Assembly (NCBI GenBank): GCA_900317325.1
Contig: ONGE01000012.1
Coordinates: 96,415-160,414 of the forward strand
Source of the DNA: an uncultured Prevotellaceae bacterium
GTDB taxonomy: Bacteria > Bacteroidota > Bacteroidia > Bacteroidales > Muribaculaceae
Reading direction: 5' to 3'
Length of the DNA: 64,000 nucleotides
Shown piece after piece: positions 1 through 64,000 of this stretch (positions within the stretch are counted from its first letter, which is position 1; every line of letters begins with the position of its first letter). Position numbers and translations under genes: made by a program. Below the pieces are notes generated by a model. It did not search any database. It had not been told where the DNA came from and worked only from the letters and a program-made list of their open reading frames with translations.

Positions 1-422
1 GACAGCTTGTTGGCGCGGGCTTTCTCCACGTTCTGCAGAATCTGGTTCTCGCTCAGTTTGATAGACTTCCACAACTGGGGCACTACCAGCGGGATTTGGG
101 CTTGGAAACCGGCGGCATGGGTGTTGTCGCTACCCATCTTGATGGCCATCGTGCCGGCCTCGGTGTCCATGTACATCGTCTGCAACGACAGGTTGCGCTG
201 GTACTGGCCTGCCAGATTGATGGTCGGGAGCAACTGTCCCAGAGCCTCCTTGTGGCTGTAGTCCACACGCGTGATCTCCATCTCCTGCACCCTGATGGTG
301 GGATTCTCGTTCAATGCGATGCGGATGCACTCGTCAAGCGACAGCCTCAGTTGGGCCTGAGCGCTCACTGTGCCGCCGATCAACATCAATAGAATAATGT
401 AGAAAAGTTTTCGGTTGAACAT
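1..422 (-). CDS. TolC-family outer membrane efflux protein (N-terminal part)
   Basis: The gene begins with ATG at 422 and runs off the window edge, so only about 140 residues are visible. It opens with a signal peptide (MFNRKLFYIILLMLIGG..., small residues before QAQ), followed by LSLDECIRIALNENP, the classic start of the outer membrane efflux protein domain. TolC-type proteins form trimeric outer membrane channels for tripartite pumps. The gene starts 15 bases after a TetR regulator, a common order in Bacteroidota (regulator, TolC, adaptor, RND pump). The adaptor and pump would lie outside the window. The product family is clear; the exported substrate is unknown. Confidence 0.88.
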   Translation of the reverse strand, partial: MFNRKLFYIILLMLIGGTVSAQAQLRLSLDECIRIALNENPTIRVQEMEITRVDYSHKEALGQLLPTINLAGQYQRNLSLQTMYMDTEAGTMAIKMGSDNTHAAGFQAQIPLVVPQLWKSIKLSENQILQNVEKARANKL

Positions 423-437
423 TGTATTGTTGTTTTG

Positions 438-1052
438 TTATTGATTTTCTTGTTGTTGGTTCTCAAGGTACTCGATCATCTCAATACCCTTGATGGTGGC
501 GACGCCGCGCAGGAAGCTCACGAACACGTGGTCGAACAAGTCCTCCTCCTTGAAGCCGTATTTGGCACCATTGGAATTCTCGTGCAGGGCACGCATGGAT
601 TGGGAGAACAGGAAGGCCGCAATCTCGGGATTGATGCGCTTGATGACCAAACCCTCTTCCTGGGCCTGGCGCAGCACCGACGCGATGCCGGTAATCACGG
701 TTTTCTCGTTTTCCACGTGTTTCTCAAAGATGTCGGGGTACAGGCGCTTGATATCGTTGACAAACGCCATCGAGGTGGCCTCGTACATCTTGCGTGCACG
801 CTTGTACACCCTGAACATCGCCTCAAAACAATTGGATGACGTGTTGAAAATCTCTTTCAACTGGGCATTCTTGACCTCATGCTCGCGGTGGATGCATTCG
901 CTGATGAGGGTGCGCTTGTCCGGGAAGGTTTCATAGAGCGTGCGCTTCGAGATGCCGCAGGCGCGCGCTACGTCATCCATCGTCATCGACGCGGGCCCCA
1001 CGCTCATCAGCATCTGGCTGCATTCAGTCACAATACGTTCTCTTGTGTCCAT
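438..1052 (-). CDS. TetR/AcrR-family transcriptional regulator
   Basis: The protein has 204 residues from the ATG at 1052. An upstream in-frame start at 1094 would fall inside the predicted -7 box, so 1052 is preferred. Residues about 1-50 form a TetR helix-turn-helix (RERIVTECSQMLMSVG, then DDVARACGISKRTLYETFPDK). The rest is the helical ligand-binding half, which is not family-diagnostic. It lies directly upstream of a TolC-type gene, so it probably represses its own efflux operon. A 9-base inverted repeat sits inside its promoter at 1101-1130 and is a good operator candidate. The inducer is unknown. Confidence 0.9.
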   Translation of the reverse strand: MDTRERIVTECSQMLMSVGPASMTMDDVARACGISKRTLYETFPDKRTLISECIHREHEVKNAQLKEIFNTSSNCFEAMFRVYKRARKMYEATSMAFVNDIKRLYPDIFEKHVENEKTVITGIASVLRQAQEEGLVIKRINPEIAAFLFSQSMRALHENSNGAKYGFKEEDLFDHVFVSFLRGVATIKGIEMIEYLENQQQENQ

Positions 1053-1091
1053 ATTGATAGTAAACAATCTTTCTAAGTGCTTATTGGGCTG

Positions 1092-1122
1092 CAAAATTAC
1101 AGAAAACTTCTAAAACTCCAAA
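1092..1122 (-). promoter_or_regulatory. Bacteroidota-type promoter of the TetR-TolC operon
   Basis: Read on the minus strand there is a TTTG (-33) at 1122-1119 and TAATTTTG (-7) at 1099-1092 with 19 bases between. The expected transcript start near 1088 leaves a leader of about 36 bases before the ATG at 1052. Confidence 0.7.
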
Positions 1123-1130
1123 AGTTTTCT
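1101..1130. promoter_or_regulatory. Candidate TetR operator (inverted repeat)
   Basis: AGAAAACTT at 1101-1109 and AAGTTTTCT at 1122-1130 form perfect 9-base arms around a 12-base spacer. The repeat overlaps the -33 box and the spacer of the promoter, where repressor binding would block transcription. Binding by the adjacent TetR protein is an inference. Confidence 0.55.
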
Positions 1131-1178
1131 TGGTTTTTTCCTGTGTGTGTTGTCATTTTTATGGTTTCATAACAATAA

Positions 1179-1210
1179 TGAGGGTGGCATCCCCATGGGC
1201 GCCACCCTCA
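1179..1210 (-). terminator. Hairpin terminator downstream of the C10 peptidase gene
   Basis: TGAGGGTGGC at 1179-1188 pairs with GCCACCCTCA at 1201-1210. It lies 34 bases beyond the peptidase stop codon and is followed on the minus strand by an AT-rich stretch. Confidence 0.65.
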
Positions 1211-1243
1211 CTATCAGTGATTGGAATCAGTGAATTCTAAGTC

Positions 1244-4200
1244 TTAAAAACGCACCTTGCTGCTCTTCACAGCGCCGCTGCGGTAGCGGGTTACCACAAT
1301 GTTGACGCCATCGAACGGCTGCTTGCTCTGAACACCGGCCATGTTCACATAGGTTACCGACTCGATCTCGTCGGCATCGGCGGCAATCGAGGTGATTGCG
1401 GTCTGGTTGCCCATGTTCACGGTGACGAGGGTTACCTCCTGGGTGTTGCTGGTGGCGGTGGTGCCGTCCACATAGTTGGCAACGATGTAGATGCTGTAGG
1501 TACCACCCTCAACCAGGTTGCTCAAGGTGAGGCCGCGGCTGCTGGCGTCGATGTCGGTGATGACAAAGTCGGTGTTGTCGCCGGTTGCCGTAGCGTTGAG
1601 GTTCATCGTGCCTGCATAGATGGCGATATAGGCCATATCGGGCGAGTAGCTGCTGTCGGTCGAGTAGATGGTGATCTTGTCACCTGCACTTGCCGTTACT
1701 GTCCAGGTCTTAGTGCCGCCCTGTGAGAAGCTGTAGGTTACAGCCGAGGTCTTGGCCGACTTCACGGTGATGGTACCGGAACCATAGCTGGTGTTGGCAG
1801 TGGTGATCTGAACAGTGAAGGTGGCGTTGCTGTAACCCGAGGGAACAGTGAAGGTGATGCTGCCATAGCTTGTGCTCCACCATGAAGACGAGTTCTTGGT
1901 GTAGATGGCACCGTTACCTGCCTTCACGTTGCTGCCGCCCCAAGGCGAGGTCAGCGTGATGCTGGCGTAGCTGCCGGTGTAGTTGCTGCCGTCGAGGGCA
2001 CCCAGCAGCGTGTTCGTGGGCTCGTCACCACCGCTGGGTTGAGCGGTCAGCGTGCCATACATCGTGTAGCTCGATACCGACGATGTCGATACATCGTGGG
2101 TCCAGTTAGCGGTGAAGCTGGTGCTGGAAACGACGGTGGCTGCATTCATCACGGGATTGGCCTTGTCAAGCGTAGCGGTACCGGTGATGGAAACGGTCTT
2201 GCTCGTTGCGCCCGAGCTGGCCACTGCCACACTTGCGGTCTGAGTGCCATAAGCCGTGGGCTTGTAGGTCACGGTCACGTTGACACCGTTGGCGGCATTG
2301 GCTGCCGTGATGGTGGTCGGCGAGATGCTGAAGACGTCTGAACCGCTCTTGGTCAAGGTCACGTTGCCGGTGAGGTTAGCACCCGTTACCTTGAAGGTTG
2401 CGGTAGCAGTGCCGTCAACCTTAGCGCTCATGTTCAGGCTGGTGGGGGTTACGGTCAGCGTGGGAGTTGCAGCGGGTGCATCCTCGTTGAGGGTGACGTT
2501 CTGCTCGTTACTCCAAGCGCTTGAGGTGCCATCGGTATAGAGGGCTTTCACCTTATAAGTATAGGTAGCGCCTGCAGTCAGGTTGCTGACGGTGTAATAC
2601 TTGTTGGTGATGCCAGTGATGGTGCGTGCGTCGGCGTCACCGCTCTCGCTGGCATTGAGGTTGATGTTGCCGGCATAAACCTGAATCAGCGACATGTCGG
2701 GCGAGTAGCTGGCGTCGGTGGTGGTGAGGGTGATCTTTTCACCAGCGCTACCGGTTACAATCCAGGTGTAGGTCTCACCCTTGCTGAAGGTGTGGCCCAC
2801 AGCCGAGGTCTGGGCCGACTTCACGGTAACGTTACCCGTGCCATAGGTGCCACTGACTGTGGTGATCTTGACACTGAAGGTGGCATTGCTGTAACCCGTA
2901 GGAATGGTAAAGGTGATATTGCCGCTCTTGGTGAAGTAAACGGCATTGTTACCACCCTTCACGTTGGTGCCGCCCCAGGGCGAACTCAGCGTGATGGTCT
3001 TGTAGCTGCCGGTGTAGCTGCTGCCGTTGATGGTGCCCAGCAACGTCGTCGTGGTCGGTGTCGAGCTGCCTTGTTTGTTCACTTGCAGGGTGTAGCTCGA
3101 TACGTTGGAGCTGGTGGTCTGGTCGGTCCAGTCGGCACGGAAGCTCGAGCTGGTGACGTAGTTGCTGTTGGGCGAGCTCATCACGGGTGTGTAGGTCGTG
3201 AGAGCTGCAGCCGTTGCGGTACCCGACAAGGAAACGGTCTTGCTGGTGGCTCCGCTGCTGGCAATCGTGATGCTGCCCGTCTGGGTGCCGGCTGCCGTGG
3301 GCTTGTAGGTCACGGTAACGGTGGCGCCGCTGGCTGCTGCGCTGGCACTGATGGTAGTGGGCGAGATGGTGTAAACGCCATTGGCATCGCTCTTGCTCAG
3401 GGTTACATTGCCGGTCAGGTTGGAACCGGTAACGGTAAAGGTCTTGCTCACGGTCTGGCCAGCGGTGGTGCTGAACGACAGTGAGGTGGGGCTAACGGTC
3501 AGCGTCGGGGTGGCACTGCTGCCACTGGGCGGCTGGATACCGATAACCATCTGCTGATATACACTGAAGTTGTAGCTGCTGTAGCCGAAGGAGTTCAGCG
3601 AGCACCATGCGTTACCGTCGCCACTCCAACCGAAGTTGATGTGGTACTTGTTGGTGCTGCTGTTGTAACCGTCGACGTTGAAGGCGTGGCCACCGGCGCT
3701 GGAGCTCACGGCACAGAAGACGATGGGACGTCCAGCGGCCATCTCCTCCTGAATCATGGCTGCCCACTGTGAGTCGGTGTACAGCGTGGAACCGCCGCTG
3801 TAGGCACTGGTCTTCTTGACGAAGCGCGTGGTGCTTGGGTCGTAACCGAAGAAAGTGAAAGCGTCGCGAATGTTGCAAACACTGTCAACACTCACACCGC
3901 TACCATTCACTCCGTAACCCATGCGCTCGGCCTGACCCACATAGTGCATCAGTGTGGCAACAGCGGTGCCCTGAGCGGTCGTGTAACCACTGGTATAGTT
4001 GTCCAGCATGTTGGCCCAGTCAAACGTTGTCGAAGGCAGTGCCGAGTGGGTGTAGCTCTTTGTGCTGTAGCTGGAGACACTGATGGTCGACTTGTAGCCG
4101 GGAACAACGGGAGTAGCAGCTGTGGGGTACTTCCAGAAGTAGAATACCATCGAGGCCGACGTTGCGGGGCAACCGGTCAGACACTGGTAGCTACCGAACT

Positions 4201-4690
4201 TACACTGGTTGTAGTAAGGTGCTTCCTGGTCCCAGTTGCAGGTCAGCAGTGGGCCGTAGGTGGTGGCATTCAGTTTCTGGGGAGGCGTCTGAACGCTCGT
4301 GGGCTCCAGTCCCGGGTGCTCCTGCAGGAACATGATCTGATCCTTGTACTGCCCGAGCATGTCTTGCATACCCAACGGCAGGTTGTAGACATCCCTGAGG
4401 GGGCGGTCACCCACCATGAGGATTTCGTCGGCGCGGTCATCACCGGCGACTACAACAAAGGTCGTGGAGGTGTTGAAGATGTAATAGACAGGTTCGTTCA
4501 ATTTAACGTGACCTAACTCGGCCTTGAGCAGTACTGGCTTGGTAGCTGCAGGGGCCATGAATCTACCTGCGTAAAACTGGTCTGTTAAGAAACTCTGTGC
4601 CTTACGCGCAGCCGTCACCTGGTCAACAGGTGCGGCCATTGATGACATCGCCAGCATGGCGGCGGTCAGGAAAAATAATAATTTCTTCAT
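1244..4690 (-). CDS. Secreted C10-family (streptopain-like) cysteine peptidase, multidomain
   Basis: This 1148-residue protein starts with a signal peptide (MKKLLFFLTAAMLAM, cleaved near AAPVD) and an inhibitory-type propeptide (about 20-140). The catalytic domain (about 145-390) shows the nucleophile Cys174 in LTGCPATSAS, His335 in AGGHAFNVDG and the NFGWSGDGN motif, all typical of SpeB/interpain-like C10 enzymes. Downstream is a unit of about 330 residues repeated twice: a HYDIN/ASPM-like beta-sandwich (LTVSPTSLSF..., LTVTPTSLNM...), then a fibronectin-III-like domain split by an insert containing SSPWGG or TSPWGG and YSPDM. The last 40 residues (VTYVNMAGVQS...) resemble a T9SS sorting tail. 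It is probably secreted and surface-linked, degrading extracellular protein. The gene is monocistronic, with its own promoter and terminator. Confidence 0.88.
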   Translation of the reverse strand: MKKLLFFLTAAMLAMSSMAAPVDQVTAARKAQSFLTDQFYAGRFMAPAATKPVLLKAELGHVKLNEPVYYIFNTSTTFVVVAGDDRADEILMVGDRPLRDVYNLPLGMQDMLGQYKDQIMFLQEHPGLEPTSVQTPPQKLNATTYGPLLTCNWDQEAPYYNQCKFGSYQCLTGCPATSASMVFYFWKYPTAATPVVPGYKSTISVSSYSTKSYTHSALPSTTFDWANMLDNYTSGYTTAQGTAVATLMHYVGQAERMGYGVNGSGVSVDSVCNIRDAFTFFGYDPSTTRFVKKTSAYSGGSTLYTDSQWAAMIQEEMAAGRPIVFCAVSSSAGGHAFNVDGYNSSTNKYHINFGWSGDGNAWCSLNSFGYSSYNFSVYQQMVIGIQPPSGSSATPTLTVSPTSLSFSTTAGQTVSKTFTVTGSNLTGNVTLSKSDANGVYTISPTTISASAAASGATVTVTYKPTAAGTQTGSITIASSGATSKTVSLSGTATAAALTTYTPVMSSPNSNYVTSSSFRADWTDQTTSSNVSSYTLQVNKQGSSTPTTTTLLGTINGSSYTGSYKTITLSSPWGGTNVKGGNNAVYFTKSGNITFTIPTGYSNATFSVKITTVSGTYGTGNVTVKSAQTSAVGHTFSKGETYTWIVTGSAGEKITLTTTDASYSPDMSLIQVYAGNINLNASESGDADARTITGITNKYYTVSNLTAGATYTYKVKALYTDGTSSAWSNEQNVTLNEDAPAATPTLTVTPTSLNMSAKVDGTATATFKVTGANLTGNVTLTKSGSDVFSISPTTITAANAANGVNVTVTYKPTAYGTQTASVAVASSGATSKTVSITGTATLDKANPVMNAATVVSSTSFTANWTHDVSTSSVSSYTMYGTLTAQPSGGDEPTNTLLGALDGSNYTGSYASITLTSPWGGSNVKAGNGAIYTKNSSSWWSTSYGSITFTVPSGYSNATFTVQITTANTSYGSGTITVKSAKTSAVTYSFSQGGTKTWTVTASAGDKITIYSTDSSYSPDMAYIAIYAGTMNLNATATGDNTDFVITDIDASSRGLTLSNLVEGGTYSIYIVANYVDGTTATSNTQEVTLVTVNMGNQTAITSIAADADEIESVTYVNMAGVQSKQPFDGVNIVVTRYRSGAVKSSKVRF

Positions 4691-4762
4691 AAGCCTGTAG
4701 TTAAGTGTTAATAATTAAGGTTATAATTAATTATGATTAGTCTTATGGTAGTTTTGATGCGC

Positions 4763-4794
4763 CAAAGGTAATGACGATTTTTTAATTAAACAAG
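4763..4794 (-). promoter_or_regulatory. Promoter of the C10 peptidase gene
   Basis: On the minus strand CTTG (-33) at 4794-4791 is followed after 20 bases by TACCTTTG (-7) at 4770-4763. The leader to the ATG at 4690 would be about 70 bases. Confidence 0.65.
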
Positions 4795-4910
4795 CATTTT
4801 TGATAATATTTTTATGTTTTTCTATTTTTTGGGGTTGATAGATTATCGCATTTTGTACGTTGCAACTGTTAATTCCTCAAAAATGCGGTTCACTCTCTGT
4901 TGTGCATATT

Positions 4911-4942
4911 TTTGGATAATATTGATATATGGCTTATCTTTG
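4911..4942 (+). promoter_or_regulatory. Promoter of the DUF2461 gene
   Basis: TTTG at 4911-4914 and TATCTTTG at 4935-4942 are separated by 20 bases, an exact match to the Bacteroides consensus. Transcription would begin near 4946. Confidence 0.75.
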
Positions 4943-4968
4943 TGCTATCTATTTAAAATGTGACGAAG

Positions 4969-5634
4969 ATGAAATCAGCAAGCAATATGCATGAGGTGCT
5001 GGCGTTCCTGCGCCAGCTCGCCGTCAACAACGACCGCACGTGGTTCAAGGCGCACAAGGACCACTTCGACGCCCTGCGCAAATCGTGGGAACAGGATATG
5101 GAGCGCCTTATCGGACTGGTGGCCGACTTCGACCCGCAAGCACGGGGTCTGGCCGTCAAGGACAGTGTTTACCGCATCTACCGCGACATCCGTTTCTCCC
5201 ATGACAAGCGCCCCTACAAGGATTATTTCTCGGGCGTGATTGGCAAGGGTGGGAGGCACACGGTCCAGTCGTGCTACTATGCCCACTTCGGGGTCGAGGA
5301 ACTGATGCTGTGCGGCGGCATCTGGTGGCCCGAGAAACCTGTGCTGGACCGGCTGCGCCTGCTCATTGATGCCGAGCCCGACGAGTTCCTTGCCATCATC
5401 AACGACCCGGCCATCACCTCACGTTACCGGTGGATGTCGAGGTCGCTCAAGACGATGCCCAAGGACTTTCCCAAGGATCATCCGTTGGCTCAGTACCTCA
5501 AGATGAAGGAGTACCTGCTGGTGATGAATCTCGACGAGGATTATTTCGATTGCGAGGATTGGGTTGAGCGTGTCGCCAGCGACTTACAACCTCTCAAACC
5601 ATTGCACGATTTCCTTAATTATGTGTTTGAATAA
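4969..5634 (+). CDS. DUF2461 domain-containing protein
   Basis: The protein has 221 residues from the ATG at 4969; a GTG at 4960 is possible but less likely. It shows the DUF2461/TIGR02453 pattern: LAVNNDRTWFKAHK near the N-terminus, then YRIYRDIRFSHDKRPYKDYF and an SCYYAHFG core. The family is widespread and cytoplasmic, with no established biochemical role. It sits alone between a strong upstream promoter and the pyrophosphatase gene. The family call is solid; the function is unknown. Confidence 0.85.
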   Translation: MKSASNMHEVLAFLRQLAVNNDRTWFKAHKDHFDALRKSWEQDMERLIGLVADFDPQARGLAVKDSVYRIYRDIRFSHDKRPYKDYFSGVIGKGGRHTVQSCYYAHFGVEELMLCGGIWWPEKPVLDRLRLLIDAEPDEFLAIINDPAITSRYRWMSRSLKTMPKDFPKDHPLAQYLKMKEYLLVMNLDEDYFDCEDWVERVASDLQPLKPLHDFLNYVFE

Positions 5635-5831
5635 TTGCTTGTAAAGTTACGGATTGTAATTTGGGAATTTGCCATTGTTTTGGCAAAAGTGTCGGCATTT
5701 TGTCAGTTAAAACCGAAAAAATACGGCTTTTTTGCCATCTTTTTTGCGGTTTTGGCAACTTGTGATTTAAAATTTTTGCTTTGACGGTGTTAAATTCTCA
5801 ATAATATTACACCTATTAAAAAAAATGGTAG

Positions 5832-5839
5832 TATCTTTG
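5832..5839 (+). promoter_or_regulatory. Probable -7 box for hppA
   Basis: TATCTTTG matches the Bacteroidota -7 consensus, but no clear TTTG stands about 20 bases upstream. The resulting leader would be near 87 bases. I see nothing else in 5635-5929 beyond AT-rich sequence. Confidence 0.5.
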
Positions 5840-5929
5840 CGGGCGTTTTTAAGGGAGCAGTTCTCTTGAAAATCACATGAAAACCCTGAGAATATTAACA
5901 ATCAACATCAATACAAGTAATTTGCATCT

Positions 5930-8353
5930 ATGAAGAAATCATTAGTTTTCTTGTTGGCATTAGCGTCATCTCTGGCAATGAAGGCCAGTGAAGCCGACCT
6001 GGTGATGCCAACTTCGTTGCACGACTTCAGCTTCCTGCACTGGGGTTTCCTGGTGTGCTTGCTGGGAATGCTTTTCGGTGTGTATCATTTCATGAAGACC
6101 AAGAGTCTTCCTGTTCATCCCGCGATGCGCGAGATAGGTGAGGTGATCTACAAGACTTGCTCGACCTACCTCAAGCAACAGGGCCGTTTCCTGGCCATCC
6201 TGTTCCTCTTCATCGGCGTGGTGGTGGCTTTCTACTTCGGTGGACTGAGTCACATGTCGGTGGGCGAGGTGCTCATTATCCTCCTCTCGACGGTAATCGG
6301 TATGCTCGGCTCCTATGCCGTTGCTGCCTATGGTATCCGCATGAACACCTATGCTAACGCACGCATGGCCTTCGCTTCGTTGCGCCGTGACCCGCTGCGC
6401 TTGCTCAACATCCCCTTGAATGCTGGTATGTCGATCGGTGTGATGCTGGTGTGCGTCGAACTGATTATCATGCTGGTTATTCTGCTCTTTGTCCCTGTGC
6501 ATTTGGCTGGTGTCTGCCTCATCGGCTTCGCCATTGGTGAGAGCCTCGGTGCAAGCGCCCTGCGTATCGCCGGTGGTATCTTCACCAAGATTGCCGACAT
6601 CGGCAGTGACCTGATGAAGGTGGTCTTCAAGATTGGTGAGGATGATCCCCGCAACCCTGGTGTGATTGCCGACTGTACCGGTGACAACGCTGGTGACAGC
6701 GTTGGTCCCACCGCCGACGGTTTTGAGACCTACGGTGTGACCGGTGTCGCTCTGGTATCGTTCATCCTGCTCGCCGTCAATGATCCCGAGATGCAGAAGA
6801 ACCTGCTCGTGTGGATCTTCTCGATGCGTATCCTCATGGTGATCACTTCGGTCGTTGCTTACTGGATCAACAAGGCTTTCTGCAAGGCCAAGTATGCAGG
6901 CAAGGAGAACCTCGACTTCGAGAAACCCCTCACCAGCCTCATCTGGATTGCCAGTGTGCTGAGTATCGCCGTGACCTACATTGTTTCCTATATGCAGCTG
7001 GGCAATATTGCCGGTACCCCCAACCTGTGGTGGCAGCTCGCAAGCATCATCTCGATGGGTACCCTGGGCGCAGCCCTCATCCCCGAGATCACCAAGATTT
7101 TCACTTCGCCCAAGAGTGGTCACGTTCAGGAGGTCGTTAAGGCTTCTCACCACGGTGGTGCTTCGCTGAACATCCTCAGTGGCTTTGTGGCTGGTAATTT
7201 CTCTGGCTTCTGGACTGGTCTGGCCTTCGTGCTGCTCATGTTCATCGGCTATGCATTCTCGATCGACATCCCTGAGATGCTGATGTCCTATCCCGCCATC
7301 TTCGCCTTTGGTCTGGTAGCCTTCGGTATGCTGGGCATGGGTCCTGTGACCATCGCTGTCGACAGCTATGGCCCCGTGACCGACAATGCTCAGAGCGTCT
7401 ATGAGCTCTCCCTTATCGAGGAGGTGCCCAACAAGGACGAGGAGATTGAGAAAGACTTCGGTTTCACCCCCGATTGGGAGAAGTCTAAGCACTATCTTGA
7501 GGAGAACGACGGTGCCGGCAACACCTTCAAGGCTACTGCCAAGCCCGTGCTCATCGGTACCGCAGTCGTTGGTGCCACCACGATGATTTTCTCGATCATC
7601 CTTGTGATCCAGAAGACCCTCGGTGTGGATCCTGCCAGCCTGCTCAACCTGTTGAATCCTTACACCATCATCGGCTTCTTGCTGGGTGGCTGTGTCATCT
7701 ACTGGTTCACCGGTGCTTCGACCCAGGCTGTTACCGTCGGTGCCAACCGTGCCGTGGCCTTCATCAAGGACCACATCAAGCTCGATCCCAACGCCCCCAA
7801 GAAGGCCGACACCAAGTCGTCGGTCGAGGTGGTGAAGATCTGCACCCAGTATGCCCAGAAGGGTATGTTCAACATCTTCCTGGCCATCTTCTTCTTCGCC
7901 CTCGGCTTCGCCTGCTTGGCATCGCCGGGTAGCGTGGGTGGCAACAATGCCGTTTCGCTGTTCGTTTCCTACCTCATCTCGATTGCCTTGTTCGGTCTGT
8001 TCCAGGCTGTATTCATGGCCAATGCCGGTGGTAGCTGGGACAACAGTAAGAAGGTGGTTGAGGTTGACCTTGACCTCAAGGGTACCGACCTGCACGACGC
8101 ATCGGTTGTCGGTGACACCGTGGGTGATCCCTTCAAGGACACCTCGTCGGTATCGCTGAACCCCATCATCAAGTTCACCACCCTGTTTGGTCTGCTGGCT
8201 ATGGAAATGGCTATCAGCGAGAACTTCCGTGAGTTTGCTCCTTGGGTAGGCATCATCTTCGTTCTCGTGGCTATCTTCTTCGTTTGGCGCTCGTTCTACA
8301 AGATGCGCATCGACGACACCATCGAGAACATCATCGACTCCTACAAGAAGTAA
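5930..8353 (+). CDS. hppA: Membrane-bound ion-translocating pyrophosphatase
   Basis: This 807-residue polytopic membrane protein couples pyrophosphate hydrolysis to H+ and/or Na+ export across the inner membrane. The substrate-binding signatures are present: IADIGSDLMKVVFKIGEDDPRNPG, then IADCTGDNAGDSVG, and later ANAGGSWDNSKK and DTVGDPFKD. About 15-16 hydrophobic segments are visible. The motif GNTFKAT carries Lys where potassium-dependent enzymes usually carry Ala (GNTTAA). That hints at potassium independence, but the ion specificity is not proven by sequence. Length is slightly above the 650-750 typical of bacterial enzymes, as in other Bacteroides homologues. The gene stands alone and ends at a bidirectional terminator. 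Confidence 0.95.
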   Translation: MKKSLVFLLALASSLAMKASEADLVMPTSLHDFSFLHWGFLVCLLGMLFGVYHFMKTKSLPVHPAMREIGEVIYKTCSTYLKQQGRFLAILFLFIGVVVAFYFGGLSHMSVGEVLIILLSTVIGMLGSYAVAAYGIRMNTYANARMAFASLRRDPLRLLNIPLNAGMSIGVMLVCVELIIMLVILLFVPVHLAGVCLIGFAIGESLGASALRIAGGIFTKIADIGSDLMKVVFKIGEDDPRNPGVIADCTGDNAGDSVGPTADGFETYGVTGVALVSFILLAVNDPEMQKNLLVWIFSMRILMVITSVVAYWINKAFCKAKYAGKENLDFEKPLTSLIWIASVLSIAVTYIVSYMQLGNIAGTPNLWWQLASIISMGTLGAALIPEITKIFTSPKSGHVQEVVKASHHGGASLNILSGFVAGNFSGFWTGLAFVLLMFIGYAFSIDIPEMLMSYPAIFAFGLVAFGMLGMGPVTIAVDSYGPVTDNAQSVYELSLIEEVPNKDEEIEKDFGFTPDWEKSKHYLEENDGAGNTFKATAKPVLIGTAVVGATTMIFSIILVIQKTLGVDPASLLNLLNPYTIIGFLLGGCVIYWFTGASTQAVTVGANRAVAFIKDHIKLDPNAPKKADTKSSVEVVKICTQYAQKGMFNIFLAIFFFALGFACLASPGSVGGNNAVSLFVSYLISIALFGLFQAVFMANAGGSWDNSKKVVEVDLDLKGTDLHDASVVGDTVGDPFKDTSSVSLNPIIKFTTLFGLLAMEMAISENFREFAPWVGIIFVLVAIFFVWRSFYKMRIDDTIENIIDSYKK

Positions 8354-8374
8354 ATTGATGCTCGCTGCGCTCGC

Positions 8375-8404
8375 AGTTTAGAGTTTAGTGGTTAGAGTTT
8401 AGAG
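8375..8404. repeat. Short direct repeat after hppA
   Basis: Two imperfect copies of a (G)TTTAGAGTTTAG-type word lie side by side (8375-8388 and 8390-8404), next to a CGCTGCGCTCGC segment. The function is unknown. Confidence 0.5.
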
Positions 8405-8487
8405 AGGCTAACGCATTCTGGCTCACCAATGCGAGCAGTTCAGATTTAGAAATCCCTGTTAGGGCTTTAGCGAGCCCCCGTCAATAT

Positions 8488-8526
8488 GCCAGGCGGCTGG
8501 ACACCACTATCGTTCAGCCGCCTGGC
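8488..8526. terminator. Bidirectional hairpin terminator between convergent genes
   Basis: GCCAGGCGGCTG at 8488-8499 pairs perfectly with CAGCCGCCTGGC at 8515-8526 around a 15-base loop, followed by TATTTATT. It lies between hppA (+) and the unknown gene ending at 8569 (-), and can serve both. Confidence 0.8.
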
Positions 8527-8568
8527 TATTTATTCCTACGGGAAAAGAAAATGTTTTTTTCCTGATTC

Positions 8569-8943
8569 CTAGTTCGCCGCTGTCGCCATCCTGTCCTGCG
8601 CGGTCTTTGGGACATCGTACCCGAGTTTCTTTAACTCCTCTTCATAGATCCTAAAAACATGCTCGATTTTTTCATCCTGTGTCATCTCGGCTTCACGGTT
8701 GAATATTGATTCATTGGTGAGAATCCGGTTGAGAAGCAACTCCTTGGCTTTTTCTTTTTCCCCAATGCGCAGCAAGAACTCAATAGTGGTTTCGATATCA
8801 TAGTTCTTGACGAGTTGTTTCTTGATACTGCTGACGTCATTGCACATGAACCATAACTTGTATAGCAAGACAATAACGAAAAAGGCAACGGCAAGATAAA
8901 TGCCCCATAAGATAATTGATAATAAGACAGCAAAGAAATCCAT
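8569..8943 (-). CDS. Small membrane-anchored protein of unknown function
   Basis: The protein has 124 residues from the ATG at 8943; a GTG two codons upstream is the alternative. One hydrophobic segment (about 2-30, LLSIILWGIYLAVAFFVIVLLY) is followed by a charged helical region with the sequence FLLRIGEKEKAKELLLNRIL and a motif-poor tail. It is likely an inner membrane protein with a cytoplasmic helical domain. I do not recognise a family. It is AT-richer than the flanking core genes and is followed on the same strand by the shared terminator at 8488-8526. Confidence 0.65.
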   Translation of the reverse strand: MDFFAVLLSIILWGIYLAVAFFVIVLLYKLWFMCNDVSSIKKQLVKNYDIETTIEFLLRIGEKEKAKELLLNRILTNESIFNREAEMTQDEKIEHVFRIYEEELKKLGYDVPKTAQDRMATAAN

Positions 8944-9064
8944 ATTCACAACAATTTAAAAGTTAATAATGATACTGATCCACATAATTACAACAAACAG
9001 GATAAAATGCAATATATTTGACAAATAATTGATGTCAACATGAGCTGGTTTGGTCGGTTACCTT

Positions 9065-9670
9065 TCAGGGAGTGACGACTTGTAGTGGCACAAGGTATCT
9101 GTCAATGTCACCAACAAGTGGGTTTTCATTGCCATCAAGAACTTCAAGCTGTTGACTCAAGGCTTCCGAGAAACGATTGTTCTCGACCTTATAGTCTATC
9201 ATCATTGTACCGTTAAGCGCGAAACGTACATTTACAATTCTACCTTGAATGATTTCGTTGATTTGTTCACGAGAAACCTGAAAGACGAGGTCATCATCGA
9301 TGCCATGGGATCCTGAACGTGAACTGTTGACTTCTTTAGCGCTCGCGCCAACAGTATTGAATTCCAAAACTTTACCATTACTTAATGTCAGTACAATGGG
9401 CTGTGCTTCCACCAAAAGCAGCCTTCTACTTCTATCAGATCTGGCGCTAAACCCGGACAATCTGATAGAATATAGTTGTTCATCACTCTTGCCCTCATCT
9501 ATTAAACGCACTTCTAGGTTAAGGGTGTTTTCTGAAAGTACATTGTCAGAAGATTCTGGAGCAACTATATTTGAGGGCATGGGCTTTTTGATAACCGCGT
9601 TGCTGGATTTGCTTTGCGAAAACAAAGCAAACGGCATCAACGAGACGAGAAGTAATACAATCTGTTTCAT
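9065..9670 (-). CDS. Secreted/periplasmic protein of unknown function
   Basis: The 201-residue protein begins with a signal peptide (MKQIVLLLVSLMPFALFSQS) ending in the FSQS/AQ-type cleavage context common in Bacteroidota. The mature part is beta-rich and polar with no cysteines and no family motif that I recognise (for example LRLIDEGKSDEQLYSIRLSG and REQINEIIQGRIVNVRFAL are only roughly suggestive of a beta-sandwich). A -7-like box (TATCTTTG on the minus strand, 9709-9702) lies 32 bases upstream of the ATG. It points the same way as the small membrane gene at 8569 but is separated from it by 121 bases, so co-transcription is uncertain. Confidence 0.6.
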   Translation of the reverse strand: MKQIVLLLVSLMPFALFSQSKSSNAVIKKPMPSNIVAPESSDNVLSENTLNLEVRLIDEGKSDEQLYSIRLSGFSARSDRSRRLLLVEAQPIVLTLSNGKVLEFNTVGASAKEVNSSRSGSHGIDDDLVFQVSREQINEIIQGRIVNVRFALNGTMMIDYKVENNRFSEALSQQLEVLDGNENPLVGDIDRYLVPLQVVTP

Positions 9671-10182
9671 AATACGATACTTTATTTATAATACTTTTCT
9701 GCAAAGATATAAGAATTTATATAAGTATCTGCTATTTTTGTGATTTTTTATACTTTGTTTCTATTTCACAACAAATATCATCAGAATCGCCTTTGAGTTC
9801 AAAAGTGCAAACCCTAGAACCACGCCTTAAGTGGAAAAATGTGGAAATAATCACATTTTGGGTCCTAGAGTGTGGTTTTTCACTTTTCCAAGGCTAGACG
9901 ATTTGGTCTGATTTAGCAACTTCAATGTGTTTTGCCCGCTTGTGCTTTTTGTAGTTGACAGAGAGAGGTTGTTGGCGTTAACTTTGTGTGATGTAGAGGA
10001 TTTCCTTGTAATTGTTAACTGCAATTAACATTCCCGCCCCTCCACTTTACAAGGGTACAGCAGACTTCTTCCACTGGCAATGGAAGATATCTTCCACTGA
10101 CAGCGAAAGAAACTAGCATTTTCTTTTGCTGGTGTCAAAAGAAGTTATTAACTTTGCCATCGATAATCAAGATATTGCTGTC
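9671..10182. other. 512-base non-coding spacer with nested inverted repeats
   Basis: This AT-rich spacer holds no supported gene. Two structures are visible. First, an imperfect nested repeat at 9801-9887: outer arms AAAAGTG (9801-9807) and CACTTTT (9881-9887), and a perfect inner hairpin AAAATGTG (9836-9843) with CACATTTT (9852-9859). Second, the palindrome cluster at 10068-10099 described separately. Confidence 0.6.
10068..10099. repeat. Palindrome and direct repeat upstream of the ATPase gene
   Basis: TGGAAGATATCTTCCA at 10081-10096 is a perfect 16-base palindrome. CTTCCACTG occurs at 10068-10076 and again at 10091-10099, so the element can fold in two alternative ways. It ends about 84 bases before the likely ATG of the ATPase gene and may be an operator or a recombination relic. 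Confidence 0.6.
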
Positions 10183-11400
10183 ATGATAAGACAAAGTGAA
10201 ATAGCAAGGGTGATTGACGATCAGATGTCGCAATTGCGTCCTCGTCCTGACGAGATAGAACGCGAGCAACTTTCTCAGGTCAAAAACTTAGATGGATTTG
10301 CTACCATCATTACGGGTATGCGGCGTGTGGGCAAGAGCACGTTGCTCAATCAAGTGGCTCGCAACATGGGCTATGGCCATGTGATGTATCTCAATTTTGA
10401 TGATATCAACATGAGTGGCTTCCAGCAGGATGATTTTGCCCGTCTTCACAACGAGATTAAGCGTCGTGAAGCTCATGAGTTATTTTTTGACGAGATTCAA
10501 CTCGTGGCGGGATGGGAAATCTTGATACATCAGTTGTTAAGAGAGGGATATGTTGTGTACATCAGCGGCTCCAATGCCTCGATGCTGAGCGTTGACTTGG
10601 GCACGCATCTCACAGGACGCCACTTGTCAACGGAGTTGTTCCCGTTCTCTTATAACGAATTTCTGACTTATACCCGTGAGGCTGCCGGCGTGCAATCGCT
10701 CGACAATTATATGTTGACTGGTGGTATTCCTGAGTTTGTCAAAACTCGTGATAGGGCAATACTGCGCACCTTGCTCGACGATGTGCTTGTGCGTGACATT
10801 GCTATCAATAAAAATGTGCGCAACGTGGATGCGCTCAAGCAGTTGGCCGTTTATATGCTCTCCAATATCGCTCGATTTTATTCGGCCAGTAAATTGACCA
10901 CTGTGGCAGGTGTGTCATCGCCATCTACAGTGATTGACTTCCTTTCTTTCATGCGTAATGCCTATCTTATAGATAGCATTGGCCTTTACGACCATTCCTT
11001 GAAGGTCACGGCCCGCAATCCTCGCAAGGTGTATGCTTGTGACACGGGACTTGCCAGCAGTGTTTCGCTTTCCCATTCTCCAGATGTGGGGCGCTATCTT
11101 GAGAATATCGTGTTTATCTCATTGAGGCATCAATATGCCAGCGACCATATTTATTATTACGCTCAGCGTGGTGAATGTGACTTTGTCGTTACAGGTGCGG
11201 ATAATCGGCCAGAAATGCTCATTCAAGTGTGTCATGAACTCAACGATGAGAATTTCGATCGCGAAATGAATGGTTTGACTGAGGCAATGACTGCTCTTCA
11301 CCTGGATCATGGCGTCATCGTGACACGTGACGAGGAAGATCATTTTGAAACGGCAGCAGGCAGTGTTGATGTGGTGAAAGCATGGAAATGGCTGGCTTGA
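10183..11400 (+). CDS. AAA-family ATPase with DUF4143-type C-terminal domain
   Basis: The protein has 405 residues from the ATG at 10183; a TTG at 10126 would add 19 residues and is less likely. The Walker A motif is ITGMRRVGKSTLL (about 43-55) and the Walker B motif is ELFFDEIQLV. A sensor-like YISGSNASML and the R-finger region TGRHLSTELFPFSYNEF follow. The second half matches the DUF4143 nuclease-like domain (YACDTGLA, LENIVFISLR, ECDFVV). These ATPases are common accessory genes in Bacteroidota and their role is not established; antitoxin-like or nucleic-acid functions have been suggested. It is monocistronic and AT-richer than core genes. Confidence 0.85.
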   Translation: MIRQSEIARVIDDQMSQLRPRPDEIEREQLSQVKNLDGFATIITGMRRVGKSTLLNQVARNMGYGHVMYLNFDDINMSGFQQDDFARLHNEIKRREAHELFFDEIQLVAGWEILIHQLLREGYVVYISGSNASMLSVDLGTHLTGRHLSTELFPFSYNEFLTYTREAAGVQSLDNYMLTGGIPEFVKTRDRAILRTLLDDVLVRDIAINKNVRNVDALKQLAVYMLSNIARFYSASKLTTVAGVSSPSTVIDFLSFMRNAYLIDSIGLYDHSLKVTARNPRKVYACDTGLASSVSLSHSPDVGRYLENIVFISLRHQYASDHIYYYAQRGECDFVVTGADNRPEMLIQVCHELNDENFDREMNGLTEAMTALHLDHGVIVTRDEEDHFETAAGSVDVVKAWKWLA

Positions 11401-11478
11401 CCCCCACTTGCTCCGATTCTTATCGAATAGACTACTCAAAAAAATCACCAAATATTGGTAAATAATCATTCATTTTTG

Positions 11479-11509
11479 TTTGCTATGTCCCCAAAAAGGA
11501 GTATTTTTG
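11479..11509 (+). promoter_or_regulatory. Promoter of the 2-oxoacid:ferredoxin oxidoreductase operon
   Basis: TTTG at 11479-11482 and TATTTTTG at 11502-11509 are separated by 19 bases. The transcript would begin near 11512, about 55 bases before the ferredoxin gene. Confidence 0.7.
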
Positions 11510-11566
11510 TGGGTAATTAGACGAACTTAAGATTAATAACCTTTTAAACTTTAAACTATTTCTTTT

Positions 11567-11734
11567 ATGGCAAAATTTCATGGAGCCGTAGTAGTGAACC
11601 TCAAGGAGAAAGAGGTAAATGACCGCGGATATCATTTCGCTTACATGGAGCAACCTGAGGCTTGCATCGGTTGCCAGAGTTGTGCAATGGTTTGCCCCGA
11701 TGCCTGCATCGAGGTATATCGTGCGTCAGAATAA
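11567..11734 (+). CDS. Short ferredoxin-like (delta) subunit of 2-oxoacid:ferredoxin oxidoreductase, single 4Fe-4S motif
   Basis: This 55-residue gene begins ATG at 11567 and ends TAA at 11734. It contains one 4Fe-4S motif, CIGCQSCAMVCP (Cys33, 36, 39, 43), with a further Cys47. Homologous delta subunits in Bacteroides usually carry two such motifs; here the segment between GAVVVN and LKEKEVN, where the first motif is expected, is missing. The reading frame is intact and the gene is followed by the alpha, beta and gamma subunit genes after 37 bases. It should pass electrons from the TPP-bearing catalytic subunits to ferredoxin. Whether one cluster suffices is open. Confidence 0.85.
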   Translation: MAKFHGAVVVNLKEKEVNDRGYHFAYMEQPEACIGCQSCAMVCPDACIEVYRASE

Positions 11735-11771
11735 CAATAGTGACTAACCATTTAAATTACTGTCGAACAAT

Positions 11772-12830
11772 ATGAACGATAAAGTAACATTGATGAAGGG
11801 TAACGAAGCCCTCGCCATGGCTATGATTCGCTACGGCGCCGACGGATATTTCGGATACCCGATCACTCCGCAGAGTGAGGTGCTTGAGAAACTCGAGGAA
11901 GAAATGCCTTGGGAAACTACTGAGGTCGCTGCCATCAACATGGTTTATGGCGGTGCCATGACCGGTAAGGCTGTCTGCACCTCTACCTCCAGCCCTGGTT
12001 TCAGCCTCATGCAGGAGGGTGTGTCCTATCTCGCTGCCAGCGAGGTTCCCGCATTGCTGATCAACGTTCAGCGCGGTGGCCCCGGTCTGGGTACCATCCA
12101 CGCTTCACAGGCCGACTACTTCCAGGCTTGTAAGGGTGGCGGTCACGGTGACTATCACATGATCGTGCTCGCTCCCAGCAGCGTTCAGGAGATGGCCGAC
12201 ATGGTCGCCCTGGGCTTTGACCTGGCATTCAAGTATCGCTGCGTTTCGATGATCCTCGCCGATGGTACCATCGGTCAGCTCATGGAGAAGGTTGTCCTGC
12301 CCGAGCAGCGTCCGCGTCGCACCGACGACGAGATCCGCAAGCAGTGCCCGTGGGCCGTGAATGGCCGCAAGGGCATGCGTCCCAGCAACGTCGTTACCAG
12401 CCTTGAGCTCGACGACGACAAGATGGAGGAGAACAACTGGCGCTTCCAGGCTTGCTATCGCGAGATCGAGAAGAACGAGACTCGCTGCGAGCTCATCGAT
12501 GTCGAGGACTGCGATTACCTGATCACCGCATTCGGCACCACCGCCCGCGTCGCCATGAAGACGATGGAGCTGGCCCGCGCCGAGGGTATCAAGGTCGGTA
12601 TGTTCCGTCCCATCACTCTGTGGCCCTTCCCCGAGAAGCAACTCCGTGAGGCCGCCAAGAACGTCAAGGGCATCCTGTGCGTTGAGCTCAACGCCGGCCA
12701 GATGGTCGAGGATGTGAAGCTTGCCGTTGAATGCAAGATGCCGGTTGAGCACTATGGCCGCTTCGGTGGCAACGTGCCCACCCCCGACGAGCTGTTGAAC
12801 GTACTGAAAGAGAAACTCATTAACAAGTAA
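11772..12830 (+). CDS. 2-oxoacid:ferredoxin oxidoreductase alpha subunit (VorB/KorA type)
   Basis: The 352-residue protein has the pyrimidine-binding half of the oxidoreductase: GNEALAMAMIRYGADGYFGYPITPQSE near the N-terminus, the conserved STSSPGFSLMQEG and QRGGPGLGT loops, and the C-terminal transketolase-like domain II (ITAFGTTARVAMKTMELAR). Together with the beta and gamma subunits it decarboxylates a 2-oxoacid with CoA to the acyl-CoA and reduces ferredoxin. VorB-type annotation is usual for Bacteroidota homologues, but branched-chain 2-oxoacid versus 2-oxoglutarate preference cannot be read from sequence. The gene is second in a four-gene operon, 8 bases before the beta gene. Confidence 0.9.
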   Translation: MNDKVTLMKGNEALAMAMIRYGADGYFGYPITPQSEVLEKLEEEMPWETTEVAAINMVYGGAMTGKAVCTSTSSPGFSLMQEGVSYLAASEVPALLINVQRGGPGLGTIHASQADYFQACKGGGHGDYHMIVLAPSSVQEMADMVALGFDLAFKYRCVSMILADGTIGQLMEKVVLPEQRPRRTDDEIRKQCPWAVNGRKGMRPSNVVTSLELDDDKMEENNWRFQACYREIEKNETRCELIDVEDCDYLITAFGTTARVAMKTMELARAEGIKVGMFRPITLWPFPEKQLREAAKNVKGILCVELNAGQMVEDVKLAVECKMPVEHYGRFGGNVPTPDELLNVLKEKLINK

Positions 12831-12838
12831 AGAACGCA

Positions 12839-13618
12839 ATGGAACTTAACGATATCATTAAACCTGAGAACAAGGTCTATGCTGAGCCTAAATTATTGAA
12901 TAGGGTTCATATGCACTACTGCCCTGGTTGCAGCCATGGCGTTGTACACAAACTCGTTGCACAGGTCATCGAGGAAATGGGTGTTGCTGAGAAGACCGTA
13001 GGCATTTCGCCCGTTGGTTGCGCCGTATTTGCCTATAACTACATCGACGTGGACTGGGAGGAGGCTCCTCACGGTCGTGCCACCGCTCTGGCTACCGCTG
13101 TAAAGCGCCTGTGGCCCGAGAACCTGGTGTTCACCTATCAGGGCGACGGTGACTTCTCGGCTATCGGTACCTGCGAGTCGATTCACGCTTGCAACCGTGG
13201 CGAGAACATCGTCATCATCTTCATCAACAACGCTATCTACGGTATGACCGGTGGACAGATGGCTCCCACGACCTTGCTGGGTCAGAAGACCGCTACCTGC
13301 CCCTACGGCCGTCGTCCGGACCTCAACGGTTATCCCCTGGCCATCACTCCGCTGCTGGCACAACTCGACGGTACCTGCTACGTTACCCGTCAGAGCGTTC
13401 ACACGGCTGCCAACGTTCGCAAGACCAAGGCCGCTTTGAAGAAAGCCTTTGAGAACAGCATCAATTGCAAGGGCACCTCGGTTGTCGAGATCGTCAGCGC
13501 CTGCAACACCGGTTGGAAGCTCACTCCCGAGAAGGCCAACAAGTGGATGGAAGAGAATATGTTCGCCAAGTATCCCCTGGGAGACTTGAAGGACTTGAAA
13601 GATGGTATTCAACGCTAA
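12839..13618 (+). CDS. 2-oxoacid:ferredoxin oxidoreductase beta subunit (TPP-binding)
   Basis: The 259-residue beta subunit carries the thiamine pyrophosphate motif GDGDFSAIGTCESIHAC with NN about 25 residues on (IIFINNAIYGMTGGQ). The N-terminal MHYCPGCSHG motif holds the cysteines typical of KorB/VorA proteins, and ISPVGCAVFAYNY lies between. It forms the active site with the alpha subunit encoded immediately upstream. The start ATG at 12839 comes 8 bases after the alpha stop codon, which indicates translational linkage. The family is certain; the preferred substrate is not. Confidence 0.92.
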   Translation: MELNDIIKPENKVYAEPKLLNRVHMHYCPGCSHGVVHKLVAQVIEEMGVAEKTVGISPVGCAVFAYNYIDVDWEEAPHGRATALATAVKRLWPENLVFTYQGDGDFSAIGTCESIHACNRGENIVIIFINNAIYGMTGGQMAPTTLLGQKTATCPYGRRPDLNGYPLAITPLLAQLDGTCYVTRQSVHTAANVRKTKAALKKAFENSINCKGTSVVEIVSACNTGWKLTPEKANKWMEENMFAKYPLGDLKDLKDGIQR

Positions 13619-13633
13619 AATTTAGAAGACACT

Positions 13634-14173
13634 ATGATTAACGAAATAGTTATTGCCGGTTTCGGCGGACAGGGTGTATTGTCAATGGGTAAGATTCTTG
13701 CCTACTCTGGCCTGATGGAAGACAAGGAAGTCTGCTGGCTGCCCTCTTATGGTCCCGAACAGCGCGGCGGTACCGCCAACGTTACCGTTATCGTGAGCGA
13801 CGAGCGCATCAGCTCGCCCGTCCTCAACACCTATGATGTGGTGGTTGTCCTCAACCAGCAGTCGCTCGACAAGTTCGAGAGCAAGGTAAAGCCCGGTGGT
13901 ATCCTGATGTATGACACCTATGGCATCCACAAGAAACCCACCCGCACCGATATCAAGATTTATCCTATCGATGCTACCGAGAAGTCTATCGAGATGAAGA
14001 ACTCCAAGACCTTCAACATGATCGTCCTGGGTTCGATGCTCAAGGTTCGCCCGATGGTTACCATCGAGAGCGTGCTCAAGGCCCTCAAGAAGACCCTCCC
14101 CGAGCGTCACTGGCACCTCATCCCCCTCAACGAGGAGGCTCTGAAGGAAGGTGGCAACCTCATCAAGGAGTAA
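13634..14173 (+). CDS. 2-oxoacid:ferredoxin oxidoreductase gamma subunit
   Basis: The 179-residue gamma subunit starts with INEIVIAGFGGQGVLSMGKIL, the nucleotide-like binding loop of the POR gamma family, and continues with the SYGPEQRGGTANVTVIVSD signature. It contacts the CoA substrate and stabilises the alpha-beta core. The gene lies 15 bases after the beta gene and is followed by a strong hairpin terminator, so it closes the operon. Confidence 0.92.
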   Translation: MINEIVIAGFGGQGVLSMGKILAYSGLMEDKEVCWLPSYGPEQRGGTANVTVIVSDERISSPVLNTYDVVVVLNQQSLDKFESKVKPGGILMYDTYGIHKKPTRTDIKIYPIDATEKSIEMKNSKTFNMIVLGSMLKVRPMVTIESVLKALKKTLPERHWHLIPLNEEALKEGGNLIKE

Positions 14174-14192
14174 TTGTAGCACATCCAATAAC

Positions 14193-14227
14193 AACAAACG
14201 GTTGGCCCAATGGGTCAACCGTTTGTT
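14193..14227. terminator. Hairpin terminator at the end of the oxidoreductase operon
   Basis: AACAAACGGTTG (14193-14204) pairs with CAACCGTTTGTT (14216-14227), and CCC/GGG extends the stem inside. It can also serve the convergent endonuclease gene ending at 14269. Confidence 0.8.
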
Positions 14228-14231
14228 TCCT

Positions 14232-14267
14232 TATATCCGTTATATCCGTTATATCCGTTTTGTCCGT
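14232..14267. repeat. Tandem 9-base repeat TATATCCGT
   Basis: Three perfect copies (14232-14240, 14241-14249, 14250-14258) and a degenerate fourth (TTTGTCCGT) lie between the terminator and the stop of the endonuclease gene. This is probably a simple-sequence array with no coding role. Confidence 0.75.
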
Positions 14268-14268
14268 C

Positions 14269-15975
14269 TTATCGCACGGCGATTTTCCAGGCTTGGCGGC
14301 TGGAGGCTGTCTTCAACAGGTAGATGCCGCGGGGCAGCTCGATGACGGTGTTGTCCTTGAGCTCGTTGATGCGGCACATCTCCTGTCCCGACATGTTATA
14401 CACGATGGCTTGTCCCACATTCTCGCTGCACTTGACGAGGATGCCGCCGTCGATGGCGATGACCTGCAGCGGCTTGTCGGCCTGGATGCCTGTCAATCCG
14501 GTGGCGTCAATGGTGATGACATTCGACGGCTCGCTGATGTAGCCCAGGCGGTAGGACTGCACGCTGTAGGTGTGCGTCTCGTTGCTGTGGCGGTCGTTGA
14601 AGTTGTAACTGGTCTCTTCGCCGTTCTCGGTCGTGAACACATCGGTCAATGTCTCTCCGCTGTCATGTTTATAGACGGTGCGGGTGATCATGTAGTAGTC
14701 AACTTTCTCCTTGGGGGCTTGCCAGTTGGCTGTGTAGCTGCTGCCGTTGATGTTCGAGGCATCGAGTGCAGTCAGCTTAGTCAATTCGGGCACATCGGCG
14801 CAGCGGGCACGCAACTCCACTCCCACGCTGCCAACCAAGCCACCGTCCGAAATGAGTAATCGCGACGTGTGGTCACCGATGGCGGTGGGCGTGTAGGTGA
14901 TGGTCAAGGGGTAGCCTTCGGCACTGTTGGCCATGCTGCGGCTCACGATGCTGACAGGAATGCTGAACATGTCTTTGTCATAGAGATACACTTTAACCGA
15001 CAGCGGGTTGTTCAGGCCGTGTCCCTTGATGTACAGGGTGTATTCCAGCGACTTGCCGATAGCTACCTCACCAAAGTCAAGCACTGTGCCCTGGGTGGGG
15101 GCAATGAGCTCGGGTTCGCCGCTATAGGTCGTCGTGTCGCTGCTCATGCCGGCCTCGCTCAGGTAGAATACCTCGCCTTGACGGTTGCCCCAGATGTACT
15201 CAAACAGCTGAGGGATGTCGATGAACGGGTTGCGGTTGTTCTGGCACTTCTGCACCGCATCGTTGCGATTCACCTCCTTGTCGCTCACGGCGTCGTTGCG
15301 GGCCCATCGGCACAGCAGTTCTACCGACCAGTCGTTGAGCGTTTTCCAGTTGTTGTTGGTGAGCATGAAGGTATAACGCCAGATGTAGTGCTGGTAGGTG
15401 CAAGCCATGTAGAAGTAGGTGCGCGCAAAGTCGCCCTTGTAACGGTCGTCGGGCTCGAACACCTCGCTGGCACCGCCGCCTTGACCGATCTTGGGGTAAC
15501 CCACTTTGGTCACGCCGTTGTCAAATGTCGTTTGGGACACCTCGCCCAACGGCCAATTCAGCTTGGCGGCATTGGCATCGGCATCTGAGGGATACAGGTG
15601 GTTGATGTCGGTATAGCTGGGATACAGGCCAGTGTTGCTGTTTTGACCTGACGGGGCCCACCAGCTCTTGGGGACCGAATGCTCGCGGTTCATGCCCCAG
15701 GTGGCACCGAAGCGGTAAACGTAGTCGCTGTACATGTCCCAAACCCTGCCCGGGTCGTCGGGGTAGCAGTCGGTCTCGGGAAAATAGTTCCACAGGCTGT
15801 TATAGCTGAGCACGGTGTGTTGCATCGCCAAGTCGTGGATGGCGTTTTTCAACGCTTCGCCGCTCTTGCCCTCGAGCGAGTTGTAATAGCCGGCGGGAAT
15901 GGTCGCCTGGGCAGTCATCCAAGCAGTGACAGCAACAGCGGCCATGAGTATGCGGGTTAATCTTTTGCACATCAT
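14269..15975 (-). CDS. Secreted endonuclease I-family nuclease with T9SS-type tail
   Basis: The protein has 568 residues from the ATG at 15975; a start 11 codons upstream is less likely because it precedes the signal peptide. The signal peptide (MMCKRLTRILMAAVAVTAW) ends near AQATIPAGYY. The endonuclease I domain (about 25-270) has the catalytic NREHSVPKSWW with its His near residue 99 and the metal-site TDINHLYPSD. A beta-sandwich region and a fibronectin-III-like domain (ASNINGSSYTANW) follow. The last residues (IVYNMSGQEMCRI...GIYLLKTAS) form a T9SS sorting tail. It would degrade extracellular DNA or RNA for nutrition. A -7 box (TACCTTTG, 16015-16008) lies about 33 bases upstream of the ATG. 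Confidence 0.88.
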   Translation of the reverse strand: MMCKRLTRILMAAVAVTAWMTAQATIPAGYYNSLEGKSGEALKNAIHDLAMQHTVLSYNSLWNYFPETDCYPDDPGRVWDMYSDYVYRFGATWGMNREHSVPKSWWAPSGQNSNTGLYPSYTDINHLYPSDADANAAKLNWPLGEVSQTTFDNGVTKVGYPKIGQGGGASEVFEPDDRYKGDFARTYFYMACTYQHYIWRYTFMLTNNNWKTLNDWSVELLCRWARNDAVSDKEVNRNDAVQKCQNNRNPFIDIPQLFEYIWGNRQGEVFYLSEAGMSSDTTTYSGEPELIAPTQGTVLDFGEVAIGKSLEYTLYIKGHGLNNPLSVKVYLYDKDMFSIPVSIVSRSMANSAEGYPLTITYTPTAIGDHTSRLLISDGGLVGSVGVELRARCADVPELTKLTALDASNINGSSYTANWQAPKEKVDYYMITRTVYKHDSGETLTDVFTTENGEETSYNFNDRHSNETHTYSVQSYRLGYISEPSNVITIDATGLTGIQADKPLQVIAIDGGILVKCSENVGQAIVYNMSGQEMCRINELKDNTVIELPRGIYLLKTASSRQAWKIAVR

Positions 15976-16070
15976 AATAGCATGATTTATTGAGTGATTA
16001 TGAGCCACAAAGGTAATATAAAGTTTCTGTTTTTGTGCTCTTGGTTTCCACTTTTCGGTCTATTTGACTT

Positions 16071-17534
16071 CTAGTCGGGGTCGTTAACCCAGTTGATCAG
16101 ATAGACACGGTCGCGCGCACGCGTCATGGCGGTGTAGAGCCAACGGTAGAAATCCATCGACTGCATTGCGTCGGGCATGATGCCGCCCATGTCGATGAAC
16201 ACGTTGCGCCACTGGCCGCCCTGCGCCTTGTGGCAGGTTACGGCGTAGGCATATTTGACTTGCAGGGCATTGAAGTAGGGGTGCTCCTTCAGCTGCTTGA
16301 AGCGCTCGCGCTTGTCGCCCGTCAGCTCGGCCCACACCTCGTTGTACAGGCGGTCGCTCTGCTCGCGGTTCAGGGCGGGCGTGTCGCTCAACAGGCAGTC
16401 CACCACGATTTTGCAGTCCATCTCCACACCGTCATGGTCAGGAAACTCAACGGTGACGTTGGCAAAGCGCAACCCATACTTGTGCTCGATCTCGCCCCAC
16501 ACGCGGCGCACGCGGCACACGTCGCCGTTGGCGATGAAGTCCAGCTGTTCGTAGTCACGTGCCCAATAGTAGTTGTTCTTGGCCACTAGCAGCATGTCGT
16601 CGTTAACCAGCAGGTTCTCACGGTAGAGAATCGAGTTGCGCACGCCCATATTAAATAATGTGGCGCGCTTGTTGCTGCGGGTCACGATAATCGTCTCGCC
16701 CATGCCGTCACGGTCGTAGCAGTCGCTGATGGTCTCCAGCAGGAACTCACTCGACACGCTGCCGATGTCCTCCATGCCGTCAAGGTCAAACCGTGGCCGG
16801 CCCAGTGTGCCGTCTTCCATCGCCTGGCGCAGCAACGTGGCATTGTGCAGGATGCCGCTCTCCTCGGCCTGGCGGGCAATCTGACGCAGGAACACGCCAT
16901 AGGTCGTCAGCCCCAGCGACCGCAGTATTTCGTCATCCAGGGCGGGACTCACCAACTGGCCGACAGGCGGCAACTGAGCATTATCGCCCATGAGCACCAT
17001 CTTGCAGCCCAGGCCATTATAGACATAGCCGATGAGGTCTTCCAGCAATCGCCCGCTGCCAAAGATGGAACCGTCGTTGGCGTTGCTGATCATCGATGCC
17101 TCGTCGACGATGAAAACCGTGTCGGTGTGCTTGTTCTCGGCGAGGCCGAAGGCGTCGATGCCGTAGCCCTGTTGGCGGTAGATCTTGCGGTGGATGGTGT
17201 AGGCTGGATGACCCGAGTAGTCGCTGAAGATGTGTGCCGCACGCCCTGTTGGAGCCATCAGCACACTCTTCTTGCCCTGCTGGTGCAACGCCTTGACGAT
17301 GGCGCCCGTGAGTGAGGTTTTGCCTGTTCCCGCGTAACCGCCCAGGATGAACACCGACCGCTCTGGCGCATACAGCAGGAAATGTGCCAGCGCCACGATG
17401 ACCAGCATCTGGTCATCGTTGGGGTCGTAGGGGAGCCACCGTAACACGTCCACGGCCAGATGTTTAACGCGCGGGTCCTGGCGATCGGCACTTCCCGTGT
17501 TGTTGTACGTTTGCAGTCGATTCTCGTTGTTCAT
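16071..17534 (-). CDS. SF1B (RecD/Pif1-like) ATP-dependent DNA helicase
   Basis: The 487-residue protein starts at the ATG at 17534; an apparent extension further upstream runs through tRNA-Ser on the other strand and is excluded. All superfamily 1 motifs are visible: motif I GGYAGTGKTSL (about 65-75), motif II FIVDEASMI, motif III MGDNAQLPPVG, motif IV TRSNKRATL, motif V TCHKAQGGQW and motif VI YTAMTRARDRVYL. Such proteins are found throughout Bacteroidota and are usually annotated as RecD-like or AAA helicases. They unwind DNA 5' to 3' in repair or replication. It is separated from the nuclease downstream by 95 bases. Confidence 0.88.
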   Translation of the reverse strand: MNNENRLQTYNNTGSADRQDPRVKHLAVDVLRWLPYDPNDDQMLVIVALAHFLLYAPERSVFILGGYAGTGKTSLTGAIVKALHQQGKKSVLMAPTGRAAHIFSDYSGHPAYTIHRKIYRQQGYGIDAFGLAENKHTDTVFIVDEASMISNANDGSIFGSGRLLEDLIGYVYNGLGCKMVLMGDNAQLPPVGQLVSPALDDEILRSLGLTTYGVFLRQIARQAEESGILHNATLLRQAMEDGTLGRPRFDLDGMEDIGSVSSEFLLETISDCYDRDGMGETIIVTRSNKRATLFNMGVRNSILYRENLLVNDDMLLVAKNNYYWARDYEQLDFIANGDVCRVRRVWGEIEHKYGLRFANVTVEFPDHDGVEMDCKIVVDCLLSDTPALNREQSDRLYNEVWAELTGDKRERFKQLKEHPYFNALQVKYAYAVTCHKAQGGQWRNVFIDMGGIMPDAMQSMDFYRWLYTAMTRARDRVYLINWVNDPD

Positions 17535-17562
17535 CGCCACAAAAATAACAAAAAATGTACGT

Positions 17563-17598
17563 TTTGTTGTTGTTTTCCGCCAAATTGTATTACCTTTG
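17563..17598 (+). promoter_or_regulatory. Promoter of tRNA-Ser
   Basis: TACCTTTG at 17591-17598 is a consensus -7 box. TTTG (17563-17566) or GTTG (17566-17569) supplies the -33 element, the latter with 21-base spacing. The mature tRNA starts about 14 bases after the expected transcript start. Confidence 0.65.
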
Positions 17599-17615
17599 CC
17601 CCGCATTTGACGAAT

Positions 17616-17706
17616 GGAGTGATGCTCGAGTGGCTGAAGAGGCACGCCTGGAAAGCGTGTATACGTCAAAAGCGTATCCCGAGTTCGAATCTCGGTCACT
17701 CCGCCA
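17616..17706 (+). tRNA. tRNA-Ser (anticodon GGA)
   Basis: The 5' acceptor strand GGAGTGA (17616-17622) pairs with TCACTCC (17696-17702), followed by discriminator G and an encoded CCA (17704-17706). The anticodon loop CTGGAAA contains GGA. A long variable arm (TATACGTCAAAAGCGTA) marks a class II serine tRNA. The T arm GAGTTCGAATC is standard. Confidence 0.95.
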
Positions 17707-17708
17707 GA

Positions 17709-17730
17709 AAGGACGACAACTGTCGTCCTT
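17709..17730 (+). terminator. Intrinsic terminator of tRNA-Ser
   Basis: AAGGACGAC (17709-17717) pairs with GTCGTCCTT (17722-17730) and is followed by a T tract, three bases after the encoded CCA. Confidence 0.85.
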
Positions 17731-17772
17731 TTTTATATCATGAAAACAAGAAACACAATCAACTATTTTATT

Positions 17773-17806
17773 GAATTACAGGCGCTTGTGTGGTCTTGTG
17801 TAATTC
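17773..17806 (-). terminator. Possible terminator downstream of the LRR lipoprotein gene
   Basis: GAATTACA (17773-17780) pairs with TGTAATTC (17799-17806) with an 18-base loop. On the minus strand it lies just beyond the stop codon of the LRR gene and is followed by AT-rich sequence. Confidence 0.45.
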
Positions 17807-17829
17807 GTTAACGGGGGTAACGGTGGCAG

Positions 17830-19335
17830 TCAATTCGATTTATTCACCCTCGACTGGGTTTCAACACTATCGTGACTGGTTGCGATACCCGTTGGTGCGT
17901 CGGCATCCCCCACGATATTCTTAAAATCCCCCCAAACGGGTGCTGCAAGATAAGCTGCTAATGACGCCGCTGGCACATGGAGTGTCGCAGAATTTGTCAT
18001 ATAAAGAATGTTGGTAAAAGTAGATTCGCAACATTTAGGAGGAGTGGTTGCGTAACAATAGACGTCGTTTAGATGGATACAGGAAGAGAATGCCCCTTCG
18101 CCGATGTAAGTGACGGAGCTGGGGATGTTGACGGTGGTCAGTTTGGAGCTCGAAGAGAAGGCACCATCTGCTATTCCTGTGGTCCCTTCTCTTAGTGTAA
18201 TGCTTGTTCCCTCGGGCATGTCACCTTTGTATTCATAAGCGACCAATCCTGCATAGACCCATCCGTCAGGTTGGTTGTCGTACCAAGCGGTGCCATCGAA
18301 CGCCTTGAAGGCAATGGCTGTGACGGAGTTGGGGATGTTGATGGTGGTCAGGCTGGAGCAATTATTGAACGCTTCATAGCCGATGGCTGTGACGGAGTTG
18401 GGGATGTTGATGGTGGTCAGGTTGGAGCAATTATTGAACGCACCTTCGCCGATAGAAGTGACGGAGTTGGGGATGGTCGTGTTCATGCAACCAGCAATTA
18501 ATGTATTGGTTGCCGTTTCGATAATGGCATTGCAGTTATTGCGAGAATCGTACTTTGGATTATCACTAGCTACTGAGATGGTGGCTAGGCTGGAGCAGCC
18601 AGAGAACGCATATGGCTTGATGGTCGTGACGGAGTTGGGGATGTTGATGGTGGTCAGGCCGCTGCAATTATTGAACGCTTTATAGCCGATGGTCGTGACG
18701 GAGTTGGGTATGTTGATGTTAGTCAGGTTGGAGCAGCCAGCGAACGCGCCGCCGATGATGGAAGTGACGGACTTGGGGAGGCCGGCCGAGTCATAGAACG
18801 ACGCGCAGCCGCCGATAGAAGTGACGGAGTTGGGGATGGTCGTGTTCATGCAACCAGCAATTAATGTATTGGTTGCCGTTTCGATAATAGCATTGCAGTT
18901 ATTGCGAGAATCGTACTTTGGATTATCGCTAGCTACCGAGATGGCGGCTAGGTTGGAGCAGCCAGAGAACGCCCCGTCATCGATGAAAGTGACGGACTTA
19001 GGGATGGTGATGTCGGTTAGGTTGGAGCAGCTACCGAACGCAAAGAAGTCGATAGAGGTGACGGGGTAGATTGTGTCGCCGTGGGTAATGGTGGCGGGGA
19101 TGGTTAGCACGCTGGGGTATTCTTTGGAGTATTCATTGGAGAATTTAATGAGAGATCCGTAATAACGTGATCCCATGAAGGGAACGGTGGCGGTGCTGCC
19201 GTTGATGCTGTAGTAGATGCCGTTAACCTTGAACTTGGAGTCTGATTTTGACACACTCTTTTTGCCAGAGCATGATACCATGGCCAGCAATAGTAGGGTC
19301 AACAGCAGTATGGTGGTATTGATGAGATGTTTCAT
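17830..19335 (-). CDS. BspA-like leucine-rich repeat lipoprotein
   Basis: The protein has 501 residues from the ATG at 19335. The signal peptide ends in a lipobox (LLLAMVSC), so the mature protein is a lipoprotein. After a short beta segment (GIYYSINGSTATVPF) come LRR_5 repeats of the form SVTSIGxxAFxxCSxLTxIxIPN, typical of BspA surface proteins of oral and gut Bacteroidales that bind host proteins or other bacteria. A block with NPKYDSRNNCNAIIETATN and IAGCMNTTIPNSV occurs twice, reflecting a 159-base duplication. No dockerin or T9SS tail is present. It shares architecture with the LRR gene upstream. The ligand is unknown. Confidence 0.85.
   Translation of the reverse strand: MKHLINTTILLLTLLLLAMVSCSGKKSVSKSDSKFKVNGIYYSINGSTATVPFMGSRYYGSLIKFSNEYSKEYPSVLTIPATITHGDTIYPVTSIDFFAFGSCSNLTDITIPKSVTFIDDGAFSGCSNLAAISVASDNPKYDSRNNCNAIIETATNTLIAGCMNTTIPNSVTSIGGCASFYDSAGLPKSVTSIIGGAFAGCSNLTNINIPNSVTTIGYKAFNNCSGLTTINIPNSVTTIKPYAFSGCSSLATISVASDNPKYDSRNNCNAIIETATNTLIAGCMNTTIPNSVTSIGEGAFNNCSNLTTINIPNSVTAIGYEAFNNCSSLTTINIPNSVTAIAFKAFDGTAWYDNQPDGWVYAGLVAYEYKGDMPEGTSITLREGTTGIADGAFSSSSKLTTVNIPSSVTYIGEGAFSSCIHLNDVYCYATTPPKCCESTFTNILYMTNSATLHVPAASLAAYLAAPVWGDFKNIVGDADAPTGIATSHDSVETQSRVNKSN
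18451..18609. repeat. Direct repeat copy A within the LRR lipoprotein gene
   Basis: This 159-base segment is nearly identical to 18814-18972, with only a handful of substitutions visible by eye. Copy spacing is 363 bases, an exact multiple of three, so the duplication is in frame. Confidence 0.8.
18814..18972. repeat. Direct repeat copy B within the LRR lipoprotein gene
   Basis: This is the second copy of the 159-base element at 18451-18609. It encodes the same NPKYDSRNNCNAIIETATN block of the LRR protein. Confidence 0.8.
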
Positions 19336-19385
19336 GATGTGATGTATTTGGTTTTTTGTTCTTCTTTGTTGCAAAATGTCTATCG

Positions 19386-19416
19386 CAAAGGTAACTATTA
19401 TTCCTGATTTTCCAAA
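19386..19416 (-). promoter_or_regulatory. Promoter of the LRR lipoprotein gene
   Basis: On the minus strand TTTG (19416-19413) is followed after 19 bases by TACCTTTG (19393-19386). The leader to the ATG at 19335 would be about 48 bases. Confidence 0.7.
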
Positions 19417-19507
19417 CAGAATAAGAAAAACGAACCTAACTGTACTAAAAAGAATGGAATACAACGTCAAAAGCTGCAGCAAGAAGGAATCCGTGCTACA
19501 TGAAAAA

Positions 19508-19562
19508 ACAACTGAATTATCTGAAGTTTCTGATAATCAGATTTTTCAGACAATTCAGTTGT
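19508..19562 (-). terminator. Long stepped hairpin downstream of the LRR-dockerin gene
   Basis: ACAACTGAATT (19508-19518) pairs with AATTCAGTTGT (19552-19562). After one unpaired base on each side, TCTGAA (19520-19525) pairs with TTCAGA (19545-19550). A small TCTGA/TCAGA palindrome caps the loop. It lies 86 bases beyond the stop codon of the upstream LRR gene. Confidence 0.65.
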
Positions 19563-19647
19563 TAATTATGCCGTCGTTTTGAGTGGTCTGTGATACAATG
19601 CTGCCGCCGTGATGGCGCACTGTGTTGATGGTCCACCCTATGCCGGG

Positions 19648-21930
19648 TCAGTCGTTAGGTTGCATGAGTTTTCCGATGAGTAGGGTGACATCATTGATGT
19701 TGACCAAGCCGTCACCATTGCCGTCAGCATTCTCGGCATTGAAATTCGAGTCATCGCCAGTCATCAGATAATTAATCATGCTGATAACGTCGCTGATGTT
19801 CACTGAGCCGTCCATGTTCACATCGCCAAACTCACCTGCATCGCCAACTATTTGTGCGAAATTCTTCCAATAATCAGCGGCTCGGTATGCAGCCAGCGAT
19901 GAAGCGGGAACGTGGAGGGTACCCGAATAATCAGTGAATGAATTGCTGTCACAGGCGGGAGGCGTCATCGCTGCGCAATAAACATGAGTAGGCTTGATGT
20001 ACATGCCCTTAACTCCCGTAATCTGGCCGTTGATGTGCAGTTCGACAGGCCTCTGAATCATGATGGTTCCGCCTCTCCATTCTCCTTCACCGGTCAGCGT
20101 TAAAGAAGAAATGTGATAGCAGCTTTCAAACGCATAGTAGGCCAGCGATGTGACCGAGGTCGGGATAGTCACGCTTGCCAGGCCATAGCAGTTTGCAAAA
20201 GCGTAATAGCCTATCGTCGTGACACCCTTCGGGATGATCACAGTCTCAAGACTGCTGCAGCCCGAGAACGTGTACTCGTCGATAACAGTGATGGAATTAC
20301 TCAGGGTCACGCTCGTCATGAAGCTGCAATTCTCAAACGCGCTGAAGCCGATGGTGGTGACCGAATTGGGGATGACAACGCCCGTGAGGGCACTGCAGCC
20401 GTAGAATGCGGTATTGCCGATTGAAGTGACGGAGTTGGGGATGGTCACATTCGTCAGGCTGCTGCAATCACGGAATACACCGTAATTAATCATGGTAAGA
20501 GCATTGCTGAGGGTCGCGCTCGTCATGCCGGAGCAGCCATCGAAGGCGCTGTTGCCCAAGGAAGTCACCGAGTCGGGAACCTTGATGCTGGTCAACATCT
20601 TGCACCCTGAAAAAGCCCTGGAGGCAATAGTCGTGACTGTGCTGGGAATCGATATACTCGTCATGCCGGAGCAGTATTGGAAGGCGCTGGCGCCGATGGT
20701 GGTGACACCCTCGGGGAGGGTGACGTTCGTCAGACTGCTGCAGCTGCTGAATGCGGCAATGCCGATCGAAGTGACTGCGTTACCGAAGGTCACACTCGCC
20801 AGATTACTGCATCCAGCAAAGGCGTTGCTGCCGATGGAGGTGACGGTGTTAGGGATGGTCACGCTCGTCAGGACGCGGCAACGGCAAAAAGTCATGTCGT
20901 TAATCGCGGTGAGAGCGTTGCTGAGGGTTACGCTCGCCAGGCTGCTGCAATCGGCGAAGGCGCCCGAGCCGATGGTAACGACCGAGTTGGGAATGGTAGC
21001 GCTTTGCAAACTGCTGCAGCCCGAGAATACGCTCTTGCCGATGGCGGTGACCGAACTGGGGATGGTTACACTTGTCAGGTTGGTGCAACTATTGAAAGCG
21101 CCATTGCCGATGGTGGTGACCGAACTGGGAATGGTTACGCTCGTCAGACTCGTGGCACCGACAAACGCATAACTGCCGATGGCATTGAAATAACCCGGAA
21201 TGGCCAGATTTGTCACCTCGGTGCCATTCAAGTAAAGATGTTTGGCAAAATACAGAGGATTGGCTTTCTCGTTTTCAAAATTGATCTTGGACCAGTTGGT
21301 AATATTTTCAATGTTTACGCGCTGCAGAGCCGAACAATCCACAAACGCGTTCTTGCTCACGGTAGTGAGGGCATTGCCCATGGTCACGCTCGTGAGTCCA
21401 CTGCATCGATTGAAGGCAGATTCACCGATGGTGATGACCGAGTTGGGGATGGTCACAGTAGTCAGGCTGGAGCAGCCGCTGAATGTCCAAGTGCCGATGG
21501 AGCGGACCGAGTTGCCTATTGTCACGTTCGTCATGCCGTCGCAGTAGGAGAATGCGCCGTTGCCGATGGTGGTGACCGAATTAGGGATGACTATGCTTGT
21601 CAACCGACTGTCGTAATCAAAGACATAGTTGCCGATCGAGGTGACCGTATTGGGAATCTCAACACCCGTCAGGTTGTTGCATCGTTCAAATGCACCATCG
21701 CCAATGGCTGTGACCGGATAGGTGATGCCGTCATGAGTGACCGTCTCGGGGATTACGACTAGACCCGAATACTCAACATACTGTGAAGGATTCATTCCTT
21801 GATAGGTCACAGTGGCTTCATTGCCATTGATGTTGTAATAGATGCCATCGACCTCAAAGTCGTGGGCCGATGCGATTGCTGGCAAAGAGATTGCCATAAC
21901 CAGAAGTGCGGTTTTGATGAACTGTTGCAT
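19648..21930 (-). CDS. BspA-like leucine-rich repeat protein with C-terminal dockerin-like module
   Basis: The 760-residue protein has a signal peptide (MQQFIKTALLVMAISLPAIASA) and then about 20 LRR_5 repeats (IPNSVTTIGxxAFxxCSxLTSVTI). The C-terminal 60 residues contain two calcium-binding loops, GDVNMDGSVNISDVISMINYL and DGNGDGLVNINDVTLLIGKLM, with the Asp/Asn pattern and F-hand helices of a type I dockerin. In Bacteroidales such modules act as surface or complex anchors rather than cellulosome parts. No T9SS tail or lipobox is seen. The protein is probably a surface adhesin and is the second of two adjacent LRR genes, each with its own promoter. Confidence 0.88.
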   Translation of the reverse strand: MQQFIKTALLVMAISLPAIASAHDFEVDGIYYNINGNEATVTYQGMNPSQYVEYSGLVVIPETVTHDGITYPVTAIGDGAFERCNNLTGVEIPNTVTSIGNYVFDYDSRLTSIVIPNSVTTIGNGAFSYCDGMTNVTIGNSVRSIGTWTFSGCSSLTTVTIPNSVITIGESAFNRCSGLTSVTMGNALTTVSKNAFVDCSALQRVNIENITNWSKINFENEKANPLYFAKHLYLNGTEVTNLAIPGYFNAIGSYAFVGATSLTSVTIPSSVTTIGNGAFNSCTNLTSVTIPSSVTAIGKSVFSGCSSLQSATIPNSVVTIGSGAFADCSSLASVTLSNALTAINDMTFCRCRVLTSVTIPNTVTSIGSNAFAGCSNLASVTFGNAVTSIGIAAFSSCSSLTNVTLPEGVTTIGASAFQYCSGMTSISIPSTVTTIASRAFSGCKMLTSIKVPDSVTSLGNSAFDGCSGMTSATLSNALTMINYGVFRDCSSLTNVTIPNSVTSIGNTAFYGCSALTGVVIPNSVTTIGFSAFENCSFMTSVTLSNSITVIDEYTFSGCSSLETVIIPKGVTTIGYYAFANCYGLASVTIPTSVTSLAYYAFESCYHISSLTLTGEGEWRGGTIMIQRPVELHINGQITGVKGMYIKPTHVYCAAMTPPACDSNSFTDYSGTLHVPASSLAAYRAADYWKNFAQIVGDAGEFGDVNMDGSVNISDVISMINYLMTGDDSNFNAENADGNGDGLVNINDVTLLIGKLMQPND

Positions 21931-22003
21931 AAATTAATAAGGTTTATCTGTAATTTGTGAATTTTGATAGCAATATGTCAGAATATGATCCGATTTTCGG
22001 CGG

Positions 22004-22035
22004 CAAAAGTAGTGGTTTTCTTGCAAATTACCAAA
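22004..22035 (-). promoter_or_regulatory. Promoter of the LRR-dockerin gene
   Basis: On the minus strand TTTG (22035-22032) and TACTTTTG (22011-22004) are 20 bases apart. The leader to the ATG at 21930 would be about 70 bases. Confidence 0.75.
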
Positions 22036-22078
22036 CCATACAACAAATTTGCTATAATTATTCAAAATCATTGTGCAA

Positions 22079-22103
22079 GCCATCGGCCAGCACTACTGGA
22101 GCG
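22079..22103. repeat. Degenerate REP-like half-element downstream of the HUH gene
   Basis: GCCATCGGCCAGCACTACTGG resembles the left arm of the hairpin at 23154-23212 (GCCGGTGGCCTGCACTACTGC). It lies 22 bases past the stop codon of the HUH protein gene, so the two copies flank it. The similarity was judged by eye. Confidence 0.45.
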
Positions 22104-22124
22104 GGATTGGGGTGATGGATTGCC

Positions 22125-23114
22125 TTACTTGGGTGGAAGGGTGGTGATAGCCTTTGCCAAGTGGTTGAGTTGCAGGCACTGCTCGCGGGTGATTCTTTTT
22201 TTCTCGCTGTGATAGGGCCAAGGGGCGACGAAAAGCAACTGTCCCCGTGCGCAGGCATCGAACTGCTGGCCGCCTGGCTTCCACATGGGGGAGAAACCGT
22301 TCTCGAGCAGAATGATTTCCCGTATCCCTGCTTCGAAGGCTGTTCTCATCACCGCTTTTTCGCAAGGACTGATGCATGGAGAAACCAGAATGGCGCCATC
22401 ACGTGCCATCGCCATGTAGCGGTTTACCTCGTGTGCTATAGCTTCATCGGTATTGATGCTTCGCGAACATTGTACCATGACCTTGAAAGGATGGTCGAGC
22501 AGGAATCGGTTGCCTGCAATGGCGACATGTGTTTCTCCTAAAGTGATGTCTTGTTGGATGGTAAAGAATTCGGGATGGTGCTGTTTGGTCCATAGTCGGC
22601 GTGGATTGTCATGCAGGTAGTTCAGCATGGTTTCCAGCTGCCCTTTATTGACGAGAATCCTGTCATGGTAGCCCTCTTCCCAGAGGGTTGTTCCCAATAA
22701 TTGCCTTGCTGCGGCATTGCATCCCACCTTGAAACCGTTTACTACATTGCCCAGGTGGTAGGGGACCTGGCGGGTAACAAATAGAACCCCGTGCAAGTGG
22801 TCGGGCATCAATTGGATATCCAGCAGCCGCACTTCAGGAAAATGGGTTGTAATGGATTGCCAGCAGTTGAGCACCTGCTCGCCCAAAGCACTAGGAAGCA
22901 CCCAGGGCATGGGGTGATTGTCATCGGGAGCGCAGAGCTCTCCTAGCACAGGCCTGCGACCCTCCACGGTCAAGGTGACCATATAGATGCAGCGGCTGCG
23001 GTAGTCGTGCCAAGCGTTGCGCCGCTTCATGGAGCGGTTCACTTGGAGGCCCTCATGGTGGTCTTTCCACCACTGCCTGCGCCTCTCGTCGCGGTCATGC
23101 CTCTGGTTGCTCAT
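22125..23114 (-). CDS. RAYT/IS200-like HUH protein fused to a Rossmann-like (SLOG/DprA-like) domain
   Basis: The 329-residue protein has two parts. Residues about 40-180 are a Y1 transposase-like domain: the HUH motif PDHLHG (His106, His108) and a candidate catalytic Tyr166 in NYLHDNPRRL. This resembles REP-associated tyrosine transposases, which act on REP hairpins and are usually domesticated. Residues about 195-325 (GAILVSPCISPCEKAVMR, then ILLENGF...KPGGQQFDACARGQLLFVAPW) look like a DprA/LOG-type Rossmann domain; that assignment is my inference from the pattern. No terminal inverted repeats of an insertion sequence are seen, but REP-like sequence lies on both sides. The gene is intact. 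Confidence 0.78.
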   Translation of the reverse strand: MSNQRHDRDERRRQWWKDHHEGLQVNRSMKRRNAWHDYRSRCIYMVTLTVEGRRPVLGELCAPDDNHPMPWVLPSALGEQVLNCWQSITTHFPEVRLLDIQLMPDHLHGVLFVTRQVPYHLGNVVNGFKVGCNAAARQLLGTTLWEEGYHDRILVNKGQLETMLNYLHDNPRRLWTKQHHPEFFTIQQDITLGETHVAIAGNRFLLDHPFKVMVQCSRSINTDEAIAHEVNRYMAMARDGAILVSPCISPCEKAVMRTAFEAGIREIILLENGFSPMWKPGGQQFDACARGQLLFVAPWPYHSEKKRITREQCLQLNHLAKAITTLPPK

Positions 23115-23153
23115 GTGGATATGGTACTCTTTATACTACTGGAAGATAAACAG

Positions 23154-23212
23154 GCCGGTGGCCTGCACTACTGCAACAGGATGCGGTTGTAGTAGTGCGA
23201 GCCACCGGCTCG
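23154..23212. repeat. Long REP-like hairpin between the OPT and HUH genes
   Basis: GCCGGTGGC (23154-23162) pairs with GCCACCGGC (23201-23209). Inside, GCACTACTGCAAC (23165-23177) pairs with GTTGTAGTAGTGC (23186-23198) with one wobble, leaving an 8-base loop. CGAGCC/GGCTCG (about 23198-23213) can form a competing short hairpin. GTAG, a tetranucleotide used by some RAYT systems, occurs at 23189-23192. It may equally act as terminator of the OPT gene, whose stop codon is at 23223. Confidence 0.65.
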
Positions 23213-23222
23213 TTAATGGGAA

Positions 23223-25187
23223 TTAATTGTCTTTCTTGGCGCGCAGGCAGGAGACGGCAAGGAAGAGAATCAGGGCGATGTACATCACGATGGCGAGCCA
23301 GTTGCTGGCACTCTCGCTCAAGGGGCTGACGTACTTGAAGCCGAAGAAAATCATGGCTGCGCTGACAACACCCATGAGGGCACCACCAGCGATGAAACCG
23401 GATGCCAACAGGGTGCCACGCTCTTTGCGGGCCTTGTTGACAGCCTCATCCTTGCTGCGGCTGCCGACGAACCAGCTGATGATGGCGCCGACGAGCAGCG
23501 GGGCGTTCAGCTGCAAGGGGATGAACATACCCAGCGAGAAGGGCAGGGCAGGCACCTTGAGCCAGTTGAGTAACAGGGCGAGAATAGCACCCACGCCGTA
23601 GAGTAACCAAGGAGTTTCACCACCCATCATCAGGGGCTTGATGACTGCTGCCATGGCATTGGCCTGAGGAGCCACCATAGCGTTGGGACCGGTAAAACCG
23701 TAGGCCTCGTTGAGGATCATCATCACACCACCGACGGTGGCTGCCGACACGAGGGTGCCGACGAACTTCCACGTCTGCTGCTTGGCGGGCGTGGTGCCGA
23801 TCCAGTAACCGATCTTCATATCGGTGACCATACCACCAGCCATCGACAATGCGGTGCAGACCACACCACCAATGACCATGGCGGCCACGATGCCCTTGGA
23901 GCCCTCGAGACCGATGGCGACAAAGATGACGCTGGCCACGATGAGGGTCATCAGGGTCATACCCGAAACGGGGTTGCTGCCCACGATAGCGATAGCGTTA
24001 GCGGCTACGGTGGTGAACAGGAAGGCAATCACCAGGACAACGAGGAAGGCCACGATGGTCTGCAGCAGGTTGTGGATCACACCGATGTAGAAGAACACGA
24101 AGGTCACCAGCAGGGCTGCCAGCAGGGCAAACACGAGGACCTTCATGGAGATGTCACGCTGATGGCGCTCGACCTGCACGTTCTGGGCCTGGCCCTTGAA
24201 TGCCTGTCCGGCGAGACCGGCAGCATTCTTGATGACACCCCACGACTTGACGATGCCGATGACACCGCTCATGGCGATACCGCCGATACCGATGTAGCGT
24301 GCACCGCCAGCGAAGATCTCATCGGGAGCCATCTGGGCAAACTCAGGATTCATGCCCATGAGCGGAACGATGATCCACCAGATGAAAGCACTACCTGCAA
24401 AGATGATGAAGGCATAGGGCAGGCCGATGATGTAACCCAGACCCAGCACAGCAGCACCGGTGTTGATCTTGAAGATCATCTTCACATTGTTGGTGAAGTT
24501 CTCCATTGCAGGGATGGCTTGGGTGGTAAGCACTTCTTTCCACCAACCGAAGGTAGAGAGCAGGAAGTCATACAGACCGCCCACGATACCAGCGATGAGC
24601 AAGGGACGAGCCTGGTCGCCGCCCTTCTGGCCGCTGACGAGCACCTGGGTGGTCGCCGTAGCCTCGGGGAACGGGAACTTGCCGTGCATGTCGCTCACGA
24701 AGTACTTGCGGAAGGGGATAAAGAACAAAATACCCAAGCAGCCACCCAGCAGAGAGCTGAGAAAGACTTCCAGGAAGTTCACGGTGATTTCGGGATACTC
24801 GGCCTGCAGGATGTAGAGGGCAGGCAGGGTGAAGATGGCACCGGCCACGATGATGCCCGATGCGGCACCGATGGACTGGATAATGACATTCTCGCCCAGT
24901 GAGTTCTTGCGCTTGGTCGCTGCACCAATGCCGGCGGCAATGATGGCGATGGGGATGGCAGCCTCAAACACCTGGCCCACCTTGAGGCCCAAATAGGCTG
25001 CTGCGGCACTGAAGATGACCGCCATAATCAGACCCAGCGAGACCGAGTAAGGCGTGATCTCGGGATACGTCTTGTCGGGCTTCAGGATGGGGACATATTT
25101 CTCCCCAGGCTTGAGCTCGCGCGCGGCGTTGTCGGGCAACGACATCTCGTCTTGCTGTTGTTGAACAATGATTTCTTCGTCTTTCAT
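23223..25187 (-). CDS. OPT-family oligopeptide/metal-chelate transporter
   Basis: This 654-residue inner membrane protein has about 15 hydrophobic segments. The N-terminal cytoplasmic tail contains KYVPILKPDKTYPEITPYSV, followed by LGLKVGQVFEAAIPIAI, NVIIQSIGAASGIIVAGAIFT and later FPFPEATATTQVL, all characteristic of the prokaryotic OPT family. Members import small peptides or iron-siderophore/nicotianamine-like chelates by proton symport; the substrate here is unknown. The length is normal for bacterial OPT proteins. It is transcribed as a single gene and ends next to the REP-like hairpin. Confidence 0.92.
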   Translation of the reverse strand: MKDEEIIVQQQQDEMSLPDNAARELKPGEKYVPILKPDKTYPEITPYSVSLGLIMAVIFSAAAAYLGLKVGQVFEAAIPIAIIAAGIGAATKRKNSLGENVIIQSIGAASGIIVAGAIFTLPALYILQAEYPEITVNFLEVFLSSLLGGCLGILFFIPFRKYFVSDMHGKFPFPEATATTQVLVSGQKGGDQARPLLIAGIVGGLYDFLLSTFGWWKEVLTTQAIPAMENFTNNVKMIFKINTGAAVLGLGYIIGLPYAFIIFAGSAFIWWIIVPLMGMNPEFAQMAPDEIFAGGARYIGIGGIAMSGVIGIVKSWGVIKNAAGLAGQAFKGQAQNVQVERHQRDISMKVLVFALLAALLVTFVFFYIGVIHNLLQTIVAFLVVLVIAFLFTTVAANAIAIVGSNPVSGMTLMTLIVASVIFVAIGLEGSKGIVAAMVIGGVVCTALSMAGGMVTDMKIGYWIGTTPAKQQTWKFVGTLVSAATVGGVMMILNEAYGFTGPNAMVAPQANAMAAVIKPLMMGGETPWLLYGVGAILALLLNWLKVPALPFSLGMFIPLQLNAPLLVGAIISWFVGSRSKDEAVNKARKERGTLLASGFIAGGALMGVVSAAMIFFGFKYVSPLSESASNWLAIVMYIALILFLAVSCLRAKKDN

Positions 25188-25300
25188 AAAAACTTGATAC
25201 TATTTAATTGGTAATGTTTTTAATCGGGTTAACAAACTGCGAAGATAGGCAAAAATCAACAAACCGTCACCACCGATAGGCGAAAATCTGTGTTTTTTAC

Positions 25301-25308
25301 TATCTTTG
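25301..25308 (+). promoter_or_regulatory. Probable -7 box for the gene at 25333
   Basis: TATCTTTG matches the -7 consensus and lies 24 bases before the ATG. A clear TTTG at -33 is not present. Confidence 0.5.
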
Positions 25309-25332
25309 CGCATTAAAACGATTTAACACTGC

Positions 25333-26157
25333 ATGACAATGATGATCAAAAGAATCTTATTACCGATAATGGTTGCCCTCCTGACGATAGGAGCGGTGAA
25401 TGCCCAGAATGCCTATTGCAGCGAGCAGGTTACTCTCGAGGAACTTGCCGCTTACATCGACACCACTCGAGCTGTATCACCGAGTGTCAAGCTGTTCTAT
25501 ACCAACCTGGTGAACAATCCCACCCACAGTTATCGCATCGAGCACCTGGACTTGGGTTTCAACGGATGCACGGGCCGTGTTGACGAGAAGGTGGTCATGG
25601 CCGACGGTTCGCGCCGTGACAACGTATTCATTTTCAACGAGAAAGGACTTCTCACCCAATCCACTATCCAGGGCAGCAAGGGCAACAAGACTGTGGTGGA
25701 TTACACCTATTCCTATGACGAGGTGCTGGGCTACACCCTCAAGCAGAGCAAGAGCAAGAAACGCACCATCAACTATGCGCCCATCTACGGCGAGCACGGG
25801 CGTCGCGAGTCCATCAAGGGCAGCAACGGCCAGCGTCAGGACTATTTCTACAACGAACAGGGACACCTGGCAAAACTCGTCATCAACCCCGCGAAAGGCG
25901 ACAAGCGCACGTTGCTCTATCAAGGGGGCTATGTCGTGCGTGAGGAAACCGGCGGCAAGGCCTTCCGCTACCATTATGACTTTGACACGGCAACAGGAAA
26001 GAAGTTCCTCATTTCCATCGAGGAACTGAAGGGCACCGAGGTGGTGCATACGCGCACCTTCGACTACGACATCGACACCCATGGCCGCTACACCCGCGTG
26101 AGTGTAGCCCTCGATGGCAAACACCAGATGACGGTCACACGCAGCTATGCTGAGTGA
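25333..26157 (+). CDS. Secreted protein of unknown function with YD-like repeats
   Basis: The 274-residue protein has a signal peptide (MTMMIKRILLPIMVALLTIGAVNAQ). The mature region has repeated beta-hairpin-like segments of the pattern FNEKGLLTQSTI, YNEQGHLAKLVI and DTHGRYTRVSV, similar in feel to YD/RHS-type or toxin-antitoxin Wap repeats but much shorter and without a C-terminal toxin. The family is not recognised. It precedes the PorE gene by 91 bases on the same strand, which suggests possible co-expression. Location is likely periplasmic or outer surface. Confidence 0.65.
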   Translation: MTMMIKRILLPIMVALLTIGAVNAQNAYCSEQVTLEELAAYIDTTRAVSPSVKLFYTNLVNNPTHSYRIEHLDLGFNGCTGRVDEKVVMADGSRRDNVFIFNEKGLLTQSTIQGSKGNKTVVDYTYSYDEVLGYTLKQSKSKKRTINYAPIYGEHGRRESIKGSNGQRQDYFYNEQGHLAKLVINPAKGDKRTLLYQGGYVVREETGGKAFRYHYDFDTATGKKFLISIEELKGTEVVHTRTFDYDIDTHGRYTRVSVALDGKHQMTVTRSYAE

Positions 26158-26248
26158 TGGCCACATCGGGCTATCGGTCAGAAACTGGCTGGTAATGACA
26201 ATAAACCGCGCGGGTTTCTCGTTAATAATGAAATAGCAACGCAATTTC

Positions 26249-28246
26249 ATGAAACGGATACTATATATCGTGGTGGGCTTGATGATGGCATCGATAGTGC
26301 TGTCGCTGGCATCATGCAAGGGCCCGAAACTCAAGGAGGCCGACGAGGCCTACGACCGTGGCGAATACTTTGATGCCGCGACCATCTACCGCAAACTCTA
26401 TAATCGCTATAACCGCAAGGAGGATGCCTGGCTGCGTGGCGAATTGGCTTTCCAGCTGGGTATGTGCCACCTGAAGCTCAATCAGGGAAATCGCGCTACT
26501 GCAGCGTTCCAGAACGCCATCCGTTACGAATACGAGGACACGACGCTCATGCTGTGTCTGGCTCAGGCCCAGCAGCGCGAGGGCCAGTACGCGGCTGCCA
26601 TCAACAGCTATAACGAGTATCTTGAAATCGCCCCCGACAGTTGGGAAGCCCGGGTGGGCATCCGCGGCTGTGAGTTGGCCCCCCAGTGGAAAGAGGAGGG
26701 CTCGCGTTACATCGTCAAGCAAGACAAGCTGTTCAATTCACGCCGTGCCGACTATTGCCCCATGTATCTCGACAAGAACCTGGAGTACATTTATTATACC
26801 TCGACCAACGAGAAATCGACGGGTGAACTGCGCAGCGAGATCACAGGCACCAAGAAGGGCGACATCTACTTCTCCAAGAAGGACGAGAAGGGCAAGTGGA
26901 CACGTCCCGAGGTCGTTGACGGTGGCTTGAACACCGAGCACGACGAGGGTGCGCCCGCATTCTCGCCCGACGGCTCGACGATGTATCTGGCGCGTGCCGT
27001 GCGCCAGGACTGGCCAACCGTTGTTGAAATCTACACCAGCACGCGCAGCGAGGCCAAGTGGAGTGCACCGCAGAAGTATGAAATCACCGGCGACACCCTG
27101 AGCAACTATGCTGACCCCTTTGTCAGCCCCGACGGACAATGGCTGTACTTCGCCAGCGACATCCCGGGCGGACAAGGCGGCATCGACATCTGGCGCATCA
27201 ACCTCAAGGACAAGCACGGTACCCTGGAGAACATGGGGCCGCAAATCAATACCAAGGGCAACGAGCGTTACCCCAACGTGCGCACCGACAGCCTCTTGTA
27301 CTTTGCCAGCGACGGTCATCCCGGCATGGGTGGTCTTGACTTGTTCGTGGCCAAACTGCAACCCCGCGAAGAAGGCGACAACGTCTCGATGGACCGCTGG
27401 GAGATAGAGAATATGGGCGTGCCGATGAATTCGTCGGCCGATGACTTCGGTATCACCTTCGGTCAGGGCGAGAGCGGTTTCTTCTCCAGCAACCGTGGTG
27501 ATGCGCGTGGCTATGACCACATTTTCAGCTTCATCAAGCCCGACCTGCAGATATGGATTTCGGGATATGTTGTCGATAAGGACGACGAGCCTGTGCCCAA
27601 CGCGGTCATCCGCATCGTGGGCGACGACGGCAGTAACCAGAAGACCGCCTCCAAGCCCGACGGTTCCTTCCGCTTCGACCTGCAGCGTGGCGTCAAGTAT
27701 GCCATGCTGGCCAGTGCCGACGGCTACCTCAATGCCCGTCAGGAGTTTGAGAGTGACAGCGTCGAGGAGGATGCCGAGTACAACGTGGACTTCATCCTCG
27801 CCGCGATGTTCAAGGCACAGGTGGTCGAGAACATTTTCTACGACTTTGACAAGGCCGTGCTGCGTGACGAGTCCAAACTGGCCCTCGACAGCATGGTGCT
27901 GCTGCTCAAGGATCATCCTAACATCGTCATCGAGATGGCCTCGCACACCGACCGCGTGGGTAGTGCGAAATACAATCAGGGATTGTCGCAACGCCGCGCT
28001 CAGAGTGTGGTGGACTACCTGATCGAGAACGGCATTCCGCGCGAGCGACTCAAACCCGCCGGCTATGGCGAGTCGCGCCCCAAGACGGTGACCAAGCGCA
28101 TCCACAGTCAGTATCCCCAGTTCGAGGAAGGCGTGACGCTCAACGAGGAATTCATCAAGACGCTGAGCAAGGAGGAGCAAGAAGCGGCCGACCAAATCAA
28201 TCGCCGCACCGAGTTCACCGTCCTCGACACCGACTTCCAATACTGA
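26249..28246 (+). CDS. porE: T9SS-associated outer membrane lipoprotein PorE (TPR, beta-propeller, CRD, OmpA)
   Basis: This 665-residue lipoprotein (lipobox LSLASC, Cys23) has TPR-like repeats (about 25-140), a WD40/PD40-type beta-propeller (about 150-440; FSPDGSTMYLA, VSPDGQWLYFASD, YFASDGHPGMGG), a carboxypeptidase-regulatory-like domain (about 455-530; ISGYVVDKDDEPVPNAVIRI) and an OmpA peptidoglycan-binding domain (about 545-660; HTDRVGSAKYNQGLSQRRA, NRRTEF). This exact order matches PorE (PG1058) of Porphyromonas gingivalis, which links the T9SS core to the cell wall. The T9SS-type tails on other proteins in the window support the call. Orthology to PorE rather than a paralogue is inferred. 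Confidence 0.82.
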   Translation: MKRILYIVVGLMMASIVLSLASCKGPKLKEADEAYDRGEYFDAATIYRKLYNRYNRKEDAWLRGELAFQLGMCHLKLNQGNRATAAFQNAIRYEYEDTTLMLCLAQAQQREGQYAAAINSYNEYLEIAPDSWEARVGIRGCELAPQWKEEGSRYIVKQDKLFNSRRADYCPMYLDKNLEYIYYTSTNEKSTGELRSEITGTKKGDIYFSKKDEKGKWTRPEVVDGGLNTEHDEGAPAFSPDGSTMYLARAVRQDWPTVVEIYTSTRSEAKWSAPQKYEITGDTLSNYADPFVSPDGQWLYFASDIPGGQGGIDIWRINLKDKHGTLENMGPQINTKGNERYPNVRTDSLLYFASDGHPGMGGLDLFVAKLQPREEGDNVSMDRWEIENMGVPMNSSADDFGITFGQGESGFFSSNRGDARGYDHIFSFIKPDLQIWISGYVVDKDDEPVPNAVIRIVGDDGSNQKTASKPDGSFRFDLQRGVKYAMLASADGYLNARQEFESDSVEEDAEYNVDFILAAMFKAQVVENIFYDFDKAVLRDESKLALDSMVLLLKDHPNIVIEMASHTDRVGSAKYNQGLSQRRAQSVVDYLIENGIPRERLKPAGYGESRPKTVTKRIHSQYPQFEEGVTLNEEFIKTLSKEEQEAADQINRRTEFTVLDTDFQY

Positions 28247-28308
28247 TACAAGAAACTTGTAGTCTTGTTGACAACCAAGGTAACAAGAACGACAACAATA
28301 GCAATATC

Positions 28309-29388
28309 ATGGCAGATATTACAATTCAAGTTCCCGAATCAGAATACAATTCAATACAGCGACAGGCTGTCGCAGTTATTGACAAAACACGCAACATAGT
28401 GGCCGCCAGTATCACATCGGCAATAGGATCTGCGCATTGGGAACTTGGCAAATTGTTGCATGACAAGAAATTAGAGAATAAACACGGAAGTGGTGTCGTG
28501 AATCGACTGTCCATGGATTTGAAAGAGCGTTTTCCGCAGATGGGAATGTCGGCACGCAACCTGTGGGACATGAAGAAGTTCTATGAACGGTTTTGTGACA
28601 GTGATCCAAAACTGCGACAGGTTGTCGCACTTTTGCCATGGGGACATACATTGAAGTTGATGCAGAAGTTCGGGAACGATGATGAGGCGATTCTCTATTA
28701 CGCTCAAGAAACTATAGCTAAAGGCTGGAGCAGAGACTTGTTGACGAATGCTATCAGTATGCAAATGCACTTGCGTAAAAGCGAACCGACAGACAATAAC
28801 TTTGCTCTGACATTACCGACAGCTCAAGCCCAACTAGCCGATGAGGTATTCCGTAGTAGCTATAATCTCGGTTTCCTTGGTGTTCGCAATCCGATTCTAG
28901 AAACGGAACTTGAAACGAGGCTTGTCAATAAAGTGAAGCAATTCTTGTTGGAGTTGGGACGAGGTTTTACCTATATTGGTAATCAGCATGAACTTGAGTA
29001 TAATGGCAAAGTCAGTCGAGTGGATATGCTCTTTTATCATCGTGGATTGCGTTGCCTTGTCGCCTTTGATTTGAAGATTGGCGAATTCAAACCCGAATAT
29101 GCGGGCAAGATGAACTACTATCTCTCGTTACTGGATCGTCTTGAACGGCGAGACGATGAAAACCGCTCTATTGGAATCATACTTTGCGCAGAAAAGGATA
29201 AAGTTGAGGTTGAACTGGCTCTGGAAGATATAGGTAAACCTATCGGTGTAGCCGATTATCAACTGATTATTCCGCAGGAAGAACTGAAACGAGTCATTGC
29301 TGACGAGGTTGAAGCGTTCGGCAGAGAGGTGCCTTACCGAACTGAATTACCCTTGTTGGACAGCGAGCATAACAATGATGAGAATTAA
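28309..29388 (+). CDS. DUF1016/YhcG-family PD-(D/E)XK nuclease protein
   Basis: The 359-residue protein has the DUF1016 N-terminal helical domain (SAIGSAHWELGKLLHD, GVVNRLSMDLKERFP, MSARNLWDMKKFYERF) and a C-terminal PD-(D/E)XK nuclease-like domain with RVDMLFYHRGLRCLVAFDLKIG. The catalytic Asp and DLK are in place. Relatives sit next to restriction-modification or defence genes and their function is poorly known. Here it is isolated between PorE and a thioredoxin-like gene, has its own 62-base upstream gap and is AT-richer than its neighbours, which suggests acquisition by transfer. Confidence 0.87.
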   Translation: MADITIQVPESEYNSIQRQAVAVIDKTRNIVAASITSAIGSAHWELGKLLHDKKLENKHGSGVVNRLSMDLKERFPQMGMSARNLWDMKKFYERFCDSDPKLRQVVALLPWGHTLKLMQKFGNDDEAILYYAQETIAKGWSRDLLTNAISMQMHLRKSEPTDNNFALTLPTAQAQLADEVFRSSYNLGFLGVRNPILETELETRLVNKVKQFLLELGRGFTYIGNQHELEYNGKVSRVDMLFYHRGLRCLVAFDLKIGEFKPEYAGKMNYYLSLLDRLERRDDENRSIGIILCAEKDKVEVELALEDIGKPIGVADYQLIIPQEELKRVIADEVEAFGREVPYRTELPLLDSEHNNDEN

Positions 29389-29410
29389 TGATTAATGGTA
29401 ATTTGCTGAA

Positions 29411-30184
29411 ATGAAACAACTTAGAGCCGTTTTACTTATCCTTATTACCATATTATCTCTCGGAGCAATAGCACAAGAGCAAAGAACAGATACAATTATT
29501 CCAAAGTTCTTAATCAACGGCTATTTTTTTCGTGAGTTACCAAATCTTCCAGATGCTAATCCAAGTTACACACGACTGAAAGATTCAGAAGGGAACAAGA
29601 TACTTGCCATTGGACTTGATGTCGATTTACCCGAATATGTCATCAAACAGGCAATACCGCGTGAACAAGTACGCAATGCCGATCAGTTCCTGAATGGTGC
29701 CAATATGATGGCAACGATGCTGGAACTGGCTCAGGCAGGCGTAAAGGAAGATGGTACTTTCTACTCACCTAAGGCTGGTGAGCCATTCCCCCCATTTGAC
29801 GAAATTGATTTAGACGGGCGCAGATGGACCAATGACAGTGTAAAAGGTCATGTGATGGTGCTCAACCTGTGGTATTCAGGCTGTGGACCGTGCCGTGCCG
29901 AAATGCCAGAACTGTCAACATGGAAAGAACAGTTCCCTGATGTCATGTTTTTCTCTGCCACCTACCATGATGCAGAGGTTGTCCAAAAGATAACAGAAAA
30001 ACACAACTTCACTTGGACACACTTTGTTGAAGCCAAGGATATGATGTCATGGATTGGGACCGAGGGCTTTCCTTTTACAGTGATTGTTGATAGAATGGGA
30101 ATTGTCCGCTATGCCGTTCATGGCACAAGCCAGGAAATACGTGCTGAAATCATTGCTAAAATAAAAGAAGCAGAAGGAATATAA
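29411..30184 (+). CDS. TlpA-like thioredoxin-fold protein
   Basis: The 257-residue protein has a signal peptide (MKQLRAVLLILITILSLGAIAQ). Residues about 125-255 form a TlpA/ResA-type domain with the redox motif SGCGPCRAEMPEL and the cis-proline loop TEGFPFTVIVD. The N-terminal 100 residues are unassigned. Such periplasmic proteins reduce or exchange disulfides in secreted proteins or cytochromes. The gene follows the DUF1016 gene by 22 bases and may be cotranscribed with it; it converges with the sugar-dehydrogenase homologue, 8 bases apart. Confidence 0.85.
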   Translation: MKQLRAVLLILITILSLGAIAQEQRTDTIIPKFLINGYFFRELPNLPDANPSYTRLKDSEGNKILAIGLDVDLPEYVIKQAIPREQVRNADQFLNGANMMATMLELAQAGVKEDGTFYSPKAGEPFPPFDEIDLDGRRWTNDSVKGHVMVLNLWYSGCGPCRAEMPELSTWKEQFPDVMFFSATYHDAEVVQKITEKHNFTWTHFVEAKDMMSWIGTEGFPFTVIVDRMGIVRYAVHGTSQEIRAEIIAKIKEAEGI

Positions 30185-30192
30185 AATTGCGG

Positions 30193-31506
30193 CTAGCGGC
30201 CGATGCAGTAGTAGGTAAAGCCCATATCCTGCAGTTCGTTGCCGTCATAGACGTTGCGGCCATCGATGACAACGGGGGTCTTCATCAGGCTTTTTACGGT
30301 CTGCCAGGCGGGGATGCGGAATTGACGCCACTCAGTAAGCAGCAACACGGCATCGGCACCTTTCACGGCATCATACATGTCCAGTCCACAATACACATTG
30401 CTCCAGCGGCGCTTGGTGGCGTTCATCGCTACCGGGTCATAGACGCGCACATGGCAACCGGCTTCCATCAGCAGGTTGATGGTGTCGATGGCCGGAGCGG
30501 CGGTCATGTCGTCGGTCTCGGGCTTGAAACTCAGTCCCCACAGGGCGACGGTCTTTCCCTCGAGGTCTCCCTTGTAGTGGTTGTTGAGTTTCTTGAACAG
30601 GATGCGCTTCTGGCGATTGTTCACGTTCTCCACGGCCTTGAGAATCTCCATGTCATGATTGTGCTCGCTGCCTATCTTGATCAGGTCGTTGATGTCCTGG
30701 GGGAACAGTGTGCCGCCGTAGCCGCAGCCCGGGAAGATGTACTTGGGGCCGATGCGGCTGTCGGAGCCTACACCGTGACGAACCACGTTGACGTCGGCGC
30801 CCACAATCTCGCACAGGTTGGCAATCTCGTTCATGAAGCTCACGCGGGTGGCGAGCATCGAGGTGGCGGCATACTTGATCATCTCGGCCGTGCGGGTGTC
30901 GGTGTAGATGACCGTGCGGTTGTTGTGCATCAAGATGGTGCGGTACAGGCGCTCCATGGCTTGGCGGGCACTGGTCGTCTCGGTGCCGATGACAATGCGG
31001 TCAGGCTTCATGAAATCCTTGATGCCGTTACCCTCGGTCAGGAAGTCGGGGTTGCTGGCCACGTCAAACTTGATGTCAGCTCCGCGGGCTTCAAGGGTCT
31101 CGCTGATGATCTTGGTCACGTGTTGGGCGGTGCCTACAGGGACGGTCGATTTGATGACAAACACGCTGTAGCGCGTGATGTATTGGCCGAAGTCCTTGGC
31201 GATGTCAAGAATCGGGCCCAAGTCGGTCGAGCCGTCGTCATCGGCCGTAGTGTCGATGGCGCAGAAGACGAAGTCCTGATCGATGAATCCCTGCTTGTAG
31301 TCGCTCGAGAAGGTGAGACGCTTGTCGGTGACATTGCGGTTGATCATGTTGTCCAGACCCGGCTCGTAGATGGGAATTGCGCCATACACGAGGCGGTTGA
31401 TCTTCTGGCTATCCCGATCCACACAAGTCACAGTCACACCCAAGTCGGCAAAGCAGGTTCCACTCACCAGACCGACATATCCTGTTCCTACGATTGAAAC
31501 GTTCAT
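30193..31506 (-). CDS. UDP-glucose 6-dehydrogenase homologue lacking the catalytic cysteine
   Basis: The protein has 437 residues from the ATG at 31506. The UDP-glucose/GDP-mannose dehydrogenase fold is complete: NAD-binding GTGYVGLVSG, the STVPVGT loop, and the C-terminal ALWGLSFKPETDD and DGRNVYDGNELQ region. However the active-site segment reads CGYGGTLFPQD where the family has GGSCFPKD, so Leu267 (codon CTG, 30706-30708) replaces the nucleophile. KYAAT (residues 211-215) replaces KYAAN, NPDFLTEG replaces NPEFLKEG and DDMTAA replaces DDMREA. It may be inactive in the classical two-step oxidation or have another role. It is not truncated or frameshifted. Confidence 0.85.
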   Translation of the reverse strand: MNVSIVGTGYVGLVSGTCFADLGVTVTCVDRDSQKINRLVYGAIPIYEPGLDNMINRNVTDKRLTFSSDYKQGFIDQDFVFCAIDTTADDDGSTDLGPILDIAKDFGQYITRYSVFVIKSTVPVGTAQHVTKIISETLEARGADIKFDVASNPDFLTEGNGIKDFMKPDRIVIGTETTSARQAMERLYRTILMHNNRTVIYTDTRTAEMIKYAATSMLATRVSFMNEIANLCEIVGADVNVVRHGVGSDSRIGPKYIFPGCGYGGTLFPQDINDLIKIGSEHNHDMEILKAVENVNNRQKRILFKKLNNHYKGDLEGKTVALWGLSFKPETDDMTAAPAIDTINLLMEAGCHVRVYDPVAMNATKRRWSNVYCGLDMYDAVKGADAVLLLTEWRQFRIPAWQTVKSLMKTPVVIDGRNVYDGNELQDMGFTYYCIGR

Positions 31507-31580
31507 AGTGCTAATATTCTTTTGTTGTTGGTTTGCAATTGTAATCAATCTGCAAATATAGAAAGATTTTATCGTTTTTT

Positions 31581-31612
31581 CTTGCTCTTTCCATTAAAAA
31601 ATGCTAAGTTTG
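31581..31612 (+). promoter_or_regulatory. Promoter of the aquaporin gene
   Basis: CTTG (31581-31584) and TAAGTTTG (31605-31612) are 20 bases apart. The leader to the ATG at 31681 would be about 65 bases. Confidence 0.65.
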
Positions 31613-31680
31613 CCATTTCAAAAGACAGCTTATTATCCAAGAATGAAAATTACTTGTTTAACTTAATAACTAATTGTACT

Positions 31681-32367
31681 ATGAAAAAGTATTTAGCTGA
31701 ATTAGTGGGTACGTTTGTACTGACGTTCTTGGGATGCGGCGCTGCAGTCGCACTGGGTTGTGGCACTGACACCGCATCGATTGTGGGCACCGCCTTTGCG
31801 TTTGGTCTCGCTGTGGTGGCTATGGCCTACACAATTGGCGGCATTAGCGGATGCCACATCAATCCTGCAATTTCATTGGGATGCTTCTTGAGCGGCCGCA
31901 TGACTGCCAAGGACTGTGGCATGTATATTGTCTTCCAGGTAATCGGTGCCATCCTTGCTGCTGCCGTGCTGGCAGGTATCGTTGGCACAGCCCCCGAGGC
32001 CGTCATCACGACTAAGACAGGCGCCAATGCCTGTGCTTTCGGCGTGACCAATGGACTGATCGTCGAGATTGTACTCACTATGCTCTTTGTGCTTGTTGTG
32101 CTTGGCGCTACCGCCAAGACCAATGGTGCCACCAACAATTTCGCTGGCTTGGCCATCGGTTTGTCGCTGATTCTCATCCACCTGGTGGGTATCCACTTCA
32201 CTGGCACCTCGGTTAACCCGGCCCGTTCCATCGGCCCGGCCTTGTTCGAGGGTGGTGATGCATTGAATCAGTTGTGGGTATTCATCGTCGGCCCGTTTGT
32301 CGGCGGTGCTTTGGCTGCCCTGATTTGGAAGATCATCGACTGCAACTGCGAAAAGAAAGAAGACTAA
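31681..32367 (+). CDS. aqpZ: Aquaporin (AqpZ-like)
   Basis: The 228-residue protein starts at the ATG at 31681 (MKKYLAELVGTFVLTFLGCG). Six membrane segments and both NPA motifs are present: GCHINPAISLGCFLSGRM and TSVNPARSIGPALFEG. The second NPA arginine, needed for the selectivity filter, is present. It conducts water across the inner membrane. The closing segment LWVFIVGPFVGGALAAL is typical. It is followed 38 bases later by a small DUF4332 gene that may be in the same transcript. Confidence 0.93.
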   Translation: MKKYLAELVGTFVLTFLGCGAAVALGCGTDTASIVGTAFAFGLAVVAMAYTIGGISGCHINPAISLGCFLSGRMTAKDCGMYIVFQVIGAILAAAVLAGIVGTAPEAVITTKTGANACAFGVTNGLIVEIVLTMLFVLVVLGATAKTNGATNNFAGLAIGLSLILIHLVGIHFTGTSVNPARSIGPALFEGGDALNQLWVFIVGPFVGGALAALIWKIIDCNCEKKED

Positions 32368-32405
32368 AAATATATGTGTTTAACAATCAAGTGAAAGATT
32401 GCATT

Positions 32406-32813
32406 ATGAATTACAAGATTATTGACATTGAGGGTATTGGAGACGTTTATGCTCCTAAACTGATTGCCGAGGGCATTGAGACCGTTGAGCAGCTGCTTGA
32501 CGCTTGCTGTGGTCCTGTGGGACGCAAAATGATCGCCGAGAAGACCGGCATTAGCGAGAAACTGATTCTGAAGTGGACCAACCATGCCGACTTGTTCCGC
32601 ATCAATGGCATCGGCCCGCAGTTTGCCGAGTTGCTGGAGGCTTCCGGCGTTGACACTGTCAAGGAGCTGCGCCACCGCGTTGCCGCCAACCTCGCTGCTA
32701 AGGTAGCCGAGGTCAATGAGGAGAAGCACCTGTGCGGCCGCGTGCCCACCGAGACCGAGATTCAGAAGATGATTGACCAGGCCAAGGAGCTTGAGCCTCG
32801 CATGACCTATTAA
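32406..32813 (+). CDS. DUF4332 helix-hairpin-helix protein
   Basis: The 135-residue protein consists of two helix-hairpin-helix-like repeats, DIEGIGDVYAPKLIAEGIETVEQLL and NGIGPQFAELLEASGVDTVKEL, the pattern of the DUF4332 family. Helix-hairpin-helix motifs bind DNA backbone nonspecifically in other proteins, but DUF4332 members are functionally uncharacterised. It lies just downstream of aquaporin and ends at a strong terminator shared with the convergent asparaginase gene. Confidence 0.85.
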   Translation: MNYKIIDIEGIGDVYAPKLIAEGIETVEQLLDACCGPVGRKMIAEKTGISEKLILKWTNHADLFRINGIGPQFAELLEASGVDTVKELRHRVAANLAAKVAEVNEEKHLCGRVPTETEIQKMIDQAKELEPRMTY

Positions 32814-32837
32814 TTCAGGTATTTCTGTCAACCAAAA

Positions 32838-32874
32838 CAAGCCGCCGGGACTCCAAGATGGTCCCGGCGGCTTG
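32838..32874. terminator. Strong bidirectional terminator
   Basis: CAAGCCGCCGGGAC (32838-32851) pairs perfectly with GTCCCGGCGGCTTG (32861-32874) around a 9-base loop. It separates the convergent DUF4332 and asparaginase genes. Confidence 0.85.
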
Positions 32875-32901
32875 CTGTATGATGATATAAACCTTGTTTT
32901 A

Positions 32902-33933
32902 CTAAGGGATGGAGACTTCGCCGCACAGGTCGCTCACCATGTATTTCTTGACCATGCTGGGAGAGTACTTCATTCCGAAGAGGAACATCAGCTTGGTGAT
33001 GGCGGCCTCGCTGGTCATGTCGGCGCCACCGATGACACCGGCGTCGAGCAGGGTCTTGCCTGTCTCATAAAGCGAGCAGTTCACACCGCCATTGACACAC
33101 TGGGTCACGTTGACAATGACCACTCCACGGTCAACGGCTTCCTTGATGCACTTGATGAACCAGGGATGATTGGGCGTGTTGCCAGCGCCATAGGTCTTGA
33201 GGACGATGCCCTTGATGCCGGGTGTGTGCAACAGATAGTCGAGGGTCTGTTCGGTCATGCCCGGATTGAGCTCGAGGAACATGACGTTGGTATCCATGTC
33301 GGTACAAACCCTCAAGGGACGCGGCGGCATCCTTCTGAGGCTGGCCTCGTTATACTCGATGTCAAGCCCGATTTCGGCCAATTCGGGATAATTGAAGCTC
33401 TTGAAGGCGTTGAAGTTGTCGGCGCTCATCTTGGTGGCACGGTTGCCGCGCCACAGGTAGTTCTCGAACAGGATGGCGACTTCCTGCACGCGAGGACGTC
33501 CTCTCTCGTCGATGGCGGCAGCCACCTGCAGGGCGGTGATGAGGTTCTCCTCGCCGTCGGTGCGCACTTCGCCGATGGGAAGCTGCGAGCCGGTGATGAT
33601 GACGGGTTTGCTCAGGTTCTCGAGCATGAAACTCAGTGCCGAGGCCGTGAAGGCCATCGTGTCGGTGCCGTGCAGCACGACAAAGCCGTCGAACAAGTCA
33701 TACTTTTCCTCGATGGTGAGGGCGATGTCGCGCCAGTGCGACGGATCCATGTTGCTACTGTCGATGGGCGGATTGAACTGGATGTTGTCGATGTCATAGT
33801 CCAGTTTCTTGACCTTGGGCACATTGTCCATCAGGTGCGAGAAGTCAAACGGCTGCAGGGCATGCGTCTCGGGATTCTCGATCATGCCGATGGTGCCGCC
33901 AGTATAGATAATCAGTATCTTGGGCCGTTTCAT
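32902..33933 (-). CDS. ansA: Type I L-asparaginase
   Basis: The 343-residue enzyme hydrolyses asparagine to aspartate and ammonia. The two threonine-containing signatures are present: IIYTGGTIGMIE at the N-terminus and VVLHGTDTMAFTASAL near residue 90, plus the SQLPIG and NGGVNC regions. No signal peptide is seen, so it is cytoplasmic like E. coli AnsA. It is the last gene of a minus-strand run, 21 bases after the esterase gene, and it ends at a strong terminator. Confidence 0.93.
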   Translation of the reverse strand: MKRPKILIIYTGGTIGMIENPETHALQPFDFSHLMDNVPKVKKLDYDIDNIQFNPPIDSSNMDPSHWRDIALTIEEKYDLFDGFVVLHGTDTMAFTASALSFMLENLSKPVIITGSQLPIGEVRTDGEENLITALQVAAAIDERGRPRVQEVAILFENYLWRGNRATKMSADNFNAFKSFNYPELAEIGLDIEYNEASLRRMPPRPLRVCTDMDTNVMFLELNPGMTEQTLDYLLHTPGIKGIVLKTYGAGNTPNHPWFIKCIKEAVDRGVVIVNVTQCVNGGVNCSLYETGKTLLDAGVIGGADMTSEAAITKLMFLFGMKYSPSMVKKYMVSDLCGEVSIP

Positions 33934-33954
33934 TGTGGTAAGGTTATTATCAGG

Positions 33955-34875
33955 TTAATTGTTTGTATCGGTAGCTTCTTGCTCCATCAGTTTAAGGCCG
34001 CGATCGAATGCCTTGGAGAAGAACACCATGTGGTAGTCAAGCGCGTTGACCCAGTAGTCCCAGCTGTGACGGCCGGGGCGCACAGTGAAGTCGTGGTCGA
34101 TGCCTTGCTCGACAAGGTAGTCATGCAGGGCAATATTGTCCTTGATGAAGATGTCCTTGAGTCCGTCGTCGATGATGATGTTCTGGGCGGGCTTGAGGGG
34201 ACTGGATTTCAGTTTGCTGGCCAGATAGTACACCGAGTGCTCCTTCCAGCGCTGCTGGTTGTCGGCATATACACCCAGGCGTTCCTTGATGCGCCAGCTG
34301 TCAGGATAGTTGGTGATATCGGTGCATCCGCTCATGCTGCCGCAGGACCAGAACACGTCGGGGTGCTTCCATGCCAGTGACAGGGCACCGTGGCCGCCCA
34401 TGCTCAGGCCCGTGATGGCGCGCATGTAGCGGTTGGCGATGGTGCGGTAGTGGCTGTCGATGTACTCGACGAGTTCCTTGCTGACGTAGGTCTCGAACTG
34501 CATCTTGGGGTCCACAGGCGAGTCCACATACCAGCTGTCCTGGCCGTCGGGGCACACGATGATGCAGTCATACCTGTTAGCCAGGGCATCGATGTCACCC
34601 TTCTCGGTCCAGTCGCTGTAACAGCCCATCGCACCGTGCAGCAGGTAGAGCACGGGGTAATGAGCGTCTTGAAGACTGTCGATGAAATACTTTTCGGGCA
34701 CGATGACCACATTCTTGATGTTGCGGCCCATCGCTTGGCTCATCACCTCGATGGTGTCGGCTTGCGGGGGCAGTGGCGCTTGTTCACGCTGTGACGAAGG
34801 ATGGGCACAGGCGTTCGTGGCCATGAACAGCAGGACGGCCATCAGCAGAATCAGTTTCATCAAAGTCTTTTTCAT
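33955..34875 (-). CDS. Secreted alpha/beta-hydrolase esterase (esterase D-like)
   Basis: The 306-residue protein has a signal peptide (MKKTLMKLILLMAVLLFMATNACAH). The putative-esterase domain carries the nucleophile elbow GLSMGGHG, an upstream LYLLHGAMGCYSDW oxyanion region and a C-terminal His in RPGRHSWDYW. Related enzymes act as acetyl-xylan or feruloyl esterases, or as antigen 85/esterase D-type hydrolases; the substrate is not determined. Its ATG overlaps the tadA stop codon (ATGA), indicating coupled translation. Confidence 0.85.
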   Translation of the reverse strand: MKKTLMKLILLMAVLLFMATNACAHPSSQREQAPLPPQADTIEVMSQAMGRNIKNVVIVPEKYFIDSLQDAHYPVLYLLHGAMGCYSDWTEKGDIDALANRYDCIIVCPDGQDSWYVDSPVDPKMQFETYVSKELVEYIDSHYRTIANRYMRAITGLSMGGHGALSLAWKHPDVFWSCGSMSGCTDITNYPDSWRIKERLGVYADNQQRWKEHSVYYLASKLKSSPLKPAQNIIIDDGLKDIFIKDNIALHDYLVEQGIDHDFTVRPGRHSWDYWVNALDYHMVFFSKAFDRGLKLMEQEATDTNN

Positions 34876-35336
34876 TTCTCCTTGGTTTTAAGTGGTCGCT
34901 TTTTCTTGAAAAAATCGGTCATCAGCTTGGCGCATTCGTCGCCGAGTACCCCGGCGGTAACCGTCGTTTTGGGGTGGAATGGTGCGGCGCACATCGTGTG
35001 ATAACCGCGTTTGTCGTCGCTGGCGCCATAGACGATGCGCGAAATCTGGCTCCATGCCAGCGCTCCCGCGCACATCAAGCATGGCTCAACGGTGACATAT
35101 AACGTGCAGTCGGTCAAATATTTGCCGCCCAGTGTCGAGGCTGCAGCGGTGATGGCCTGCATCTCGGCATGGGCAGTGACGTCGGTGAGCGCCTCGGTCA
35201 GGTTGTGGCCACGCCCGATGACGCGTCCCTTGCTCACGATGACGGCACCGATAGGCACCTCGTCGCGTTCGAGCGCCTTGTGAGCCTCGTCGAGCGCCAT
35301 GCGCATGTATTTGATGTCGATTTCCTCGGTTTTCAT
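34872..35336 (-). CDS. tadA: tRNA-specific adenosine(34) deaminase
   Basis: The 154-residue protein starts at the ATG at 35336; a TTG one codon upstream is not needed. It has the zinc cytidine-deaminase motifs HAEMQAI (catalytic Glu) and PCLMCAGAL. TadA makes inosine at wobble position 34 of tRNA-Arg. The length matches other bacterial TadA proteins. The gene begins one base inside the stop of the upstream LRR gene and overlaps the start of the esterase gene, so it sits in a tightly coupled run. Confidence 0.92.
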   Translation of the reverse strand: MKTEEIDIKYMRMALDEAHKALERDEVPIGAVIVSKGRVIGRGHNLTEALTDVTAHAEMQAITAAASTLGGKYLTDCTLYVTVEPCLMCAGALAWSQISRIVYGASDDKRGYHTMCAAPFHPKTTVTAGVLGDECAKLMTDFFKKKRPLKTKEK

Positions 35337-36502
35337 CAATTCAGGAACACTTTGCGGACCGTCTTGCCGACGCGCACGATGTACACGCGCGGTCCTGGCA
35401 GACTGATACAGTTGTTGACAGCGGGACGCTCATACCACAGGTTGCCATAGACGTCATAGATGAATGTCCACATGCCATGGGTGTCGCCGCCGATGTAGAT
35501 GGTGCCGTCAAGGCCTACGATGGTGAGTTTAGGCTCGTTTTCTTCCTCGATTTCCTCAATGGCGTCGGGCTCGGCTGTGGCGATGAGTTGCAGGTCTTCC
35601 TCGTCGCGCATCAGGGTGGTGGGCACGACCAGATAGTCGGTGCTTTGCGCTCCGATGGGGAGGAAATAGCGGTCGGCTGCCGTGATGGCGACAAGGTAAC
35701 CGTCAGGCCCATATATCTTATAGGCCAGGCTGTTGCCCAGAGTGAGCGCCGTCCAACTCTGGCCCACGTTTTCCTGTTCCATGCTCGGTATTACGGCCAG
35801 TCCCTCGTCAATCCACAAGGTGAACTGGTCCTCGTCGCCCCAGATGCCGTCGTTCTCGTAGTGGCGCGTGGTGGCGGCGTCGGGCAGCATCACGTGGATG
35901 TTGTTGCAGCCCTCAAAGGCGGCATCGCTCATCGTCAAGGGTGGGGTGGCGGCATCGCTGTACACCTCGTTGAGGTTGGTGCAGTAGGCAAATGCCTTAT
36001 CTCCAATCGTTTGCAGCGAGTAGGGCAGGTAGATGGTGTGCAATTGGTCACAGTCCTCAAAGGCGCCCATACCGATGTCGGTAACACCCTCGGGCAGCAC
36101 CAGATTGGTCACGGCGGTGCCTGCCAGCATATAACGGCTAATGGCTTTAAGGCCCAGCGGCAGGGTGATGTCGGTCAGTTGCTCGGCATCGGCAAAGGCG
36201 GCCTCGCCGATCATGGTGATGCTGTTGGGAATCTGTATTTGGGTCACATTCGACTCCCAAAAAGCTCTGGGGGCGATGGCTGCGACATCATAGTTCACCC
36301 CGTCGCAATAAACCTTCTCGGGCAGGATGATGCAACCCTCGTAGTGATTCACGCCGTCATAGTAGGCGGGCGCGACAGCCACTTGAGTGTCGCTGATGAT
36401 GTTATAGAAGATGCCGTTGGCTACGATGTCCTGGGCGTGTCCGTTCATGGCGCACCCTATCAGCGCAGCTGCCAGCAACAATATGTATCTGAATCGTTTC
36501 AT
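35336..36502 (-). CDS. Short BspA-like LRR protein with T9SS-type tail
   Basis: The 388-residue protein has a signal peptide (MKRFRYILLLAAALIGCAMNGHAQ) and five to six LRR_5 repeats (IPNSITMIGEAAFADAEQL, LPEGVTDIGMGAFEDCDQL, LPYSLQTIGDKAFAYC). A non-repeat region with an acidic stretch near EEIEEENEPK follows. The C-terminal 50 residues (FIYDVYGNLWYERP..., PRVYIVRVGKTVRKVFLN) form a T9SS sorting tail. It is probably surface-exposed. Its position between murF-alr and tadA, with a 1-base overlap to tadA, is unusual for a surface protein. Confidence 0.85.
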   Translation of the reverse strand: MKRFRYILLLAAALIGCAMNGHAQDIVANGIFYNIISDTQVAVAPAYYDGVNHYEGCIILPEKVYCDGVNYDVAAIAPRAFWESNVTQIQIPNSITMIGEAAFADAEQLTDITLPLGLKAISRYMLAGTAVTNLVLPEGVTDIGMGAFEDCDQLHTIYLPYSLQTIGDKAFAYCTNLNEVYSDAATPPLTMSDAAFEGCNNIHVMLPDAATTRHYENDGIWGDEDQFTLWIDEGLAVIPSMEQENVGQSWTALTLGNSLAYKIYGPDGYLVAITAADRYFLPIGAQSTDYLVVPTTLMRDEEDLQLIATAEPDAIEEIEEENEPKLTIVGLDGTIYIGGDTHGMWTFIYDVYGNLWYERPAVNNCISLPGPRVYIVRVGKTVRKVFLN

Positions 36503-36505
36503 GAA

Positions 36506-38998
36506 TCATTCACGATAGTAAACACGTTTCACGCGGGGCGAAACGCTGGTCAGAATCTCGTAGGGGATGGTCCCGCGGGCTTCGCTCAAGGTCTCGACAG
36601 GCACATGCTCGCCGAAGATCTCGACCGTGTCGCCCACCTTGCAGGGAACATCGGTCACATCAATCATCACAGCATCCATGCACACGGTGCCCACGGTGGG
36701 ACACAACTTGCCGTTGACCCACATGCTCACAGCGCCGTTGCCAAAGTGGCGGTCAAAGCCGTCGGCATAGCCGATGGTGATGGTCGCGATGCGGCTGTCG
36801 CGCTGCAACACTCCGCGGCGGCCGTAACCCACGGTGGTGCCGGTCGGCCAGTCCTTGATGCTGATGATGATAGACCTCAACGCCGACACGGGTTTGAGTG
36901 CATCTTCACTGCCATCGAACAGGGTGCGGATGCCGTACAGTCCGATGCCGATGCGCACCATGTCGTACTGCTTGTCGGGGAAACGCACGATGCCGCTGGT
37001 GTTGAGGATGTGGCGCATGATATAGTGGTCGAACGACTGCTGCAGCATTTCGCAGCATTGATCGAAGTAGTCGAACTGGCCACGGGTATAATCGTCCTGG
37101 GTGGTGTCGTCGGCCACACTGAGGTGTGAGAACACCGATGCAGGAGTGATGATGTCTTGTCCCTTGAGGAACTCGATGAGTTCAGGAAGCTGCTCGCGGG
37201 TGAATCCCAGGCGGTGCATGCCGCTGTCGATCTTGATGTGGACGGGGAACGACTTGACGCTGTATTTCTTGCCTTCCTTGATGAGTTCCTGCGCCATCTC
37301 CATGCAGTAAAGTTCCGGTTCCAACCGGTACTGGAACATGGCCTTGTAGTTGATGCCGTTGGGGTTCAAGACGATGATCGGCATGGTGGTGATGCCGGCC
37401 TTGCGCAGCTCCACTCCCTCGTCGTGGACAGCGACAGCCAGGTAGTCGCAGCCGCAGTCCTGCAGAGTCTTGGCAATCTCGTAGCTGCCGGCGCCGTAGC
37501 CGCTGGCCTTGACCATGCCCACGGTCTTGGTCTCGGGCTTGATGAGTGACTTGAAGAACTTGAAATTATGGGCCAGGGCGTTGAGGTCAACTTCCATGAC
37601 AGTCATGTGCTGCTTGGCTTCGAGCAAGTCGATGATCTGGCTGAAGCCGAAGCGCGGATCACCCTTGATGAGGATGGTCTCGTCGTCAAAGTCGCCCTTG
37701 GAAAAATCATTCAGGAACTCCTGGGTGTCGTGATAGCAGCGCGCATGGGGCAGGTCGTCAAAATAATGGCAGTAGCGGCACATCTCCTTGCCGATGCCCA
37801 CGAGACGGTTCACGCGCTTGGTCTTGAGCAGTTCGCTCACGCGGATGTACAACTCGTCACCGCTATAGCTCTCGGTGGCCAGGTCGCTCAGGATGACGGT
37901 GCAGGGCCTGTTGCCGGCGCGGCGCGTCATGAAGTTGAGGGCCGGGGTGAGGGAGTAGTAGTCGCTGGTGTAACTGTCAACAATGACGGTGCAGTCGTTC
38001 ACACCCTCGATGACATTGAGGCGCGTGCCCACGGGGGTAAGCATCGCCATGCGGTTGGCGATGACATATCGTTCGACATCCAGCTGCAGCATCACTGCAA
38101 GACAGGTGATGGCATTGTCCAGGTCGCGATCGGCGGTAAAGGGGATGGTCACCTCGCCCTGCTCGCCCTTGTAGGTGTAACGCAGGGTCGTGAAGTTGTC
38201 GGTGCGCTCGGTGCGCTCGACCTGCAAGGGGGCCTCGCAGTGGTTGCGCGACCACGACATGGCAGTGGCCACGTCGCTCTCGACCAGCGGTGCGATAGTG
38301 TGGGTCACCAGCGGGTCGTCGGCACAGAACACGACGCTCTCGCAGTTGTACAGTATCTTGGCCTTCTCTTGAGCCTTCTGCTCCATCGAGACAAAGCCGT
38401 CGTTGTGCTCGCTGCCCAGGTTGGTGATGATGCCAATGGTGGGACGTATCATCGATTGCAGGTTGTCCATCTCGCCGGTTGTCGAGATGCCGGCCTCGAT
38501 GATGGCAAGGTCGGTGTTGACGTCTATTTCCCACAACGACAGCGGTACACCAATCTGTGAGTTGTAGCTGCGCGGTGAGCGAACGATGCGGTAATCATCC
38601 TTCAACAGCTGGTACAGCCACTCCTTGACGGTGGTCTTGCCTCGGCTGCCTGTGATGCCGATGACCGGCAGTTCACGGAAACGGCGACGGTGGAAGGTCG
38701 CCAGCGTCTGCAAGGCGTCAAGCGGCGAATCCACAGCCAAGTAGTTGGCGCCGGTGCACTCGGGCAAGGGGAAATAGTCGTTGGTGACCACAAAATTACG
38801 CACCCCCTTGCTGAACAGGTCAGGGATGTAGTTGTGGCCGTCGCCGGCGTCGGTGCGCAGGGCAAAGAAGATGGTCTCTTGCGGCATAGTGAGCGAGCGC
38901 GAGTCGGTGAGCAGTTGGCTCACGATGGCGTCCTCGTCAATGATGTGCCCGCCGGTCGGCTCCAGCACGTTGCATATTTCGGTGATTGAATAGTTCAT
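36506..38998 (-). CDS. Bifunctional MurF ligase-alanine racemase
   Basis: This 830-residue fusion joins UDP-MurNAc-tripeptide:D-Ala-D-Ala ligase (about 1-455) with a PLP-dependent alanine racemase (about 465-830). MurF shows the ATP loop ITGSRGKTTVKEW (117-123) and the conserved GSEHNDGF region. The racemase half has the lysine in GMVKASGYGAG (about residue 495), the TVGYGRRG segment with its catalytic Tyr, and TVCMDAVMIDV. The fusion is a recognised Bacteroidota feature: racemase makes D-Ala for the dipeptide that MurF attaches. The start codon overlaps the stop of the upstream GSCFA gene by one base. Confidence 0.95.
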   Translation of the reverse strand: MNYSITEICNVLEPTGGHIIDEDAIVSQLLTDSRSLTMPQETIFFALRTDAGDGHNYIPDLFSKGVRNFVVTNDYFPLPECTGANYLAVDSPLDALQTLATFHRRRFRELPVIGITGSRGKTTVKEWLYQLLKDDYRIVRSPRSYNSQIGVPLSLWEIDVNTDLAIIEAGISTTGEMDNLQSMIRPTIGIITNLGSEHNDGFVSMEQKAQEKAKILYNCESVVFCADDPLVTHTIAPLVESDVATAMSWSRNHCEAPLQVERTERTDNFTTLRYTYKGEQGEVTIPFTADRDLDNAITCLAVMLQLDVERYVIANRMAMLTPVGTRLNVIEGVNDCTVIVDSYTSDYYSLTPALNFMTRRAGNRPCTVILSDLATESYSGDELYIRVSELLKTKRVNRLVGIGKEMCRYCHYFDDLPHARCYHDTQEFLNDFSKGDFDDETILIKGDPRFGFSQIIDLLEAKQHMTVMEVDLNALAHNFKFFKSLIKPETKTVGMVKASGYGAGSYEIAKTLQDCGCDYLAVAVHDEGVELRKAGITTMPIIVLNPNGINYKAMFQYRLEPELYCMEMAQELIKEGKKYSVKSFPVHIKIDSGMHRLGFTREQLPELIEFLKGQDIITPASVFSHLSVADDTTQDDYTRGQFDYFDQCCEMLQQSFDHYIMRHILNTSGIVRFPDKQYDMVRIGIGLYGIRTLFDGSEDALKPVSALRSIIISIKDWPTGTTVGYGRRGVLQRDSRIATITIGYADGFDRHFGNGAVSMWVNGKLCPTVGTVCMDAVMIDVTDVPCKVGDTVEIFGEHVPVETLSEARGTIPYEILTSVSPRVKRVYYRE

Positions 38999-39978
38999 TA
39001 GCGGTCAAGTGCTTTTTGAAGTTCAGGGTTTGTTGACAGATATGGATATTCCTTGATCAGGTTGCGTACGATGCCGGCGGTATCGGCATTGAAACGCTCG
39101 ACAGTCTCACGGCTGGCGCTCATGGGGCGGTGCTGCAACCGCTTGTTGATGCGTTCACAGCGGGCCAGGGCCAGGGCGCTGCGGTCATCGAGATAGGTGG
39201 CCTGGAAGGCCTGCCAGATGTATTCGACCGCCACGTCGCTGGGATGAATCATGTCGCTGGAATAGAAACGGTAGTCCCGCAGGTCGTCGATCATGATCTC
39301 AAAGGCCGGAAAATAGTCGCAGTAGTCGCGATGACGTGCCAGCGACTCTTGGATGGCGACACGCAGTGCAGCTTTGCTCAAGGAGTTGGTGTCCAGGCCA
39401 TCGGCGATGTGTCGTATGGGGCTGACGGTGAGAATGATGCGAAGCTCGGGATTGAATTCGTGCAGCTTGGTGAGCATCGTGTCGAGTTCACGGGTCATCT
39501 CGCTCACCGAGGCCATCTTGCGCTCGAATTCGTGCTGGGGCACCTTGTGGCAGTTGGCCACCACCTCGCCTGTAGTCTTCAGGCGATACACGATGGCGGT
39601 ACCCAGTGTGATGGTGAGTAACGCGGCCTGTTTCAGGGCTTCGTGACCGATGGTGATGCACTTGTTCATGTGGTCAATGGTCGCTTGCTTGTCGGCCATC
39701 GAGTGCCGTGAGTGGAAATCATAGCTGTTCCACACGCCACCCTGCATGAACAAATCCATTCCCGCCACCGGTTTGCAGTCAATCAGGCGATCCACCGCAC
39801 GTGAGATACTCATGGGGTTGTAGAGTGTGCCCATGGGGTTGACGGTAGCGTGGATGAAGGCGCCACGCATCTTAGCACCGATGTTGTCGCTGAAACAAGA
39901 GCCCAGCAACACCACGTTGTCACTGTGGTGCAGCCAGCTGCGATTCTCGCCCGTCTTGACAGTAGTCCTGAACTCCAT
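38998..39978 (-). CDS. GSCFA-domain protein
   Basis: The protein has 326 residues from the ATG at 39978. It shows the GSCFA family signature VVLLGSCFSDNIGAKM near the N-terminus, plus NPMGTLYNP, TLGTAIVY and VSPIRH. The family resembles SGNH-type hydrolases, with Ser in GSCF and a C-terminal DMIHPSDVAVEYIW that may provide Asp and His, but no substrate is established. A -7 box (TATCTTTG, 40017-40010) lies 32 bases upstream. Its TAATG junction with murF-alr points to coupled translation. Confidence 0.87.
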   Translation of the reverse strand: MEFRTTVKTGENRSWLHHSDNVVLLGSCFSDNIGAKMRGAFIHATVNPMGTLYNPMSISRAVDRLIDCKPVAGMDLFMQGGVWNSYDFHSRHSMADKQATIDHMNKCITIGHEALKQAALLTITLGTAIVYRLKTTGEVVANCHKVPQHEFERKMASVSEMTRELDTMLTKLHEFNPELRIILTVSPIRHIADGLDTNSLSKAALRVAIQESLARHRDYCDYFPAFEIMIDDLRDYRFYSSDMIHPSDVAVEYIWQAFQATYLDDRSALALARCERINKRLQHRPMSASRETVERFNADTAGIVRNLIKEYPYLSTNPELQKALDR

Positions 39979-40410
39979 GTTATTACTCAAAATGGTTGTT
40001 TTTAAAAGGCAAAGATAAATGTTTTTGACCAAATTCCATCCACTTTAGTCACATTATTTGAAAAAGAGCAGTGAAACACCCGAGAGACAAATCATGATAT
40101 TAATCAGATAAATCACTGAGACATAATAATTTACATTATAATTTCTTTATTTCTTCATAAAGTTAAAATGACCAGCGGTGTCATCGCAACAGAAGTCACA
40201 ATCTGCCTTGGACGGCAACACCAGTGTGAAACATGCTGCCATGGTGGCTAATGACCTGAAAAGTAGTTGTCTGGCCCATTGTCTCATTATCGAGGTGTTG
40301 ATCATGTGAATTCAATAAAGTCAAAGACAGGACAGATATAGCGTTTTGTTGATATAATCATGCGATTTCTCGATTTTTCCTTAATGAATAGCAAAAATTA
40401 CGGCCATAAA
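39979..40410. other. Non-coding spacer between GSCFA and cyd genes
   Basis: Apart from the -7 box of the GSCFA gene (40010-40017) I see no supported feature. A short stretch at about 40200-40310 reads in frame as SALDGNTSVKHAAMVANDLK before a stop, vaguely like the start of an oxidoreductase, but evidence for a decayed gene is weak. Confidence 0.5.
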
Positions 40411-40441
40411 TTTGCAAAAAGGTTTTTTTTCACTATTTTTG
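40411..40441 (+). promoter_or_regulatory. Promoter of the cytochrome bd operon
   Basis: TTTG (40411-40414) and TATTTTTG (40434-40441) are 19 bases apart. The transcript would begin near 40445, about 29 bases before the DUF4492 gene. Confidence 0.7.
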
Positions 40442-40473
40442 CCATTTGATTAAAAGATTTTAACCTTCGCCTT

Positions 40474-40713
40474 ATGAGTAATAGTATTCCCGAAAATAAT
40501 CAGGGCTTCTGGTCACGCGTGTTCCATCTCTACTATGATGGGTTCCGCAGCATGACTGTGGGCAAGACGCTGTGGCTCATCATAGGCATCAAGCTGTTTA
40601 TCTTCTTTGTCATCATCAAGATGATTTTCTTCCCCAATTTCCTGAACACCAAGTGTGATACCGAGCAGGAGAAAACCGAGTATGTGCGCCATCAGCTCAC
40701 CGACAGGCGTTAG
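40474..40713 (+). CDS. DUF4492 small membrane protein of the cytochrome bd operon
   Basis: The 79-residue protein has a soluble amphipathic start with GFWSRVFHLYYDGFRSMTVG and one membrane helix (LWLIIGIKLFIFFVIIKMIFF). This matches DUF4492, which nearly always precedes cydA in Bacteroidota. It is likely an accessory subunit or assembly factor of the bd oxidase; that role is inferred from context. It lies 62 bases before cydA. Confidence 0.88.
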   Translation: MSNSIPENNQGFWSRVFHLYYDGFRSMTVGKTLWLIIGIKLFIFFVIIKMIFFPNFLNTKCDTEQEKTEYVRHQLTDRR

Positions 40714-40775
40714 CTGGTTTGGCGCAGCATGATGTTATTTAAGACTATAAACTTACAACTTAAAAACGATGTAAT

Positions 40776-42353
40776 ATGGAAGAATTAATCAATGTTGTTG
40801 ACTGGTCGAGGGCACAATTCGCGCTCACGGCTATCTACCATTGGCTGTTCGTGCCGTTGACGCTGGGCCTGGGCATCATTGTCGCCGTCATGGAGACAAT
40901 CTACCTCAAGACCAAGAGCGAGAAATGGCTGGCGACAACCAAGTTCTGGATGACCATCTTCGGGGTGAACTTCGCCATCGGCGTTGCAACGGGCATCATC
41001 CTGGAGTTTGAGTTCGGCACTAACTGGTCCAACTACAGCTGGTTTGTGGGCGACATCTTCGGTGCCCCGCTGGCGGTGGAAGGCATCTTGGCCTTCTTCA
41101 TGGAATCGACGTTCATCGCAGTGATGTTCTTCGGTTGGAAGAAGGTGAGTCCCAAGTTCCACCTGGCTGCCACCTGGCTCACCGCCATCGGCGCCAGCCT
41201 GTCGGCACTGTGGATTCTCGTGGCTAACGCGTGGATGCAGTATCCCACGGGCTGCGAGTTCAACCCGGCCACGATGCGTAACGAGATGACGAGCTTTGCC
41301 GCTGTGGCCCTCTCGCCCATGGCGATAAGCAAGTTTTTCCACACCGTGCTGAGTGCTTGGGCACTGGGTGGTGTGTTCGTGTGTGGCGTGTGCGGCTGGA
41401 TGATGCTCAAGAAGCGCAATCTGGACCACTGCTGGCGCAGCCTCAAGGTGGGCGCCTGGGTGGGCGTCATCGGCATTGTGCTTACGATGATCACCGGTGA
41501 CACGAGCGCTGTGACCGTGGCCAAGTACCAACCCATGAAACTGGCTGCGATGGAAGGCCTTTACAAGGGTAACCACGAGCAGGCTATCGTGGCATTCGGT
41601 ATCCTGAATCCGTCCAAGCAGGCCTTCGACGACCAGGATCCTTATCTGTTCGACATCAGCATCCCCTATGGCTTGTCGTTCCTTGCCACCCACGATTTCA
41701 AGGCCTTTGTTCCCGGTATCGAGGACATTATCAACGGCAAGAGCTATGACAACGAGGGCAATGAGATCAACACGGTCTCCTATGCCGAGCGCATGGAGCG
41801 GGGCAAGCAACTGCAGGAAATGCTCTCGCAGTACAGTGCAGCGATGAAGAGCGGCAACACGATGCTGCAGGACAGCCTCAAGAACATCATCAATGCCGAT
41901 TTCAAGCACTTCGGCTACGCCTATCTCGATAAGCCCGAGGAGGCCATCCCCAATGTGCCCTTGACGTTCTACACCTTCCACTTCATGGTGACCGTCGGCG
42001 GCTACCTGTTGCTGTTCCTGTTGTTGGCTCTGCTGTTCGTCTATAAGCCCAACATCCTCAACAAGGCCAAGTGGGCCAAGTGGTGGCACATCCTGGCCAT
42101 CATCACCGTACCGTTGACCTACCTGTGCAGTGCCAGCGGATGGATTGTCGCCGAGGTGGGACGCCAGCCGTGGACCATCCAGGACTTGATGCCTAACAAG
42201 GTGGCTATCAGTGACCTGAGTGCTGGTTATGTTCAAGTGACCTTCTGGATCTTTGCTGTGGTGTTCACCGCCTTGCTGATTGCCGACATCGGCATCATCT
42301 GCAAGCAGATTTCCAAGAAGTCGCTGACCGATCTAAACACCGTTAACGATTAA
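40776..42353 (+). CDS. cydA: Cytochrome bd ubiquinol oxidase subunit I
   Basis: The 525-residue inner membrane protein carries the conserved AIYHWLFVPLTLGLG helix with the heme ligand His, the SALWILVANAWMQYPTG helix and the GRQPW motif (VAEVGRQPWTIQDLM). With CydB it oxidises quinol and reduces oxygen to water, and it has high oxygen affinity. In Bacteroides this lets strict anaerobes grow at nanomolar oxygen. The quinol-binding loop between helices VI and VII is the short-loop type judging by length. It precedes cydB by 20 bases. Confidence 0.95.
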   Translation: MEELINVVDWSRAQFALTAIYHWLFVPLTLGLGIIVAVMETIYLKTKSEKWLATTKFWMTIFGVNFAIGVATGIILEFEFGTNWSNYSWFVGDIFGAPLAVEGILAFFMESTFIAVMFFGWKKVSPKFHLAATWLTAIGASLSALWILVANAWMQYPTGCEFNPATMRNEMTSFAAVALSPMAISKFFHTVLSAWALGGVFVCGVCGWMMLKKRNLDHCWRSLKVGAWVGVIGIVLTMITGDTSAVTVAKYQPMKLAAMEGLYKGNHEQAIVAFGILNPSKQAFDDQDPYLFDISIPYGLSFLATHDFKAFVPGIEDIINGKSYDNEGNEINTVSYAERMERGKQLQEMLSQYSAAMKSGNTMLQDSLKNIINADFKHFGYAYLDKPEEAIPNVPLTFYTFHFMVTVGGYLLLFLLLALLFVYKPNILNKAKWAKWWHILAIITVPLTYLCSASGWIVAEVGRQPWTIQDLMPNKVAISDLSAGYVQVTFWIFAVVFTALLIADIGIICKQISKKSLTDLNTVND

Positions 42354-42356
42354 ACG

Positions 42357-42364
42357 AAAGGAGG
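42357..42364 (+). promoter_or_regulatory. Strong Shine-Dalgarno sequence before cydB
   Basis: AAAGGAGG stands 9 bases before the cydB ATG and closely matches the anti-Shine-Dalgarno consensus. Bacteroidota genes rarely use such sites, and most starts in this window lack one. Confidence 0.7.
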
Positions 42365-42373
42365 AACCAAGTC

Positions 42374-43513
42374 ATGACAACATATAATCTGTTACAGAAT
42401 TACTGGTGGCTCATCATGTCGGTGCTGGGCGCTTTGCTGGTGTTCCTGCTCATGGTGCAGGGTGGCCAGTCGATGCTCATCCACTACGGCAAGCCCGATA
42501 AGCGCGCGTTGCTCATCAACTCGATGGGCCGCAAGTGGGAACTGACCTACACGACACTGGTGACCTTTGGCGGTGCCTTCTTCGCCTCGTTCCCGCTGTT
42601 CTACAGCACGAGCTTCGGCGGTGCCTACTGGCTGTGGATGCTCATCTTGTTCAGCTTTGTGATTCAGGCTATCAGCTATGAATACCGTTCCAAACCGGGC
42701 AACATCTACGGCTCGCGTTTCTACGACACATTGCTGTTGATCAATGGCATCGTCGGCCCCGTCCTGCTGGGCGTGGCTGTGGCAACGATGTTCTTCGGCG
42801 CCGAGTTCACGGTGACCAAGAGCAACATCCTCAATGTGCAGGGCTCGTCCATTTCGCAGTGGGGACCGCAACACGGCATCGAAGCGATCTTCAACTGGAA
42901 GAACCTGCTGTTCGGCGTGATGGTGTTTTTCCTCGCCCGGACCTTGGCATCGCTCTACTTCATCAACAACATCAATGACGATGAGGTGAATGCCAGTCAG
43001 CGCCACTTGCTGTTGATCAATGCAGGTGTGTTCGTGCCCTTGTTCCTTGCTGTCGTGGTGGTTATCCTCACGTCGGCCGGCGTGGGTTACGACGACAGCG
43101 GCAATGCCCAGTGGGTTGCCAATAAGTATCTGCACAACTACTTGTCGATGTGGTGGGCATTGATCATCCTGCTCATCGGTGTGGTGATGGTACTCTTCGG
43201 CGTCGGCAAGACGTTGATGAAGGGCGATTACAAGCAGGGCATCTGGCCCGCTGGCATCGGCACCGTGCTGGTGGTGATGACTCTCTTCTGGGTGGTGGGC
43301 TACAACAACACCGCCTATCTGCCCTCGTTGCTCGACGTGCAGAGTTCGCTCACGCTGCGCAACAGCTCGTCCAGCGAGTTCACCCTCACCGTGATGAGCG
43401 TGGTGTCAATCCTTGTGCCCTTCGTGCTGGCCTATATCGCCTACTGCTGGTACAAGATGGACCACCGCAAACTCACCAGCGACGAGCTCGACAACACCGA
43501 TCACAAGTATTAA
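42374..43513 (+). CDS. cydB: Cytochrome bd ubiquinol oxidase subunit II
   Basis: The 379-residue subunit has about eight membrane helices (YWWLIMSVLGALLVFLLMVQGGQSML at the start, split here by polar residues) and conserved FGAEFTVTKSNIL and LARTLASLYFINN regions. It pairs with CydA, encoded just upstream. The start is fixed by a strong Shine-Dalgarno site. The family is certain; heme ligands are provided by CydA. Confidence 0.94.
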   Translation: MTTYNLLQNYWWLIMSVLGALLVFLLMVQGGQSMLIHYGKPDKRALLINSMGRKWELTYTTLVTFGGAFFASFPLFYSTSFGGAYWLWMLILFSFVIQAISYEYRSKPGNIYGSRFYDTLLLINGIVGPVLLGVAVATMFFGAEFTVTKSNILNVQGSSISQWGPQHGIEAIFNWKNLLFGVMVFFLARTLASLYFINNINDDEVNASQRHLLLINAGVFVPLFLAVVVVILTSAGVGYDDSGNAQWVANKYLHNYLSMWWALIILLIGVVMVLFGVGKTLMKGDYKQGIWPAGIGTVLVVMTLFWVVGYNNTAYLPSLLDVQSSLTLRNSSSSEFTLTVMSVVSILVPFVLAYIAYCWYKMDHRKLTSDELDNTDHKY

Positions 43514-43556
43514 AAGAATCCTTCAATCAAACACGAACATTAAGTTTATAGATAAA

Positions 43557-43976
43557 ATGAGAAAGCTATTTATTTCATTGGTATTGACAGTCGGTTTAGT
43601 CGCTGTCATGAGCAGTTGTGGAAATACGGCAACGAATGAGAATGCCAAGGAGGCTAATGCCGAGCAGGTTGAGGCCCAGCCCGAAGCCACCGTTGATCCT
43701 ACTACCGTAACAACGTCCAAAGGCACTTATGACTTCAAGATGGTGATGAAAAGAATGTATAAAGAAGGCGTTTCAATCGGAAAAGCCAAAAAGTCATTGC
43801 ATGATAAATCGCCAAATAAGAACACTAAGGAAAAGTTATTAGAAAGTGCCGAAGCCAATTTCAAGGAGCAGTGGAAAATCTATTATGGTAGCGCTGATAA
43901 TGATGAGGCAAAGGCTGTCTGCGAGAAGGCTTTTCAGGCGTTTCTGAAAGGTTGGGAGGACGGTTGGAACTCCTAG
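43557..43976 (+). CDS. Small lipoprotein of unknown function
   Basis: The 139-residue protein starts at the ATG at 43557, 43 bases after cydB. A signal peptide ends in a lipobox (VAVMSSC, Cys21). The mature part begins with an acidic, alanine-rich linker and continues as a helical region with KMVMKRMYKEGVSIGKAKK and QWKIYYGSAD. I do not recognise a family. It could be transcribed with cydAB, but the AT-rich gap leaves this open. A terminator follows at 44086. Confidence 0.65.
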   Translation: MRKLFISLVLTVGLVAVMSSCGNTATNENAKEANAEQVEAQPEATVDPTTVTTSKGTYDFKMVMKRMYKEGVSIGKAKKSLHDKSPNKNTKEKLLESAEANFKEQWKIYYGSADNDEAKAVCEKAFQAFLKGWEDGWNS

Positions 43977-44085
43977 AATTCAAACTGATTACCGTTCATG
44001 CTCAGGAAGCGTTTTGCAATCAATGGTTAAAACCGATGTTTTGAGCATTCAAGGCTAGAAAACATGCTGCTTTAGCAAGCTCTGG

Positions 44086-44117
44086 GTTATCGCCGACTCG
44101 TAATAGCCGGCGATAAC
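44086..44117 (+). terminator. Intrinsic terminator after the cyd-lipoprotein region
   Basis: GTTATCGCCG (44086-44095) pairs with CGGCGATAAC (44108-44117) and is followed by TTTTTTGTTTTTT. Confidence 0.9.
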
Positions 44118-44162
44118 TTTTTTGTTTTTTAGTCACGGGAAAATCACGGATATCAGCAATAG

Positions 44163-44194
44163 TTTGGTGGCGTGGTCGCGTTTTTGTAACTTTG
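44163..44194 (+). promoter_or_regulatory. Promoter of the DUF2027-Smr gene
   Basis: TTTG (44163-44166) and TAACTTTG (44187-44194) are 20 bases apart, an exact consensus layout. The leader to ATG 44224 would be about 26 bases. Confidence 0.75.
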
Positions 44195-44223
44195 CAGCCT
44201 AAAAATAAAAAATACTCAGAATC

Positions 44224-45303
44224 ATGAATGTAAAAGTTAACGATATCGTGCGCTTCCTCAATGACGTGGGAGGCGGCAGAGTGTCCAGAATCGACGGCAA
44301 GACCGTCTATGTGGAGGACGAGGACGGCTTCGAGCGCCCTGCATTGGAGCGCGACCTGGTCGTTGTGGGACAGGCTGGCACCAAAGCGTCGGCCTATGAG
44401 CGCCCGCTCGACATTCGCACTCGCCAGGTGGAGCCCGACAAGCCCGCTCCCAAGCCTAAAGTGGTGGAACCAGAACCTGTCCTGCCCATCGAGGAGACCC
44501 CCGAGGGCGAGGTGCTCAACGTGGTGCTGGGCTATGAGGCCCGCGAAATCAAGCACTTGAACACCACCACGTTCTTTGCCTCGCTGGTCAACGACAGCAA
44601 CTATTTCCTGTATTTCACCTACATGACTCGCGGCGATGGTGACGGCGAGTGGAAGACCCGCTATCACGGCATCGTGGAGCCCAACATCCAGGTGCAACTC
44701 GAGGAGTTCGGGCACGATGACCTGAACGACATGACGCACATCGCCGTGCAGTATGTCGCCTTCAAGCAGGGCAAGGGCTTCAAGCTGAAGAATCCCGCCC
44801 TCATCGAGCAACGCCTCGACGTGACCAAGTTCTACAAGTTGCACTGTTTCCATGAGAATCCCTACTTTGACGTGCCCGTCATCGCCGTGGAGATCGTGAC
44901 CAACGACCGTCCCGCCCGCATGATGCGCATCGACAGCGGCGACCTGGAACGGGCCATGAAGGAGAAGAAACGCATGGACCGCCCGCAGCGTAAGCCCGTC
45001 CAGAAGAAAACCGACAGCAACGGCATCATCGTGCAGGACCTGCACATCACCTCGCTGCTGGACAACTTGAACGGCATGACACCCGGCGCCATCCTTGAGT
45101 ACCAGATGGATAAGTTCCGCGAGGTGATGGACGCCAACTTGGGTAAACACGGCCAGCGCATCGTCTTCATCCACGGCAAGGGTGAGGGCAAACTGCGTCA
45201 GCACCTGCTCAGCGAGCTCAAGCGTCGTTACCCGCGCTGCACCGCCCAGGATGCCAGCTTCCGCGAGTATGGCTTCGGTGCCACCCAGGTCACCATTCAC
45301 TAA
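44224..45303 (+). CDS. DUF2027-Smr domain protein
   Basis: The 359-residue protein has an N-terminal small barrel (VNDIVRFLNDVGGGRVSRI), a DUF2027 core (about 95-250) and a C-terminal Smr domain with VQDLHITSLLDN and the catalytic-type motif FIHGKGEGKLRQHL. Smr domains, as in MutS2, nick or bind branched nucleic acids, and recent work links them to ribosome rescue by mRNA cleavage. DUF2027-Smr proteins are Bacteroidota-specific and uncharacterised. The gene has its own promoter and terminator. Confidence 0.9.
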   Translation: MNVKVNDIVRFLNDVGGGRVSRIDGKTVYVEDEDGFERPALERDLVVVGQAGTKASAYERPLDIRTRQVEPDKPAPKPKVVEPEPVLPIEETPEGEVLNVVLGYEAREIKHLNTTTFFASLVNDSNYFLYFTYMTRGDGDGEWKTRYHGIVEPNIQVQLEEFGHDDLNDMTHIAVQYVAFKQGKGFKLKNPALIEQRLDVTKFYKLHCFHENPYFDVPVIAVEIVTNDRPARMMRIDSGDLERAMKEKKRMDRPQRKPVQKKTDSNGIIVQDLHITSLLDNLNGMTPGAILEYQMDKFREVMDANLGKHGQRIVFIHGKGEGKLRQHLLSELKRRYPRCTAQDASFREYGFGATQVTIH

Positions 45304-45355
45304 CCTCAAAACGAAAACAACACACGCTGAATAATTAAAAAGAAAACAATAAATG

Positions 45356-45407
45356 CAATAAGTACAATTATTTGATTACCAATAATTTGTATTTATTGTA
45401 CTTATTG
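45356..45407. terminator. AT-rich bidirectional hairpin
   Basis: CAATAAGTACAAT (45356-45368) pairs perfectly with ATTGTACTTATTG (45395-45407) with a 26-base loop, followed by a T tract. It lies between the convergent Smr and YgjP-like genes. Confidence 0.7.
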
Positions 45408-45426
45408 TTTTTCTTATATCTGCTTG

Positions 45427-46137
45427 TTACTTGAGGATTGGGAAACGGAACTGGCGCAGTTGGCGTTCCAGTTCTTTTTCCTTGCCGCCGCAGTATTGGT
45501 CACACAGGGCGTGGAACTGCGGCGAGTGGTTCATGTGGGTGAGGTGGGCCAGTTCATGGCAGATGATGTAACGCACTAGCTGTTCGGGCAGGAACATGAG
45601 GTTGCGCGACAGTTGGATGACCCGCTTGGCCGTGCAGTGGCCCAGTTTTCTCATGCCACGCCCCACCTCAAAACCTGCGGGCTGTAGCCCCAACTCGTCA
45701 GCGACCTTACGGGCAAAGGGTAACAGTACGGCATGAGCCTGCACTTCCATGGCGCGGGCAATGACCGTTGATAGTGTGCGCTTGACGCCATCATCGGCGA
45801 GGTCAGTATTCTCATGGACCTGCAGGTGAAGCACATCGCCTTCCCAGTGATTGAGGATGTAGCCAGGCATTCTGTTTTGGCTGCCGATGACGACGCGACA
45901 ACGAAAGCACTCGATGACTTGTCCCGCCTGAAACGTCACAGCTTCGGGCTTCGGCAAGTTCCGCAATCGCTCCCTGCTGCTTTCCACCATGCGCTGCAAC
46001 TCAGCCACCGTTACGCCCAGTGGCGCCCGCATCAGCAGCGTGCCGTCGGGGTGATAAGTAAACCGCACCGAGGTCATGCCCCGGCGCAGTTCCACATAGA
46101 TTTTTCCGAATTCCTTGTCCTCGATATAGCCTTTCAT
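45427..46137 (-). CDS. YgjP-like (DUF45/M48) zinc metallopeptidase
   Basis: The 236-residue protein begins at the ATG at 46137. It has the beta-rich N-terminus of the YgjP family and the zinc motif CHELAHLTHMNHSPQFH, where HELAH binds metal and Glu is catalytic and the downstream His supplies the third ligand. The family acts on unknown substrates, and E. coli YgjP is poorly characterised. It is cytoplasmic with no signal peptide. The gene is separated from trpS by a 61-base repeat-containing gap. Confidence 0.88.
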   Translation of the reverse strand: MKGYIEDKEFGKIYVELRRGMTSVRFTYHPDGTLLMRAPLGVTVAELQRMVESSRERLRNLPKPEAVTFQAGQVIECFRCRVVIGSQNRMPGYILNHWEGDVLHLQVHENTDLADDGVKRTLSTVIARAMEVQAHAVLLPFARKVADELGLQPAGFEVGRGMRKLGHCTAKRVIQLSRNLMFLPEQLVRYIICHELAHLTHMNHSPQFHALCDQYCGGKEKELERQLRQFRFPILK

Positions 46138-46146
46138 GGCTAGTGG

Positions 46147-46190
46147 GTCGAATTGGTCGAATTGGACTAATTAGTCTAATTGGTCCAATG
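46147..46190. repeat. Tandem 9-mer and palindrome upstream of the YgjP-like gene
   Basis: GTCGAATTG occurs twice in tandem (46147-46155, 46156-46164). Next to it GACTAATTAGTC (46165-46176) is a perfect 12-base palindrome whose flanks ATTG and TAAT extend it imperfectly. It lies at the expected promoter position of the YgjP-like gene and might be a regulator site. Confidence 0.55.
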
Positions 46191-46198
46191 CCAAATTA

Positions 46199-47272
46199 TC
46201 AGAACTTGGTGATGCCCATGATCTCGCGCACGTCGGCCAGCGTCTTGCCGGCACGGGCGCGGGCACGCTCGGCACCCATCTCGAGGACGCGATGCAGATA
46301 GGCGTCGTCGTTCTCGATGTCGAGGATGCGTTCGCGGATAGGCGTGGTCATTGCCACGATGTCCTCGGCAATCTCCTTCTTGAGGTCGCCGTAGCGGATG
46401 GAGCAGTTATTGTAGGCCTCGGTGAAGTATTCCACCTTGTCGGGGGTGCCGACGAGTTTGAGGATGGTGAACAGGTTCTGCACAGGCTCAGCCATGGGCA
46501 TATTGGGCTCGGTGGGGCCGCCATCGGTCACGGCGCGCATCACCTTCTTGCGGATGGTCTTCTCCTCGTCAACGAGGTAGATGCAGTTGCCCTCGCTCTT
46601 GCCCATCTTGCCGCTGCCGTCCAGGCCGGGCACCTTGACGGGTGCGCTGCCGAAGTTGAAGTTCTGCGGCTCCTTGAAATATTCGGTCTTGTAGAACGAG
46701 TTGAAGCGACGGGCGAAGCGGCGCGTCAGCTCCAAGTGCTGCTCCTGATCCTTGCCCACGGGCACGAAGTCGGCACGCTGGATGAGGATATCCACAGCCA
46801 TCAGGGTGGGGTAGGTCAACAGGCCGGCGTTGACACGCTTGTTGGTGCTGGCGCCGATGATTTCCTTGGCCACGTCCTCGTCATCATCGCCCTGAGTGGG
46901 GGCGGTGATGCCTAATGCCTTGCGAGCCTTGTCCTTGAAGGCGGCGGTACGCATCAGTTCGCCGATGCCCACGTGCATGTTGAGCAGCAGGTACATCTCG
47001 CTCACCTCGGGCACATCACTCTGTACAAAGATGGTCGATTTCTCGGGGTCCAGGCCTGCTGCCAGATACTCGGCCAAGATGTGGCGCACGTTGGTGTGCA
47101 GCTCTTTGGGGTCGGGGTTGGTCGTCAGGGCGTGCAGGTCGGCAATGAAGTAGTAACTGTCATACTTGCCCTCGTTCTGCATCTTCACAAAGTTACTCAA
47201 TGCGCCCAGGTAGTTGCCCAAGTGCAACTGTCCTGTGGGGCGGATTCCGCTTAAAACAATCTTCTTATCCAT
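46199..47272 (-). CDS. trpS: Tryptophanyl-tRNA synthetase
   Basis: The 357-residue class I synthetase charges tRNA-Trp. The nucleotide-binding HIGH-like motif is HLGNYLGA (LSGIRPTGQLHLGNYLG) and the KMSKS-like loop is SGKMGKSEGN. The specificity region MAVDILIQRADFVPVGKDQ is typical. A -7 box (TACCTTTG, 47315-47308) is 36 bases before the ATG. No tryptophan-responsive leader is visible in the short upstream region. Confidence 0.95.
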   Translation of the reverse strand: MDKKIVLSGIRPTGQLHLGNYLGALSNFVKMQNEGKYDSYYFIADLHALTTNPDPKELHTNVRHILAEYLAAGLDPEKSTIFVQSDVPEVSEMYLLLNMHVGIGELMRTAAFKDKARKALGITAPTQGDDDEDVAKEIIGASTNKRVNAGLLTYPTLMAVDILIQRADFVPVGKDQEQHLELTRRFARRFNSFYKTEYFKEPQNFNFGSAPVKVPGLDGSGKMGKSEGNCIYLVDEEKTIRKKVMRAVTDGGPTEPNMPMAEPVQNLFTILKLVGTPDKVEYFTEAYNNCSIRYGDLKKEIAEDIVAMTTPIRERILDIENDDAYLHRVLEMGAERARARAGKTLADVREIMGITKF

Positions 47273-47380
47273 ATTCTGATTTTTTGTATTTTTAATTTTA
47301 ATGGCTGCAAAGGTACGAAATAGTTTTTAGTTTCTAGTCCCTAGTCCCCAGTTTTTAGTCTGCAGCTCCCTTTTAACGCC

Positions 47381-48187
47381 TCATTCTACCAAGTCGAGCA
47401 GGGCACCGGCGATACCGGGACATGCTGCCAGGATGCAGATGCCGTGGTCCTCACGGTAACGCTTGACGAAGGCTCCGGCTTCAAGGGCGATGAGTTCGCC
47501 AGCACAGGCATCCCACTCCTTGAGATTGAGTTCCCAATAGCCGTCGAGCCAGCCGGCTGCGACATAGCACATATCCATGGCCGCCGAGCCCAGACGCCTG
47601 ACGCCTCTCACCCGAGGCATCACACGGCCCAAGGTATCAAAGTTGTTGTCGGAGTTGGTCGCCTTATCGTAGGGGAAACCTGTGGAGATGACGGCGCGCT
47701 GGAGCTCGGTAGTTGCCTTGGCCTGCAAGCGCCCATAAGGGCCATAGGCGCCCTTGCCCTTGAGAGCCCAGAACTCCTCGTCGAGTTTTGGGGCATACAC
47801 ATAACCGAACCGTGTCTCTCCATCCACTTTCAATCCGATGGATATACAGTGGGTAGTAATGCCAGCACTGTAGTTCACTGTGCCGTCCAGCGGGTCGATG
47901 ACCCACTGGAAGCGGGCTTGCCGATGATCATCCCCACTCTCCTCGCTCAAGATGGCATGGTCAGGGAACCTGGCGTGAATAGTGTCTATGATGATACGCT
48001 CGCTGCCCTTGTCGGCCTCGGTCACGATGTCAAATGCGTTGCCCTTGTCCTCGATGTCAAGGTCACGGCGGCGAAAGTGGTGCTTCAGCACCTCACCCGC
48101 CTCGTGCGCCATCTGTCGGGCCGTTGTCAGCCATAGCTGTTCCTCGGGCGAGAGTTCGCCCGGTTGTGTTTTTTCAAGCTTTTCCAT
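47381..48187 (-). CDS. Inositol monophosphatase-family protein
   Basis: The 268-residue enzyme shows the metal-binding pattern of the family: AILSEESGD, then VIDPLDGTVNYSAGITTH and WDACAGELIALEAG. Substrates in this family range from inositol-1-phosphate to NADP, PAPS or CysQ substrates, so the precise activity is not fixed. It is close to SuhB/ImpA-type proteins. It lies 79 bases downstream of the Lrp regulator gene and the two are separated by a terminator, so they are probably separate transcripts. Confidence 0.88.
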   Translation of the reverse strand: MEKLEKTQPGELSPEEQLWLTTARQMAHEAGEVLKHHFRRRDLDIEDKGNAFDIVTEADKGSERIIIDTIHARFPDHAILSEESGDDHRQARFQWVIDPLDGTVNYSAGITTHCISIGLKVDGETRFGYVYAPKLDEEFWALKGKGAYGPYGRLQAKATTELQRAVISTGFPYDKATNSDNNFDTLGRVMPRVRGVRRLGSAAMDMCYVAAGWLDGYWELNLKEWDACAGELIALEAGAFVKRYREDHGICILAACPGIAGALLDLVE

Positions 48188-48228
48188 AATAATCTTTTTT
48201 ACCTGTGTTTGAAACCTGTGGATTATTA

Positions 48229-48255
48229 AGAAGGGAGCGATTATCGCTCCCTTCT
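48229..48255 (-). terminator. Hairpin terminator of the Lrp-type gene
   Basis: AGAAGGGAGCGA (48229-48240) pairs with TCGCTCCCTTCT (48244-48255) around a 3-base loop. It lies 11 bases past the stop codon of the regulator gene. Confidence 0.85.
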
Positions 48256-48266
48256 GAGAAATCTTG

Positions 48267-48746
48267 TCATTCTTTCACCTCTTCGCCATCGGGGTCGATG
48301 GGGATTTGGCGTTTGAATACCTCCTTGAAGGTAATGAGCGTCTCGCTGCGTCCCAAGCCCATCTTCATGAAGCGGTCGTGGATAACTTGCAGCAGGTGGT
48401 CGTTGTTCTGGGCATAGAGCTTGATGAACAAGTCATATTTGCCTGTAGTGAAGTAGCACTCAACGACCTCGGGGACTGTCTTGAGCCTTGCAACCACCTC
48501 GTCAAACTTGGAAGGATCGTTGAGGAAGAAGCCGATGTAGGCACAGGTCTGATAGCCCACCGATGCGGGGTCAATCAACGAGATGGAGCCGCGGATGACT
48601 CCCATGTTGTACAGTTTTTGGATACGCTGGTGAATAGCGGCACCCGACACATTGCAGGCACGTGCGATTTCCAGATAGGGCTTGCGCGCATTAAGCGACA
48701 GCATTTTCAAGATTTTGTAATCGAGTGAATCAAGTTTTGTTGCCAT
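48267..48746 (-). CDS. Lrp/AsnC-family transcriptional regulator
   Basis: The 159-residue protein has the AsnC helix-turn-helix (LDYKILKMLSLNARKPYLEIARACNVSGAAIHQRIQKL) and a RAM effector domain (about 65-150, CAYIGFFL, VPEVVECYFTTGKYDLFIKL). Such regulators respond to amino acids or 2-oxoacids. The target genes are unknown; the adjacent inositol-phosphatase-like gene is not obviously regulated by it. A -7 box (TATCTTTG, 48850-48843) about 97 bases upstream suggests a long leader. Confidence 0.92.
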   Translation of the reverse strand: MATKLDSLDYKILKMLSLNARKPYLEIARACNVSGAAIHQRIQKLYNMGVIRGSISLIDPASVGYQTCAYIGFFLNDPSKFDEVVARLKTVPEVVECYFTTGKYDLFIKLYAQNNDHLLQVIHDRFMKMGLGRSETLITFKEVFKRQIPIDPDGEEVKE

Positions 48747-48842
48747 AATTTATAGTTTTAATGTGTATGCTAAAATACAGAACACGTAATTATGAATGCC
48801 GTAATGTGGGCTTCAAAAACAAGTCTCACACTATCGACGCCA

Positions 48843-48877
48843 CAAAGATACAACATTTTTCTTTAAAAGTTGACAAA
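48843..48877 (-). promoter_or_regulatory. Probable promoter of the Lrp-type gene
   Basis: On the minus strand TTTG (48877-48874) precedes TATCTTTG (48850-48843) with 23 bases between, longer than the usual 19-21. I see nothing else supported in 48878-49035. Confidence 0.5.
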
Positions 48878-49035
48878 TTATAAGATTTTTTTGAAAAAAA
48901 CTTTATATCTTGCATTATTTGGACATGATGAGCATCTAAAGAAATATCATTTTTCCCGCTTGTATCCGTATTTAGTATTTTTTTGGTGCTACCGGGAAAG
49001 CAAACAAAAAATATGTTTTTTGTTTGTCTCTCCAC

Positions 49036-49127
49036 TCGGCTTGCACTACCGTTGACCTTCGGTCGAAGGTAGGCTTCGCCTCAACAATGTCCAAATAAAT
49101 TTGGCATTGTCTTCGGCTTGCACTACC
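49036..49127. repeat. 15-base direct repeat around a structured segment
   Basis: TCGGCTTGCACTACC occurs at 49036-49050 and 49113-49127. Between lie a CCTTCGGTCGAAGG hairpin (about 49055-49068) and a near-palindrome AATGTCCAAATAAATTTGGCATT. The second copy overlaps the prmC -7 box. Confidence 0.65.
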
Positions 49128-49131
49128 TTTG
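49100..49131 (+). promoter_or_regulatory. Promoter of prmC
   Basis: TTTG (49100-49103) and TACCTTTG (49124-49131) are 20 bases apart. Transcription would start about 1-2 bases before the prmC ATG, implying a leaderless or near-leaderless message. Confidence 0.7.
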
Positions 49132-49135
49132 TGGC

Positions 49136-49975
49136 ATGATACTTAAGGAAGCCATAGAACAACTCAAGAATGGGCTAAACGGTGTAGTGGAGCCCCGCGA
49201 AGCACAGGCGATAATACGCATCGTGTGCGAAGATGTTTTTAACTACGACCAGGTGGATGTGTCGTTGCGCCAGGACAGTGAATTGCCTGAATTTGCGCCC
49301 CAGCGCATTGCCGACATCATCTCGCGCCTGCGCCAGGGAGAGCCGCTGCAGTATATCCTGGGCTGCGCACGATTCCATGGCCACAAGTTCAAGGTCACGC
49401 CCTCGGTGCTCATCCCGCGTCCCGAGACCGAGCAACTCGTTGACCTGATCATCGACGAGAATACGGGCAGTGACCTGCGCGTCCTCGACATGGGCACCGG
49501 CAGCGGCTGCATCGCCATTTCGCTGGCCAGGGCACTGAAGTTCGCCCAAGTCGATGCCCTGGATGTGTCGCGCGATGCCCTCGCTGTAGCCCGCGAGAAT
49601 GCGGTTGCACTCAAGGTGAAGGTGCGTTTCTTTGAGAGTGATATGCTCTTGCCGCAGCCTGCTGCCCGCTATGACATCATCGTGAGCAACCCGCCCTATG
49701 TGTGCTGGAGCGAGCGCGAAGCCATGGAGCGCAATGTCAAGGATTATGAGCCTGGACAAGCCTTGTTCGTGCCCGACAACGACCCGTTGATGTTCTACAA
49801 GGCGATAGCCCCTTACGCTGCCAAGTCGCTGGAGCGTGGCGGCCGCCTGTATCTTGAAATCAATCAGCGCTTTGGAGCCGAGGTCAAGCGGTTGCTTGAG
49901 GGAGCCGGCTTTGACGAGGTGCGCATCATCGAGGACAGCTTCGGCAACACTCGTTTTGCTGCAGCCAGGCTTTAA
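49136..49975 (+). CDS. prmC: Peptide chain release factor N5-glutamine methyltransferase
   Basis: The 279-residue enzyme methylates the GGQ glutamine of release factors RF1 and RF2. The N-terminal helical domain has EPREAQAIIRIVCEDVF, followed by SAM motif I LDMGTGSGCIAISLARAL and the catalytic NPPY motif (DIIVSNPPYVCWSE). The ATG at 49136 is chosen because the upstream in-frame TTG at 49118 would lie inside the -7 box region. The gene is followed by ribD on the same strand. Confidence 0.93.
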   Translation: MILKEAIEQLKNGLNGVVEPREAQAIIRIVCEDVFNYDQVDVSLRQDSELPEFAPQRIADIISRLRQGEPLQYILGCARFHGHKFKVTPSVLIPRPETEQLVDLIIDENTGSDLRVLDMGTGSGCIAISLARALKFAQVDALDVSRDALAVARENAVALKVKVRFFESDMLLPQPAARYDIIVSNPPYVCWSEREAMERNVKDYEPGQALFVPDNDPLMFYKAIAPYAAKSLERGGRLYLEINQRFGAEVKRLLEGAGFDEVRIIEDSFGNTRFAAARL

Positions 49976-50053
49976 CTGCGAGTTTCGCTGATTAAACTGA
50001 TTGGCATCCGCATCGATAGTGATTTGATGAATTCGTGTAATGCGTAGTTTAAG

Positions 50054-51085
50054 ATGATCGACGAGAAATACATGCGCCGAGCGTTGCAGTTGGCCCGTTT
50101 GGGAGCAGGGCACACATCGCCCAATCCCATGGTGGGCGCTGTGATTGTGGGCCCCTACGGGAGCATCATCGGCGAGGGATGGCACCGCCAGTGTGGCAAG
50201 GGCCATGCCGAAGTCAACGCCGTGGCCTCGGTGAAGGATGACAACTTGTTGAAGGATAGCACGATATATGTCACTCTGGAACCTTGCTCCCACTATGGAA
50301 AGACACCCTCGTGTGCCCGCCTGATCATTGAACGTGGCATTCCCCGTGTGGTGGTGGGTTGCCTTGACCCCTTTGTCAAGGTGGCCGGGCGCGGGGTGGA
50401 AATGCTGCGCGAGGCTGGCGTTGAGGTGGTTACAGGTGTACTGGAACAGGAATGCCGTGACTTGAACCGCCGATTCATGACGGCGCATACCACCGGACGA
50501 CCGTGGGTGCAGCTCAAGTGGGCTCAGACCGCCGACGGCTATATCGCCCTGCCGCCTGAAGCCGGTGAGAATCCTCTGCACATGTCCACCCCCGTGACGA
50601 TGAAGCTGATGCACCGTCAACGCTCATTGTGCGATGCCATCGTCGTGGGAGCCGCTACCGCGCGCATCGACAATCCCTCGCTCACCACCCGCTACTGGCC
50701 CGGCAAGTCTCCGCTGCGGGTTGTCCTGTCGCGTAAATTGTCGTTACCTGGCAATCTCAACTTGCTGACCGACGGACGTCCCACAATCATCTATAACTCA
50801 GTGAAAAACGACACATGTGGTGTGGTTGAGTATGTCAAGATTGATTCTGATGATCCCCGGTCATGGCTTGAAGATTTGTACCGCCGTGGAGTGACCAGTG
50901 TCATGGTCGAGGGGGGGCGACTTGTTCTGGAAAGTCTCATTGCCGCTGACGCTTGGGATGAAGCACGCATCGAGGTCAGTCCTCGACAAGTGGGGCAGGG
51001 TGTCAAGGCCCCGATCATCGATGGCCGCCCCGCGGCTCGCCATGAGATCGATGGCAACACCATCATTTACCTCACCCCCCGATAA
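50054..51085 (+). CDS. ribD: Bifunctional riboflavin deaminase/reductase
   Basis: The 343-residue protein has an N-terminal deaminase with zinc motifs GHAEVNAV and TLEPCSHYGKTPSC, and a C-terminal reductase domain (about 150-343, WVQLKWAQTADGYIAL, DAIVVGAATARIDNPSLTTR, MVEGGRLVLESLI). It carries out two steps of riboflavin synthesis: deamination of the pyrimidine and reduction of the ribose chain. Length and order match E. coli RibD. It lies 78 bases after prmC. No FMN riboswitch is visible in this short gap. Confidence 0.95.
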   Translation: MIDEKYMRRALQLARLGAGHTSPNPMVGAVIVGPYGSIIGEGWHRQCGKGHAEVNAVASVKDDNLLKDSTIYVTLEPCSHYGKTPSCARLIIERGIPRVVVGCLDPFVKVAGRGVEMLREAGVEVVTGVLEQECRDLNRRFMTAHTTGRPWVQLKWAQTADGYIALPPEAGENPLHMSTPVTMKLMHRQRSLCDAIVVGAATARIDNPSLTTRYWPGKSPLRVVLSRKLSLPGNLNLLTDGRPTIIYNSVKNDTCGVVEYVKIDSDDPRSWLEDLYRRGVTSVMVEGGRLVLESLIAADAWDEARIEVSPRQVGQGVKAPIIDGRPAARHEIDGNTIIYLTPR

Positions 51086-51547
51086 AACGTAACCCACGTC
51101 TCACCACACAGCGTCAGCCAATCCGTTTAATCCCCATAATCCGCCGACAATAAAAGGAAGCGGATGCCTAAAAAAGTTTTTCCAGTTGTCTAAAAAAAAC
51201 TTCGCGCCTTCGCGCCTTAGCGTGGGGCAAGTCACGCAGATGCCTAAAAAAGGTTGTTCCAGTTGTCTAAAAAGTTGTACCTGTTGTCTGAAAAAAAGCT
51301 TCGCGCCTTAGCGCCTTAGCGTGGGGCAATTCGCGCGGATGCCTGCTGACAGTCGTGGCGTGTGGCATTGCGGGCGCCGTTAAAACACCATTGTTGACGT
51401 TAAAAAGGTGTAAAAAACCGCGTTTTACCGTTTATTATATTTAACGGGTGTGTCCCGAGTGCCCGTGAAGTAGTATCTTTACGCCCCAAAATGACGGTCT
51501 TTCTCATTATTTATAGGGAAAATTGAGAAGGGTACCCAATTTTTTTA
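51086..51547. repeat. Non-coding spacer with two copies of a Bacteroidales-type repeat
   Basis: Two related blocks lie head to tail, about 51161-51240 and 51241-51344. Each has TGCCTAAAAAA, then TTCCAGTTGTCTAAAAA, then a CTTCGCGCCTT...TTAGCGTGGGGCAA word and a CGCGGATGCC-like end. The second copy is expanded by an extra TTGTACCTGTTGTCTGAAAA. CGCGCCTT and GCGCCTTAGCG-type words are common in Bacteroidales spacers. No gene is seen. A TATCTTTA box occurs at 51474-51481. Confidence 0.6.
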
Positions 51548-51555
51548 TAATTTTG
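51548..51555 (+). promoter_or_regulatory. Probable -7 box for the DUF6242 gene
   Basis: TAATTTTG lies 38 bases before the ATG at 51593; ATTG at 51522-51525 is a weak -33 element at 22 bases. Confidence 0.5.
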
Positions 51556-51592
51556 CCGTTTGTTATACTGCAGAAGAACATTAAAAACGATA

Positions 51593-53071
51593 ATGATAAA
51601 ACGAACATCGCTATATTCAATATTTACGGTAGTAGTCATGCTGTCGTCCTTATCACTGTTGACTTCGTGCAACGATAAGAAGGATGACAATGATGTTTAC
51701 TCCTACAGCACCAGCACCGAAACCACTCTGGTTAAGGCCTTTGGCCTGCAAGCCGACAATAGCGTGTTGGCCAACCTGGACTCGGTACATTTCACGGTCG
51801 ATTACGACAATGGCCTGATCTATAATGCCGACTCACTGCCCGTGGGTACCGACATCAGCGCCTTGAAGGTGACGGTTGAGTTCCAGAACACAGTGAATTC
51901 GGCGGTATTCACGATTTCGGATGCCACTGTGCAGGCCGACACGACCATCAACTACACCACGTCGATGACCAAGAGCATCGACTTCACCGGCAAGACGATC
52001 TTGAAGGTGACTTCGGCCGACGAAACCCGTTCCAAGGAATATGAAGTCAAGGTGCTGGTTCACAAGTTCAACCCCGATTCTCTGGTATGGAATGAATCGT
52101 GGCGCCGTGACCTGCCGGGATACAGGCAAAGTGCCATCGGCCACAAGGCCGTGCAGCAGGGCGATGTTTACCGCATCATGGTCTATAACGGTGAGGAGTG
52201 CAATATCTGGACTGCACAGTCGGTCGCTCAGGCCACTTGGGAGAAACAGACGGTTGTCTTGCCGTTCATTCCCCAGGTTTCCTCATTGACTGCCACCGAC
52301 GACGCATTGTATGTGCTGGCCGATGACGGTGCGCTCTATACCTCGTCCGACGGCTTGTCATGGACGTCATGCGGCGTGAACTGGTACAGCCTGTTGGGCT
52401 CCTACGAGGACCGCTTGCTGGGCATCATCTCCAGCGATGGCACCTATTACCACGACGAGTATCCCCGTAGCGTGGACTTCACTGCCCAGGAGGTCGAGGA
52501 CGGTTTCCCTGTGAGCCATTCGTCGGGCATGATTGAGACCGACAACAGCTGGACCACTTCTCAGCAAGCCATGCTGGTGGGTGGCATCGACAGCGAGGGC
52601 AAGGTGATTGCCGACGTGTGGGGCTATGACGGCTCGCGTTGGGGCAAAATCAACAATAACAACAGCATCCTGCCTGCCCTGAGTGATGCAACCCTGTTCC
52701 CCTACTATACCTACAAGGCCTTGAGCGGCGTTCGTCGTTACAGCAAGCAGGAAACGTGGTATGTCATGGGTGGACGCCTTGCCGACGGTAAACTCAACGA
52801 CAAGATCTATCTGTCCGATACCCAGGGCATCACTTGGACCAAGGGCGATTCCACGATGGCCCAGCCTGCTTTCATGCCCAAGTTCTACGGTGCACAGGCA
52901 TTTGTGAGCAGTGAGACGCTCACTGCCGGTCCCCGTCGGGTTTCGACCGCGGTAACGACTTGGGATTGTCCCTTCATCTATCTGTTCGGCGGCTATAACG
53001 AACAAGGCAGCTTGCTGCCCTACGTGTGGCGTGGAGTGTACAACCGCATGACCAATTATCCTGTTTATTGA
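51593..53071 (+). CDS. DUF6242 lipoprotein
   Basis: The protein has 492 residues from the ATG at 51593. The signal peptide ends with LSLLTSC, and the residues after the lipid-bearing Cys (NDKKDD) fit the Bacteroidota surface-lipoprotein export signal (charged K-D-D context). A first beta-sandwich domain (about 40-150) is followed by a larger domain with Kelch/propeller-like pieces (YVLADDGALYTSSDGLSW, YVMGGRLADGKLNDKIYLS, YLFGGYNEQGSLLPYVWRG). DUF6242 proteins are uncharacterised. It lies 7 bases before the PorG-like gene, so the two are probably cotranscribed. Confidence 0.82.
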   Translation: MIKRTSLYSIFTVVVMLSSLSLLTSCNDKKDDNDVYSYSTSTETTLVKAFGLQADNSVLANLDSVHFTVDYDNGLIYNADSLPVGTDISALKVTVEFQNTVNSAVFTISDATVQADTTINYTTSMTKSIDFTGKTILKVTSADETRSKEYEVKVLVHKFNPDSLVWNESWRRDLPGYRQSAIGHKAVQQGDVYRIMVYNGEECNIWTAQSVAQATWEKQTVVLPFIPQVSSLTATDDALYVLADDGALYTSSDGLSWTSCGVNWYSLLGSYEDRLLGIISSDGTYYHDEYPRSVDFTAQEVEDGFPVSHSSGMIETDNSWTTSQQAMLVGGIDSEGKVIADVWGYDGSRWGKINNNNSILPALSDATLFPYYTYKALSGVRRYSKQETWYVMGGRLADGKLNDKIYLSDTQGITWTKGDSTMAQPAFMPKFYGAQAFVSSETLTAGPRRVSTAVTTWDCPFIYLFGGYNEQGSLLPYVWRGVYNRMTNYPVY

Positions 53072-53078
53072 TCTCTGG

Positions 53079-53747
53079 ATGAAGAAGACATTGTTCATAA
53101 TGCTGCTCATGTTGCTCGCTGCGGTTCCTGCCGTGGCGCAGCAATACAAGTATGAGGTGGGCCCCGTTCTGGGTATGACAGGATATCTGGGCGAGAGCAA
53201 TAACGGCAATCTGTTCAAGCACCCGAGCTTCACCGTTGGCGGCATCTTCCGTTACAACCACAACAGCCGTTGGGCTTTCAAGGCCAACCTGAACTATGCC
53301 AACCTGCGTGGCAACAGCATGTACGATGAGTCTTGGTATCCCGATGGCGCCAACTACAAGTTCACGTCAAACCTCATAGACTTGGGCTTCACTGCCGAGT
53401 TCAATTTCCTGAACTACGGTATTGGCCCCACTTACAAGAAATATAAGCCGATTTCACCCTATATGGTGGCTGGTGTGGGCTTCGTGTTCGCCATGTGCGA
53501 CGGACACAACCAGGCCTCGTTCACCATCCCCTTGGGCATCGGTGTGAAATACAAACTGAAGGAGAAAGTCAACCTGGGGTTTGAGTTCACCATGCGCAAG
53601 GAGTTCAGTGACCGCATCGATGGTTACAGTGACTTGTTCGACATCAAGCACAAATTTGGCAAGAACACCGATTGGTACTCTTTTGCCATGTTCACGGCGT
53701 CGTTCGAGTTCGGCAAGCGTTGCATTAAGTGTAATTATATAGAATAA
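53079..53747 (+). CDS. porG: PorG-like DUF6089 outer membrane beta-barrel
   Basis: The 222-residue protein has a signal peptide (MKKTLFIMLLMLLAAVPAVAQQ) and an eight-stranded barrel pattern of alternating hydrophobic residues (VGPVLGMTGYLGES, FKANLNYANLRGNS, YMVAGVGFVFAM), ending in an aromatic strand. DUF6089 includes PorG (PG0189) of Porphyromonas gingivalis, an outer membrane T9SS component that interacts with PorK/PorN. There too the gene is followed by uppS, bamA and ompH, the same order as here. Orthology rests on family and gene order. Confidence 0.75.
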   Translation: MKKTLFIMLLMLLAAVPAVAQQYKYEVGPVLGMTGYLGESNNGNLFKHPSFTVGGIFRYNHNSRWAFKANLNYANLRGNSMYDESWYPDGANYKFTSNLIDLGFTAEFNFLNYGIGPTYKKYKPISPYMVAGVGFVFAMCDGHNQASFTIPLGIGVKYKLKEKVNLGFEFTMRKEFSDRIDGYSDLFDIKHKFGKNTDWYSFAMFTASFEFGKRCIKCNYIE

Positions 53748-54521
53748 ATGGCCATGTCATCACTCAGCGATAAAATACAGCAACTGGATCAACAGCGTAT
53801 TCCCAGCCATGTCGCCATCATCATGGACGGCAACGGCCGTTGGGCCAAACAACATGGTCAGGAACGCAGTTTCGGCCACGAGAACGGTGTATCGACTGTT
53901 CGTCAAGTGACCGAGATAGCGAGCGAGGTGGGTGTCAAATTCCTGACGCTCTACACTTTCTCGACCGAGAATTGGGACCGTCCTCAAGACGAGGTGGATG
54001 CCTTGATGAACCTCATCGTGGTAAGCATCGAGCAGCAGACCCCCGACTTGATCAAGAACAACGTGAGGCTCACGACCATCGGCGACATGAACCGCATGCC
54101 CCAATTCGCCGCCAACCGCCTGCGCAAGTGCATGCAGGATACAGGCCACTGCACCGGACTGGTGCTGTGCCTGGCACTGAGCTACTCGTCGCGTTGGGAG
54201 ATTGTCGAGGCTTGCCGCCGTCTGGCCCGTGAGGCTGTTGCCGGCAAGCTGAACCCCGACGAGATTGATGACGCAATGCTGTCGGCAAGGCTCGCCACCG
54301 CCGATATGCCCGACCCCGATCTGCTCATCCGCACCGGTGGCGACCTGCGTGTGAGCAACTATCTGCTGTGGCAGATAGCCTATAGCGAACTCTACTTCAC
54401 TTCTAAATATTGGCCCGATTTTACCAAGGAAGACTTTGTCGAGGCGATAGCCGACTTCCAGGCCCGTGAGCGCCGCTACGGTAAAACGAGCGAACAGGTT
54501 AATCAAGATAATGAAGAGTAA
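53748..54521 (+). CDS. uppS: Undecaprenyl pyrophosphate synthase (isoprenyl transferase)
   Basis: The 257-residue enzyme makes the C55 lipid carrier for peptidoglycan and O-antigen. It has the substrate site IMDGNGRWAKQ (Asp binds magnesium) near residue 25, the TFSTENWDRP segment and the C-terminal RTGGDLRVSNYLLWQIAYSEL. The start codon directly follows the porG stop codon; a second ATG two codons later is possible. The order porG-uppS-bamA-ompH is conserved in Bacteroidales. Confidence 0.95.
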   Translation: MAMSSLSDKIQQLDQQRIPSHVAIIMDGNGRWAKQHGQERSFGHENGVSTVRQVTEIASEVGVKFLTLYTFSTENWDRPQDEVDALMNLIVVSIEQQTPDLIKNNVRLTTIGDMNRMPQFAANRLRKCMQDTGHCTGLVLCLALSYSSRWEIVEACRRLAREAVAGKLNPDEIDDAMLSARLATADMPDPDLLIRTGGDLRVSNYLLWQIAYSELYFTSKYWPDFTKEDFVEAIADFQARERRYGKTSEQVNQDNEE

Positions 54522-54528
54522 ATTGTCA

Positions 54529-57192
54529 ATGAAGAGCATCAAGCATAAGTTGTTGGCCACTCTGGCCGTGGCATTGCTGGCCCCCGCCGCGATGCAAGCC
54601 CAGATGAGCTATACTTCTAATGACACCATCTATAATCCCAAAGTCGTCTTCACGGCCTCGCCGACGCAGTATGTGATTGCCGGCATCCGTGTCGAGGGTG
54701 TGGACAACTATGATGAGGACATCATCATCGGTTACTCGGGATTGGCCGTCGGTCAACGTGTTGATATCCCTGGTGAAGACATTAAGTCGGCAGCCAAGCG
54801 ATTCTGGCGTCAAGGCTTGTTCTCCAAGGTGCAGATTCAGGTCGAGAAGATCTATCAGGACCAGGCTTGGCTCGTGTTCAACCTGCGTCAGCAACCCCGT
54901 GTCTCGCAAGTGAATTACAACGGCATGAAAGGTGGAGAGAGGAAAGACATCATCGAGCGCCTGGGTTTCCAGCCTGGTAGCCAGATGACGCCCAACATCG
55001 CCGACCGCATCAAGATCATTGTCGAGAAATACTATGCCAACAAGGGCTTCGGTCAGGCTACCTGCGAGGTTGTGCAGGTTCCCGATCTGAGTAAGCAGAA
55101 CGAGGTCATCGTCAACATCAATGTGGACAAGCACGAGAAGATCAAGGTGCACAAGATCTACATCGATGGTAATGAGGTGCTGAGCGACCGCAAGATCAAG
55201 CGCACCATGAAGAAGACCAACGAGAAGAAGGACATCTGGAAAATCTTCTCACAGAAGAAGTTCGTCCAGAGCGACTACGAGGCCGATAAGCAGCTCATCA
55301 TCGACAAGTATAACGAGAAGGGCTACCGCGATGCCGTCATCTTGAGCGACAGCGTGGTCCCCTACGACGAGAAGAGTGTTGACGTTTACCTCAAGGTAGA
55401 TGAGGGCAAGCGCTACTATATCTCGGGCATCAACTGGGTGGGTAACACGGTTTATCCGTCGGTGATTCTCAACGAGATTTTGGGTATCAAGAAGGGTGAC
55501 GTCTATAACCAGAAACTGCTGACCAAGCGCACCCAGGATGACGACGACGCCGTGGCCAACCTCTACCTCAACAACGGTTACCTGTTCTATCAGCTTATTC
55601 CCATCGAGACCAAGATCGAGGGCGACAGCATCGATCTGGAGATGCGCATGTATGAGGGCAAGCAGGCCCGCATCAACAAGGTGGTCATCAACGGTAACGA
55701 CCGCCTGTATGAGAAGGTCGTGCGCCGTGAGCTGCGTGTGCGCCCCGGTGACCTGTTCTCCAAGGAGGACCTGATGCGTTCGGCACGTGAGATTGCCCAG
55801 ACGGGACACTTCGACCCCGAGAAGATGGACATCCGCCCCGAACCTAATCCCGATAACGGTACCGTAGATATCATTCTCAACCTCGAGAGCAAGGCCAACG
55901 ACCAAGTCGAGCTGAGTGCAGGTTGGGGACAGACGGGTGTCATCCTCAAGGCTTCGTTGAAGTTCACCAACTTCTCGATGCAGAACCTGCTGCATCCGTC
56001 GTCCTACAGGGGCCTGATTCCTCAGGGCGAGGGCCAGACCTTCACCATCAGCGCACAGACCAACGCTAAGTACTATCAGGCCTACAGCGTGTCGTTCCTC
56101 GACCCGTGGTTTGGCGGCAAGCGTCCCAACTCGCTGTCGATATCAGCCTTCTACAGCCGTCAGACGGGTATCAACTCGTCCTATTACAGCCAGTTGTACC
56201 AGAATGCCATGTACAACTATGCCAACTCGATGTACGGCTACGGTTATGGTTATGGCGGCTATGGTTACGGCGGTTACGGTGGCTATGGCGGCTACAACTA
56301 CTACGAGAACGCTTACGACCCCAACAAGTACCTGCAGATGGCAGGTGTGACCGTGGGCTTCGGTAAGCGCCTGAAGTGGCCCGACGACTACTTCACCTTC
56401 ATGGCCAGCTTGAGCTATCAGTGGTACAGCCTCAAGAATTGGGAGTACCTTTATTATATGAAGAACGGTGTGTCCAACTCGTTTGTGCTGGGATTGACCT
56501 TGTCGCGCAACAGTATCGATAACCCGTTATATACCCGCAAGGGTAGCTCTTTCACCTTGAGCTTCAATGCCACGCCGCCCGCCAGCCTGTTCGGCAAGAA
56601 GAATTGGGAAGCGTTGAGCAAGAGTTCCACCGAGCAGTCCAAGAAGGATCTCTATAAATGGATCGAGTACTGGAAACTCAAGTTCCAGGCCAAGACCTAC
56701 ACACCGCTCACCGACCCCGATGGCCGCTGGACCCTCGTGCTGATGACCCGCGCCGAATTCGGTCTGCTGGGTAGTTGGAACAAGTGGCTGAAGTCACCGT
56801 TCGAGACTTTCTATGTGGGTGGTGACGGTATGTCGGGCTCTTACACCTATGCTACCGAGACCATCGCCCTGCGTGGTTATGAGAACGGTGCGTTCACGCC
56901 CTACGGTTCTGAAGGCTATGCCTATGACCGCTTCGCCCTCGAGCTGCACTTCCCGCTGATGCTCTCGCAGAGTGCCACCATCTATCCGCTCGTGTTTGTC
57001 GAGGCTGGTAACGCCTGGACCAGCGTCAAGGACTTCAACCCGTTCAACGTCAAGCGCTCGGCTGGTGTGGGTGCCCGCATCTTCCTGCCGATGATCGGTA
57101 TGATGGGTATCGACTGGGGTTACGGTTTCGACAGGGTCTTCGGCGAGAAGGGTGGCAGCAATTTCCACTTCGTGCTCGGTCAGGAGTTTTAA
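54529..57192 (+). CDS. bamA: Outer membrane assembly factor BamA
   Basis: The protein has 887 residues from the ATG at 54529. An alternative ATG at 54511 overlaps the uppS stop by 11 bases. The signal peptide is MKSIKHKLLATLAVALLAP... up to AMQAQ. Five POTRA domains (about 45-480) show the GxxxGDxxxxEDLMRSAREIAQTGHF-type pattern, here GDLFSKEDLMRSAREIAQTG. The C-terminal barrel (about 480-887) ends with HFVLGQEF. One barrel region contains a Gly/Tyr-rich insert (about residues 567-592). BamA folds outer membrane proteins and is essential. Confidence 0.95.
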   Translation: MKSIKHKLLATLAVALLAPAAMQAQMSYTSNDTIYNPKVVFTASPTQYVIAGIRVEGVDNYDEDIIIGYSGLAVGQRVDIPGEDIKSAAKRFWRQGLFSKVQIQVEKIYQDQAWLVFNLRQQPRVSQVNYNGMKGGERKDIIERLGFQPGSQMTPNIADRIKIIVEKYYANKGFGQATCEVVQVPDLSKQNEVIVNINVDKHEKIKVHKIYIDGNEVLSDRKIKRTMKKTNEKKDIWKIFSQKKFVQSDYEADKQLIIDKYNEKGYRDAVILSDSVVPYDEKSVDVYLKVDEGKRYYISGINWVGNTVYPSVILNEILGIKKGDVYNQKLLTKRTQDDDDAVANLYLNNGYLFYQLIPIETKIEGDSIDLEMRMYEGKQARINKVVINGNDRLYEKVVRRELRVRPGDLFSKEDLMRSAREIAQTGHFDPEKMDIRPEPNPDNGTVDIILNLESKANDQVELSAGWGQTGVILKASLKFTNFSMQNLLHPSSYRGLIPQGEGQTFTISAQTNAKYYQAYSVSFLDPWFGGKRPNSLSISAFYSRQTGINSSYYSQLYQNAMYNYANSMYGYGYGYGGYGYGGYGGYGGYNYYENAYDPNKYLQMAGVTVGFGKRLKWPDDYFTFMASLSYQWYSLKNWEYLYYMKNGVSNSFVLGLTLSRNSIDNPLYTRKGSSFTLSFNATPPASLFGKKNWEALSKSSTEQSKKDLYKWIEYWKLKFQAKTYTPLTDPDGRWTLVLMTRAEFGLLGSWNKWLKSPFETFYVGGDGMSGSYTYATETIALRGYENGAFTPYGSEGYAYDRFALELHFPLMLSQSATIYPLVFVEAGNAWTSVKDFNPFNVKRSAGVGARIFLPMIGMMGIDWGYGFDRVFGEKGGSNFHFVLGQEF

Positions 57193-57340
57193 CCGGGTTC
57201 TGCGTGAAATCAGTGCAAGACAGTACATTTCTGCTTGATATGGCATAGACAAAATTAACCAAATTAAGTTAATCAAATAAACTTATTGCCGATCACGCAG
57301 TCTAAGAGTCGAATTATAACAAGAAAAAAACTGAAAAGAT

Positions 57341-57853
57341 ATGAAACGAATCGCTTTAATCGCAGTAGCGCTTGTTGCAGGCTTCATGGCCGCCAACGCG
57401 CAGAAGTTTGCCCTCGTTGACATGGAGTATATTCTGAAGAATATCCCTGCCTACGAGATGGCCAATGAGCAATTGAACCAGGTGTCGCAGCGCTGGCAGC
57501 GCGAGGTTGACGAACTCAAGAAAGAGGCCGACAACATGTACAAGAACTACCAGGCCGACATGGTCTTCCTGACCGACGACCAGAAGCAGAAGAAGGAAGC
57601 CGAGATCACCGAGAAGGAGAAAGAGGCTCAGCAGCTGCAATACAAGTACTTCGGCCCCCAGGGCGAGCTGTTCAAGAAGCGCCAATCGCTCATCAAGCCC
57701 ATTCAGGACGATGTCTATAACGCCTGCAAGAAGGTGTGTGAGGAGCGTGGCTTCCAGGTCATCTTTGACCGCGCCAGCAGCCAGAGTATCATCTTTGCCT
57801 CGCCGCGCATCGACGTGAGCAACGAGGTGCTGGAGAAGATGGGCTACAAGTAA
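57341..57853 (+). CDS. OmpH/Skp-family periplasmic chaperone, copy 1
   Basis: The 170-residue protein has a signal peptide (MKRIALIAVALVAGFMAANAQ) and the OmpH layout: a short beta strand KFALVDMEYIL, then a long coiled coil (about 40-130, rich in Lys/Glu/Gln) and a closing GFQVIFDRASSQSII strand. Skp chaperones form a jellyfish trimer that holds unfolded outer membrane proteins for BamA. It is the first of three tandem copies downstream of bamA, 148 bases after it. Confidence 0.9.
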   Translation: MKRIALIAVALVAGFMAANAQKFALVDMEYILKNIPAYEMANEQLNQVSQRWQREVDELKKEADNMYKNYQADMVFLTDDQKQKKEAEITEKEKEAQQLQYKYFGPQGELFKKRQSLIKPIQDDVYNACKKVCEERGFQVIFDRASSQSIIFASPRIDVSNEVLEKMGYK

Positions 57854-57928
57854 TTGGGCCGTCTGACAGACAGAGTGTTTTATTAAGAAAAAGAACAATT
57901 ATAATAACAACGAAAATCATTTTTAGAC

Positions 57929-58441
57929 ATGTTTAAAAGATTTATGCTCTTAGCCATTACGGCTACTATGATGTGTTTTGCCGCACAAGCTCAGAAATTC
58001 GGTTACGTCAACACCAGTGAGATCTTCAACGTGATGCCCGACAAGGTTACCGCCGAGAATACCCTCAAGTCGGTGAGTGAAAAGTACGAGACCGAGTTCA
58101 AGAACTTGCAGGATGCTTTCCAGAAGAAGATGAATGACTATGAGGCTGCTGACAAGGATCCTTCGACCCCCCAGGCCATCAAGGATCGCCACAACCAGGA
58201 GTTGCAGGACGACTACATGAAGATTCAGAACTTCCAGCAGACCGCTTCCCAGGATATTCAGCGTCAGCAGGACACTCTGCTTGCTCCCATCACTCAGAAG
58301 CTCCAGAACGCCATTCAGGCCGTTGGTGCCGAGGGAGGCTACACCTTTATCTTTGATATGAGCACTATGACGATTCTTTATACCGGTGCCGGTGCCGAGG
58401 ATGTAAGTGCTAAGGTAAAGGCTAAATTGGGTATCAAGTAA
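57929..58441 (+). CDS. OmpH/Skp-family periplasmic chaperone, copy 2
   Basis: This 170-residue paralogue starts at the ATG at 57929, 75 bases after copy 1. A signal peptide (MFKRFMLLAITATMMCFAAQAQ) precedes KFGYVNTSEIFNVMPDKVTAENTL, a long coiled coil and the terminal GGYTFIFDMSTMTILYTG. It is closest to copy 3 in its N-terminal motif (EIFxxMP). A strong terminator lies about 40 bases after its stop codon. Confidence 0.9.
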   Translation: MFKRFMLLAITATMMCFAAQAQKFGYVNTSEIFNVMPDKVTAENTLKSVSEKYETEFKNLQDAFQKKMNDYEAADKDPSTPQAIKDRHNQELQDDYMKIQNFQQTASQDIQRQQDTLLAPITQKLQNAIQAVGAEGGYTFIFDMSTMTILYTGAGAEDVSAKVKAKLGIK

Positions 58442-58480
58442 AGCCTATTCAACACACACAACACGATAATGCTAAGATGC

Positions 58481-58517
58481 GAAGCCCCTGATGGCCTTGA
58501 GGCCAGTAAGGGGCTTC
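58481..58517 (+). terminator. Intrinsic terminator after the second ompH copy
   Basis: GAAGCCCCT (58481-58489) pairs with AGGGGCTTC (58509-58517), with GGCC/GGCC stacked inside, followed by a T-rich stretch. A further perfect 13-base inverted repeat encloses it (58455-58467 with 58531-58543). Confidence 0.85.
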
Positions 58518-58535
58518 TTAGTTTTTCTTGATCGT

Positions 58536-58567
58536 GTTGTGTGATTGGAAAAAACATGCTACCTTTG
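58536..58567 (+). promoter_or_regulatory. Promoter of the third ompH copy
   Basis: GTTG (58536-58539) and TACCTTTG (58560-58567) are 20 bases apart. The leader to ATG 58604 would be about 33 bases, so copy 3 can be expressed independently of copies 1 and 2. Confidence 0.65.
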
Positions 58568-58603
58568 TACCTAATAATATATAATGTAAACGACTTCAAG
58601 ACA

Positions 58604-59107
58604 ATGAAACGGATTCTCATCATGATGGCGGCTTTGATGCCGCTCTTGCTCATGGCTCAAGCCAGGATAGGTATTGTGAATTCACAGGAGATTTTTGACC
58701 TCATGCCCGAGAAGGCAGCTGCCGAGGCACAGCTCAAGACCTTGAGCGACAGGTATCATGCCGAATATGAAATGCTGCAGCGCGACTTTGACAAGAAGTA
58801 TGCCGACTATCAGACCGTGGCTGCCGATGCCTCGATGCCCGAGACCATCAAGGAGCGCCGCGTGCAGGAACTGCAGGAGAGCGACAAGAAAATGCGTGAG
58901 TTTGAGCGTCGTGTCGCCGACGAGATCAACGCTCGCCGCGAGGCCCTGACCAAACCGCTCACCGACAAAATCCAGGCCGCTATCCGCCAGGCCGGAGAGC
59001 AGGGCGAGTTCGACCTGGTGCTCGACACCGCTGTCACCCCTGTTGCCTATACCGGCCACAGCACCGTCGACCTCATGCCGGTAGTCAAAGCCATCCTCGG
59101 CCTCTAG
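58604..59107 (+). CDS. OmpH/Skp-family periplasmic chaperone, copy 3
   Basis: The protein has 167 residues from the ATG at 58604; the frame stays open 63 bases further upstream, but the expected transcript start near 58571 lies inside that stretch. The signal peptide is MKRILIMMAALMPLLLMAQA. It has RIGIVNSQEIFDLMPEKAAAEAQL, a coiled coil to about residue 130 and a closing FDLVLDTAVTPVAYTG. It is separated from copy 2 by a terminator and its own promoter. Divergent roles of the three copies are not known. Confidence 0.88.
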   Translation: MKRILIMMAALMPLLLMAQARIGIVNSQEIFDLMPEKAAAEAQLKTLSDRYHAEYEMLQRDFDKKYADYQTVAADASMPETIKERRVQELQESDKKMREFERRVADEINARREALTKPLTDKIQAAIRQAGEQGEFDLVLDTAVTPVAYTGHSTVDLMPVVKAILGL

Positions 59108-59135
59108 TACCGTTGGCTGGACAGTAAAAAACAAG

Positions 59136-59168
59136 AAAACCTGCATCGCAATTTGCGATGCAGGTTTT
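59136..59168. terminator. Perfect bidirectional terminator
   Basis: AAAACCTGCATCGCA (59136-59150) pairs perfectly with TGCGATGCAGGTTTT (59154-59168) around a 3-base loop, with A and T tracts on the two sides. It serves both the third ompH gene and the convergent tRNA-His. Confidence 0.9.
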
Positions 59169-59178
59169 TATTCACTTG

Positions 59179-59253
<75 letters not shown>

Positions 59254-59283
59254 ATGTAAGGCATTTTCCTTGAAATGCGGGTG

Positions 59284-59315
59284 CAAAGATAATACCATTT
59301 TTGTTCTTGTGCAAG
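59284..59315 (-). promoter_or_regulatory. Promoter of tRNA-His
   Basis: On the minus strand CTTG (59315-59312) and TATCTTTG (59291-59284) are 20 bases apart. The expected start is about 27 bases before the tRNA. Confidence 0.7.
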
Positions 59316-59370
59316 AATTATGTCAAAATTCTTTGATTTTTTCTTTCATGAGGGTTAAGCGCAGTGCTTT

Positions 59371-60561
59371 TTACCGGTCAACGATTTCGGCTGGAGCAAT
59401 GCGGTCGCTACCCTTGACAAAGTCGCCCAGGGAATAAACGCCACGCAGGTTGATGTCGCTGTCGAACAGCAGCAGGTCGGCATCCTTGCCGCGCTGGATG
59501 GACCCCTTGCGGTCATAGATGCCCATGATTCTTGCTGGCGTCTCGCTGGCCATGCGCACGGCATCGTTGAGCGGCACATTGACGACGCGCACCATGGTCT
59601 TGATCAGGCGGTCCATCGTGGCGATGCTGCCTGCCAGGGCGCTGCGGTCAGAGAGCTTGCACACGCCGTCCTCGATGATGACGCGCGGGTCGAAGGCGTG
59701 CTCGCTGTCGCTGTCGGTGACGGCGAGGGCATCGGTGCACAGGGCGGTGCGCTCCACGCCCTTGATGTGATACACCAGGTTGAGCAGTGTGGATGGCACG
59801 TGGATGCCGTCGGCAATGACCTCGACGGCCATGTCCTCCAGCAGGTAGATGCTCTCGACGGTGCCGGCGTGCTTGAACTCGCGCACGTTGTGGAAGCCCG
59901 GCATGCCGTTATAGAAGTGGGTTGCAAGGGTATAACCGGCGTCCCAGGCCTCCTTGACGTGAGGATACTCGGCGGCAGTGTGCCCGATAGCGGCAACGAT
60001 GCCCTTGCCGGTGATGTACTTGCCCATCTCGATCGAGCCGGGCAGCTCGGGTGCGGTGTCCCAGCGGCGCATGCAGTCAAAGTCCTCGACGATGTGGATG
60101 TACTCGTTGGGGTCCGGGATGCGTATCACCTCGGGCATCTGAGCACCGGCCTTGCTGGGGTTGAAATACGGCCCTTCCATGTGCATGCCCATGATGGTGG
60201 ACTTGGGCTCCTTCATCAGGGTGTCGCAGGTCTGGCAGGCCCTTTCCATCATGTCGAGCGGCGACGATGACAGGGTGGCATAGATGGCTGTCGTGCCGTG
60301 CTTGAGGTGGGTCAACGCAGCGGTCTGGAACGCCTCGGGGGTGCACTCCTGGAAATCACAACCGCCACCGCCATGGCAATGCAGGTCAATGCCACCGGGC
60401 ACCACATGCATTCCATGTGCGTCGATGGCCTTGTCCACACCCTCCAACTGGCGGCTGCTCTTGCTCACTTCCTTGATGCGGCAGTCCTCGATAATGACCG
60501 AACCGCCGTTGATCCACCCCTCGGGGGTGAGCACGTGACCGTTGTAAATCTGCGTCAACAT
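59371..60561 (-). CDS. nagA: N-acetylglucosamine-6-phosphate deacetylase
   Basis: The protein has 396 residues from the ATG at 60561; a longer frame upstream overlaps the promoter. It removes acetyl from GlcNAc-6-phosphate, feeding amino sugars into glycolysis or cell-wall synthesis. Motifs are VPGGIDLHCHGGGGCDF, GMHMEGPYFNPSKAGAQ, AIGHTAAEY, THFYNGM and the catalytic Asp of CTDALAVTD. It has no nagB neighbour here. The promoter at 60589-60620 is close, giving a leader near 24 bases. Confidence 0.93.
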   Translation of the reverse strand: MLTQIYNGHVLTPEGWINGGSVIIEDCRIKEVSKSSRQLEGVDKAIDAHGMHVVPGGIDLHCHGGGGCDFQECTPEAFQTAALTHLKHGTTAIYATLSSSPLDMMERACQTCDTLMKEPKSTIMGMHMEGPYFNPSKAGAQMPEVIRIPDPNEYIHIVEDFDCMRRWDTAPELPGSIEMGKYITGKGIVAAIGHTAAEYPHVKEAWDAGYTLATHFYNGMPGFHNVREFKHAGTVESIYLLEDMAVEVIADGIHVPSTLLNLVYHIKGVERTALCTDALAVTDSDSEHAFDPRVIIEDGVCKLSDRSALAGSIATMDRLIKTMVRVVNVPLNDAVRMASETPARIMGIYDRKGSIQRGKDADLLLFDSDINLRGVYSLGDFVKGSDRIAPAEIVDR

Positions 60562-60588
60562 TACAATCTTTTTTGCCTTACAATTTGG

Positions 60589-60620
60589 CAAATATACGCA
60601 GTTTTTTGATAGGTTGCACA
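60589..60620 (-). promoter_or_regulatory. Promoter of nagA
   Basis: On the minus strand TGTG (60620-60617) and TATATTTG (60596-60589) are 20 bases apart. I see no further supported element in 60621-60871 apart from AT-rich sequence upstream of the divergent gene. Confidence 0.6.
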
Positions 60621-60871
60621 ATGTCGTTACATTTTTTTTGATTTCTTGACAAAAATTTTGAGATTTCGCCTTTTTCTGTGTTTTTGCCAACATGGTTTTT
60701 GTCTTGATGATTCGCTTGTTTGTCAACGTGATTTATTGATTGGTCACGAAGTGGCTGTTTGGCGTTTTTTTGTTTGAAAAAATCTTTATTCCTTTGTAAG
60801 CGTAACATTGAGTTCAAGTGTATGAAACCAATGTGATTATAGGTATTATTAATTTCAAAACACAACGAAAG

Positions 60872-61363
60872 ATGAAAAAGATTGTTTTAGTATTGATGCT
60901 TGCCTTGATAGGCACGTATGTGATGAATGCACAGCCGCCTCGCCGCTCGGACATGACTCCCGAACAGATGGTGGAAATGAGAGTAGAACGCATGGACAAG
61001 ATGTTGGGCCTGACTGCTGACCAGAAGGCTCAGATTACTCGAATCTACACCGAGGAGATGAAAACCATGCACAAGGAAAAACCTGTGCGAATGGACAAGG
61101 ACGAGAAGCCTGATGAAGCAGCAATGCAGGCCCATCGCGAGCAGATGAAGGCTCGCCGTGACGCCACCAATGCCAAAATCGAGGCTTTGTTGACTCCGGA
61201 ACAGTCAGCCAAGTTTGCCGAGATGAAAAAACACGAAGGCAAACGTGGACCCAGGCACGGCCATGACAAGGGCCGCAGAGGGCCTGGCGACGGTACCAAG
61301 AGAGGACATGACCGTGGCTGTAAGGACTGTACCTGCAAGACAAGTGAACAACAGGTAAACTGA
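60872..61363 (+). CDS. Small DUF4890/Spy-like periplasmic protein with His/Cys-rich tail
   Basis: The protein has 163 residues from the ATG at 60872. A signal peptide (MKKIVLVLMLALIGTYVMNAQ) is followed by the helical pattern DMTPEQMVEMRVERMDKMLGLTADQKAQITRIY, then ALLTPEQSAKFAEMKKH, resembling the LTxxQ-type Spy/CpxP family and DUF4890. The C-terminal 40 residues are Gly/Arg/His-rich and end with GCKDCTC, a possible metal-binding tail. Function is probably envelope-stress chaperoning or metal handling; this is inferred. Confidence 0.75.
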   Translation: MKKIVLVLMLALIGTYVMNAQPPRRSDMTPEQMVEMRVERMDKMLGLTADQKAQITRIYTEEMKTMHKEKPVRMDKDEKPDEAAMQAHREQMKARRDATNAKIEALLTPEQSAKFAEMKKHEGKRGPRHGHDKGRRGPGDGTKRGHDRGCKDCTCKTSEQQVN

Positions 61364-61400
61364 AGATGAAATGATTTAATCGTGTGTGTGTTTTGAAAGT

Positions 61401-61434
61401 GGAGGGTGTTTCCTGTTTGAAGGAAGTGCTCTCC
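61401..61434 (+). terminator. Terminator of the DUF4890-like gene
   Basis: GGAGGGTGTTTCC (61401-61413) pairs with GGAAGTGCTCTCC (61422-61434) using four G-U pairs in RNA. It is followed by a T-rich run. Confidence 0.65.
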
Positions 61435-61571
61435 TTTCGTTTTGCATCGGTGACTGCTTCTTGCTCCAGGCACTTTCATAGCAGGCCCATCGTCATGGGA
61501 TAAAGTCTAAATTTTACTTAAAAAAGACTGATTGAGTGGGTCATGATAACAGGAAAATGAAAAAAAAATGC

Positions 61572-61579
61572 TATCTTTG
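61572..61579 (+). promoter_or_regulatory. Probable -7 box for the glycogen synthase-like gene
   Basis: TATCTTTG lies 24 bases before the ATG. No TTTG is visible at the usual distance upstream. Confidence 0.5.
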
Positions 61580-61603
61580 CATTTCAAATAACACTAACGC
61601 AAC

Positions 61604-62401
61604 ATGGATGTAAAGAAAGTCTTATTCATATCGCAAGAGATTGCGCCTTACGTGCCCGAGCGACGTTTGTCCCAGATTGGCCGCATTCTGCCTCAAGGCG
61701 TCAAGGAACAAGGCATCGAGGAGCGCACATTCATGCCCAAGTATGGTATGATCGCCGAGCGCAGCAACCAGCTGCACGAGATGATCAGGCTGTCGGGTAT
61801 GAACGTGATTATCGATGACACCGACCATCCCTTGATTATCAAGGTGGCAACCCTGCAACAGGCTCATTTTCAGGTGTATTTCATCTATAATGAGGATTAT
61901 TTCGCCAGCAGTCGCATCGACGAGTTGGAGATGAATTGCTCGCCTGAGGATAATGATGAGCGCAGCATGTTCTTTGTGCGCGCCGTCATCGAGTCAATAC
62001 GCAAGATGAGATGGATCCCCGACATCATTCAGTGCACGGGATGGATCTCGGCTCTGGCACCTGTTTACATCCGCACGCTCTACGGTGACGACCCGTCGTT
62101 CCGCGATGCCAAGATCGTGACCGCTTTGTTCAATGAGCAGATTGCTGGTCCGCTGGATGCACGCTTGGCCGAGAAGATGCACATGGACGGCATCCCCAAG
62201 AACGCGCTCAAGCCCATCAACGGCAAGGAACTCGATTACGAGAGCCTGATGGCCTACTCGCTGAAGTATGCCGACGCCGTCATCGAGTGTGAGGAAGGCG
62301 TGAGCGAGAAGGTGCTTGAGGCTGCTGGCACCCTGCCCAGGCTGCAGTTCATCGGTGACGATGATGCGAGCAAGGTGAGGGATTTCTACGCTTCGCTGTA
62401 A
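61604..62401 (+). CDS. Stand-alone glycogen/starch synthase N-terminal domain protein
   Basis: This 265-residue protein corresponds to the first Rossmann half of GT5 glycogen synthases: MDVKKVLFISQEIAPYVPERRLSQIGRILP at the N-terminus, FMPKYGMI, VYFIYNEDYF and PDIIQCTGWISALAPVYI. The usual glucose-acceptor motif KxGGL after the first strand is replaced by PERRLSQ. The second GT-B domain that binds ADP-glucose is missing entirely; the coding frame ends naturally. Homologues of this length occur in Bacteroidota next to a DUF4270 gene as here. The role is unknown; a non-catalytic or partner-dependent function is likely. Confidence 0.82.
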   Translation: MDVKKVLFISQEIAPYVPERRLSQIGRILPQGVKEQGIEERTFMPKYGMIAERSNQLHEMIRLSGMNVIIDDTDHPLIIKVATLQQAHFQVYFIYNEDYFASSRIDELEMNCSPEDNDERSMFFVRAVIESIRKMRWIPDIIQCTGWISALAPVYIRTLYGDDPSFRDAKIVTALFNEQIAGPLDARLAEKMHMDGIPKNALKPINGKELDYESLMAYSLKYADAVIECEEGVSEKVLEAAGTLPRLQFIGDDDASKVRDFYASL

Positions 62402-62464
62402 ACACCGTCTGTCAATCCGCTTTTTCGATATTCTTAAATCGTTTTATATCATCATTTCGAGAAT

Positions 62465-63886
62465 ATGAAGCATTTCTTATATGTGACACTGGCAGTGGCT
62501 GCGCTGCTCGGCCTGTTCGCATGTACTGATGAGACCATCGGTGTGAGTATCACCGACAGTGTCTCGTCGATCATTGAGGATTCTTCGTTTGTAATCACAG
62601 GTCACTCGGTGCGCAACGACCGCGTGCAGATGCGCACCAGCACCAAGATGCTGGGCTCGCTCAGTGCCGACGGTTTCGGATCGCTTCAGGCCGAGGCCGT
62701 GACCATGTGGATGCCCGCTGTGGAGATCGACACCAGCGGCGTGAAATCAGAGTGGATAGATTCCTGCCGCCTGAAGCTGCGCATGCCCGTTCGCAACGGC
62801 TACACCGGCAACTCGTTGGCTCCCATGCGCTTGAGCGTATATCGCTTGAACAAGCAGCTGCCCACCCCCATCTACAGTGACTTTGACCCGATGGACTACT
62901 ACGACAGCGACGACTTGCTGGCCAGTGAGTCTTATTCTCCCACGTCAGGGCAGATCGAGACGAGCGTCTCCTATTTGACCGGAAGCGCTCAGCAAGATAC
63001 CGTGCGTGTGATCTCGGTTCCCGTTCCTGTTGAACTTGGTCGCGAGTTGTTCGATGCCTTTAAGGAAGATCCCTCGTTGTTCGCTGCACCCAAGCGCTTT
63101 GCCGAGTTCTTCCCCGGCATCTACATCAACAACAGCTACGGTAGCGGCCATGTGGTGAACATCAAGGCCATCGAGCTCGATGTGTACTATCGCCAGCACG
63201 TGCAGTTGACCGAAACGACCGATACCATTTATCCTGCCAAGTGTCAGTCCTATCTGGCCTCCACGCCCGAGGTGATTTCCGACAACATCATCAACTTCGA
63301 CATCGACGATGCCGTCACCTCGATGGTGAACAACGGCGAGGCCCTGATTGTCGCTCCCGCCGGATATGAGGTGCAGGTGCGTTTCCCCATCCAGGAGCTC
63401 ATCGACAAGTATCAGGCCAATGTCGGCAGCAATCAGTCCGTCATCAACAACTTGACGCTCACGTTGCCCGTCAGTGTTCCTGAGACCGAGTACAACATCC
63501 AGCCGCCCACCTATCTGTTGATGGTCAAGACGTCCAAGAAAGACAACTTCATCAACGGTGACAGCCTGACCAACAACAAGGACTCCTTCTATGCCATCTA
63601 TGATGCCGCAGATAAAGAGTACGAGTTCACAGGCTTGCGCGACTATATCATCAACATCATCAACAACCAGGGAGGCATTGCCACCGAGGACGATTTCAAC
63701 TTCACCATCACGCCTGTTGATGTGGTGAATTATACCTATCCGGCGTCCTATTCCTACTATTACAGCTCGGCTGCCAGTTCGATTGTGACTAAGATTTCGC
63801 CCATGGTTTCACGTCCCGCAATAGTGCGCTTAAGGCTGGATAAGGCGAAGCTAAAGATGACCTACAGCAAACAAATTGTGGATTAA
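62465..63886 (+). CDS. DUF4270 lipoprotein
   Basis: The 473-residue protein has a lipoprotein signal (LLGLFAC, Cys20). The mature part is beta-rich, with a central region (about 60-300) containing repeated jelly-roll-like strands (VRVISVPVPVELGRELFDAF, FAEFFPGIYINNSYG) typical of DUF4270. The family is known only from Bacteroidota and has no established function. It follows the glycogen synthase-like gene by 63 bases, and the pair is often adjacent. A tRNA gene with its own promoter follows. Confidence 0.85.
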   Translation: MKHFLYVTLAVAALLGLFACTDETIGVSITDSVSSIIEDSSFVITGHSVRNDRVQMRTSTKMLGSLSADGFGSLQAEAVTMWMPAVEIDTSGVKSEWIDSCRLKLRMPVRNGYTGNSLAPMRLSVYRLNKQLPTPIYSDFDPMDYYDSDDLLASESYSPTSGQIETSVSYLTGSAQQDTVRVISVPVPVELGRELFDAFKEDPSLFAAPKRFAEFFPGIYINNSYGSGHVVNIKAIELDVYYRQHVQLTETTDTIYPAKCQSYLASTPEVISDNIINFDIDDAVTSMVNNGEALIVAPAGYEVQVRFPIQELIDKYQANVGSNQSVINNLTLTLPVSVPETEYNIQPPTYLLMVKTSKKDNFINGDSLTNNKDSFYAIYDAADKEYEFTGLRDYIINIINNQGGIATEDDFNFTITPVDVVNYTYPASYSYYYSSAASSIVTKISPMVSRPAIVRLRLDKAKLKMTYSKQIVD

Positions 63887-63888
63887 AG

Positions 63889-63920
63889 TTTGCGAGATTA
63901 GAAAAATAGTGCTACCTTTG
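63889..63920 (+). promoter_or_regulatory. Promoter of tRNA-Thr
   Basis: TTTG (63889-63892) and TACCTTTG (63913-63920) are 20 bases apart, an exact consensus promoter just after the DUF4270 stop codon. Confidence 0.75.
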
Positions 63921-63952
63921 CACCCGCATTGCAAATCATCGCAGTGCACCAA

Positions 63953-64000
63953 GCCGCAATAGCTCAGTCGGTAGAGCATTTCATTCGTAACGAAAAGGTC
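63953..64000 (+). tRNA. tRNA-Thr (anticodon CGT), 5' part only
   Basis: The acceptor strand GCCGCAA (63953-63959), D arm TAGCTCAGTCGGTAGAGC and anticodon loop TTCGTAA (anticodon CGT) are visible, and the window ends in the variable region. The last pair of the anticodon stem appears to be A-C. Confidence 0.85.

What the first reader, a model, noticed from the sequence alone, without database searches (positions are those of the whole stretch)
22125..23114. HUH (RAYT-like) domain fused to a Rossmann-like DprA/SLOG-type domain
The N-terminal half has an HUH motif and a candidate catalytic tyrosine like REP-associated transposases. The C-terminal 130 residues contain GAILVSPCISPCEKAVMR and ILLENGF with KPGGQQFDACARGQLLFVAPW, which I read as a DprA/LOG-like Rossmann fold. 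Such folds bind nucleotides or single-stranded DNA (DprA loads RecA). A single-stranded-DNA nicking domain joined to an ssDNA- or nucleotide-binding domain suggests a domesticated DNA-processing enzyme rather than a mobile element.
Basis: partly seen in the sequence, partly recalled or inferred. Interest (0 to 1): 0.75.

Follow-up and report, generated by a model that had tools for sequence, protein, structure and literature searches.

The report
REP transposase fused to DprA-like domain
A gut-type Bacteroidales bacterium carries what looks like a tamed hairpin-cutting DNA enzyme of the REP-transposase kind, joined to a domain of the DprA kind that in DprA holds single-stranded DNA; the combination is scattered through its bacterial order, and here it sits beside the short hairpin repeats that such enzymes are thought to act on.

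Summary
Window 22125-23114 (-) encodes 329 aa: an N-terminal HUH/Y1 (IS200/RAYT-type) domain and a C-terminal Rossmann domain. AlphaFold2 models are confident (pLDDT 92 full length, 95 C-terminus alone). Foldseek gives IS608/ISDra2/RAYT structures for the N-terminus; for the C-terminus alone the first 11 hits are ShosA and DprA, and DprA gives the top four PDB sequences of a C-terminal profile.

The fusion is a family: 65 distinct fused ORFs (a few partial) separate from 10 plain RAYTs on one 100/100 branch, and the two domains co-evolve (r 0.86). Both are under purifying selection. Ten of 247 genomes of the order have it; in the phylum sample (395) only the window's own does.

So it is a RAYT-type enzyme with a DprA/ShosA-like domain that keeps the ssDNA-binding arginine position but seems to lack DprA's dimer/RecA part. 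Biochemistry is untested. I found no description in the papers searched.

The parts
22125..23114 (-). Fused gene, 329 aa: HUH/Y1 (RAYT-type) domain plus DprA/ShosA-type SLOG domain
   Evidence: ORF; AF2 model pLDDT 92; Foldseek
22575..23024 (-). HUH/Y1 catalytic domain, about residues 31-180
   Evidence: Pfam Y1_Tnp 33 of 39 members; NCBIfam REP_Tyr_transpos 39 of 39; Foldseek IS608, ISDra2, RAYT 4er8
22791..22808 (-). HUH motif MPDHLH, residues 103-108
   Evidence: H106 64 of 65, H108 65 of 65 fused ORFs
22605..22619 (-). Candidate catalytic tyrosine motif Y166-LHD-N170 (Y---N of class 2 TnpA)
   Evidence: Y166 64 of 65, N170 64 of 65
22128..22529 (-). DprA/ShosA-type SLOG (Rossmann) domain, residues 196-329, shorter at its C-terminal end than DprA
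   Evidence: AF2 pLDDT 95; Foldseek ranks 1-11 ShosA/DprA; profile against PDB sequences, top four all DprA
22461..22463 (-). R218, aligned with ssDNA-binding R115 of pneumococcal DprA
   Evidence: hmmsearch alignment; R in 56 of 65, S in 9 of 65 in the script alignment; role of R115 from PMC4066776
23147..23177 (-). REP-like hairpin: GTTGCA-GTAGTGC tag and stem with AGGCC/GGCCT
   Evidence: covariance model 45.1 bits, E 3.8e-8 in the window
23186..23216 (+). REP-like hairpin, inverted partner of the previous one (REPIN-like pair)
   Evidence: 46.4 bits, E 2e-8; a model training row
22072..22102 (-). Degenerate REP-like hairpin 3' of the gene
   Evidence: 12.4 bits, E 0.6, third best of 4 hits in the 64 kb window; similar stretches 3' of the genes in L001 and L002
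23223..25187 (-). Neighbour: OPT oligopeptide transporter (context, not part of the system)
   Evidence: Pfam OPT; upstream of the fused gene in L001-L006 and of its remnant in L019, absent from the 9 other loci compared

Best explanation
The gene encodes a RAYT-type enzyme (REP-associated tyrosine transposase, TnpA_REP, class 2 HUH/Y1) that gained, probably once and long ago in Bacteroidales, a C-terminal SLOG domain of the DprA/ShosA type. Most likely mechanism: when REP hairpins become single-stranded (lagging strand, repair), the HUH domain recognises the GTAG/GTAT-tagged hairpin, Y166 attacks the strand, and cleavage and rejoining of REP units follow. The SLOG domain acts as a second ssDNA grip through its R218-centred face, holding or delivering the flanking single strand. 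Shown here by computation: the architecture, conservation of the active-site residues, the DprA-type fold, a joint history of the two domains, purifying selection, and REP-like hairpins at the gene and elsewhere in the genome. Inferred: cleavage, REP specificity, ssDNA binding by the SLOG domain, and any benefit to the host.
For: Fold and sequence. Bridge family of stand-alone SLOG proteins: hhalign probability 97.4, E 1.2e-11; four of these seven were scanned with Pfam and all four match DNA_processg_A (E 1.8e-6 to 8.4e-5, below cut-off); three were scanned with PADLOC and all three match PsyrA. Active-site residues kept in 64-65 of 65 fused ORFs. Fused (65) and plain (10) RAYT rows split on one branch, 100/100. 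N- and C-domain distances correlate, r 0.86, permutation maximum 0.26 of 1000. dN/dS low in both domains. REPs: the best three of four model hits in 64 kb adjoin the gene; 22 hits at E<=0.01 in the genome, 12 of the model's 31 training rows being from this genome; 17 of the 22 outside ORFs of 100 aa or more (15 of the 20 examined, plus the 2 beside the gene). Flank-to-flank repeats beyond the null's 99th percentile in 19 of 61 fused genes.
Against: No biochemistry. REPs flank only 2 of the 4 fused genes of this genome convincingly (the model finds none beside the C40 and C17 copies). In the two other flank families tested the repeat was found at the gene only (G122; G002/G070). Three fused-gene genomes of the genus (G040, G060, G122) have no match to the REP pattern, and so has the one genus member without the gene (G109), so presence of the gene and of these REPs do not track each other there. 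42 of 61 fused genes show no flank repeat beyond the null, and near-identical relatives among the 19 count more than once. The 3' REP of the window gene is degenerate. R218 is S in 9 of 65 aligned ORFs. hhalign of the C-terminal profile with the genome's own DprA alone is weak (E 0.024, probability 2). The stem pair counts come from rows chosen for pairing.
Confidence: 0.62

Rival explanations
1. RAYT-type enzyme in which the SLOG domain is a structural or dimerisation module, or a docking site for host replication or repair proteins, and does not itself bind ssDNA.
For: Y1 enzymes work as dimers (recalled), so an added dimer module would make sense. The most conserved C-terminal residues (N202, I248, E252, N317) could be structural.
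Against: The part of DprA that makes its dimer (residues among 249-275 in the pneumococcal protein; PMC4066776 passages) seems to be missing here. R218 (R in 56 of 65) and K279 (K in 60 of 65) are kept on what would be DprA's ssDNA face (R218; K279 inferred).
Confidence: 0.2
2. Nucleotide- or ligand-gated nickase: the SLOG domain senses a nucleotide signal or stress and switches the HUH domain, as the SLOG domain does in Thoeris ThsA, or works in a ShosTA/PsyrTA-like conflict setting.
For: Closest solved fold is ShosA; the three stand-alone relatives scanned hit PADLOC PsyrA and 4 of 35 fused C-termini do so weakly; several stand-alone relatives sit beside restriction- or helicase-like ORFs (by eye).
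Against: The window gene's neighbours are an OPT transporter and BspA-like repeat proteins, with no defence gene recognised beside it (only some window ORFs were scanned); PADLOC gives nothing for the window protein or its C-terminus; the last segment of the SLOG fold is missing.
Confidence: 0.1
3. A selfish IS200/IS605-type element whose ends are the flanking repeats.
For: Two paralogues in this genome (C40, C17) are nearest to genes of other families (81% and 68% protein identity), suggesting horizontal movement; in G122 and G002/G070 the flank repeats were found at the gene only, as IS ends would be.
Against: No near-identical copies in the genome: best paralogue 49%; same OPT neighbour in six relatives; no TnpB noticed beside it (by eye, not searched); Y---N rather than Y---Q motif; no plasmid or phage match to the C-terminal domain at E<=0.001.
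Confidence: 0.05
4. A RecA-loading mediator of natural transformation, as DprA is.
For: DprA-type fold.
Against: The genome has its own DprA on C14 (372 aa); the fused domain seems to lack the RecA/dimer part of DprA (inferred).
Confidence: 0.03

Closest known systems
RAYT / TnpA_REP (class 2 Y1 transposases; E. coli structure 4er8)
   Same: HUH, single tyrosine, Y---NP motif, GTAG-tagged hairpins beside the gene and elsewhere in the genome, few and divergent copies
   Different: Carries a whole DprA-type domain; Y[LIV]xDNP and mostly DHxH differ from the Bacteroidetes subclasses 2.4 and 2.6 tabulated by Quentin 2018; REPs few (22 at E<=0.01) and partly GTAT-tagged; 42 of 61 fused genes without a flank repeat beyond the null
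DprA (PF02481; 3uqz, 4ljk)
   Same: Rossmann/SLOG fold, GN-LL lead-in, arginine aligned with R115, colinear strands and RN-R region
   Different: No match over the Pfam cut-off seen; shorter C-terminal end; fused to an HUH domain; DprA's usual extra domains absent (recalled)
ShosA / PsyrA (DprA-like partner of ShosTA/PsyrTA; 8zva)
   Same: Best Foldseek hit of the C-terminal domain (TMq 0.72)
   Different: No toxin partner recognised beside the gene; HUH fusion
Stand-alone ~156-196 aa SLOG proteins of Bacteroidota (L136-L142; two of the seven from the same order)
   Same: Closest sequence relatives of the C-terminal domain (hhalign E 1.2e-11)
   Different: Not fused; keep a last strand and a GG motif that the fused form lacks
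IS608/ISDra2 TnpA (IS200/IS605)
   Same: HUH/Y1 core fold
   Different: Y---Q motif and high, near-identical copy number are theirs (PMC6006769); tnpB is often beside them

Membership tests
RAYT / TnpA_REP | HUH motif and one catalytic tyrosine in a Y1 fold | tested here: met
   (residues and fold; catalysis not tested)
RAYT / TnpA_REP | Class 2 Y---NP motif rather than Y---Q | tested here: met
   YLHDNP; N170 in 64 of 65, P171 in 63 of 65; motif classes from PMC6006769
[quoted passage not shown]
   Inverted pair 5' of the window gene, degenerate hairpin 3'; pairs on both sides of the C25 copy but with GTAT; none by the model at the C40 and C17 copies; 19 of 61 fused genes have matching flanks. 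Definitions:
RAYT / TnpA_REP | Cognate REPs dispersed and extragenic in the genome | tested here: inconclusive
   In the window's genome yes: 22 hits at E<=0.01, 17 of 22 outside ORFs of 100 aa or more (plus window). Not in G122 or G002/G070 for their own flank repeats
RAYT / TnpA_REP | NCBIfam REP_Tyr_transpos above cut-off | tested here: not met
   34.7 bits against 80; I claim a RAYT-type variant, not that equivalog
RAYT / TnpA_REP | Cleavage and rejoining of REP ssDNA | not testable with these tools
   Needs purified protein
DprA (DNA_processg_A) | DprA-type Rossmann fold | tested here: met
DprA (DNA_processg_A) | Pfam PF02481 above cut-off | tested here: not met
   2 of 39 members match at E<=0.1, best E 0.029
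DprA (DNA_processg_A) | Dimer zone and RecA contacts in the C-terminal part of the Rossmann domain | tested here: inconclusive
   Alignment ends after the RN-R helix; residue numbers from PMC4066776; no superposition made
IS200/IS605 insertion sequence | Near-identical copies in the genome | tested here: not met
   Best paralogue 49% identical
IS200/IS605 insertion sequence | tnpB neighbour | not tested
   None noticed by eye among the ORFs; no TnpB search was run (and not all members have one)
ShosTA/PsyrTA | Two-gene system with a toxin partner | tested here: inconclusive
   The two flanking genes are OPT and a BspA-like repeat protein; no toxin model was searched

The most novel reading that the evidence does not exclude
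A Bacteroidales system in which a RAYT has been turned into a two-site ssDNA enzyme: the HUH domain nicks and joins REP hairpins while a trimmed DprA/ShosA-type SLOG domain captures the flanking single strand (or a nucleotide signal) and decides where or when the nick is made, giving RAYTs a host function such as processing of stalled-fork or incoming single strands.
Probability: 0.3. Interest if true: 0.8.

Novelty: new variant of a known kind. Interest (0 to 1): 0.6.

Why it matters
What RAYTs do for the cells that keep them is, to my knowledge, an open question. Here selection has kept a second, DprA-like domain on a transposase-type protein in many members of a bacterial order and constrains it about as tightly as the catalytic domain. 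That makes the question testable: remove or mutate either half and ask what happens to REP hairpins, ssDNA and the cell. It also extends RAYT architecture beyond the HTH/DnaA-like tails described in 2018 (PMC6006769) and, as far as I found, adds a DNA-nicking partner to the known settings of the SLOG fold.

Tried and rejected
Plain IS200/IS605 element: set aside for lack of near-identical copies. Chance Rossmann-like motif: rejected by models, Foldseek and profiles. RecA loader: considered unlikely. A single-sequence PDB search gave only a chain named SHRT_binder at E 0.57, so profiles were needed. Own DprA against the C-terminal profile by hhalign was weak. A profile of the seven stand-alone proteins against PDB at E<=0.01 gave nothing. 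REP counts as a correlate of the gene across genera were abandoned: each gene seems to have its own hairpin and the pattern was tuned to the window's; 54 of 149 genomes have at least one pattern match, mostly one, with the reversed control matching in some too. The stand-alone SLOG of G285 with a separate HUH ORF about 570 bp downstream, and that of G163 with a Y1-like ORF about 1.7 kb downstream, were considered as unfused pairs, but only 2 of 7 stand-alone loci show this and both HUH ORFs look like other RAYT kinds (by eye); taken as chance. Plasmid and phage searches with the C-terminal domain: no match at E<=0.001. Viral contigs were not searched.

Full report
WHAT IS THERE. The ORF at 22125-23114 (-) is real, 329 aa. 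Pfam and NCBIfam give only sub-threshold Y1_Tnp and REP_Tyr_transpos matches for the N-terminus; for the C-terminus there is nothing beyond a sub-threshold InhA-like_MAM match over residues 181-235 (E 0.12). One scan of genome contigs found 19 loci, in records titled Muribaculaceae, Prevotellaceae or Bacteroidales, from goat, roe deer and water buffalo samples among others: 18 with longer matches at 36-93% identity (L014 is cut by its contig's end) and one (L019) with only 26 residues. The window's own genome (G000) has four such genes, on C32 (this one), C25, C40 and C17, the best other being 49% identical, plus one plain Y1 transposase and one DprA over the Pfam cut-off. The host is inferred from record titles of relatives.

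FOLD. An alignment of 39 members, chosen from the loci then in hand with most near-duplicates left out, gave an AlphaFold2 model with mean pLDDT 92.3. Foldseek against the PDB finds IS608/ISDra2 TnpA and the E. coli RAYT with its REP hairpin (4er8, E 1.1e-5, rmsd 2.3) for the N-terminal half, and also ShosA (E 9.4e-6) and DprA chains (E about 1e-3 to 1e-2). The C-terminal 134 residues alone (35 of the 39 rows aligned; pLDDT 95.3) give ShosA first and DprA chains at ranks 2-11, probability 1.00, TMq 0.64-0.72; LOG-type YvdD comes at rank 33. E-values are modest (best 1.2e-3), but the first 11 ranks agree. By sequence, the profile of the 35 C-termini has DprA as its four best PDB sequences (E 0.0011 to 0.018), ahead of hits to other proteins at 0.22 and above.

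BRIDGE. In the phylum sample the other matches to the C-terminal profile are five stand-alone ORFs of 157-196 aa and two of 675-676 aa; I read the 675-aa one by eye as a double-SLOG protein. Two genomes of the order sample have stand-alone ORFs of 156 aa as well. Seven stand-alone ones were aligned; hhalign to the fused C-termini gives probability 97.4, E 1.2e-11. Four of the seven were scanned with Pfam: all four match DNA_processg_A below its cut-off. Three were scanned with PADLOC: all three match PsyrA. Four of 35 fused C-termini match PsyrA weakly, the window's not. The alignment with the genome's own DprA is weak alone (E 0.024, probability 2) but colinear: AILVSP with LIVVSG, EIILL with TVAVL, LLFVAPW with LLTDY, and N317 with the N of DprA's RN-R.

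WHAT THE SLOG DOMAIN KEEPS. R218 aligns with R115 of pneumococcal DprA, shown in print to contribute to ssDNA binding (PMC4066776, passages only). It is R in 56 of 65 fused ORFs and S in 9 in the script alignment, which may be misaligned there. K279 is K in 60 of 65; N317 is N in all 62 without a gap. The window protein ends 12 residues after N317; DprA and the stand-alone relatives continue with another strand. The dimer zone (residues among 249-275) and RecA contacts (E235, M238, D243, E265) of pneumococcal DprA lie, as I infer from the alignment, mostly in that missing part, so a RecA-loading role is unlikely. This was not checked by superposition.

HISTORY OF THE FUSION. In the order sample 14 of 247 genomes match the C-terminal profile; 10 of them (own included) hold both domains in one ORF, in 7 family groups; one has the two parts in separate ORFs (G022), two have stand-alone proteins, and one has a 419-aa ORF without an HUH match. 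In the phylum sample 8 of 395 match, the own genome being the only one with a fusion; that sample holds few genomes of the order. In the family sample 50 of 149 genomes match the full-length query; some weak matches are plain RAYTs. On the HUH tree 65 fused rows (some partial, such as L012) and 10 unfused rows (nine from the family, one from elsewhere in the phylum) are split by one branch with 100/100 support; three short rows were dropped before (L137, L040, L151) and three fragments left out (L014, L110, L146), long branches are flagged by the program, and the root is unknown, so one origin is consistent with the tree rather than proved. Pairwise distances of the two domains correlate at r 0.86 over 65 ORFs against a permutation maximum of 0.26 in 1000. 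Two paralogues of the window's genome (C40, C17) are nearest to genes of other families (81% and 68% identity), so some copies probably moved horizontally.

SELECTION AND SYNTENY. Over the 15 pairs of window, L001-L004 and L006 dN/dS is 0.05-0.14 for HUH and 0.03-0.09 for SLOG. The gene follows the same OPT transporter gene in L001-L006, 6 of 6 (the L005 copy has an early stop codon in its N-terminal part); the nine more distant loci compared lack that neighbour. In L019 an internal stretch is gone, leaving the first 26 codons, the last codons and the upstream hairpin beside the same neighbours; so the gene can be lost, with the caution that this is a metagenome-type assembly.

HAIRPINS. Just 5' of the gene lie two inverted hairpins, each a GTTGnnGTAGTGC tag with a 6-7 bp stem and 3-nt loop. 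They recur, with stem changes on both sides, upstream of the genes in L001-L004 and L006, with one of the pair recognised in L005. At the C25 copy inverted pairs of a GTAT-tagged version flank both sides. A covariance model from 31 hairpins (12 from this genome) finds in the 64 kb window two strong hits and a degenerate one, all at this gene, and one chance-level hit elsewhere. In the genome it finds 28 hits at E<=1 and 22 at E<=0.01, with 150 of 2011 first-look candidates scored. Of the 22, 17 lie outside ORFs of 100 aa or more (crude ORF calls by script); four lie in one tandem array overlapped only by a 115-aa ORF and one in a 340-aa ORF (plus the window). A plain pattern gives 21 matches in G000 against 0 for its reversed control, 8 in G135 and 0-5 in the other eight genus members, among them three with the gene and none of the pattern. 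The pair counts (27 of 217 cells changed on both sides) come from rows that my script chose for pairing, so they are not independent proof.

FLANKS FAMILY-WIDE. From 80 fused ORFs, 61 remained after dropping duplicates and flanks under 200 bases; their upstream and downstream flanks (up to 350 bases) were compared. 19 of 61 score above the 99th percentile of mismatched pairs; at a score of 18 or more it is 18 of 61 against 2 of 482. Many of these are hairpins of other sequence; a few look like other repeats, and near relatives count more than once. In two families tested (G122; G002/G070) the flank repeat was found at the gene only. So a REPtron-like arrangement is common but not universal, and a dispersed REP set is shown only for the window's genome.

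NOVELTY. Quentin 2018 (PMC6006769; abstract, outline, passages and section 11 seen; supplements not) describes HTH and DnaA-like C-terminal additions but has no occurrence of DprA, SLOG, Smf or Rossmann in its main text. Nunvar 2010 (PMC2817692, passages) defines RAYTs by inverted flanking REPs. Full-text searches for RAYT with DprA, SLOG with transposase and HUH, and DprA with Y1_Tnp returned no paper; tyrosine transposase/DprA/fusion/HUH (three of four) returned only Quentin 2018; SLOG/DprA/Y1 transposase (two of three) listed 16 papers whose listing showed none on such a fusion (listing only). Most subscription papers and bioRxiv preprints are not in that library, so 'undescribed' is limited to it.

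VERDICT. A RAYT-type enzyme with a DprA/ShosA-type SLOG domain: architecture near-certain, RAYT-like action likely, the SLOG domain's exact task open.

Noticed in passing
L019 4880-5420: Internal deletion of the fused gene in one relative leaves its first 26 codons, its last codons and the upstream hairpin; similar short stretches at the two ends suggest deletion between them (by eye).
   Followed up: partly
L136-L142: Stand-alone DprA/PsyrA-like SLOG proteins of about 156-196 aa in other Bacteroidota genomes, several beside restriction-, helicase- or AlbA/Schlafen-like ORFs (by eye).
   Followed up: partly
L056/L132 (G426) and L134 (G540): 675-676 aa ORFs whose second half matches the C-terminal SLOG domain; the 675-aa one looks by eye like two SLOG domains in tandem.
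   Followed up: no
G000 C40 and C17 (L022, L024): Two paralogues of the fused gene are closer to genes of other families of the order than to the window's gene, suggesting horizontal transfer.
   Followed up: partly
L005 about 4990-5060: The orthologue in L005 has an early stop codon in its N-terminal part, upstream of the HUH domain.
   Followed up: no
window 28309-29388: YhcG/DUF1016 PDDEXK nuclease gene.
   Followed up: no
window 19648-21930 and 17830-19482: BspA-like leucine-rich repeat proteins; the first ends in a dockerin-type-I-like domain.
   Followed up: no
window 1244-4690: C10 peptidase with a Spi-type inhibitor domain.
   Followed up: no
L164 1467-1643 (G000 C12:7766-7942): Four REP-like hairpins in one orientation at 48-49 bp spacing, a small tandem array.
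   Followed up: partly
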